DNA of 38,016 nt from Lachnospiraceae bacterium (GTDB taxonomy: Bacteria; Bacillota; Clostridia; Lachnospirales; Lachnospiraceae): the NCBI GenBank assembly GCA_030524525.1, contig JAUNGI010000024.1:1-38016 (forward strand), given 5' to 3'. Of the stretch, positions 1 to 38,016 are shown one piece after another (positions within the stretch are counted from its first letter, which is position 1; the number at the start of each line of letters is the position of its first letter). Below the pieces are notes generated by a model, which worked only from the letters and a program-made list of their open reading frames with translations, had not been told where the DNA came from and searched no databases. A program made the position numbers and the translations under genes.

Positions 1-169
1 GGAGCCTACGGCAACGCCGGAACCTACGGCAACGCCGGTTCCTACGGAAAGTCCGGATCAGCCGCAGACAGGTGACGATTCGAATATCACGATGTACATG
101 ATCCTGCTGCTGATCTCTATGGCATGCTTCTCGGTGATTTTCTACAAGAAGCATAGCGAAGACCGTTAA
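1..169 (+). CDS. C-terminal end of a sortase-anchored surface protein (partial)
   Basis: The reading frame is open from the left edge of the window and stops with TAA at 167-169; the start lies outside. The visible residues are a Pro/Thr/Ala/Glu spacer (repeats of the type EPTATP), then QPQTGDD, a hydrophobic stretch of about 20 residues rich in Met, Ile and Leu, and the charged tail KKHSEDR. That order (linker, PxTG-like motif, membrane segment, positive tail) is the cell wall sorting signal recognised by sortases. The motif is QPQTG rather than LPxTG, so the sortase class is uncertain. Nothing can be said about the function of the missing ectodomain. Confidence 0.75.
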   Translation, partial: EPTATPEPTATPVPTESPDQPQTGDDSNITMYMILLLISMACFSVIFYKKHSEDR

Positions 170-176
170 AAAACAC

Positions 177-205
177 TTTACAAATACCGCGGGATATGCT
201 ATAGT
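177..205 (+). promoter_or_regulatory. Sigma-A type promoter of rpsO
   Basis: A -35 box TTTACA (177-182) and a -10 box TATAGT (200-205) are separated by exactly 17 bp. The promoter begins 8 bp after the stop codon of the preceding gene and would start transcription near 212, giving rpsO a leader of roughly 80 nt. Confidence 0.75.
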
Positions 206-223
206 CTCAAATGTTGAGCCGCT

Positions 224-257
224 CCTCAGTTCTTGGATTCTCCAACCGGAACTTAGG
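224..257 (+). promoter_or_regulatory. Hairpin in the rpsO leader (possible S15 autoregulatory element)
   Basis: CCTCAGTTC (224-232) pairs with GAACTTAGG (249-257) with one mismatch, and TTGG (233-236) pairs with CCAA (242-245) on top of it. S15 represses its own mRNA through leader structures in several bacteria, so this hairpin is a candidate site. I cannot assign it to a known S15 leader class by eye, so the regulatory role is inference. Confidence 0.4.
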
Positions 258-293
258 ACACGGTGATTCAGAAAAAGAATGGAGGAATTTACT

Positions 294-560
294 ATGATTA
301 GTAAAGAGAAGAAAGCTGCAATTATTGCAGAGTACGGCAAGACCCCGACCGATACCGGTTCGACGGAGGTTCAGATCGCAATTCTTACGGCTCGTATCGA
401 AGAGCTCACGGAGCATTTGAAGAAGAACCATGCCGACAATCATTCCAGAAGAGGTCTTTTCATGATGGTAGGACAGAGACGCGGTCTTTTGGACTATCTG
501 AAAAAGAAGGACATCGAAGGATATCGTACCTTAATTGCAAAGCTTGGAATTCGTAAATAA
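294..560 (+). CDS. rpsO: 30S ribosomal protein S15
   Basis: An 88-residue protein, the normal S15 length. S15 binds the central domain of 16S rRNA and is a primary binder in 30S assembly. The sequence has the family hallmarks: TGSTEVQIA near residues 21-29, the helix with LTEHLK, the DNHSRRG loop, and the [10 protein letters not shown] helix. The ATG at 294 is chosen over the in-frame ATG at 279 because GGAGGA (281-286) is the Shine-Dalgarno site for 294 and overlaps the upstream ATG. The gene has its own promoter and terminator. rpsO normally sits next to pnp in Firmicutes; here pnp follows only after a block of about 5.7 kb. Confidence 0.97.
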
Positions 561-570
561 GGAAACGCAA

Positions 571-603
571 AACTCCTGTAATCGCTCGGTTACAGGAGTT
601 TTT
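571..603 (+). terminator. Intrinsic terminator of rpsO
   Basis: AACTCCTGTAA (571-581) and TTACAGGAGTT (590-600) form a perfect 11-bp stem with an 8-nt loop. The stem's closing T residues run into a T-rich tail (TTTCTT). Confidence 0.9.
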
Positions 604-640
604 CTTCCTGTTTCTTGCATCTGCAACCGATATATGGTAA

Positions 641-780
641 AATGTGCAAAATGCTTCGCATTTAGCACTTCTGAATTAAGTGTGCGCCAAGGCGCACGAA
701 GTCATGGTATCATGTGCAAAGTGCTTCGCATTTAGCACTTTTGAAACCAATGTGCGCCAAAGCGCACGGAATCATACGAT
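641..780. repeat. Two tandem copies of a 70-bp unit, each with two hairpins
   Basis: Copies at 641-710 and 711-780 align without gaps. In each, stem 1 is GTGC-A-AAATGC / TTC / GCATTT-A-GCAC and stem 2 is GTGCGCC-AA-GGCGCAC. In copy 2 the differences preserve pairing: stem 1 has AAGTGC against GCATTT (a G-U pair), and stem 2 keeps GTGCGC/GCGCAC with loop CAAA. There is no plausible coding frame. It lies between the rpsO terminator and the THF riboswitch. It resembles REP- or MITE-like structured intergenic repeats; its identity is unknown. Confidence 0.75.
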
Positions 781-857
781 ACGATATAAAGTTATTTTTT
801 GAAGTTTCAGGCGCGCCGGGAAGGCGTGTCGATGCTGTATAATTTGCATAAAAAATT

Positions 858-954
858 GCAGAGTAGAATTGTGTGCGTTAAGTGTCGGAAGAACGGGGAG
901 TTGTCTTCCGAACGAAAAGAGAGATCTTGCGGTACACGGTTCGCATCCCGCTGC
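858..954 (+). promoter_or_regulatory. Class I tetrahydrofolate (THF) riboswitch upstream of folT
   Basis: The segment carries the conserved THF-I landmarks in order: AGTAGA (862-867), GCGTTAAGTG (875-884), AACGGGGAGTTG (892-903), AACGAA (911-916), GCGGT (929-933) and GCATCCCGCT (943-952). Pairing fits the fold: P1 GCAG/CTGC (858-861 with 951-954), P2 TTGTGT/ACACGG, and P3 TCGGAAG/CTTCCGA. The pseudoknot pairs CGGG (894-897) with CCCG (947-950). A TATAAT at 838-843 could be the -10 box, but no good -35 is seen. The class senses reduced folates; the downstream folate transporter and folate ligases agree with this. No clear terminator follows, and the Shine-Dalgarno at 997-1004 is close by, so translational control is likely. 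Confidence 0.88.
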
Positions 955-1010
955 TACCCTTGGAAAATTTCCTTTCGTAGCTCAGAATACGGGACAGAAA
1001 GGAGATTTTT

Positions 1011-1592
1011 GTGAAAATACGAAAAAAAGCGTGGAGGCGACGGCGTTTTTCGCCGATTGTTCTGGCGTGCATGGGACTGCTGATCTCGTTGGAGTTGGTC
1101 TGTGAACGGCTGCTCGTGATCAATGTGGGCAGCACAACGCGTTTCTCTTTGACCTTTGTCCCACGGGCGATCTCCGGGCTCTGTCTGGGAAGCCTCCCGG
1201 CGGCGCTGATCGGCATTCTGGCGGATCTGATCGGGGCGTTTCTCTGGTACGGCAGCGTCAATCCGGGTATCACACTGGCCGCCGGACTGCGCGGGATTTT
1301 ATACGGCACGCTGTTTTATCGAAAATGCTCGGTGTGCCGCGCCATGCTTGCCGCGTTCGTAAGTCAGTTTCTGATCGGCTGGGGACTGGTTTCCCTTTCG
1401 TTATGTTGGTTCGGCGGCGTTCCTGTCAGTTCCGCTTTCTTTTTAGGACGTCTTCCTCAGTGCATTGCAATGTTTGCCGCGGAAAGCCTGCTTCTGGGGC
1501 TGCTCAGTCAAAGCTTTTTTCCGCAGTTAAAGAAAATGACGAAAGAACGTCTGAGAGGGGAAGGTACCGATGGAGGAAAGAGAGAAGGATAA
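1011..1592 (+). CDS. folT: Folate-specific ECF transporter S component
   Basis: A 193-residue membrane protein with five or six hydrophobic helices. In ECF transporters the S component binds the vitamin and docks on a shared energising module (EcfA, EcfA', EcfT), which is not encoded in this window. The central segment FVPRAISGLCLG, then ADLIGAFLW and GITLAAGLRGILYG (about residues 48-105), follows the pattern of FolT-type S components. The start is GTG at 1011 behind AAAGGAG (997-1004). The THF riboswitch just upstream and the folC genes just downstream support folate as substrate. The gene overlaps folC by 23 bp. Confidence 0.85.
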   Translation: MKIRKKAWRRRRFSPIVLACMGLLISLELVCERLLVINVGSTTRFSLTFVPRAISGLCLGSLPAALIGILADLIGAFLWYGSVNPGITLAAGLRGILYGTLFYRKCSVCRAMLAAFVSQFLIGWGLVSLSLCWFGGVPVSSAFFLGRLPQCIAMFAAESLLLGLLSQSFFPQLKKMTKERLRGEGTDGGKREG

Positions 1593-2862
1593 CGCAGACA
1601 TGACCTTTGAAGAAGCGATAGAAGCGCTGTGGAACGAGAACACAAGGATTTCCAAGCCGGGGATTTCCAGAGTGCGGGAGCTGTTGGCGCTTTGCGGCCA
1701 CCCGGAAACCCGGTTTCCCATCGTTCATATTGTAGGCACCAACGGAAAGGGCTCGGTCACCGCCATGCTTTCGGGCGTTTTGCATGCCGCGGGCTATCGA
1801 ACCGGAACGATGATGTCTCCGTTTCGCGAGAGCGTTTACGACTATTACCGAATCGCGGAAGAGCTTCCGGAAAAGCCGAACTTCTGCCGTGCGGTCGCCA
1901 AGGTGCGGAAGGAAGCGGAGCGGATGGAAGACGCGCCCACCGAATTTGAACGCTCGGTTGCGGTGGGGCTGCTCCTGTTTGCCGGAGCCGGATGCGATAT
2001 CGTCCTTTTGGAAGCGGGAATGGGCGGCGGAAACGACGCGACGCATGTGACCGAACACAGCCTTCTGACGATCGTAACGCACATGGCGCTGGATCATACC
2101 CAATGGCTCGGCGGGACGCTTGCGGAAATCTTAGGGGAAAAGCTAGGGATCGCCGGAAGCGGCGACGCCGTTTTGCTTGGACCAAACGAAAAAGAAACCG
2201 TGGAGCTTGCGGAACGGATCGCTCGGCAGCGAGGGCTTGGGCTCACGGTTTGTCATGGAGAGGCGCAGATCGAAGCCGACGGCACGCTTTCCTATCAAAC
2301 ATGGAAGTCCCTTCGCCTGTCCCTACAGGGGAGCTATCAGAGGCGGAACGCCGTTACGGTGCTGAACGCGCTGCCGATTTTGGCGCGGAGGGGCTTTCCG
2401 GTTCCGGCGGACGCCGTTCGGGCCGGTCTTTCTCGGACCGAGCTGCCCTTTCGTTTTCAGATCTGCCGGCAAGAGCCGTACCTGATCTTCGACGGCGGAC
2501 ACAATCCCGACTGTGCTGCGGCGCTCTGCGAATCGCTTGGGGCACTGCCGAAGAAGGAGCCGTTTTCGGTGGTGACCGGAGTCATGCGGGATAAGGCGTA
2601 CGATCAAATGTATCCGCAGATCGACGCGTTTGCGGGAGAGTATCTGACGGTCACGGCGGACAATCCGCGTGCGCTTTCCGCGCCGGAGCTTGCCGCCTAC
2701 CTGCGGCGTTTCGGCAAGCCGACGGAGGAAGCGGCGGATTTTTCGCAGGCGGCGGAGTGGATCCGTCTTCGACTGGAACAAAAGAAACCGGTACTGGTGA
2801 CCGGCACATTATACATGATGCAGGCTTTAACCGCTGCATTAAAAGCGAGGCAAATAATTTGA
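1570..2862 (+). CDS. folC: Folylpolyglutamate synthase / dihydrofolate synthase, copy 1
   Basis: A 430-residue Mur-ligase-like enzyme that adds glutamate to folates (and, in bifunctional members, to dihydropteroate) with ATP. Visible are the P-loop VGTNGKGSVTAML (about residues 56-68), the Mg/Omega region EAGMGGGNDATHV, the HMALDH motif, and the C-terminal FDGGHNPD motif followed by VTGVMRDK. The start ATG at 1570 has GGGGAAGG upstream and overlaps folT; an in-frame ATG at 1600 (MTFEEAIEAL), just after the folT stop, is an alternative that matches the usual family N-terminus. The Omega-loop residues differ from the common GGRLDATN form. A second paralogue follows immediately, so the two may divide synthase roles. 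Confidence 0.88.
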   Translation: MEEREKDNADMTFEEAIEALWNENTRISKPGISRVRELLALCGHPETRFPIVHIVGTNGKGSVTAMLSGVLHAAGYRTGTMMSPFRESVYDYYRIAEELPEKPNFCRAVAKVRKEAERMEDAPTEFERSVAVGLLLFAGAGCDIVLLEAGMGGGNDATHVTEHSLLTIVTHMALDHTQWLGGTLAEILGEKLGIAGSGDAVLLGPNEKETVELAERIARQRGLGLTVCHGEAQIEADGTLSYQTWKSLRLSLQGSYQRRNAVTVLNALPILARRGFPVPADAVRAGLSRTELPFRFQICRQEPYLIFDGGHNPDCAAALCESLGALPKKEPFSVVTGVMRDKAYDQMYPQIDAFAGEYLTVTADNPRALSAPELAAYLRRFGKPTEEAADFSQAAEWIRLRLEQKKPVLVTGTLYMMQALTAALKARQII

Positions 2863-4142
2863 ACTATGAGGAATTGGTCACCCGTCTGACCTCAAAAAGC
2901 TTTTTTTCACCGTCCGCAGGACTGTACCGGATGAAGAAAATGATGGAGCACTTTGGCAATCCGGAGGAAAAGCTTTCGTTTATTCATGTGGCGGGAACGA
3001 ACGGAAAGGGCTCCGTCTGCGCCATGCTGCACGGCGTTCTGAAAGAAGCGGGCTATCGGGTCGGGCTGTTTACGTCCCCCTATATCCACGATTTTCGGGA
3101 GCGGATCCAGATCTCCGGCGAGTGGATCGCCAAGGAAGAGCTGTTGGAAATCGGAGAGGAGGTTCTTTCGTACACCGAAAAGCTGTATGAAGCGCCCAAT
3201 CAGTTTGAGCTTCTGACCGTCATCGCGCTGCTGTACTTTGCAAGAAAACAGTGCGACGTCGTCGTTCTGGAGACCGGACTTGGCGGAACCTACGATTCCA
3301 CCAACGTGATCCCCCAGTCCCTCGTCAGCATCATTACCAATATCGGCTTGGATCACTGCGCGGTTTTGGGCGATACGATCCCACGGATCGCGGCGGCAAA
3401 AGCGGGGATCATCAAGCCGCACGGAAACGTTATTTTATATCCTTCCGAAAAAGAAGCGCTGGATGTGATCACCGCCGCGGCGCTGAAGCAGGACGCGCGC
3501 TTGGTTTATGTGGAAAAAAGCGACGTGCATCGGCATACGGCGTCTCCGGATCGGGAGGAGATGGAATATAAGGGGATGCAGGTACGCCTTTCCCTGCTTG
3601 GCGAGCATCAGTGCTATAACTGCGCGCTCGTGCTGGAGGCGGTACGCATCCTGAATCGGGGAGCCTTTTTCATCAGCGATTCGGACATTCTGACCGCGCT
3701 CGAAAAGGTTTCGTGGCCCGGAAGGCTGGAGCTGGTACACCTCAGTCCGAGGGTCTATGTGGACGGCGGTCACAATCCGCAGGGCATCCGGGCGGTTCTG
3801 GCGTTTTTGAAGGAGCGTTTTCCGGAGCAGAAGCACTATTTTGTCGTCGGGGTCCTGAAGGATAAGGATTACCGCACGATGCTTACCGCATTGAAGGAGG
3901 ATGCGGAGAAGCTGTATTTTCTGCGGGTCCCCCATCCGCGCGGCTTTTCGGAGGAGGAATGCGAGGCGCTGTGCGGGGAATACGGCATGGAGCAGGTAAC
4001 GGAGCTTCGGCCGCTGCTTCCGAAGCTGTTGGAGGAAGTCTCCGCCGAGTCGGTGATCTGCTGCACGGGTTCTTTGTATCTGGCGGATCAATTTTTGCAG
4101 GAATGGAAAGAAGAAGGTAGAATGGAGAGTGGGGAGACATGA
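2859..4142 (+). CDS. folC: Folylpolyglutamate synthase / dihydrofolate synthase, copy 2
   Basis: A 427-residue FolC paralogue. It shows the P-loop VAGTNGKGSVCAML (about residues 42-55), ETGLGGTYDSTNV, NIGLDHCAVLG, and VDGGHNPQGIRAV followed by VVGVLKDKDY. I place the start at TTG 2859. The resulting N-terminus MNYEELVTRL is typical of the family, GCGAGG (2845-2850) is a suitable ribosome-binding site, and TTG overlaps the TGA of copy 1 (2860-2862), which suggests translational coupling. A longer frame from ATG 2757 would overlap copy 1 by over 100 bp and is unlikely. The GGTYDSTN loop is closer to the Lactobacillus FPGS type (GGDTDSTN) than to E. coli FolC (GGRLDATN). The stop overlaps the next start by ATGA. 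Confidence 0.88.
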   Translation: MNYEELVTRLTSKSFFSPSAGLYRMKKMMEHFGNPEEKLSFIHVAGTNGKGSVCAMLHGVLKEAGYRVGLFTSPYIHDFRERIQISGEWIAKEELLEIGEEVLSYTEKLYEAPNQFELLTVIALLYFARKQCDVVVLETGLGGTYDSTNVIPQSLVSIITNIGLDHCAVLGDTIPRIAAAKAGIIKPHGNVILYPSEKEALDVITAAALKQDARLVYVEKSDVHRHTASPDREEMEYKGMQVRLSLLGEHQCYNCALVLEAVRILNRGAFFISDSDILTALEKVSWPGRLELVHLSPRVYVDGGHNPQGIRAVLAFLKERFPEQKHYFVVGVLKDKDYRTMLTALKEDAEKLYFLRVPHPRGFSEEECEALCGEYGMEQVTELRPLLPKLLEEVSAESVICCTGSLYLADQFLQEWKEEGRMESGET

Positions 4143-5956
4143 ACGAAACGAATTTCGAAGAAAACCTTGCGGCGGAAGAAACCGGTGCGCGGAACGGAAA
4201 CGCCCCGGCGGCTGAGGAGCCGCAAAAGAAGAGGAAGGTCTGGCTGATCCCGCTTTTGCTGCTTTGCGCGGTTCTCTGCGTCGGAGTCGGCTTTCTGGCG
4301 GGCTATCAATTCGGAAAACAGAAAAGTAAGCCTGCGGATGCAAAGCCCACGGTCGTGGCTTCCGGCGAGACGACGCCGAGCGGAGGTCAGCAAAGTCCCT
4401 CCGAGACTCCCGCGGGTGCTTCGCCCACCGACGAAGCCAAGCCCACCGACGAAGCGGGGATTACGCCCACGCAGGAGCCGGAAGAGCCCACCGAAGGGCT
4501 GACTCCGACGGCGTCCGCCGATATTACGGCAGCCGGAACGCCCACGCCAAAGCCGACCGGCGCGCCCTCTAAGGAGCCCACGCCTGCGCCGACCAAGGCG
4601 GTTACCGTGGAGAAGGGGACCCCGGTTGCCAATCACGGCAAGCTGTCGGTAAAGGGAACAAAGCTCGTGGACAAAAACGGAGACGCTTATCAGCTCCGGG
4701 GCGTCAGCACGCACGGTCTGCAATGGTTCCCGCAGTATGTGAACAAGGCGGCGTTCCAGACGCTGCGCGACGAGTGGAACTGCAACGTGGTTCGGCTCGC
4801 CATGTATACCGCGGAGGGCGGCTACTGCGAGGGCGCGGACAAAACAAAGCTGAAAACGCTTGTTAAGAACGGCGTGGACTATGCGACCGAGCTTGGCATG
4901 TACGTCATTATCGACTGGCATGTGCTGAACGACCGCGACCCGAACAAATACAAATCCGAAGCCATTCGCTTTTTTGAAGAAATGGCAAGGGCCTATAAGG
5001 ACAACGTCAACGTCATTTACGAGATCTGCAACGAGCCCAACGGCGGCGTGAACTGGAGCACGATCAAGAGCTATGCCGAGGACGTGATCAAGGCGATCCG
5101 CGCCATCGACAAGGACGCGATCATTATCGTCGGAACACCGAACTGGAGCCAGCAGGTCGATCAGGCGGCGGCAGACCCGATCACGGGGCAGAAAAACATT
5201 ATGTACGCGCTTCATTTCTATGCCGGAACCCATAAGGACGATCTGCGGAATACGATGATCCGCGCGGTCAAGGCGGGACTTCCGGTCTTCTGCTCGGAGT
5301 TCGGCATTACCGACGCCTCGGGCAACGGAAATCTGGACGAAGCCTCGGCGAACAAGTGGATTGCCGTTATGAACGAACTGGACATCAGCTATGTCTGCTG
5401 GAATCTGGCAAACAAAAACGAGTCCTCGTCCCTCATTAAGAGCGGCTGCAATAAGACGGCGGGCTGGTCGGAAAGCGAGCTCTCCGGGCAGGCGAAATGG
5501 CTGATCAAGGTTCTGAAAGGAACGCTTGAGGGGCTTGGCAAGATCGACGCAGGGGAGATCGTGGAAAATGCCGGAAACGGCGGCAATGGCGGAGGCGGCG
5601 GAGCGGCGGAGGCTCCCGCAGCCATCTCCTATGAAAAAACGACGGGCGGCTGGAAGATCGGCATTGCTTCGAGCAGCACTTGGAACGGGGAAAAAGGAAG
5701 CTTTTATCAGATCGTTCCGAGTCTGACCAATCAGACCGGCAAGGCGGTCTCCGCATGGAAGCTGACGATCACCTTTGATCGGAACGTTACGGTCGATCAA
5801 TTCTGGGGCTGCACGGTGACGGTCTCCGGCAAGACCATGACGATCACGCCGGCGGAGTATACCTCCAACGTGGAAAACGGGGCGACGATGAGCAATCTGG
5901 GGATCATTTTTTCGGCGGACAGCGCCGTAAAGGTTCAGTCGGCGACCTGTCAGTAG
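4139..5956 (+). CDS. Membrane-anchored GH5 endo-beta-1,4-glucanase with C-terminal cellulose-binding module
   Basis: 605 residues. Order: a cytoplasmic acidic/basic N-terminus (1-33); one transmembrane anchor (about 34-56, KVWLIPLLLLCAV...), with no obvious signal peptidase site; a Pro/Thr/Ser/Glu linker (about 63-155); a GH5 domain (about 160-465); a Gly-rich hinge; and a beta-sandwich resembling CBM2 (about 495-605). GH5 hallmarks are LRGVSTHGLQWFP, VRLAMY, IIDWHVL, the acid/base Glu299 in CNEPNGG, HFYAGTH, and the nucleophile Glu387 in CSEFGITD. It most resembles GH5 subfamily 2 cellulases. It should act outside the cell while tethered to the membrane. Its start overlaps folC copy 2 by 4 bp, an unexpected partner for a cellulase. 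Confidence 0.88.
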   Translation: MNETNFEENLAAEETGARNGNAPAAEEPQKKRKVWLIPLLLLCAVLCVGVGFLAGYQFGKQKSKPADAKPTVVASGETTPSGGQQSPSETPAGASPTDEAKPTDEAGITPTQEPEEPTEGLTPTASADITAAGTPTPKPTGAPSKEPTPAPTKAVTVEKGTPVANHGKLSVKGTKLVDKNGDAYQLRGVSTHGLQWFPQYVNKAAFQTLRDEWNCNVVRLAMYTAEGGYCEGADKTKLKTLVKNGVDYATELGMYVIIDWHVLNDRDPNKYKSEAIRFFEEMARAYKDNVNVIYEICNEPNGGVNWSTIKSYAEDVIKAIRAIDKDAIIIVGTPNWSQQVDQAAADPITGQKNIMYALHFYAGTHKDDLRNTMIRAVKAGLPVFCSEFGITDASGNGNLDEASANKWIAVMNELDISYVCWNLANKNESSSLIKSGCNKTAGWSESELSGQAKWLIKVLKGTLEGLGKIDAGEIVENAGNGGNGGGGGAAEAPAAISYEKTTGGWKIGIASSSTWNGEKGSFYQIVPSLTNQTGKAVSAWKLTITFDRNVTVDQFWGCTVTVSGKTMTITPAEYTSNVENGATMSNLGIIFSADSAVKVQSATCQ

Positions 5957-5993
5957 GGCGCGGAGCCGTTTCAAAAGTCAAGGAAAAAAAGGC

Positions 5994-6022
5994 TGGATAT
6001 TCTTGCCGGTCTGTGTTATAAT
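5994..6022 (+). promoter_or_regulatory. Possible pnp promoter overlapping the upstream terminator
   Basis: TGGATA (5994-5999, four of six matches) and a perfect TATAAT (6017-6022) are spaced by 17 bp. The expected start near 6029 falls inside the terminator hairpin of the preceding operon, so a transcript from here could not form that hairpin. It would give pnp a leader of roughly 225 nt. Confidence 0.5.
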
Positions 6023-6061
6023 TCAAGTTGGTGTATTTTACGCCAACTTGAATTTGTTTTT
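6021..6061 (+). terminator. Intrinsic terminator of the folT-folC-folC-cellulase block
   Basis: ATTCAAGTTGG (6021-6031) and CCAACTTGAAT (6043-6053) form a perfect 11-bp stem with an 11-nt loop, followed by TTGTTTTT. It lies 64 bp after the cellulase stop. Confidence 0.85.
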
Positions 6062-6114
6062 GGGATTCGTTTTTTTGTAAACAGCCGAAGTTTTTTCCGT
6101 AACTTCTGAAAAAC

Positions 6115-6241
6115 GCATACGCCCAACGGTGTGCCTTTTTCAGTTGTTGCGGCGGCTTCGCTGGATGCGGACGCCGGGGGCGAATTCAGAAGGGAAGCGA
6201 AAGCTTCCGGAAGACGAAAAGGCAGACGGAGAAGCGTCTGC
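6115..6241 (+). promoter_or_regulatory. Structured 5' leader of pnp (three hairpins)
   Basis: Three short hairpins precede the gene. The first is GCATAC/GTGTGC (6115-6134), followed by CTTTTT, so it could be a weak attenuator. The second is GGAAGC-GAAA-GCTTCC (6193-6208), with a GNRA tetraloop. The third is GCAGACG/CGTCTGC (6222-6241), ending 4 bp before the Shine-Dalgarno region. In E. coli PNPase controls its own mRNA through a 5' stem processed by RNase III; a similar role here is only inference. Confidence 0.45.
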
Positions 6242-6255
6242 GGAACGGAGGATTT

Positions 6256-8340
6256 ATGTACAAAAGTTATTCTATGGAGATCGGGGGCAGAACCCTGACG
6301 GTCGATGTGAACCGGGTTGCCAAGCAGGCAAACGGCGCGGCTTTTATGCACTACGGAGATACGACGGTGCTTTCGACCGCGACCGCATCGGAAAAGCCCA
6401 GAGACGGGATCGATTTCTTCCCGCTGAGCGTGGAGTATGAGGAAAAGCTGTATGCCGCCGGAAAGATTCCGGGAGGCTTCAACAAGAGAGAGGGCAAGGC
6501 AAGCGAGAACGCGATCCTGACGTCCCGTGTCATTGACCGCCCGATGCGTCCGCTGTTTCCGAAGGATTATCGGAACGACGTAACGCTGAACAATATGGTC
6601 ATGAGCGTTGACCCGGACTGCGCGCCGGAAATCACCGCCATGCTCGGCTCCGCCATTGCGGTTGCCATTTCGGACATCCCGTTCGACGGTCCCTGCGCAA
6701 TGACGCAGATGGGGATCGTGGACGGCGAATTTGTCGTCAACCCGACGACCGCCCAGAAGAACGTATCGACGCTGGCGCTGACCGTGGCTTCCACAAGAGA
6801 AAAGGTCATCATGATCGAGGCAGGCGCAAAGGAAATTCCGGACGACGTGATGATCGAAGCGATCTATAAGGCGCACGAAGTCAACCAGACGATCATCGCG
6901 TTTATCGACAAGATCGTTGCCGAGTGCGGAAAGCCCAAGCACAGCTACACGAGCTGCGCGATCCCGGAGGAGCTGTTCGCCGCCATTAAGGAGCTGGTTC
7001 CGCCCGAAAAGATGGAGGAGGCAGTCTTTACCGACGAAAAGCAGGTAAGAGAGGAAAATATCCGCGTCATTAAGGAGCAGCTTGCCGAGGCGTTTGCCGA
7101 CAACGAGGAATGGCTCGCGCTGATCGACGAGGCGGTTTATCAGTATCAGAAGAAGACGGTGCGGAAGATGATCCTCAAGGATCACAAGAGACCGGACGGC
7201 CGCGAGATCACCCAGATCCGTCCGCTTGCCGCAGAGGTCGATATCGTTCCGAGAGTACACGGTTCCGCCATGTTTACGAGAGGACAGACCCAGATCTGTA
7301 CAATCACGACCTTGGCTCCGCTCAGCGAAGCGCAGCGTCTGGACGGTCTGGATACGACCGAAGTAAGCAAGCGCTATATGCACCATTACAATTTCCCGTC
7401 CTACTCCGTGGGCGAGACGAAGGTTTCCCGCGGGCCGGGCAGAAGAGAGATCGGCCACGGCGCTTTGGCGGAGAGAGCGCTGCTTCCGGTGCTTCCGAGC
7501 GAGGAGGAATTCCCGTACGCCATTCGTACCGTATCGGAGACATTCGAGTCCAACGGCTCCACCTCGCAGGCTTCCGTCTGCGCCTCCACGATGTCGCTGA
7601 TGGCTGCCGGCGTTCCGATCAAGAAGCCGGTTGCCGGTATTAGCTGCGGCCTCGTGACCGGAGATACCGACGACGATTATCTGGTGCTGACCGATATTCA
7701 GGGACTGGAAGATTTCTTCGGCGATATGGATTTCAAGGTTGCCGGTACGAGAGACGGTATTACCGCCATTCAGATGGACATTAAGATCCACGGCTTGACC
7801 AGACAGATCGTTGAGGAAGCCATTCGCCGCACCCACGAGGCGCGTCTCGTGATCATGGACGGCGTTATGAAGGATGCGATCGCCGAGCCGAGACCGACCG
7901 TAAACGCTTACGCACCGAAGATCATCCAGATCCAGATCGACCCCGCCAAGATCGGCGAAGTGGTCGGCCAGAGAGGCAAGACGATCAACGCGATCATTGA
8001 GCAGACCGGCGTGAAGATCGACATTACCGACGACGGCGCGGTTTCGATCTGCGGAACCGACGCGGAGGCAATGGCAAAGGCCCAGAAGCTGATCGAGATC
8101 ATCGTTACCGACTTCGAAGAAGGCATGGTAATGGAGGGCAAGGTCGTCAGCATCAAGGACTTCGGCGCATTCCTCGAATTTGCACCGGGCAAGGAGGCCA
8201 TGGTCCATATCTCCAAGATCGCCAAAGAGCGTATCAACCATGTGGAGGACGTTCTGACGCTTGGCGACGTCGTTAAGGCGGTTTGCCTCGGCAAGGACAA
8301 GATGGGCAGAGTCAGCTTCTCCATCAAGGATGTAAAGTAA
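6256..8340 (+). CDS. pnp: Polynucleotide phosphorylase
   Basis: 694 residues, the full family length. PNPase is a trimeric 3'-5' exoribonuclease that uses phosphate to release nucleoside diphosphates during RNA decay. The sequence shows the first RNase PH domain (about 10-215, with GDTTVLSTATAS), an all-alpha linker, and the second RNase PH domain (about 310-540). It then has the KH domain (about 550-610, with IGEVVGQRGKTINAI) and the S1 domain (about 620-694, with GKVVSIKDFGAFLEF). The active-site segment EDFFGDMDFK contains Asp486 and Asp492, matching the catalytic aspartates of the E. coli enzyme. ATG 6256 follows CGGAGG. A terminator-like stem lies downstream. Confidence 0.98.
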   Translation: MYKSYSMEIGGRTLTVDVNRVAKQANGAAFMHYGDTTVLSTATASEKPRDGIDFFPLSVEYEEKLYAAGKIPGGFNKREGKASENAILTSRVIDRPMRPLFPKDYRNDVTLNNMVMSVDPDCAPEITAMLGSAIAVAISDIPFDGPCAMTQMGIVDGEFVVNPTTAQKNVSTLALTVASTREKVIMIEAGAKEIPDDVMIEAIYKAHEVNQTIIAFIDKIVAECGKPKHSYTSCAIPEELFAAIKELVPPEKMEEAVFTDEKQVREENIRVIKEQLAEAFADNEEWLALIDEAVYQYQKKTVRKMILKDHKRPDGREITQIRPLAAEVDIVPRVHGSAMFTRGQTQICTITTLAPLSEAQRLDGLDTTEVSKRYMHHYNFPSYSVGETKVSRGPGRREIGHGALAERALLPVLPSEEEFPYAIRTVSETFESNGSTSQASVCASTMSLMAAGVPIKKPVAGISCGLVTGDTDDDYLVLTDIQGLEDFFGDMDFKVAGTRDGITAIQMDIKIHGLTRQIVEEAIRRTHEARLVIMDGVMKDAIAEPRPTVNAYAPKIIQIQIDPAKIGEVVGQRGKTINAIIEQTGVKIDITDDGAVSICGTDAEAMAKAQKLIEIIVTDFEEGMVMEGKVVSIKDFGAFLEFAPGKEAMVHISKIAKERINHVEDVLTLGDVVKAVCLGKDKMGRVSFSIKDVK

Positions 8341-8357
8341 AATTTCAGCGTACCAAA

Positions 8358-8401
8358 AAAGGCGTCATAGCAGAGGAAGCGGTTCCGGATATGGCGCCTT
8401 T
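8358..8401 (+). terminator. Terminator-like stem after pnp
   Basis: AAAGGCGTCATA (8358-8369) pairs with TATGGCGCCTTT (8390-8401) with one G-T pair; an inner GGAA/TTCC stem fills the loop. The T tract after the stem is short (the stem ends in TTT, then CTT), so termination may be incomplete. lacZ starts 21 bp later with no clear promoter of its own. Confidence 0.6.
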
Positions 8402-8419
8402 CTTACCATACGGAGGTAG

Positions 8420-13659
<5,240 letters not shown>

Positions 13660-13685
13660 AAAGAACGACAAGGGGAGGGCTTCTC

Positions 13686-14447
13686 ATGGCAATTTCGGTT
13701 TCCGTCTGCGATGACGATCCCTCCCAAATCAAATATCTGTGCGGACTGCTGGACGACTGGGCGGCGGATAAGCCCTTTGGACTATCCGTCTCCGCATACG
13801 ACAGCGCCGAGGCGTTTTTGTTTGATTATTCCGACCATCCCTGCGAGCTGCTCCTGCTGGACATCGAAATGAAGCGGCTGAACGGAATGGAGCTGGCAAA
13901 ACGGCTGCGGGCGGAAGGGGATCTGCTGCCGATCGTATTTATTACCGGCTTTTCCGAATATCTTGCCGAGGGCTACGAGGTGGAAGCGCTCCACTATCTT
14001 TTGAAGCCCGTCGATCGGTCAAAGCTGTATGCGGTGCTTGACCGGTATCTGAAACGGCACGGCGGAAAATCCGCCGGAATTCTGCTGACGGGGGAGGGGC
14101 AAACCCGGCATGTGCCGCCGGAGGGCATCGTCTTTTTGGAGGCGTGCGGGCATAGGACGGAGCTTCATCTGAACGACGGAGCCGTTTTTGCAAGCGACAA
14201 AAGCATTGGAGAATGGCGTCGCCTGCTCTGCGGGGCATCGGCAGAAAGCAAAGCGGAAAACGGGCGCTTGGCGGACTTCCTACCCACCCACCGCTCCTAT
14301 CTGGTCAATCTGCGCTATGTGCGGAGCATCGGAAAGACCGAGTGCGTTTTGGATTCCGGCGAAAGCGTTCCGCTGTCCCGGCGGCTTTGGCGGGAGGTCA
14401 ACGAGAGGTTTATTCGGTTTTACGGCTGGAATTCATCCACGCGATAA
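13686..14447 (+). CDS. LytTR-family response regulator
   Basis: 253 residues. The receiver domain (about 1-120) has the acidic pocket CDDDPSQ, the phosphoacceptor Asp59 in LLLLDIEM, the Thr of FITGFSEY, and the Lys of YLLKPV. The C-terminal LytTR DNA-binding domain (about 135-245) has the usual FLPTHRSYLVNLRYVRSI stretch. Such regulators bind pairs of direct 9-bp repeats. ATG 13686 follows GGGGAGGG, 26 bp after the GH95 stop. Its expected kinase partner is not adjacent: a type III toxin-antitoxin module of about 0.7 kb lies between them. The LytTR-like repeats before the ABC genes (15973-16001) are the likely target. Confidence 0.9.
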   Translation: MAISVSVCDDDPSQIKYLCGLLDDWAADKPFGLSVSAYDSAEAFLFDYSDHPCELLLLDIEMKRLNGMELAKRLRAEGDLLPIVFITGFSEYLAEGYEVEALHYLLKPVDRSKLYAVLDRYLKRHGGKSAGILLTGEGQTRHVPPEGIVFLEACGHRTELHLNDGAVFASDKSIGEWRRLLCGASAESKAENGRLADFLPTHRSYLVNLRYVRSIGKTECVLDSGESVPLSRRLWREVNERFIRFYGWNSSTR

Positions 14448-14495
14448 ACGGAATATTTATTAGATTTCCGCATAGAATTTTAACGGAAAGTCCTA

Positions 14496-14524
14496 TTGAC
14501 TTTCTTCTTTGTACTTGCTAGAAT
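14496..14524 (+). promoter_or_regulatory. Promoter of the type III antitoxin RNA
   Basis: TTGACT (14496-14501), a 17-bp spacer and TAGAAT (14519-14524), with an extended -10 TGC directly before the -10 box. This is one of the best promoters in the window. Transcription would start near 14531, just before the first antitoxin repeat. Confidence 0.85.
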
Positions 14525-14530
14525 GTAAAT

Positions 14531-14660
14531 ACAAAGAGAGTTTACCACTGACCGATATGTGGTATAAAAATGGTCGGGTTGAAAGTTTACCGCTGACCGA
14601 TATGCGGGATATAAGTGGTTGGGTTGAAAGTCTGGTCCTTCGCCGTAAGGCGAGGGACCT
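14531..14660 (+). ncRNA. cptI: Type III antitoxin RNA, CptI-like: two 45-nt pseudoknot repeats
   Basis: Two direct repeats, 14539-14583 and 14584-14628, match at 39 of 45 positions; AGT at 14629-14631 starts a third, truncated copy. In repeat 1 TACCAC (5-10) pairs with GTGGTA (21-26). In repeat 2 the core changes from CCAC/GTGG to CCGC/GCGG, a compensatory A-U to G-C substitution. The loop GACC (12-15) can pair with GGTC (34-37; GGTT in repeat 2), giving an H-type pseudoknot. Each unit ends in GAA followed by AGTTTACC, so an A-rich junction separates units, as expected where the cognate toxin cuts. Known antitoxins of this class are tandem pseudoknots that bind and inhibit the toxin. The call rests on structure and position, not on a database match. 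Confidence 0.85.
14539..14628 (+). repeat. Two tandem 45-nt direct repeats (antitoxin units)
   Basis: Units 14539-14583 and 14584-14628 are contiguous. They differ at unit positions 9, 22, 25, 29, 32 and 37. Positions 9 and 22 covary; position 37 changes a Watson-Crick pair to a G-U pair in the proposed pseudoknot. Confidence 0.95.
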
Positions 14661-14672
14661 TCTACTTTTATT
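14634..14672 (+). terminator. Terminator between antitoxin repeats and toxin gene
   Basis: GGTCCTTCGCC (14634-14644) pairs with GGCGAGGGACC (14649-14659) around a GTAA loop, with one G-T pair. The tail is TTCTACTTTTATT. In type III systems a leaky terminator here keeps antitoxin RNA in excess over toxin mRNA. Confidence 0.8.
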
Positions 14673-14700
14673 GATAAGGTTTCGGTGGTGAAGCAAACGA

Positions 14701-15183
14701 ATGAAGAAAACAGGATTTTATATTATTAAAGACAAATTTTTTGAGGATATGGCAGACCCCTATCTTAAGGGAAATAAAGCAGGCAACAGACCACACTACT
14801 ATTGCTTTGAAGAAGCGAATACAGGTATATATTGGATGATACCTTTATCCAGTAAAATAGAGAAGTATCAGAAAATCGTGGAAAAGAAAGAAAAAGACGG
14901 AAAACCTTGCGATATTATTCATATAGTCAAGCTGGATAACAGTCGGATAAGTGCCTTCTTAATTCAGGATATGTTTCCGATAACGGAGGAATATATAGAT
15001 CGAGAATATACTATTGCCGGAAACCATTTGATGCTGACCAGTGAACATACTGCCAAGGAAATTGAAAGGAAAGCGAAAAAGGTTCTGGGAATGCTGAAGC
15101 GAGGCGTAAAGTTTACACCGACGCAGCCGGATAGTATGAGTATATTTGAAAGGTTGTATTCCAAAACCAAAAAGGAAATTTGA
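14701..15183 (+). CDS. cptN: Type III toxin, CptN/ToxN-like endoribonuclease
   Basis: 160 residues. ToxN-family toxins cleave RNA at A-rich sites and are held inactive by their repeat RNA. Seen here are the N-terminal FYIIKDKFFEDM, RPHYYCF (30-36), the IPLSSK segment (47-52) that corresponds to the PLTSPK/PLSSPK active-site region of ToxN and AbiQ, and FLIQDMFPI. The sequence most resembles the CptN branch known from gut Clostridia. The start ATG 14701 has only a weak GGTGGTG upstream, which would keep toxin yield low. The gene is clearly more A+T-rich and uses more AAA, ATA and TAT codons than its neighbours, a sign of recent acquisition. It ends 10 bp before the histidine kinase start. ToxN, AbiQ or TenpN membership cannot be fully excluded. 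Confidence 0.85.
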   Translation: MKKTGFYIIKDKFFEDMADPYLKGNKAGNRPHYYCFEEANTGIYWMIPLSSKIEKYQKIVEKKEKDGKPCDIIHIVKLDNSRISAFLIQDMFPITEEYIDREYTIAGNHLMLTSEHTAKEIERKAKKVLGMLKRGVKFTPTQPDSMSIFERLYSKTKKEI

Positions 15184-15193
15184 GAGGTTTTCC

Positions 15194-15970
15194 ATGCATC
15201 CCATTTTGATTGTATTGTGCGTTTTGCTCGGCGCTGCCCTGACGCTCCTTGCCGCCGTCTGTTTGCGACGCGGGCTGTATTCCCTGATCGACCGCCGCAT
15301 CGAGCGGTTCCAAAGCGAGCTGATCGAAAAGCAGGTGTGCGAGATCGAAAATATGTACCGGCAGGTGCGGGGCTGGCGGCATGACTACCGCAACCATATT
15401 CAGAACATGAAAATTCAGTTGGACGAACGGAGCTACGATGCTCTGGAGCGCTATCTGAACGAGCTGGCGGACGACCTGAACAGCGTGGACACGGTGCTGA
15501 AAACCGGCAACGTCATGGCGGACGCCATCCTGAACAGCAAGCTTGCGGTCGCCGAACAACAGCAGATCAGGCTAAACGTAAAGGCAAGCATTCCCGAAAA
15601 GCTGCCGATGAGCGACGTGGAGCTTTGCTCCGTCCTTGGAAATATGCTTGACAACGCGGTGGAGGCGTGTGCGGCGCTTCCGGAAGACAAGCGCTTTCTG
15701 CGGGTTTATATCGGCAAACTGAAAGGGCAGTTTTATCTTTCGGTACAGAATTCCGCCGGAAGGGTGCGTAAGGAAAAGGGGACGTATCTCTCCACCAAGA
15801 AGGAGACTGGGGGAGAAAAACGGCACGGCTACGGGCTGTTCCGCATCGACCGCGTCGCAAAAAAATACGGCGGCTACGTCAATCGTCAAAACGAGGAGGG
15901 CGTGTTTGCCACCGAACTGCTGTTCCCGCTTCCTGCGGAACCCCCTTCCTCTGCGCAAACCGCCCTCTGA
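15194..15970 (+). CDS. GHKL-domain sensor histidine kinase with a single membrane segment
   Basis: 258 residues. One N-terminal transmembrane helix (about 3-25) is followed by a helical linker. The dimerisation segment WRHDYRNH carries the likely phosphoacceptor His, and a GHKL ATPase domain of the AgrC/LytS type follows (N box LGNMLDNAVEAC, and HGYGLFRI). No extracellular sensor domain is present, so it may read membrane state or a partner protein. ATG 15194 with GAGAGG upstream is preferred; an upstream in-frame ATG at 15146 lies inside the toxin gene. It is expected to phosphorylate the LytTR regulator at 13686-14447, from which it is separated by the toxin-antitoxin module. Confidence 0.85.
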   Translation: MHPILIVLCVLLGAALTLLAAVCLRRGLYSLIDRRIERFQSELIEKQVCEIENMYRQVRGWRHDYRNHIQNMKIQLDERSYDALERYLNELADDLNSVDTVLKTGNVMADAILNSKLAVAEQQQIRLNVKASIPEKLPMSDVELCSVLGNMLDNAVEACAALPEDKRFLRVYIGKLKGQFYLSVQNSAGRVRKEKGTYLSTKKETGGEKRHGYGLFRIDRVAKKYGGYVNRQNEEGVFATELLFPLPAEPPSSAQTAL

Positions 15971-15972
15971 AA

Positions 15973-16001
15973 ACCGTTCGTGCATTTTTTTGACCGTTCG
16001 T
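15973..16001 (+). promoter_or_regulatory. Pair of LytTR-type binding sites before the ABC genes
   Basis: ACCGTTCGT occurs at 15973-15981 and again at 15993-16001, on the same strand with an 11-bp gap. Both fit the LytTR consensus [TA][AC][CA]GTTN[AG][TG] at every position. The usual gap is 12-13 bp, so this one is slightly short. A weak -10 (TACGAT, 16033-16038) without a good -35 lies downstream, as expected for an activated promoter. The response regulator at 13686 is the natural binder. Confidence 0.6.
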
Positions 16002-16030
16002 GTCAGAATGAACACGGACGGTTCTTTTTT
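15993..16030 (+). terminator. Intrinsic terminator after the histidine kinase
   Basis: ACCGTTCGTGT (15993-16003) pairs with ACACGGACGGT (16012-16022) with one G-T pair and an 8-nt loop, followed by TCTTTTTT. One arm is also the second LytTR-like site, so the same bases may serve as operator and terminator. Confidence 0.75.
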
Positions 16031-16085
16031 GGTACGATAGGAACAACCGCAGCGGCAGCTTAAAGGGAGAAAGGAGCGTTGTTAG

Positions 16086-17969
16086 ATGGCGCGAAAACGT
16101 GTAAAGGTTGCAAAATATACCAAAGAAAAAAATGCCGAAGCATGGCGGAAATACCGGGAGGAGCAGGCAAAGCGAACATACGGCATGTGGGACTGCTTTC
16201 GCTACGTGTTCCGCGACCTGCGGCGGGAACATCCGCTGGCGCTGGTGATCAGCGCCGCGATTGTGGTGCTGGCGCTTGCCGGAAGCGTTATGGAGACCCT
16301 CGGCAACAAGTACCTTGTGGAGCTTGCGCTCGACGGCGGAGACCGCAAACGGCTGGTGCTGCTCTTTTTTTCGCTGATCGCCGCCGCAAAACTTTGCGGC
16401 TACGCCAAAAATCAGTGCGAGAACTATATGGGCTGTATGGGGCATCAGGAGATCAATCTGGCATGGATGAGACGGCTGCTTGCCAAAAATCTTACGATGG
16501 ACTATGAAAACAACGAAAAGGCAAAGATCAACGACCTGCTCAATAAAGCAGTACAGGCATGCTATCGGGGAGGCTCCGATGTGCTGTATAATTTTCGGCA
16601 GATGACGCTGACGGCGCTCACCTTCCTGACCTTCGGGGGCATTTTGTCGATGCTGAGCCCATGGCTCCTTCTGATCGTGGGCGTTCCCGCAGCCGCGTGC
16701 TATTATATCAACCGTCATAAAATGATGTGGATCTGGAATATGGCGGATAACTGGCAGAACTGCGAGCGGCAGCTGGGATATATCCAAAATAACGCGACCA
16801 ACTTCCGGGCAATGAAGGACGTGCAGCTTTACGGAATGCAGAGCTGGTTCCGGCAGAGCTACCGGCGTTCCTTTCAGGAGCGGCAGGATTGGAACGAGCA
16901 GCAGGACGTGTGGGAGCTGCGCCACCGGGTGCTGTCCCATATCGTGCAGTCCGCAGGGAATCTGGCGGCATACGCCTATGTGATCCTGCTGGTAGTCAAA
17001 GGCGAGATCGGCGCGGGCGATTTCGTTCTGTATTTTAATTCGATCATGCGGCTTTCCACGAGCGTGCGGGAGCTGTTTGAGCATTTCTCCGGACTGCCTT
17101 GGCAGGGGAAGCAGATTTCCTATATTCGGGAATATCTGGACTATGAAAACAACACGAACCGCGGCGCGGGCGCGCCGCTTCCGACCGGAGAATGCGAGAT
17201 CGAATTCCGCAATGTAAGCTACACCTATTATCAGGCGGAGCAGCCGACGCTGAGAAATATTTCCTTTACGCTGCACAAAGGCGAGCGGCTTGCGCTTGTG
17301 GGCTTGAACGGCGCAGGAAAAACGACGCTGATCAAGCTGATGTGCGGACTTTACGACCCGACCGAGGGCGAGATCCTCTTAAACGGCAGGAATGTCAAGG
17401 AGTACAACCGCACGGAATATTTCCGGCTGTTTTCCTGCGTATTTCAGGACATCAGCGTCCTGCCCGTAACGATTGCCGAAAACGTGGCGGGAGAGTCTTC
17501 GGATCGGCTGGACCGGGGGAGGGTAATCGACTGTCTGCAAAAGGCGGGCGTTTATGAGGACGTAATGCGTCTGCCGGAAAAGGAAAATACGCGGCTTCGG
17601 AAAAGCGTATGCGAGCAGGCGACCGATCTGTCGGGAGGACAGACGCAGAAGCTGGCGCTTGCCAAGGCGCTTTACAAGGACGCGCCCGTCCTGCTGCTCG
17701 ACGAGCCCACGGCGGCGCTCGATCCGCTTGCGGAGCAGCGGATGTATCAGAACTACGCGGAATTTTCCCAAGCGAGGGCAAGCGTATTTATTTCGCACCG
17801 TCTGGCGTCCACGCGCTTTTGCGACCGTATTCTGTTGCTCGAAAACGGAAGCGTCGCCGAGGAAGGCTCGCACGACGAGCTGATGCGGCTCGCCGGGAAA
17901 TATGCGGAGCTGTTCGAGCTGCAAAGCAGCTATTACAACGAAAAGAAGGGGGAGACGGAGTATGCGTGA
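16086..17969 (+). CDS. ABC exporter half-transporter 1 (permease fused to ATPase)
   Basis: 627 residues with six predicted transmembrane helices (about 50-325) followed by a nucleotide-binding domain (about 370-610). ATPase motifs: Walker A GLNGAGKTT with Lys412, Q-loop CVFQD, signature LSGGQ, Walker B VLLLDEPTAALD and the H-loop SHR. The N-terminus is strongly basic (MARKRVKVAKYTKEKN). ATG 16086 follows AAAGGAG. The next gene overlaps by 8 bp and encodes a second half-transporter, so the two most likely form a heterodimer. The substrate is unknown: no precursor peptide or immunity gene is visible nearby. Control by the LytTR system is suggested by position and by the upstream sites. Confidence 0.88.
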   Translation: MARKRVKVAKYTKEKNAEAWRKYREEQAKRTYGMWDCFRYVFRDLRREHPLALVISAAIVVLALAGSVMETLGNKYLVELALDGGDRKRLVLLFFSLIAAAKLCGYAKNQCENYMGCMGHQEINLAWMRRLLAKNLTMDYENNEKAKINDLLNKAVQACYRGGSDVLYNFRQMTLTALTFLTFGGILSMLSPWLLLIVGVPAAACYYINRHKMMWIWNMADNWQNCERQLGYIQNNATNFRAMKDVQLYGMQSWFRQSYRRSFQERQDWNEQQDVWELRHRVLSHIVQSAGNLAAYAYVILLVVKGEIGAGDFVLYFNSIMRLSTSVRELFEHFSGLPWQGKQISYIREYLDYENNTNRGAGAPLPTGECEIEFRNVSYTYYQAEQPTLRNISFTLHKGERLALVGLNGAGKTTLIKLMCGLYDPTEGEILLNGRNVKEYNRTEYFRLFSCVFQDISVLPVTIAENVAGESSDRLDRGRVIDCLQKAGVYEDVMRLPEKENTRLRKSVCEQATDLSGGQTQKLALAKALYKDAPVLLLDEPTAALDPLAEQRMYQNYAEFSQARASVFISHRLASTRFCDRILLLENGSVAEEGSHDELMRLAGKYAELFELQSSYYNEKKGETEYA

Positions 17970-19857
17970 GGAAAGAACACTTTCGAACAAAGAGCGCTTT
18001 GCCATTCTGAGGCGTACGCTGAGGCTTGTGAACAGGGCGGACAAGGGGCATATCCTGCGGCGCTTTCTGGAGATCCTTCCAAGCGTGATCTCCGAGATCG
18101 CCGGGATCTATCTGGCGGCGCTGGTGGTGGACGGCATCAGCGGCGGAAAAAAACTCCGCGAGCTGCTTCTTACCGCGGCGCTCGTCTGTGGGGCGGATCT
18201 GCTTTGTTCCCTCGGAGCGGTCTGTATAACGCGCCGAAAAAATTGTCATGATTTTGCAAAAACTAATAACCTTCTGCGCTTTTTGTGGGAGAAGCTGATG
18301 GACATGGACTATGTGCATTTGGAAAAGAGCGAGACCCATGTGCAGTACGAACGGGCGCGGGAGTATCTTTTTGACCACAATACCGGCTTTGACGCCGTGG
18401 TAAACAATCTGGTCTATGCGTTCCGAGGGCTCTGCGGGATCGGACTCGGCCTTCTTCTGGCTGCGCCGATGGCGTTTCGTCCGCCTGTGGCAAAGCATGG
18501 CTTCGCCTATTTTGTACAGTCTCCATGGGGACTGGCGAGCGTGCTTTTCTGCGTTGCGGCGCTCGAAGTGTTCCGGAGCCTTTATTTTAACCCAAAAGTC
18601 TGTATGCTCATGGAAAAGACGCTCTACACCCCGGAACAGCTCCAAACTCTGCGGCTGGGGGACTTTTATTTCTCTTTTGCCGTATATAATTACCGAAACG
18701 GAAAGGAGATCCGACTCTATCAGGAAGACGAACTGATCCTTAACGAGAAGGAAAAATGCGATCGTTTCAACATTCAAAAATGGAGAACGGTAGTCCGCAA
18801 AAATGCAAAATACGAGCTTGTCATGCATCTTCTGGAGATTTGCAGCAGCCTTCTGCTGTATTCGTTTGCGGGCTTCCGGGCGATTACCGGACAGCTCACG
18901 CCGGGGGAGGTCGTCGCCTTTGTGATGCTGTTCTTTACCCAGATCCAGACGGGCATTTCCCGTGTTTCCGACGGACTGAATATGCTAAAAATGGCGCCGC
19001 CCTTCCTGAAAAACATCTTTGACTTCCTTGACTGTCCGGAAGCGAAGTACAAAGGCAGCCTGCCGACGGAAAAGCGGGACGACAACGAGTACGAATTTGA
19101 ATTCCGGCATGTGTGGTTCCGCTATCCGGGCAGCGAGGCGTTCGTTTTGAAGGACGTCAGCCTCAAGTGGAGGATCGGCGAAAAGATGGCGCTCGTAGGC
19201 AAAAACGGCTGCGGCAAATCGACGCTCGTTAAGCTTTTGTGCCGCCTGTACGATCCGACCGAGGGGGTGATCACCCTGAACGGGATAGATATTCGAAAAT
19301 ATAAGTACGAGGACTATATCGCTCTGTTTTCCGTGGTCTTTCAGGATTCGCAGCTGTTCTCGTTTTCCGTTGCGGAAAATGTGGCGGCGTCGCTGGACTA
19401 TGACGCCGACCGGGTGGAAGACTGCGTCCGCAGGGCGGGGCTCTCCGAACGGCTCGACCGCATGGAACAGGGGATCGAGACCTGTCTTTATAAGGATTTT
19501 GACGAAAAGGGCGTGGAGATCTCCGGCGGCGAGGCGCAGAAGCTGATGCTGGCGCGGGCGATCTACAAGGGAGCGCCGTTTATCGTACTCGACGAGCCCA
19601 CGGCGGCGCTCGACCCGATCTCCGAGCATGAGATCTACACGAAGTTCAACGAGATCGTCGGCACCCGAACGGCGATCTACATTTCCCATCGGCTTTCCAG
19701 CTGCCGCTTCTGCGACGAGATCACGGTCATGGAGGAGGGACGCATCGTCGAGCGGGGCAGTCACAAGGCGCTGCTCGAAACGGGAAGCGTCTATCCGGCG
19801 CTGTGGAACGCGCAGGCGGAATATTACCGGGAAACGGCGGGCGAGCTGTTTGTCTGA
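17962..19857 (+). CDS. ABC exporter half-transporter 2 (permease fused to ATPase)
   Basis: 631 residues, the partner of the preceding protein. A transmembrane domain (about 35-330) precedes the ATPase domain (about 370-610). It has Walker A GKNGCGKST with Lys419, Q-loop VVFQDSQ, signature ISGGE (a common variant of LSGGQ), Walker B IVLDEPTAALD and the H-loop SHR. Both half-transporters keep the catalytic Glu, so neither ATP site is obviously degenerate. ATG 17962 follows AAGGGGGAG and overlaps the previous stop by 8 bp; an upstream in-frame ATG at 17902 lies deep in the previous gene. Transport direction is judged as export from the fused architecture. Confidence 0.88.
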   Translation: MREERTLSNKERFAILRRTLRLVNRADKGHILRRFLEILPSVISEIAGIYLAALVVDGISGGKKLRELLLTAALVCGADLLCSLGAVCITRRKNCHDFAKTNNLLRFLWEKLMDMDYVHLEKSETHVQYERAREYLFDHNTGFDAVVNNLVYAFRGLCGIGLGLLLAAPMAFRPPVAKHGFAYFVQSPWGLASVLFCVAALEVFRSLYFNPKVCMLMEKTLYTPEQLQTLRLGDFYFSFAVYNYRNGKEIRLYQEDELILNEKEKCDRFNIQKWRTVVRKNAKYELVMHLLEICSSLLLYSFAGFRAITGQLTPGEVVAFVMLFFTQIQTGISRVSDGLNMLKMAPPFLKNIFDFLDCPEAKYKGSLPTEKRDDNEYEFEFRHVWFRYPGSEAFVLKDVSLKWRIGEKMALVGKNGCGKSTLVKLLCRLYDPTEGVITLNGIDIRKYKYEDYIALFSVVFQDSQLFSFSVAENVAASLDYDADRVEDCVRRAGLSERLDRMEQGIETCLYKDFDEKGVEISGGEAQKLMLARAIYKGAPFIVLDEPTAALDPISEHEIYTKFNEIVGTRTAIYISHRLSSCRFCDEITVMEEGRIVERGSHKALLETGSVYPALWNAQAEYYRETAGELFV

Positions 19858-19873
19858 AACGAAAAAAATATGG

Positions 19874-19912
19874 GCACACCTACTTGACAATACAGAGTAG
19901 GTGTGCTATTTT
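19874..19912 (+). promoter_or_regulatory. padR promoter with overlapping inverted-repeat operator
   Basis: A perfect -35 TTGACA (19884-19889), a 17-bp spacer and TATTTT (19907-19912), with an extended -10 TGC. GCACACCTACT (19874-19884) and AGTAGGTGTGC (19896-19906) are 11-bp inverted arms that flank and overlap the -35. A repressor bound here would block the promoter. Confidence 0.8.
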
Positions 19913-19923
19913 ATGCTTACAAA

Positions 19924-19946
19924 GCTACTTGGCATCGCAGAGTAGC
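19924..19946 (+). promoter_or_regulatory. Second copy of the PadR-type operator
   Basis: GCTACT (19924-19929) and AGTAGC (19941-19946) repeat the core of the first operator: both read TACTTGxCAxxxCAGAGTA. This copy sits downstream of the promoter in the padR leader, about 45 bp centre to centre from the first. The pair fits autorepression by the PadR protein encoded next. Confidence 0.65.
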
Positions 19947-19990
19947 CTGATGAGCGCAAGGAAGAAAACGCCGGAAGGCAAAGGGAAACT

Positions 19991-20344
19991 ATGGAAGACA
20001 CGCAACTTATGAAAGGGATTCTGGAGGGCTGTGTGCTGAGCATCATCGCCGAAGGAGAGACGTACGGCTACGAGATCTTATCGAAGCTGGAGAGCTACGG
20101 CTTTGAGGAGCTGGGGGAGGGGACGCTTTACCCGATCCTGACGCGGCTTGACAAGAACGGAAGCATTGCCTGTCGGAAGGAAAAATCGCCGCTCGGCCCC
20201 ATCCGAAAATATTATTCGGTCACCGAGGAGGGCAGGCTCCGGCTGGAGCAGTTTCTGGAGAACTACCGCAAGGTGACAAAATGCGCGGAGGCGGTTTTGT
20301 TTGAAAAAACGGAGAACACGCTCCGCGATGGGAGGAAAATATGA
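19991..20344 (+). CDS. PadR-family transcriptional repressor
   Basis: 117 residues, the short PadR form. The winged-helix part is clear: LEGCVLSIIAEGETYGYEILSKLE (about 11-34), then EGTLYPILTRLDKNG with the recognition helix and wing, and RKYYSVTEEGR. PadR proteins repress transporter or envelope genes and release DNA on binding a ligand. ATG 19991 follows AAAGGGAAAC. The stop overlaps the start of the next gene (ATGA at 20341-20344), typical of PadR paired with a DUF1048-like membrane protein. Confidence 0.9.
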   Translation: MEDTQLMKGILEGCVLSIIAEGETYGYEILSKLESYGFEELGEGTLYPILTRLDKNGSIACRKEKSPLGPIRKYYSVTEEGRLRLEQFLENYRKVTKCAEAVLFEKTENTLRDGRKI

Positions 20345-21432
20345 AGGACAGTTTTGTGTGGCATAAGGATCAGCTTACGGGGGAATACCAAGCGGTCTTT
20401 GACAAGATCATGCTCTACGGCGGGGTGAGCCTGATCGACAACGAGCTATACGAGGACATGATGATGGATCTGCTCGATCTGTTTATGACGGCGCAGCAGG
20501 ACGGTAAGCCCGTGGAAAAGCTTGTGGGCGGCAATGTGGAAAAATTCTGCAAAAACTATTTTGGACACTACAGGTTTCGCGACGACGTCATGCGGTTTCC
20601 CGCACGCTTCGTGAGCTGGGCGTGGGTCATTTTTTGCTTTGAACTGCTCGGGCTGCTTTTGGAGATCGGAGAGATCGGAAGCCAAGGCGGCGTCTGGAAG
20701 CTGGAGACCGATATCGGTCCGTATCTGCTTGGCACTCTTTGCGGTCTGGTGGGCAGCGTGCTGCTTGCCGTCGCCGTTAAGCCGTTTGTTTTCCGGATCA
20801 AGGGATTTACCACAGGAAAGTATGAGGCGCTTTTTCTGCTTCTGCTTGTCGGTTCTCTGCTGCTGATTCTCTGGCTGGACGTTTTCCCTGTAGTCTTGGT
20901 GCCGGTCTGGCTCGCTCTTTTGCTTTCGGGCGGCTATCTGCTTTGCTACTACTGCGTTCGGGCGTACCGGAACCGCAAAAAATACGGCTCGTTCCGAAAG
21001 CCGCGGGAGACGGAGAAGATTTCCTTTTGGAAAAAGCTGTCCGAGGATATTGAACGGGAGCTTCCGATGCAGCTGAAAAAAAGATACGAAGCCGAAAATC
21101 AGAGGCTGGTCAAAAAAGGCAAGCCGGAGCATACCCCCGAAGAATATATGGATACGCTGAGAAAAGAGCTCCGTTTTGAAAAAGCGGCGAACGCCGTCGC
21201 CATGGCGTTGGTATTTGCCTTCTGCATGGGAATCAGCGTTCAGGAAATGGTGCAGGAAAGCGCTGCAAACGGTCTGTTTCTGATGGCTGTGCTTTTGCTT
21301 TGCGAGATCCCGATCTGGCGGCTCTTTCTGAAAGGAATTCGCGGAAAGAGCAGGAAGGCCCGGCTGATCGCGCGCTGTGACGAAGCCGGCGTTACGGTCA
21401 TGGAATATGCCGATTCGCAGGAAAAGGCTTAA
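20341..21432 (+). CDS. DUF1048-like membrane protein coupled to padR
   Basis: 363 residues. The N-terminal part (about 10-85) resembles DUF1048: a short helical domain with DLLDLFMTAQQDGKPVEKLVGGNVEKFCKNY. Four or more transmembrane helices follow (about 90-215), then a charged cytoplasmic stretch (about 215-285) and two more hydrophobic helices near the C-terminus (about 288-335). No catalytic motif is recognised and the function is unknown. PadR/DUF1048 pairs are common in Firmicutes and often respond to membrane-active compounds; that role is inference here. The stop codon overlaps the stop of the convergent tepA gene (21429-21432). Confidence 0.7.
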   Translation: MKDSFVWHKDQLTGEYQAVFDKIMLYGGVSLIDNELYEDMMMDLLDLFMTAQQDGKPVEKLVGGNVEKFCKNYFGHYRFRDDVMRFPARFVSWAWVIFCFELLGLLLEIGEIGSQGGVWKLETDIGPYLLGTLCGLVGSVLLAVAVKPFVFRIKGFTTGKYEALFLLLLVGSLLLILWLDVFPVVLVPVWLALLLSGGYLLCYYCVRAYRNRKKYGSFRKPRETEKISFWKKLSEDIERELPMQLKKRYEAENQRLVKKGKPEHTPEEYMDTLRKELRFEKAANAVAMALVFAFCMGISVQEMVQESAANGLFLMAVLLLCEIPIWRLFLKGIRGKSRKARLIARCDEAGVTVMEYADSQEKA

Positions 21433-22112
21433 TCCTTTTCCCCGATCAGCTCCCGAAGCTTCCGCAAGGCCTCCCGAATGCCGCCGACCTCGTCAATGAT
21501 GCCCTCCCGAACGGCTTCCTCCCCGCCAAGAAGCGTTCCGAGATCCTTCGTAAAGACTTTGGTGTTGAGCATCAGCTCGCGCAGATGTTCCTTGGAAATG
21601 CGGGAGTGCTTTGCGGTAAACGTCAGAATGCGCTCCTGAATGCGCTCCAGATATTCAAACGACTGCGCGACCCCTAGGATCGTACCGGTGGTGCGGACCG
21701 GATGCACGGTCATGGTACCGGTCTCCACAATAAAGCTGTAGTCGGAGGACACCGCAAGCGGAACGCCGATCGAATGCGAGCCGCCCAGAACCAGACTGAC
21801 CACCGGCTTGCTCAGCGAGGCGATCATTTCCGCAATGGCAAGCCCGGCTTCCACGTCGCCGCCGACCGTATTGAGCAGAACGAGAACGCCGACGATATCG
21901 CTGCGGTGTTCCACATGCGCGAGCCGCGGCAGCACCTGTTCGTACTTTGTCGTTTTGCTGTTTTTCGGCGAAGCGTCGTGTCCCTCGACCTCGCCGATGA
22001 TCGTCAGCAGCTCGATCTTTTGATTGTCCGGAAGCAGGAGAAAGCGCTCCTCCGAAGAGGGAGGCGTCTCCTGCGGATTTTCCTGTGTATTTTCCTGATT
22101 GTTTTCTTCCAT
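21429..22112 (-). CDS. tepA: ClpP-family protease-like protein TepA
   Basis: 227 residues on the minus strand. TepA belongs to the ClpP/crotonase fold and in Bacillus was linked to protein translocation. Visible are an acidic Gln/Glu/Pro-rich N-terminus (1-25), a sheet with LLNTVGGDVEAGLAIAEMI, the nucleophile region LGGSHSIGVPLA with Ser, TMTVHPVRTTG with the likely catalytic His, and FTKDLGTLLGGEEAVREGIIDEVGG. The start at 22112 (ATG with CGGAG upstream) is preferred; an in-frame ATG at 22175 (with AAGGGAAA) would add 21 residues. tepA lies near spoIIIE in Bacillus as it does here, which supports orthology. Confidence 0.85.
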   Translation of the reverse strand: MEENNQENTQENPQETPPSSEERFLLLPDNQKIELLTIIGEVEGHDASPKNSKTTKYEQVLPRLAHVEHRSDIVGVLVLLNTVGGDVEAGLAIAEMIASLSKPVVSLVLGGSHSIGVPLAVSSDYSFIVETGTMTVHPVRTTGTILGVAQSFEYLERIQERILTFTAKHSRISKEHLRELMLNTKVFTKDLGTLLGGEEAVREGIIDEVGGIREALRKLRELIGEKD

Positions 22113-22244
22113 AATCTCCGTCGTTTCCCTGCCTTTCTGAAATTCTGTTTTCGTAAGACGAATTTCCCATAGCATGTGAAATTTCCCTTGGAAATATGTA
22201 TTCTCAAAGTTTTTTTCGCCTTTTCGGTTTTCTGACTGCGCCCG

Positions 22245-22273
22245 TTGTTTTTTTTGATGGTTTGTGATATCAT
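22245..22273 (+). promoter_or_regulatory. Promoter of uppP
   Basis: TTGTTT (22245-22250), a 17-bp spacer and TATCAT (22268-22273), with an extended -10 TGA. The -10 region TGTGATATCAT closely resembles that of radC (TGTGATATGAT). Confidence 0.65.
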
Positions 22274-22332
22274 GAAATTATCTATGGCATTTAAGGCAAG
22301 GAATCCGAAACGGAGAGAACAGAGGGGATAGA

Positions 22333-23193
22333 ATGGAATTTTTAGAATTTATTAAAATCGTACTGCTTGGGATCGTAGAGGGAATTACCGAATGGCTGCC
22401 CATCAGCAGCACCGGACATATGCTTTTGTTCGACGAATTTTTTCCGGTCAAGGCGTTTCTTGAGAATCCGGATTTCGGCGATATGTTTATTGTCGTGATC
22501 CAGCTTGGCGCGATCTTGGCGGTCGTGCTTTTGTTCTGGAACAAGATCTGGCCCTTCCGCAGGACGGAGACCGGAGGCGTCGGCATCCATAAAGAGAAGT
22601 TTATCCTTTGGACAAAGATCGCGGTGGCCTGCATCCCCATCGGGATCGTGGGGCTTCTGCTGGAAGACAAGATCGACGAATTTTTTTATCAGGGAAACCG
22701 GGAGACGCTGACCATCGCGCTGGCGCTGATCTTCTACGGCATTATGTTTATCGGGATCGAAGCGCTGAACAAAAAGAAAAAGCCGCGCTTTGACAATCTG
22801 AATACGATGCCCTATCAGCTTGCGCTTTATATCGGCATGTTCCAGTGTCTGGCAGTCATTCCGGGAACCTCGCGTTCGGGAGCCACCATTCTCGGCGCGA
22901 TGATCCTCGGCTCAAGCCGGATCATGGCGGCGGAGTTCACGTTCTTTCTGGCGATCCCGACGATGGCGGGGGCGAGCCTTCTGAAGCTGCTCAAATACGG
23001 CTTCGCCTTCAGCGGGCAGGAATATGCGATGCTGATCACCGGCATGATCGTCGCGTTCTTGGTATCGTTTTTCTGTATCCGGCTGCTGATGCAGTATATC
23101 AGCAAGCATAGCTTCGCGGCGTTCGGGTGGTATCGGATCGCCTTGGGACTGGTGGTTTTTGTATATTATGTCGGCAAATACGCGTTAGCATAA
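22333..23193 (+). CDS. uppP: Undecaprenyl-diphosphatase
   Basis: 286 residues, an integral membrane enzyme with about eight helices. It dephosphorylates undecaprenyl diphosphate to recycle the lipid carrier of wall synthesis and confers bacitracin tolerance. The two active-site blocks are present: GIVEGITEWLPISSTGHM (about 14-31) with the Glu-rich motif, and VIPGTSRSGATI (about 175-186) with the essential Arg and Ser. ATG 22333 follows GAGGGG. It is followed 15 bp later by ftsK. Confidence 0.96.
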   Translation: MEFLEFIKIVLLGIVEGITEWLPISSTGHMLLFDEFFPVKAFLENPDFGDMFIVVIQLGAILAVVLLFWNKIWPFRRTETGGVGIHKEKFILWTKIAVACIPIGIVGLLLEDKIDEFFYQGNRETLTIALALIFYGIMFIGIEALNKKKKPRFDNLNTMPYQLALYIGMFQCLAVIPGTSRSGATILGAMILGSSRIMAAEFTFFLAIPTMAGASLLKLLKYGFAFSGQEYAMLITGMIVAFLVSFFCIRLLMQYISKHSFAAFGWYRIALGLVVFVYYVGKYALA

Positions 23194-23208
23194 TCGGTGG
23201 AGGAAGTC

Positions 23209-25974
23209 ATGGCAAAGGAAGGAACAAAAAAAACGACGGCCGGGCGCAGCTCCGCCTCCGGAACCCGGGCGACCGGACGCGGCACAACGCGGCGGAAGGA
23301 ATCGGCGCGCGAACGCGAGGCGCGGCTCCGTCAGGAGGAGCTTGAAAAGCAGCAGCGGATGGAAGAGGCCGCCAGAAGGAAGGAGATCTCGGACGAGATC
23401 GTTCTGATCGTGACGGTGCTTGTCTGCATCGTGCTGTATCTGAGCTATTTTGGTCTGTGCAGCAAGGTCGGAACGGCGATCAACTGGGTGATCTTCGGAC
23501 TGCTCGGCGGATATCTGCCGTATCTGTTTCCGATCGCGCTGTTTTTTCTCGTCGCGTTTATGCGCTCCAATCCGGGCAATCCGCTCGCCACGAAAAAATC
23601 CACGTTTTTTACGCTGGCGCTTTTCTTTATTGCGGCCCTGATCCATATCGTTTCGGGGTGCGCGGAAAAATATTCGATCCTACGCTCGTTTACCGCGGGC
23701 TATCGGGATAAGGTGGGGGGCGGTCTTTTCGGCGCGCTGCTGTCAGTTCCCATGAATACGCTGTTCGGGAAGATCGCCTCTATCATCATTTTGTCCGCGC
23801 TTGTTCTCGTCTGCCTGCTGCTCATCACGGAGCGTTCGTTTTTGGCGGCTTGGAGGAAGCGCAAGAGGGAGCGGAAGGATTTCTACGCCGAGTATGCGGA
23901 ATACGAGGAGGCGCAGGCGGTACAACGGAAGGCGGAGCGGGATATGCAGAATATGACGCTTGATCAGATTCAAGAGGAAAACCGGAAGCGCCGCCTTGTG
24001 CTTGTGGACGCGGCTCCGGCGGAGCAGACGCCCGACGCGGAGTTTTATGAAGGAAAGAAAAAGGGAAAGAAGAAAAAGAACTTTCTTGACCGTCTGATGG
24101 AAAACGGCGGCAGGGAAGAAGAAAACAGTCCGGAAAGCCCGGATATGGTCGAGGTGCTTCCGGCCGAAACACAGGAGCCGGTCATTTCCCCTTCGCAGAC
24201 CGTAAACGGCTTGGACGGGGTGCCCGATTATGAAGCCGAAATGCAGCGAAAGTTCGGAACCGGCGGAAGCGCCGCCGAGGAGCTCTCCGGCATTACGATC
24301 ACAAAGAACGGCTCTTACGAGGAGGGCGAGGCTGCCGAGGCGGGCGATTACGGCAGAACCGTTTCCGCTCCGGAGGAAAGGGCGGACAAGGCTCCGGCGG
24401 ACAAAAAGCCGGCGGAGGAGGCGGCAGCCGCTTCCGAAAAAGCCGCGCCGGAAAGCTCCGGAAACGGCGCGCCGGAAGTCTCCGCCGCACCGAAGCCGCT
24501 TCCGGAAAAGCCCTATGTCTATCCGCCCCTGCGTCTTTTGAACCGTCCGCAGGGACCGGCAAAGAACATCAGCAACGCCGAGCTGAAGGAGACGGCAGCC
24601 AAACTGCAGACCACGCTTCGGAGCTTCGGCGTCAACGTAACGGTCACGAATATCAGCTGCGGCCCCACGGTGACCCGATACGAATTACAGCCGGAGCAGG
24701 GCGTTAAGGTCAGCAAGATCACCGCCTTGGCGGACGATATCAAGCTGAACCTCGCGGCTGCGGACATCCGAATCGAGGCGCCGATTCCCGGAAAGGCCGC
24801 CGTTGGCATCGAGGTACCGAACAGCGAAAATTCCACGGTCATGCTGCGTTCCCTGCTGGAGTCGGCGGAATTTCAGGGGAGCAAGGCGAAGATCGCGTTT
24901 GCCGTCGGCAAGGACATCGGCGGAAGCATTATCGTGACCGACATTGCGAAGATGCCGCACCTGCTCATTGCCGGCGCCACCGGCTCCGGAAAATCGGTGT
25001 GCATCAATACGCTCATTATGAGCATTTTGTTCAAATATTCTCCGAAAGAGGTTCGGCTGATCATGATTGATCCGAAGGTGGTGGAGCTGAGCGTCTACAA
25101 CGGGATCCCGCACCTCTGGGCGCCGGTCGTGACCGACCCGAAGATCGCCAGCAATACGCTGAACTGGGCGGTGCAGGAGATGACGAAGCGCTATCAGTAT
25201 TTTGCGGAGCTGGGCGTCCGCGATATGGCGGGCTTCAACAGCAAGGTGAAAAACGCATCCGAACCGATCCTCGACGCAAACGGCAATCCGTTCGATCTGC
25301 TTCCGCACATCGTCATCATTGTGGACGAGCTTGCCGACCTGATGATGGTCGCCTCCGGAGACGTGGAAGATTCGATCTGCCGCTTGGCGCAGCTTGCCCG
25401 CGCTGCCGGCATTCATCTGGTTATTGCGACGCAGAGACCTTCGGTAAACGTCATTACCGGTTTGATCAAGGCGAATATTCCTTCGCGGATCGCGTTTGCG
25501 GTCTCCTCGTCGGTGGATTCCCGCACGATCCTCGATCAGGGCGGAGCGGAAAAGCTGCTCGGAAAGGGCGACATGCTGTTTTTCCCTTCGGGGCTTCCGA
25601 AGCCGTCCCGGGTGCAGGGCGCGTTTGTTTCGGATTCCGAGGTCAGCGCGGTCGTGGACTTTTTGAAGGCGCAGAACGATTCCGGAGAGGTCAATCAGGA
25701 GCTGGCGGCGCATGTGGCTTCGTCTTCGGAGCATGGTGGGGTGTCGCATAACGCCGACCGGGACGAGTATTTCGAGGAGGCGGGACGCTTCATCATTGAA
25801 AAGGACAAGGCGTCGATCGGGATGCTGCAGCGGCTGTATAAGATCGGCTTTAACCGCGCGGCTAGAATTATGGATCAGCTTTCCGAGGCGGGCGTGGTCG
25901 GTCCGGAGGAAGGGACGAAGCCGAGAAAAATTCTGATGAGCGCCGAGGAGTTTGAACGGTATCTGAACGGCTGA
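23209..25974 (+). CDS. ftsK: DNA translocase FtsK/SpoIIIE
   Basis: 921 residues. It pumps chromosomal DNA through the closing septum. The N-terminus is basic (1-45). Four membrane helices lie at about 60-205. A long charged and Ala/Glu/Pro-rich linker spans about 210-430, and the motor domain about 430-840. The motor has Walker [11 protein letters not shown] with Lys595, Walker [14 protein letters not shown] and [14 protein letters not shown]-terminal winged-helix gamma domain (about 855-921, [24 protein letters not shown]) reads polar DNA motifs. ATG 23209 is chosen because GGAGGAAG (23199-23206) serves it and overlaps the GTG at 23197. Whether it acts in vegetative division or sporulation cannot be told. 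Confidence 0.96.
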
Positions 25975-25992
25975 ACAACACGGAGGTAAAAG

Positions 25993-27990
25993 ATGGGAAT
26001 CGTACGTTTGCTGGATGCGGAAACGATCAACCAGATCGCTGCCGGCGAGGTCGTTGACCGACCGTCTTCCATTGTAAAGGAGCTTGTGGAAAACGCCATC
26101 GACTCCAAGGCGACCGCCGTTACCGTGGAGATCAAGGGCGGCGGGATCAGCTATCTGCGCGTCACCGACAACGGCTGCGGAATCGCCAGAGAGGATGTGC
26201 CGCAGGCGTTTCTGCGTCATGCGACCAGCAAGATCCGCTCCAAGGAGGATCTGTCCCATATTCTGAGTCTGGGGTTCCGCGGCGAGGCGCTGTCCAGTAT
26301 TTCCGCGATCAGCCATGTGGAGCTTCTGACCAAACGGGCGGAGGATCTGCTCGGTACGCGCTACGTTGTAAACGGCGGCGTGGAGGAGGGCATTTCCGAC
26401 GTGGGCTGCCCGGACGGCACGACGTTTCTGGTGCGGGACGTGTTTTATAACGTTCCCGCGCGCAAGAAGTTCCTTCGTTCCGCCATGACCGAGGCGGGCT
26501 ATATTACCGAACTAATGTACCGTTTGGCGGTTTCCCATCCGGAGATCAGCTTCAGCTTTATCAATCAGGGCAGAACGGCTCTGTATACTTCGGGCAACGG
26601 AAATCTGCGCGACGCGATCTATTCGGTCTACGGCAGGGAGATCGCCGCCAATCTGATCCCGATCGAAAAGGAGTGCGACGGTTTTTCGGTCAGCGGTTTT
26701 TTGGGAAAGCCCGCAGTCGCAAGAGGGAACCGTTCCAACGAAAATTATTTCCTGAACGGACGCTATATCCAGAGCCGCGTCCTGAACAAGGCGATCGAGG
26801 AGGCGTACAAGCCGCATATCATGCAGCACAAGTTCCCGTTTACCTGTCTGATGCTTCGATTCGACCCGGAGCGCATCGACATCAACGTGCACCCGTCCAA
26901 AATGGAGGTGCGCATCGAGCAGCAGGAGCTTGTATACGAGCAGCTCCATGCCGCTCTGGCGCAAGCGCTCCGCAATTCCATCCTGATTCCGGAGGTGCGC
27001 CTGACGGAGGAAACGCCGGCCGCCGCAGAAAAGCCGCTGCCCCCGCCGGAGATCTTTGAAACGAAGCGGAGGCAGGAATATGCCGCCGAACGTCAGGAGA
27101 GCGTCGTGGCGGAAGACTCGCCGTATACGGTCGGGGAGCAGGTAACGCTTCGCTCGCTGTTTTCGGCTCCCGCGGAAGCGTCGGACGCCGCCCGCCCGCA
27201 GGAGATCGCTGCCGCCCCGCGATATGACGGCAGCTTGCCGGACGATCCGGAAGCCGGAACGGCGGGAAAGACCGCCGAGGAATCGCAGACCGCCGGCGGG
27301 CAGCCGACGGAAGCCGCAGACATGACCGCGGCGGCGAACGGAGCGCAAACGCAGACCGCCCGGCAGGCGGCTGACGGACAACAGACGGCGGAAGCCGCGG
27401 CGTTTACCGATATCCCTTCGTACCGCGTCATCGGTCAGCTTTTCGGAACGTATTGGCTGCTCGAAACGGAAAATCAGCTCTATATGATCGACCAGCATGC
27501 GGCGCACGAAAAGATCCTTTACGAGCGCACCGTGGCGGCGTACCGGAACCATGAGGTCATGTCCCAGCAGGTGTCCCCGCCGATCATTCTGAGCCTGTCG
27601 CTGCGGGAGGAGGAGGCATACCTGCGGTACAGGGAGCGCTTTGCGGCGCTTGGCTTTGTGATCGAGCCGTTCGGAGGACACGAATACGCCATGAGCGCGG
27701 TGCCGGTCGATCTGTACCGCCTGTCCGAGGAGGAGCTGTTCTGCTCCTTGCTCGACCAGCTCGTGGAAACTCCGGTGTTCGGCCCCGCCGACGTGATCCT
27801 TGAGAAGATCGCCTCGATGTCCTGCAAAGCGGCGATCAAGGGCAATACGAAGATCAGCGAGCGGGAGGCAAGGCACCTCGTGGAGGAGCTGATGACGCTG
27901 GAAAATCCCTTCCAGTGCCCCCACGGCCGTCCGATCATCATTACGATGTCAAAGTACGAGATCGAAAAAAAATTCAAACGAATCGTTTAG
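25993..27990 (+). CDS. mutL: DNA mismatch repair protein MutL
   Basis: 665 residues. MutL links mismatch recognition by MutS to strand incision. The GHKL ATPase domain (about 1-335) has the catalytic Glu33 in ELVENAIDS, DNGCGI, and GFRGEALSSI. A linker of about 120 residues (about 340-465) is rich in Ala, Thr, Gln and Pro and of low complexity. The C-terminal endonuclease/dimer domain (about 470-665) contains DQHAAHEKILYE (Asp500), the SCKAAIK motif and the CPHGRP metal site, so this is the nicking form of MutL found in bacteria without MutH. ATG 25993 follows CGGAGG. No mutS is in the window. Confidence 0.97.
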   Translation: MGIVRLLDAETINQIAAGEVVDRPSSIVKELVENAIDSKATAVTVEIKGGGISYLRVTDNGCGIAREDVPQAFLRHATSKIRSKEDLSHILSLGFRGEALSSISAISHVELLTKRAEDLLGTRYVVNGGVEEGISDVGCPDGTTFLVRDVFYNVPARKKFLRSAMTEAGYITELMYRLAVSHPEISFSFINQGRTALYTSGNGNLRDAIYSVYGREIAANLIPIEKECDGFSVSGFLGKPAVARGNRSNENYFLNGRYIQSRVLNKAIEEAYKPHIMQHKFPFTCLMLRFDPERIDINVHPSKMEVRIEQQELVYEQLHAALAQALRNSILIPEVRLTEETPAAAEKPLPPPEIFETKRRQEYAAERQESVVAEDSPYTVGEQVTLRSLFSAPAEASDAARPQEIAAAPRYDGSLPDDPEAGTAGKTAEESQTAGGQPTEAADMTAAANGAQTQTARQAADGQQTAEAAAFTDIPSYRVIGQLFGTYWLLETENQLYMIDQHAAHEKILYERTVAAYRNHEVMSQQVSPPIILSLSLREEEAYLRYRERFAALGFVIEPFGGHEYAMSAVPVDLYRLSEEELFCSLLDQLVETPVFGPADVILEKIASMSCKAAIKGNTKISEREARHLVEELMTLENPFQCPHGRPIIITMSKYEIEKKFKRIV

Positions 27991-28023
27991 AACGGACAAT
28001 TATTCAGAACGGAGTGTCTGCCT

Positions 28024-28965
28024 ATGGAGCCATTGGTCATTCTTACGGGGCCGACCGCAGTCGGAAAGACCAGCCTCTCGCTTTCCTTGGCGAAGGTGAT
28101 CGGAGGCGAGATCATCAGCGCCGATTCCATGCAGGTCTATCGCCATATGGATATCGGAACCGCAAAGCTTCCCAAGGAGGCGATGGAGGGCGTCCCGCAT
28201 CATCTGATCGACTGTCTCTCCCCGGACGAGCCGTTCAGCGTCGCGCAGTTCCGGCAGATGGCGACGGAGGCGATGGAGGGCGTTTACCGGCGGGGACATA
28301 TCCCGATCTTGGTGGGCGGGACCGGCTTTTACATCCAATCGGTGCTTTACGACGTTTCCTTTGAGGACGAAGAGGACGACGGCTACCGGGAGGAGCTGGA
28401 GCGGCAGGCCGCGAACGGCGGAGCGGAGGAGCTTTATGATCGGCTGCGCGCGCTCGATCCGGCTTCCGCAGAGGCAATCCATCCCAACAACGTGAAGCGG
28501 GTCATCCGTGCCCTTACCTATTACCATTTTCACCAAGCGCCGATCTCCGCGCACAACGAAGCGCAGCGGAAACGGCAGAGCGCCTACAATTCCGCTTATT
28601 TTGTGCTGACCAGAGAGCGGGGGGAGCTGTACGAGCGGATCAACGAGCGCGTGGAGGAGATGTTTGCCGAAGGGCTTTTGGAGGAGGTCAGACATTTGAC
28701 GGAGCTTGGCTATGACAGGGCGACGGTTGCGATGCAGGGACTCGGCTATAAGGAGCTGCTCGCGTATTTTCGCGGCGAAGCCACGCTCGCGGAGGCAAAG
28801 GAGCGGATCAAGCGGGAGACCCGGCATTTTGCCAAGCGGCAGCTTACTTGGTTTCGCCGGGAAAAGGAAACGATCTGGTTTGACCGGAGCGAACGGTCGG
28901 AGCAGGATATTTTAACGGAGATGCTGCAAATTCTGCGGCAAAAGGAGATCCTACATGTCGGATAA
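28024..28965 (+). CDS. miaA: tRNA dimethylallyltransferase
   Basis: 313 residues. It transfers a dimethylallyl group to A37 of tRNAs reading UNN codons. Motifs: P-loop GPTAVGKTSLSLSLA (about 8-22), SADSMQVYRHMDIGTAK, GGTGFYIQSVLYD, and HPNNVKRVIRAL; near the end is GLGYKELLAYFRGE, then RHFAKRQLTWFRRE. Length and motif order are normal. ATG 28024 has CGGAG upstream. It follows mutL by 33 bp and overlaps the next gene by 11 bp, the conserved mutL-miaA arrangement. Confidence 0.97.
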   Translation: MEPLVILTGPTAVGKTSLSLSLAKVIGGEIISADSMQVYRHMDIGTAKLPKEAMEGVPHHLIDCLSPDEPFSVAQFRQMATEAMEGVYRRGHIPILVGGTGFYIQSVLYDVSFEDEEDDGYREELERQAANGGAEELYDRLRALDPASAEAIHPNNVKRVIRALTYYHFHQAPISAHNEAQRKRQSAYNSAYFVLTRERGELYERINERVEEMFAEGLLEEVRHLTELGYDRATVAMQGLGYKELLAYFRGEATLAEAKERIKRETRHFAKRQLTWFRREKETIWFDRSERSEQDILTEMLQILRQKEILHVG

Positions 28966-30253
28966 AATACATCGGACTTATGAAGCTATGGGCATTCGGA
29001 GGGAAGTGCTGGCGCTTGGCGAGCGGATCCTTTCCGAGCTTTCGGAGCGCTTTCGGAACATCGACGAGATTGCCGAAATCTGTCAGATGAAGGTGCTTTC
29101 TGCCATGCAAAAAAACAGGGTCAGCGAACAATGCTTTGAAACTTCCACGGGATATGGATATAATGACTTGGGTCGGGAAACGCTGGAGGCGGTCTACGCC
29201 TCGGTTTTTCATGCCGAGGACGCGCTTGTCCGGGCGCAGATCACCTGCGGGACGCATGCGCTGGCGGTGGCGCTGGCGGCAAACACAAGACCCGGCGACG
29301 AGATCCTTTCTCCGGTCGGAAAGCCCTACGATACGCTGGAGGGCGTGATCGGCATTCAGCCCGCCAAGGGTTCGCTTGCGGAATACGGCGTGACCTACCG
29401 GCAGGTGGATCTGCTGCCGGACGGCGGGTTTGATTATGACGGCATCCGCGCGGCGATCAACGAACGCACAAAGCTGATCGAAATTCAGCGCTCCAAGGGC
29501 TATCAGACCCGACCGACGCTGTCGGTGGAACGCATCGGCGAGCTGATCGCCTTTATTAAGGGGATCAAGCCGGACGTGATCTGCATGGTCGATAACTGCT
29601 ACGGCGAATTTGTGGAGACGATAGAGCCGACCGACGTGGGCGCAGACCTGTGCGTCGGCTCCCTGATCAAAAATCCCGGAGGCGGTCTCGCGCCGTGCGG
29701 CGGGTACATCGTCGGGAAAAAAGAGTATGTGGAGCAGTGCGCCTACCGGCTGACGACGCCGGGACTCGGCAAGGAGGTGGGCGCGTCCTTGGGCGTAAAC
29801 CGTTCGTTCCTTCAGGGGCTGTTCCTTGCGCCGACCGTCACCGCAGGAGCGTTAAAGGGCGCCGTTTTTGCCGCGCGGCTTTACGAAACCCTCGGCTTCG
29901 GCGTGGTGCCGAATGGTACGGAGGAGCGCTACGACATCATTCAGGCGGTAACGCTCGGCAGTCCGGAGGCGGTGCTTGCCTTCTGCCGCGGCATTCAGGC
30001 AGCGGCTCCCGTAGACAGCTACGTTGTGCCGGAGCCTTGGGCAATGCCCGGCTACCATTCCGACGTGATCATGGCGGCGGGCGCCTTTTTTCAGGGCTCC
30101 TCGATCGAGCTTTCGGCGGACGGTCCGCTGGAGCCTCCCTACGCCGTATATTTTCAGGGCGGACTCACTTGGTATCACGCCAAGTTCGGGATTCTGATGT
30201 CCTTGGAATATCTGCTTCGCGAACGTCTGGCGGAGCTTCCGAAAACGGAATAG
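28955..30253 (+). CDS. ynbB: PLP-dependent methionine gamma-lyase family protein (YnbB-like, 'aluminium resistance' family)
   Basis: 432 residues of the fold-type I PLP family that contains Bacillus YnbB. Visible are FETSTGYGYNDLGRETLE, ITCGTHALAVAL, SPVGKPYDTLEGVIG, the aspartate region VDNCYGEFVE, and SLIKNPGGGLAPCGGY with the likely PLP lysine Lys239. The physiological substrate of the family is unclear; older 'aluminium resistance' labels rest on weak data. It overlaps miaA by 11 bp and reuses the miaA-ynbB synteny of Bacillus, but hfq, which often lies between them, is absent. Confidence 0.88.
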   Translation: MSDKIHRTYEAMGIRREVLALGERILSELSERFRNIDEIAEICQMKVLSAMQKNRVSEQCFETSTGYGYNDLGRETLEAVYASVFHAEDALVRAQITCGTHALAVALAANTRPGDEILSPVGKPYDTLEGVIGIQPAKGSLAEYGVTYRQVDLLPDGGFDYDGIRAAINERTKLIEIQRSKGYQTRPTLSVERIGELIAFIKGIKPDVICMVDNCYGEFVETIEPTDVGADLCVGSLIKNPGGGLAPCGGYIVGKKEYVEQCAYRLTTPGLGKEVGASLGVNRSFLQGLFLAPTVTAGALKGAVFAARLYETLGFGVVPNGTEERYDIIQAVTLGSPEAVLAFCRGIQAAAPVDSYVVPEPWAMPGYHSDVIMAAGAFFQGSSIELSADGPLEPPYAVYFQGGLTWYHAKFGILMSLEYLLRERLAELPKTE

Positions 30254-30260
30254 CTTCCGA

Positions 30261-30293
30261 CGCCGCCCCGCTTCGCCGCGAAAAAGGGCGGCG
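30261..30293 (+). repeat. GC-rich inverted repeat after the ynbB-like gene
   Basis: CGCCGCCC (30261-30268) pairs perfectly with GGGCGGCG (30286-30293) around a 17-nt loop. It is followed by CAAAAAAA rather than T residues, so it is not a textbook terminator, though it could stall or stabilise the mRNA end. Confidence 0.5.
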
Positions 30294-30313
30294 CAAAAAA
30301 ATCTGCCGCTCCC

Positions 30314-30342
30314 TATACAATCCGTCGAAAATGTGATATGAT
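30314..30342 (+). promoter_or_regulatory. Promoter of the radC-mre-min block
   Basis: TATACA (30314-30319), a 17-bp spacer and TATGAT (30337-30342), with an extended -10 TGA. The ATG at 30338 lies inside this -10 box, which is a strong reason to place the radC start further downstream. Confidence 0.7.
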
Positions 30343-30397
30343 TTGGGAGCAAAACAAGTCGCTGCCTGCCCGGAGAGAGGGAAAGGCAAACGAAAAT

Positions 30398-31081
30398 ATG
30401 GAAAAAACGATGAAATTGCTTCCCGAAGGGGAGCAGCCCGATCGAAAAGCGGAACGGTACGGCTTTGGCGCGCTGTCCGACGCAGAGCTGCTTTCGATCA
30501 TCATTCGGACCGGAACGAGAGAGGAAACCTGTCTGGATCTTTGCCGTCAGATCCTGCAAAGGCTTGGCGGCTCCATCGCCGGACTGGCCCATGCCGACGT
30601 AAAGGAGCTGACCCGCTTCCACGGCGTCGGACGCGTCAAGGCGCTGCAGCTGATGTGCATTACGGAGCTTTCGAGAAGGATCTGGAAATCCCGTCCCGAA
30701 GCCTCGCTGGAGCTTATAACGCCGGAGCGGATCTTCCAGCATTACCGCGAGGATTTCCGGCATTTGAAGCAGGAGGTGGTTTGGCTGCTTCTGCTGGACG
30801 CCAAATGCCGTCTGCTTCGCGAGGAGGAGCTTTCCAGAGGGACGATCACCGCGTCCCTGATCTCTCCGAGGGAGATCTTTCTTCGGGCTCTGCGGGCAAA
30901 CGCGGTCAGCCTGATCCTACTGCACAATCATCCGAGCGGCGACCCGACGCCAAGCCGGGAAGACCGGGAGGTGACCGAAAAAATCCGGGAATTGGGAAAA
31001 ATCATGCAGCTTCCGCTTATGGATCATATCATTCTTGGAGATACTAGGTATTGCAGTATGAAAGAATCCGGCTATCTATAG
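30398..31081 (+). CDS. radC: RadC/YsxA family protein with JAMM (JAB) domain
   Basis: 227 residues. An N-terminal helix-hairpin-helix region (about 20-80, including SDAELLSIIIRTGT and FHGVGRVKALQL) precedes a JAB/MPN domain (about 100-227). The metal-binding motif is complete: LLHNHPSGDPTPSREDREVT. The historic link to radiation repair in E. coli was withdrawn, and the biochemical role is unknown. I use ATG 30398, behind GGGAAAGG, because the upstream ATG at 30338 falls in the promoter. radC upstream of mreBCD-minCD is conserved in Firmicutes. Confidence 0.93.
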   Translation: MEKTMKLLPEGEQPDRKAERYGFGALSDAELLSIIIRTGTREETCLDLCRQILQRLGGSIAGLAHADVKELTRFHGVGRVKALQLMCITELSRRIWKSRPEASLELITPERIFQHYREDFRHLKQEVVWLLLLDAKCRLLREEELSRGTITASLISPREIFLRALRANAVSLILLHNHPSGDPTPSREDREVTEKIRELGKIMQLPLMDHIILGDTRYCSMKESGYL

Positions 31082-31106
31082 ACGAACCGGAGAAGTGAGG
31101 TAGAGG

Positions 31107-32135
31107 ATGTCTACAAAGATTTTCGGAATCGATTTCGGAACCAACTCATTGAAGATATATCGAAAAGGCGAGGGATTGGTCTACGACCAGAAAAGCGTGA
31201 TCGCCATTAAGGGCAAAAACAACGTAATCGCCATCGGAAACGAGGCGTTTGAGATGTACGGAAAGTCGCCGGAATATATTACCGTGGATTTTCCGCTCAA
31301 GCACGGCGCGATCGCAAGTCTGTCCCATATGCTTTCGCTGCTGAACTGCGTCTTTCTGGATCTGTCAAGACAATACGGAAAGTTCCGGGGCGCGGAGTTC
31401 ACGATCGCCACGCCGTATGATATCACCGAGGTGGAAAAGCGCGCGTTTTACGATCTGGTTGACAGCAGCATCGTGCGTCCGAAAAAACTGCGGCTCGTGG
31501 AAAAACCCATTGCCGACGCCATCGGCGCGGGTATTGACGTCAGCAACAGCCAAGGCGCGCTGCTTGTAAATATCGGCGCGGACACGACCGAGATCTCGAT
31601 CCTGTCCATGGGGGGGATCGTGCTCAGCAAGCTGCTGCCCATCGGCGGGAACCAATTCGACGACGCGATCGCCGCGGCGGTCCGAAAAAAATACAATCTG
31701 GTCATCGGTCAGAAGACGGCGGAATATGTCAAGCGGACGCTGACCGATTTCAGTCAGGAAAGCGAGCTGACCTGCAAGGCGTACGGCCGCGATATCGTTA
31801 CCGGGCTTCCGAGGGAACGCGAAATCTCGGCGGCACTGGTCAACCAAGCGGTGCTTGAGGATCTCAACACGATCATCGAGACCATTCGGACGATCCTCGA
31901 ACGTACGCCGCCGGAGATCGCTTCGGACGTATTTGCCAACGGCATGACGATTACGGGAGGCTCCTCGGCGATCGCCGGGCTTGATCAGCTCGTGCAGGCC
32001 ACCACCGGGCTTCGGGTCTCCATCTGCCAAAAGGGAGCGCTGACGGTCATCGAGGGCTTATCGCACATTCTGGAGGAGCCGGAATTTGACGCGCTGGCGC
32101 AGCCGCTGAAGGAAAGCTATTATAACGAGAAATAA
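31107..32135 (+). CDS. mreB: Rod-shape determining protein MreB (actin homologue)
   Basis: 342 residues, the normal MreB length. It forms membrane-bound filaments that orient lateral wall synthesis. Actin-fold nucleotide motifs are visible: phosphate 1 FGIDFGTNSLKIY (about 6-18), EKPIADAIGAG (connect 1), LLVNIGADTTEISIL (phosphate 2), GGNQFDDAIA, and the adenosine motif ITGGSSAIAGLDQLV. The segment PLKHGAIASL replaces the usual LKxGVIADF, and LDLSRQYGK is unusual, so this is a somewhat diverged MreB. It could be an Mbl- or MreBH-like paralogue, but its position before mreC argues for MreB itself. ATG 31107 follows GAGGTAGAGG. Confidence 0.93.
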   Translation: MSTKIFGIDFGTNSLKIYRKGEGLVYDQKSVIAIKGKNNVIAIGNEAFEMYGKSPEYITVDFPLKHGAIASLSHMLSLLNCVFLDLSRQYGKFRGAEFTIATPYDITEVEKRAFYDLVDSSIVRPKKLRLVEKPIADAIGAGIDVSNSQGALLVNIGADTTEISILSMGGIVLSKLLPIGGNQFDDAIAAAVRKKYNLVIGQKTAEYVKRTLTDFSQESELTCKAYGRDIVTGLPREREISAALVNQAVLEDLNTIIETIRTILERTPPEIASDVFANGMTITGGSSAIAGLDQLVQATTGLRVSICQKGALTVIEGLSHILEEPEFDALAQPLKESYYNEK

Positions 32136-32159
32136 CGCGGAAAGAAACGGAGGAGCCGC

Positions 32160-33035
32160 ATGAAACGAGGAAACGGTCAGAAATACGACGTGGAACCGAA
32201 GTATGTTCTCATGCTTTGTTCCTGCCTGTGCGTTTGTCTGATTTTCTTTTCTTACAAATTCGATTCGGTATTCGATCCGATCCGCAGCGGGGTGAACGCT
32301 TTGATCACCCCCCTGCAGCGCGGCATTGCCACGGTGGGAGAGTCGGTCAACGGTTTTTTTCAGAAATTCGACGACGTGGAGAAGCTGAAAGCGGAAAATC
32401 AGGAGCTTCGGGACAAGATCGAGGAGCTGGAATCGCAGAAGGATCTGCTGCAGACCGATCTGTATGATCTGGAGCGCTACAAACAGCTCTTGGAGCTGGC
32501 GGAGACCTATGTGGACTATCCTACCGTCGGCGCGAACATAATCGCGAAGGACACGAGCGGCTATTATGCGACGTTTACGATCGACAAGGGCGCCAATCAG
32601 GGCATGAAGGTCGATATGAACGTGCTTGCGGACAACGGTTTGGTCGGGATCATCACGGAAGTGGGGAAAAACTATTCGATCGTGCGCTCGATCATCGACG
32701 ACAACAGCTATGTCAGCGCGTCCATCCTGAAAACCTCGGACAACTGCATCGTCTGCGGCAATCTGGAGCTTTTGGACACGGGCTTTATTGAAGTCCGCGA
32801 CATTTCCATCAACTCCGAGGTGAAGAACAATTATAAGGTCTATACGTCCAGTTTGAGCGAGAAGTACCTTCCGAATATTCTGATCGGCTACATATCAAAC
32901 ATTCAGGTAGAAGCGGACGGATTATCCCGGAAGGGGTATCTGACGCCGGTCGTTGACTTTGAGCATCTGAACACCGTGCTGGTCATTACAACCGTAAAGG
33001 AATCCCCGGTAACCGACGAGGAGGAAAATAATTAG
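32160..33035 (+). CDS. mreC: Rod-shape determining protein MreC
   Basis: 291 residues. One N-terminal transmembrane helix (about 18-38) and a coiled coil (about 65-112, VEKLKAENQELRDKIEELESQKDLL...) are followed by the extracellular two-beta-barrel domain. This domain has VGANIIAKDTSGYYATFTIDKGANQGMK, then NGLVGIITEVG and PNILIGYI. MreC organises the elongation complex and activates PBP2. ATG 32160 follows GGAGG; mreD starts 3 bp after the stop. Confidence 0.94.
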   Translation: MKRGNGQKYDVEPKYVLMLCSCLCVCLIFFSYKFDSVFDPIRSGVNALITPLQRGIATVGESVNGFFQKFDDVEKLKAENQELRDKIEELESQKDLLQTDLYDLERYKQLLELAETYVDYPTVGANIIAKDTSGYYATFTIDKGANQGMKVDMNVLADNGLVGIITEVGKNYSIVRSIIDDNSYVSASILKTSDNCIVCGNLELLDTGFIEVRDISINSEVKNNYKVYTSSLSEKYLPNILIGYISNIQVEADGLSRKGYLTPVVDFEHLNTVLVITTVKESPVTDEEENN

Positions 33036-33038
33036 CCT

Positions 33039-33566
33039 ATGTTTACTGCGTTTATTATTGCGATCGAGATCCTGACGGGGCTGCTTTTGCAGACGGCGGT
33101 TTTTCCGTATCTGGAAATTGCGGGGATCGCGCCCGATCTGCTGATGATCATTACCGTTGCCGCCGCCTATCAGATGGGCAAGCTGCCGGGCATGTGGACG
33201 GGCTTGGTCTGCGGACTGCTGCTCGACGTGACGTCTTCGGGCGTTTTGGGCGTTTACGCGCTGTTTTTTCTGCTGATCGGCTATTTGAACGGCTTTTTGA
33301 AGGAATATTATGTGGCGAACGACACGCTGCTGCCGCTGCTGCTGCTTGCCGTCAGCGAGCTGGCATTTTCGGCGCTGATCTATGTATTCGAATTTCTGAT
33401 CCGGGGAAAGCTGAACGTGCTGTTTTATCTTCGCCGGATCATGCTTCCCAAGGTATTATATACGGCGGTGGCGGGAATTATACTGTATAAGCTTCTGGAT
33501 CTGATCTATCTGCATTTGATCGTCCGGCGTCGGGAAAAGCTCGAGGCCGAGGCGCAGATGCGGTAG
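33039..33566 (+). CDS. mreD: Rod-shape determining protein MreD
   Basis: 175 residues, almost entirely hydrophobic with five or six predicted helices (IEILTGLLLQTAVFPY, IAPDLLMIITVAAAY, GLVCGLLLDVTSSGVLGVYALFFLLIGY and others). PDLLMIITV and the GLLLDVTSSGVLG stretch are typical of MreD. It is an inner part of the elongasome. The gene is followed by a hairpin-rich intergenic element before the PBP gene. Confidence 0.92.
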   Translation: MFTAFIIAIEILTGLLLQTAVFPYLEIAGIAPDLLMIITVAAAYQMGKLPGMWTGLVCGLLLDVTSSGVLGVYALFFLLIGYLNGFLKEYYVANDTLLPLLLLAVSELAFSALIYVFEFLIRGKLNVLFYLRRIMLPKVLYTAVAGIILYKLLDLIYLHLIVRRREKLEAEAQMR

Positions 33567-33578
33567 ACCGCTGCAAAA

Positions 33579-33698
33579 GGAATGAGGAGTAGTGTGAAAA
33601 ATAAGCTTGATAGCTTATTTTTCACACGGCAATTTGTGCTGGAGCATCACAAATTGCTTTGATGGTACCCCGTCGCAAATGCTCCGGAATGAGGAGTA
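33579..33698. mobile_element. Hairpin-rich 94-bp element between 13-bp direct repeats
   Basis: GGAATGAGGAGTA occurs at 33579-33591 and again at 33686-33698. Between the copies lie two perfect stems. One has 16-bp arms at 33592-33607 and 33612-33627 (GTGTGAAAAATAAGCT, loop TGAT). The other has GCAATTTGTG (33629-33638) and CACAAATTGC (33648-33657). The loop GGAGCAT (33641-33647) is complementary to ATGCTCC at the right end (33679-33685). The direct repeats look like a target-site duplication that copied the ribosome-binding site of the PBP gene. There is no transposase and no coding frame, so it would be a non-autonomous, MITE-like element. The mobile status is inference. Confidence 0.55.
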
Positions 33699-33700
33699 TT

Positions 33701-36550
33701 ATGTCGGAATCGTTTTGGGATAAATTGAGAACTCTGTCCTCCAATCGGCTCCTTCCTGTGGGCGTGCTGCTGGGAATCGTAAGCGTGCTGATCGTGACGC
33801 GCCTGTTTCATATGCAGATGGTGGATAACGACGTTACGGACGTGGAAAGCGACTCTACCTCCTACACCCGCACGGTTCCGGTTTCGGCAACGCGCGGGGA
33901 GATCTACGACTGCAACGGCGTTTTGCTGGCGTACAACGATCTGCAGTACAATCTGGAAATGTACGACTCCGCAGAGCTTTCCACCAATGCGGAAAAAAAC
34001 GAGGCGATCTTTTCGCTGATCGAGCTGCTGCGCGACTTTGATTACGAGAGGGAATTCCCGTTTTATCTGGCGCTTACGGAGGACGGCGAGCTGGAGTTTA
34101 CGGTAGAGGGAAACGCGCTGCTGCGATTCAAAAAAAACGCCTACGGTCTTGCGAGCGTCAACGACCTGTCACAAGAGCAGATCGCGGCGACGGCGGAGGA
34201 TGTGTTCGCCTTTATGCGCTACGGGGACAAGTCTTCCCGGATGTTCCAGATCGACGAAAGCTACTCCATGGAGGACGCGCTGGAGATCATGGCGTACCGG
34301 TACCAGCTTTTCATTCTGTACCCAAGCTATTCCTCCTTCCGGATCGTCAGCGATATCAGCGAGGAGGCGCGCATTTCCTTTTACGAGAATACGACCAAGG
34401 TGCCGGGGCTTGAGATCACGAAGACCTCGAAGAGGGTATACGACCACGCCGTTTATTTTGCCCACATCATCGGCTACGTCGGCCGCATCAACGAGGAGGA
34501 GCTGGAGCAGTTCGGCGAGCTTTCTCCCCAGTATACGGAAAACAGCATCGTCGGGAAGCTCGGAATCGAGAAATCCTACGAGACCTATCTTGCCGGGATC
34601 GACGGCGAGGCGACGATCATCATAAACGAGCGGGGGCAGGTCGTTTCCAAAACGGTGACCAAGGAACCCGTTTCGGGAAACAACCTCTATCTGACCGTGG
34701 ACGCGGAGATGCAGACTGCCTGCTACCATATTCTCGAACGGAACATTGCCGCGATCCTGCTTTCCAAGCTCGTGCCGACCATGGACTACGGCGGGAAGGG
34801 AGAGGACGCGTCGGAAATTACGATCCCGATCTACGAGGCGTATTATGCGCTGATCGACAATCATGTGATCAATACCGACCATTTCCGCGAGGCGGACGCC
34901 ACCGAGCTGGAAAAAAAGGTGCTGGCGATGTACGACAGCGAGGAGGAGAGGATCTGGAATCAGCTTCTTGCGCTTTTGCAGGCGGACAATACGGTCTCCA
35001 ACGAGGCGGCAGGAAGCACGATGCAGGAATATTTGGAGTATGTCTACCAAAAGCTCGGCAGCGACGGCTGGGGGATCCTGCTGAATTCGGAGATCGACAC
35101 CGAGGACGAGCAGTATTTGGCGTATGTCAATCAGGAGATCAGCCTGAGCGCCTTTTTGCAGTATGCGATCACACAGAACTGGCTCTCCCTCGACAAGCTG
35201 AACATCGGCTCCGACTATTATGAAACGACCGAGCTGTACGGCTTTCTCTACGATTATTTGGTGGAGAACCTGCGGGACGACGACGAATATCGGAACAAGA
35301 TTTACCGGACGCTGATCTTCAACTACACGCTCAAGGGGCGGGATCTCTGCCTGCTGCTGTTTGAGCAGGGCGTTTTGGAGGAGGACGCAGAAAATATTCA
35401 GAAGCTGGAAAAAGGCACGCTTTCCGCCTACGATTTTCTGCTGCGGAAGATCAAGCTGCTGGAAATCACGCCCGCCATGCTGGCGCTGGAACCGTGCAGC
35501 GGCTCCATCTGCGCCACCGACCCGGATTCCGGCGAAGTCATTTGTCTGGTTTCCTATCCGAGCTATGACAACAATTATCTGACGAACTCCGTCGATATGG
35601 AATATTACCAAAAGCTCTATGAGGACGGCTCTTACCCGATGGTCAACCGGGCGACGACCTCGCGGACGACCACCGGCTCCACCTTCAAGCCGCTGACCGC
35701 CATCGCCGGTCTGACGGAGCCCGTGATTTCCGCCACGGAGCGCATTCAGGATAAGATAAAATTCGAAGCCATCGTTCCGTCGCCGAGCTGCTGGAGCAAG
35801 TATTCGCACGGCGCGATCAACGTCACGGATGCGATCCGTTTTTCCTGCAACTACTTCTTCTTTGAAGTGGGCTATCGGATGTCCATGAGCGACCGGGGCG
35901 AATACGACGACGCAAAGGGCATCAATACGATACAGAAATACGCCTCCTACTTCGGGCTTTCGGACAAGTCCGGCGTGGAGATTTCCGAATCGCAGCCCGC
36001 GATCTCGAACCGCGACGCCGTGCGGACCGCGATCGGCTACGGTCACAGCTTTGCGCCGGTGCAGATCGCCCGGTACCTGACGACGCTGACGAACGAAGGC
36101 ACCTGCTACAATCTGACGCTTTTGGATCGGATCGTGGCACAGAACGGGGAGCTGATGCTTTCCAACACCGCCACGGTGCGAAACCAGATCACGAACGTGG
36201 CGCAGTCCTCTTGGGACGCCGTCAAGCTGGGCATGTACCGCGTTGTGAACGCCGACAATTCTTCCTTGAAGAAGGTATTCGGCGATCTGAGCGTCAAGGT
36301 GGCGGGGAAGACCGGTACGGCGCAGGTGAGTCTGAATCATCCTCACAACGCGCTGTTTATTTCCTTTGCCCCGTACAGCGATCCGGAGATCTGCGTGACC
36401 GTGGTCATCCCGAACGGCTACGGCTCCGCCAACGCGGCGTATGTGTGCCGCGAGGTCTACGGCTTCTATTTTGAGGACGAAAACCGGGAGGCGCTGCTGA
36501 GCGGAAGCGTTTTTGCAGGCACGGTGGTGGATATCGAGGTCGGAGACTGA
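33701..36550 (+). CDS. mrdA: Class B penicillin-binding protein (PBP2/MrdA-like transpeptidase)
   Basis: 949 residues, longer than the usual 600-700. One N-terminal transmembrane helix (about 19-37) precedes the PBP dimerisation domain, and a transpeptidase domain spans about 590-935. Active-site motifs are complete: SxxK at Ser660 (GSTFKP), SxN at Ser715 (FSCNYFF) and KTG at Lys870 (AGKTGTAQ). An acidic insertion of about 235 residues (about 355-590) separates LYLTVDAEMQ from GSICATDPDSGEV, which are only about 25 residues apart in compact PBP2s. Its role should be lateral wall cross-linking with MreBCD. Start ATG 33701 with GAGGAG (33691-33696) is preferred over ATG 33659, which lies in the hairpin element. 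Confidence 0.92.
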   Translation: MSESFWDKLRTLSSNRLLPVGVLLGIVSVLIVTRLFHMQMVDNDVTDVESDSTSYTRTVPVSATRGEIYDCNGVLLAYNDLQYNLEMYDSAELSTNAEKNEAIFSLIELLRDFDYEREFPFYLALTEDGELEFTVEGNALLRFKKNAYGLASVNDLSQEQIAATAEDVFAFMRYGDKSSRMFQIDESYSMEDALEIMAYRYQLFILYPSYSSFRIVSDISEEARISFYENTTKVPGLEITKTSKRVYDHAVYFAHIIGYVGRINEEELEQFGELSPQYTENSIVGKLGIEKSYETYLAGIDGEATIIINERGQVVSKTVTKEPVSGNNLYLTVDAEMQTACYHILERNIAAILLSKLVPTMDYGGKGEDASEITIPIYEAYYALIDNHVINTDHFREADATELEKKVLAMYDSEEERIWNQLLALLQADNTVSNEAAGSTMQEYLEYVYQKLGSDGWGILLNSEIDTEDEQYLAYVNQEISLSAFLQYAITQNWLSLDKLNIGSDYYETTELYGFLYDYLVENLRDDDEYRNKIYRTLIFNYTLKGRDLCLLLFEQGVLEEDAENIQKLEKGTLSAYDFLLRKIKLLEITPAMLALEPCSGSICATDPDSGEVICLVSYPSYDNNYLTNSVDMEYYQKLYEDGSYPMVNRATTSRTTTGSTFKPLTAIAGLTEPVISATERIQDKIKFEAIVPSPSCWSKYSHGAINVTDAIRFSCNYFFFEVGYRMSMSDRGEYDDAKGINTIQKYASYFGLSDKSGVEISESQPAISNRDAVRTAIGYGHSFAPVQIARYLTTLTNEGTCYNLTLLDRIVAQNGELMLSNTATVRNQITNVAQSSWDAVKLGMYRVVNADNSSLKKVFGDLSVKVAGKTGTAQVSLNHPHNALFISFAPYSDPEICVTVVIPNGYGSANAAYVCREVYGFYFEDENREALLSGSVFAGTVVDIEVGD

Positions 36551-36611
36551 CCGTTCCGCGGGGCGAACGCCCCGGAAGAAAGTCACGAAGGAAAAGAGGA
36601 GATTGTTTGCT

Positions 36612-37331
36612 ATGGATACATCGGTTGTCATTAAGGGCTACAAAAACGGGATCGTTCTGCAGCTTAACAACGAGCTTCCGTTTTCGGAGCTGAAAAAACG
36701 CATTCGCGCCAAGTTTCAGGAATCCGCCAAATTTCTCGGAGAGGCGAGAATGGCGCTGACCTTTGACGGCCGCGAGCTTTCCTCCGAGGAACAGCGCGAG
36801 GTGCTCCGCATCATTTCGGAGAATACCGATCTGGAGGTCATCTGCGTCTTTGACAACGACCAGAAGAACGAGGATCTGCTGAAAATGTCGATGGAACGGG
36901 TCATCAGCTGTCTCGCAAACACGACCGGACAGATCTATCGGGGCGTCCTTCCCACCGGGCATAAGCTCGAATCGGAGACGTCGATCATCATCTGCGGCAA
37001 TGTGGAGGCCGGAGCAAGGGTCGTTTCCGGCGGCAGCATCGTCGTTTTGGGAGCGCTGTACGGCTCGGCGTTTGCCGGAACGAACAGCAGCAAGGACGCG
37101 TTTATTTCCGCTTCCCACATGCATCCGGAGCGTCTTCGCATCGGGGACTGTGAATACGACCCCGCCGCCGTCGATCCGAAGGAGCAGAAGCGGCAGAAAA
37201 AGCAGGAAAAGAAGGATCGTCTTGAAAACTGCGCCAGACTGGCGTATGTGGAAGCGCAGGAGCTTCGCATCGTACCGATTCAGGATACGACCTTTACCAG
37301 CTCGGAGGAGCTGAAAAAGGAATTATCATAA
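36612..37331 (+). CDS. minC: Septum site-determining protein MinC
   Basis: 239 residues. MinC blocks FtsZ ring assembly away from midcell in complex with MinD. The N-terminal FtsZ-interacting domain (about 1-110) starts VVIKGYKNGIVLQLN. The C-terminal right-handed beta-helix (about 115-239) shows YRGVLPTGHKLESETSIII, then GNVEAGARVVSGGSIVVLGAL and GSAFAG. The charged segment EQKRQKKQEKKDRLE (about 193-207) is an unusual basic insertion in this beta-helix. ATG 36612 with GAGGAG upstream is chosen; an earlier in-frame start at 36513 would overlap the PBP gene and add a non-homologous tail. Confidence 0.92.
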   Translation: MDTSVVIKGYKNGIVLQLNNELPFSELKKRIRAKFQESAKFLGEARMALTFDGRELSSEEQREVLRIISENTDLEVICVFDNDQKNEDLLKMSMERVISCLANTTGQIYRGVLPTGHKLESETSIIICGNVEAGARVVSGGSIVVLGALYGSAFAGTNSSKDAFISASHMHPERLRIGDCEYDPAAVDPKEQKRQKKQEKKDRLENCARLAYVEAQELRIVPIQDTTFTSSEELKKELS

Positions 37332-37396
37332 AAAAGCATAGGATAAAGGCAGCCGCCCGAAAAACCAAAGACAGAAAACAGACATGGAAATTCATA

Positions 37397-37413
37397 GCGA
37401 ACCTTCGGTTCGC
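37397..37413 (+). promoter_or_regulatory. Small hairpin before minD
   Basis: GCGAACC-TTC-GGTTCGC forms a perfect 7-bp stem with a triloop, ending 8 bp before the minD Shine-Dalgarno (GAGGTG). It lies in a 100-bp minC-minD gap that holds nothing else I recognise. It could set the relative amounts of MinC and MinD; this is speculation. Confidence 0.35.
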
Positions 37414-37431
37414 GGAAGTGTGAGGTGAAAC

Positions 37432-38016
37432 ATGCATAAGGTTACTGTCGTAACATCCGGTAAGGGCGGGGTCGGAAAAACGACCGTCGTTGCCAATCTT
37501 GGGGCGGGGCTTGCCATGGCGGGCTACCAGACCCTTCTCATTGATATGGACTTGGGGCTCCGGAATCTGGACATTGTTCTGGGGCTGGAAAGCCGGGTCA
37601 TTTACACCATCCTCGACGTTTTGCAGGGACGGTGCCGCATGAAGCAGGCGCTCGTAAGAGACAAGCGTTATACGAACCTGTATCTGCTTGCGGCGGCGCA
37701 GAGCGCCGACAAGGACGCGATCGAGCCGGAGCAGATCGTAAAGCTCATTACGATCCTGCGGGAGGACTTCGATTACATATTGCTGGACTGCCCCGCCGGA
37801 ATTGAAAAGGGCTTCCGCAATTCCTTGGTCGCGGCGGACGACGCGATCGTCGTCGTCAACCCGGAGGTCTCCTCCATTCGAGACGCCGACCGTGTGATCG
37901 GTCTTTTGGACGCGGGCGGTATCCGGGAACGCGCGCTGGTCATCAACCGGCTGCGCAGCGACCTGATGAAAGAGCTCAACCACCGCTACAAGGGTCACGA
38001 CGTCCAGGACGCCTCG
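37432..38016 (+). CDS. minD: Septum site-determining protein MinD (partial, 5' part)
   Basis: The frame is open from ATG 37432 (GAGGTG upstream) to the window edge: 195 residues of about 265. MinD is a ParA-type ATPase that binds the membrane and recruits MinC. The deviant Walker A SGKGGVGKTT (about 9-18) with the signature Lys, then LIDMDLGLRNLDIVLGLE, ILLDCPAGIEKGF, and the switch and base-contact region VVNPEVSSIRDADRVIGLL are all present. The C-terminal amphipathic membrane helix is outside the window, as would be a following minE. Confidence 0.96.
   Translation, partial: MHKVTVVTSGKGGVGKTTVVANLGAGLAMAGYQTLLIDMDLGLRNLDIVLGLESRVIYTILDVLQGRCRMKQALVRDKRYTNLYLLAAAQSADKDAIEPEQIVKLITILREDFDYILLDCPAGIEKGFRNSLVAADDAIVVVNPEVSSIRDADRVIGLLDAGGIRERALVINRLRSDLMKELNHRYKGHDVQDAS

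What the first reader, a model, noticed from the sequence alone, without database searches (positions are those of the whole stretch)
14496..15183. CptIN-like type III toxin-antitoxin module with covarying pseudoknot repeats
Seen: an extended -10 promoter, two contiguous 45-nt direct repeats, a hairpin terminator, then a 160-residue ORF with a PLSSK block like ToxN/AbiQ. In the repeats the stem changes CCAC/GTGG to CCGC/GCGG, and loop GACC stays pairable with GGTC or GGTT, giving an H-type pseudoknot per unit. Known: type III systems have exactly this layout, and the CptIN family uses short tandem pseudoknots of similar length. Two units, plus a three-base start of a third, is at the low end of repeat number. 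If real, it is a defence or stability module in this lineage.
Basis: partly seen in the sequence, partly recalled or inferred. Interest (0 to 1): 0.85.

Follow-up and report, generated by a model that had tools for sequence, protein, structure and literature searches.

The report
Two-unit CptIN type III toxin-antitoxin cassette

Summary
The 160-aa ORF (14701-15183) is a CptN toxin: NCBIfam CptIN 180.7 bits, cut-off 90; E. rectale CptN, PDB 4rmo, E 2.8e-77. Upstream are an extended -10 promoter, two contiguous 45-nt CptI units (14538-14582, 14583-14627) and a terminator hairpin. In the published phase the array is two complete units with GA before and AAG after, the context used in print for processing; the 'start of a third unit' is that context. 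Two units is usual for CptIN.

One correction: the second stem's register. The crystal's loop limits, and covariation in 46 of 46 distinct units, pair position 17 with 38, not 13 with 38.

The cassette (38% GC; neighbours 56-57%) fills the gap between a LytTR response regulator and a histidine kinase. It was not found in 21 other genomes of the genus and is patchy in the family (48 of 299).

New member of a known kind.

The parts
14496..14524 (+). promoter of the cassette: -35 TTGACT, 17-nt spacer, TG-extended -10 TAGAAT
   Evidence: TTGA at the same position in 61 of 76 distinct upstream sequences of relatives
14507..14536 (.). dyad CTTTGTACTT-N10-AAATACAAAG overlapping the -10; candidate operator (inference)
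   Evidence: best dyad centre of the 60-nt promoter block in 61 distinct sequences, 77% Watson-Crick cells; clear covariation at one pair only
14538..14582 (+). CptI unit 1 (type A), H-type pseudoknot; S1 8-11/22-25, S2 15-19/36-40; two differences from the E. rectale unit (1 A to G, 30 U to A)
   Evidence: phase from the CptI-WT primer in PMC4627078; pairs
14583..14627 (+). CptI unit 2 (type B), H-type pseudoknot; compensated pair 10-23 (G-C), wobble 17-38 (G-U)
14628..14630 (+). AAG, 3' processing context of the array (with GA at 14536-14537 as the 5' context)
   Evidence: GA in 59 and AAG in 63 of 64 two-unit arrays; same context added in PMC4627078 'to allow processing'
14634..14659 (+). 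terminator hairpin between antitoxin array and toxin, tail TTCTACTTTT
14701..15183 (+). CptN toxin, 160-aa endoribonuclease
   Evidence: NCBIfam NF047359 180.7 bits; PDB 4rmo_A E 2.8e-77; active-site positions within the family's range
13686..14447 (+). context, not part of the module: LytTR response regulator
15194..15970 (+). context, not part of the module: GHKL (AgrC/SpoOB-type) histidine kinase, ATG 10 nt after the toxin stop

Best explanation
It is a complete CptIN-family type III toxin-antitoxin cassette of the E. rectale subtype. A strong promoter makes an RNA that mostly stops at the hairpin after two antitoxin units; read-through makes CptN. CptN cuts its own antitoxin RNA after A45 of each unit, and each 45-nt product folds as an H-type pseudoknot and stays bound, so two toxins and two RNAs close into an inactive 2:2 ring. 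If RNA supply stops (loss of the locus, or shut-off of host transcription), the RNA decays faster than the toxin and free CptN cuts cellular RNA and stops growth. This favours retention of the cassette (addiction); phage defence is possible but untested. Shown here: family membership, array, register, promoter and terminator, position in the operon, patchy distribution. Taken from the E. rectale system by homology: cleavage after A45, 2:2 ring, toxicity, plasmid stabilisation. Inferred: activity in this host, and that the downstream histidine kinase is now partly transcribed through the cassette.
For: Toxin. Of up to 100 relatives of 60% identity or more, the active-site positions keep Ser50 (99 of 100), Ser51 (97 of 100), Ser84 (98 of 100), Tyr103 (99 of 99); the window has all four, and its Lys52 (10 of 100; Arg in 65) and Asn80 (14 of 100; Asp in 86) occur in relatives (matching to the paper's residue numbers is my own count along the alignment). 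Array. Promoter and terminator. Mobility: GC 38.1% against 57.1% and 56.4% in the flanking genes; 1 of 22 genus genomes, 48 of 299 family genomes. Mechanism of the close homologue: PMC4627078, whole Results section read.
Against: No expression or toxicity data. Unit 1 has A at position 30, the 'kink' nucleotide whose deletion (not substitution) abolished antitoxicity in E. rectale CptI; but A30 occurs elsewhere, in both units of L012, and unit 2 keeps U30. The hairpin's T tract is broken (TTCTACTTTT; longest run 4, as in 23 of 94 scored arrays). Single units do not fold better than shuffles under nested folding. Pfam ToxN is under its cut-off (16.7 against 25), no Rfam family matches, and PADLOC gives only a chance-level hit.
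Confidence: 0.93

Rival explanations
1. A decayed CptIN relic: toxin or unit 1 no longer works and the locus is kept by chance.
For: Unit 1 carries substitution at the kink position 30 and at position 1, and unit 2 has an unusual G26; the terminator tail is broken. Several relatives are visibly broken: one search shows in-frame stops or fragments in some hits (for example G149, G027, G188, G173).
Against: Full-length ORF without stops; departs from a 90%-conserved residue at one position only, Asp100 for Glu; both stems paired in both units; processing contexts, promoter and toxin start all present.
Confidence: 0.06
2. The module's main benefit is anti-phage defence (abortive infection) rather than self-retention.
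For: ToxIN and AbiQ, structural relatives, abort phage infection (PMC5086642 passages). Among 99 of 140 flanking ORFs of relatives a few are defence-like, such as AbiH in 2.
Against: E. rectale CptIN stopped none of over 200 coliphages in E. coli while raising plasmid retention to 100%. No shared defence neighbourhood: the commonest Pfam family in those 99 ORFs is found in 4 (the 25 commonest families shown). Window neighbours are cell-wall, repair and sugar-degradation genes.
Confidence: 0.3
3. The cassette has been adopted as a regulatory part of the two-component operon: transcription or CptN cleavage within a regulator-antitoxin-toxin-kinase transcript sets kinase level.
For: The cassette fills the 746 nt between regulator and kinase exactly, with the kinase ATG 10 nt after the toxin stop; in related pairs the kinase can start within -3 to +16 nt of the regulator stop in 5 of 6, the sixth being ambiguous.
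Against: Only this genome shows it; a recent insertion that tolerates read-through explains the same anatomy. The compared pairs are 33-48% identical, so they are not shown to be the empty site itself.
Confidence: 0.1

Closest known systems
CptIN of Eubacterium rectale (PDB 4RMO; PMC4627078)
   Same: Toxin aligned over residues 3-153 at E 2.8e-77; 45-nt units, unit 1 differs at 2 and unit 2 at 5 of 45 positions from the published unit; same GA and AAG contexts; terminator before the toxin.
   Different: Kink base U30 is A in unit 1; catalytic-triad Arg is Lys52 and adenine-contact Asp81 is Asn80 in the toxin; sits inside a two-component operon.
CptIN of Coprococcus catus and Ruminococcus torques (PMC4627078, PMC6315513)
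   Same: Same family and layout; 46-nt units, 2.2 repeats in print.
   Different: Those toxins share 35-44% identity with each other and with E. rectale and do not cross-neutralise; the window belongs to the E. rectale subtype.
ToxIN / AbiQ
   Same: Same principle: RNase silenced by tandem pseudoknot RNA it processes.
   Different: 34-36-nt units, 2.8-5.5 copies, 3:3 ring (PMC5086642); Pfam ToxN below cut-off here.

Membership tests
CptIN type III toxin-antitoxin | toxin over the curated CptIN profile cut-off | tested here: met
   180.7 bits, cut-off 90
CptIN type III toxin-antitoxin | tandem antitoxin units of about 45 nt upstream on the same strand | tested here: met
   two 45-nt units, 84% identical
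CptIN type III toxin-antitoxin | each unit an H-type pseudoknot | tested here: met
   by homology to the crystallised unit and covariation on 22 and 46 distinct units; nested folding alone uninformative
CptIN type III toxin-antitoxin | terminator between antitoxin and toxin | tested here: met
   T tract imperfect
CptIN type III toxin-antitoxin | single promoter upstream of the array | tested here: met
   sequence match and conservation only; no transcript data
CptIN type III toxin-antitoxin | conserved RNase active site (Ser-Ser plus adenine-contact residues) | tested here: met
   Lys52 and Asn80 are minority residues of the family
CptIN type III toxin-antitoxin | processing of the RNA by the toxin, 2:2 complex, toxicity and rescue | not testable with these tools
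   needs expression and biochemistry
ToxIN | toxin over the Pfam ToxN cut-off | tested here: not met
   16.7 bits, cut-off 25
TenpIN | toxin over the curated TenpIN cut-off | tested here: not met
   22.1 bits, cut-off 90

The most novel reading that the evidence does not exclude
CptIN antitoxin arrays are not mere repeats: they are pairs of two distinct antitoxin RNAs kept in a fixed order, like two paralogous RNA genes that differ mainly in their stems, so that each transcript delivers one full set of two non-equivalent RNAs for the 2:2 ring. In the E. rectale subtype the first unit is type A (10-23 A-U, 17-38 G-C) and the second type B (10-23 G-C, 17-38 usually A-U) in 59 of 64 two-unit arrays, on both sides of the one deep supported branch. 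In six distant CptIN loci the two units are no longer recognisable as repeats yet show two pseudoknot patterns. The order and stems may matter for assembly or folding.
Probability: 0.25. Interest if true: 0.5.

Novelty: new member of a known kind. Interest (0 to 1): 0.3.

Why it matters
It adds a clean member to the E. rectale subtype of CptIN, gives independent covariation support for the crystal's second-stem register, and shows the cassette landing between a response regulator and its kinase. The family-wide order of two unit types would, if functional, turn a 'repeat' into a pair of distinct RNAs and make testable whether the 2:2 ring is built from one of each.

Tried and rejected
It pairs in nearly all units too (98.9% of cells) and is the nested minimum for unit 1, but lacks compensation at 13-38 and clashes with the crystal's loops.

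Rejected: the idea that A/B stem differences exist to stop tandem units mispairing. Under nested folding, expected inter-unit pairs are as many in AB arrays (mean 26.7, n 28) as in BB (25.7, n 7) or AA (28.8, n 1). Not conclusive, as pseudoknots are not modelled. Stem against non-stem identity between the two units of 23 arrays was lower in the stems in 14 (one by a hair), equal in 2, higher in 7, with related rows not independent: no clear excess. The pseudoknot finder had no shuffle control on those upstream regions and also returns weak hits (13-21) in places without an array.

Rejected: 'exactly two units' as a rule for the whole family. L024 and L174 show three pseudoknot patterns, and Fusobacterium CptIN has about three in print; single-unit arrays exist (L079, L085, L094).

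Inconclusive: RNA-level reading of the promoter dyad; its mismatches do not favour G-U pairing and only one pair covaries. Terminator weakness: a longest T run of 4 is common among relatives. Search for a shared neighbour gene: none (99 of the 140 flanking ORFs were given). Structure prediction was not run, since a solved close homologue exists.

Full report
Observation. The promoter TTGACT-17-TAGAAT with TG before the -10 is at 14496-14524. Two 45-nt direct repeats, 84% identical, abut each other (lag identity 0.87 against at most 0.54 in 30 shuffles). A hairpin with 11 pairs follows at 14634-14659 (z -5.8), then a 160-aa ORF.

Family. The ORF scores 180.7 bits against NCBIfam CptIN (cut-off 90), 22.1 against TenpIN (cut-off 90) and 16.7 against Pfam ToxN (cut-off 25). 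In the PDB the only match at E up to 0.001 is CptN of E. rectale, 4rmo, E 2.8e-77. PADLOC and Rfam do not name the module.

Anatomy in the published phase. PMC4627078 (abstract, passages and the whole Results section read) gives the 45-nt unit through a primer, S1/S2/L1/L2 limits, the cleavage after A45 and the GA...AAG context added for processing. Unit 1 (14538-14582) differs from that unit at positions 1 and 30, unit 2 (14583-14627) at 10, 23, 26, 33 and 38; GA precedes and AAG follows the array. The 'three-base start of a third unit' is that AAG; in relatives GA precedes in 59 and AAG follows in 63 of 64 two-unit arrays.

Register of the second stem. From 47 distinct units found in relatives 46 without N were counted. 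S1 (8-11/22-25) pairs in 45, 46, 46 and 46 of 46. S2 as 15-19/36-40 pairs in 45, 46, 46, 46 and 45 of 46, and pair 17-38 covaries (G-C 19, A-T 20, G-T 7). On 22 of the 47 units the tool's controls give 13 double-change cells for the first (shuffled mean 3.7, 0 of 500) and 6 for the second, all in the shared S1. The exact S2 pairs are my inference from the paper's loop limits. Nested folding of the units is uninformative.

Toxin integrity. Against up to 100 relatives of at least 60% identity the window keeps Ser50, Ser51, Ser84 and Tyr103; Lys52 and Asn80 are minority states (10 and 14 of 100). It departs from a 90%-conserved residue at one place, Asp100.

Relatives. Scans gave 80 loci from genome contigs (best 80 of 126), 1 of viral contigs at 54% identity, 48 of 299 family genomes, 7 plasmid records, all below 60% identity, and no phage record. 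In a phylum sample 7 of 398 genomes match the CptIN profile, 5 over its cut-off, the window's own included. Genome-contig loci named are mostly Lachnospiraceae or other Clostridia. Sets from the two genome sources overlap, so counts below use the genome contigs set where possible.

Unit number and type. Among the 80 genome-contig loci 64 show two units; of 64 loci with at least 250 bases upstream and the toxin start matched, 61 have two units and 3 have one. Type order is A then B in 59, B-B in 4, A-A in 1 of the 64 two-unit arrays. Over all 111 loci it is A-B in 71 of 82 two-unit arrays and 28 of 37 distinct arrays (overlaps and the window included). On a weakly resolved toxin tree (5 of 82 inner branches starred) the five array states need 10 changes (least possible 4, shuffled mean 12.7); the starred clade L095-L108 has A-B in 8 of 8 labelled rows and the rest of the tree is mostly A-B. 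So the two types look ancestral to the subtype, with occasional homogenisation or loss. Two repeats for gut CptIN is already in print (PMC6315513, passages with its Table 3). I found no mention of two ordered unit types in the passages and sections read of PMC4627078, PMC5086642 and PMC6315513 or in the listings; the 2012 paper that defined the family is not held, so it may be in print there.

Wider family. In 34 loci examined, 22 have a lag identity above their shuffles (in two of these, L027 and L174, the repeat found is not the antitoxin array). Ten of ten distant toxins tested are over the CptIN cut-off. In L027, L030, L166, L167, L169 and L171 the two units are not recognisable as direct repeats yet two adjacent pseudoknot patterns appear, without shuffle control. 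Stem divergence between units shows no clear excess, and nested folding gives no sign that A/B differences reduce mispairing.

Position. The cassette occupies the 746 nt between a LytTR response regulator (13686-14447) and a GHKL kinase (15194-15970). In six related regulator-kinase pairs, including one elsewhere in the same genome, the kinase can start within -3 to +16 nt of the regulator stop in five, the sixth being ambiguous. These pairs are 33-48% identical, so they model rather than show the empty site. The cassette has 38.1% GC, the flanking genes 57.1% and 56.4%, and it is the lowest-GC 746-nt stretch of the window. No match was found in 21 other genomes of the genus, 12 of them at least 90% complete and at most 5% contaminated. 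Together this says horizontal insertion between two genes of one operon. The rest of the window is chromosomal housekeeping (MutL, MreB/C, FtsK, PNPase, MinC).

Regulation, tentative. In 61 distinct promoter blocks a dyad CTTTGTRCTT-N10-ARGTACAAAG over the -10 is the best of all dyad centres tried (77% Watson-Crick cells; the next separate centre 61%), with real covariation at one pair. It may be an operator.

Verdict. A new, apparently intact member of a known kind. Mechanism follows the E. rectale system by homology; host activity and benefit are untested.

Noticed in passing
window 14507-14536: Inverted repeat over the -10 region, conserved in the promoters of relatives; possible operator, one covarying pair.
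   Followed up: partly
L095, L098, L100, L102, L103, L107, L108 upstream of unit 1: By eye, this subclade has a different long dyad (TAATATTAATAG...CTATTAATATTA) just before the first unit, possibly transcribed as a 5' hairpin; not scored.
   Followed up: no
window 857-955: THF (tetrahydrofolate) riboswitch, 94.9 bits, upstream of two Mur-ligase-type ORFs (1570-2862, 2757-4142) that may be folate-related.
   Followed up: no
window 8423-13659: Neighbouring beta-galactosidase (GH2) and GH95 glycosidase genes just upstream of the response regulator.
   Followed up: no
L016 and L105 (identical locus from two sources): CptN relative whose first 16 residues do not align and which has no recognisable CptI unit upstream: a toxin remnant or one that has lost its antitoxin.
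   Followed up: no
L024 and L174 upstream of the toxin: Three adjacent pseudoknot patterns instead of two.
   Followed up: no
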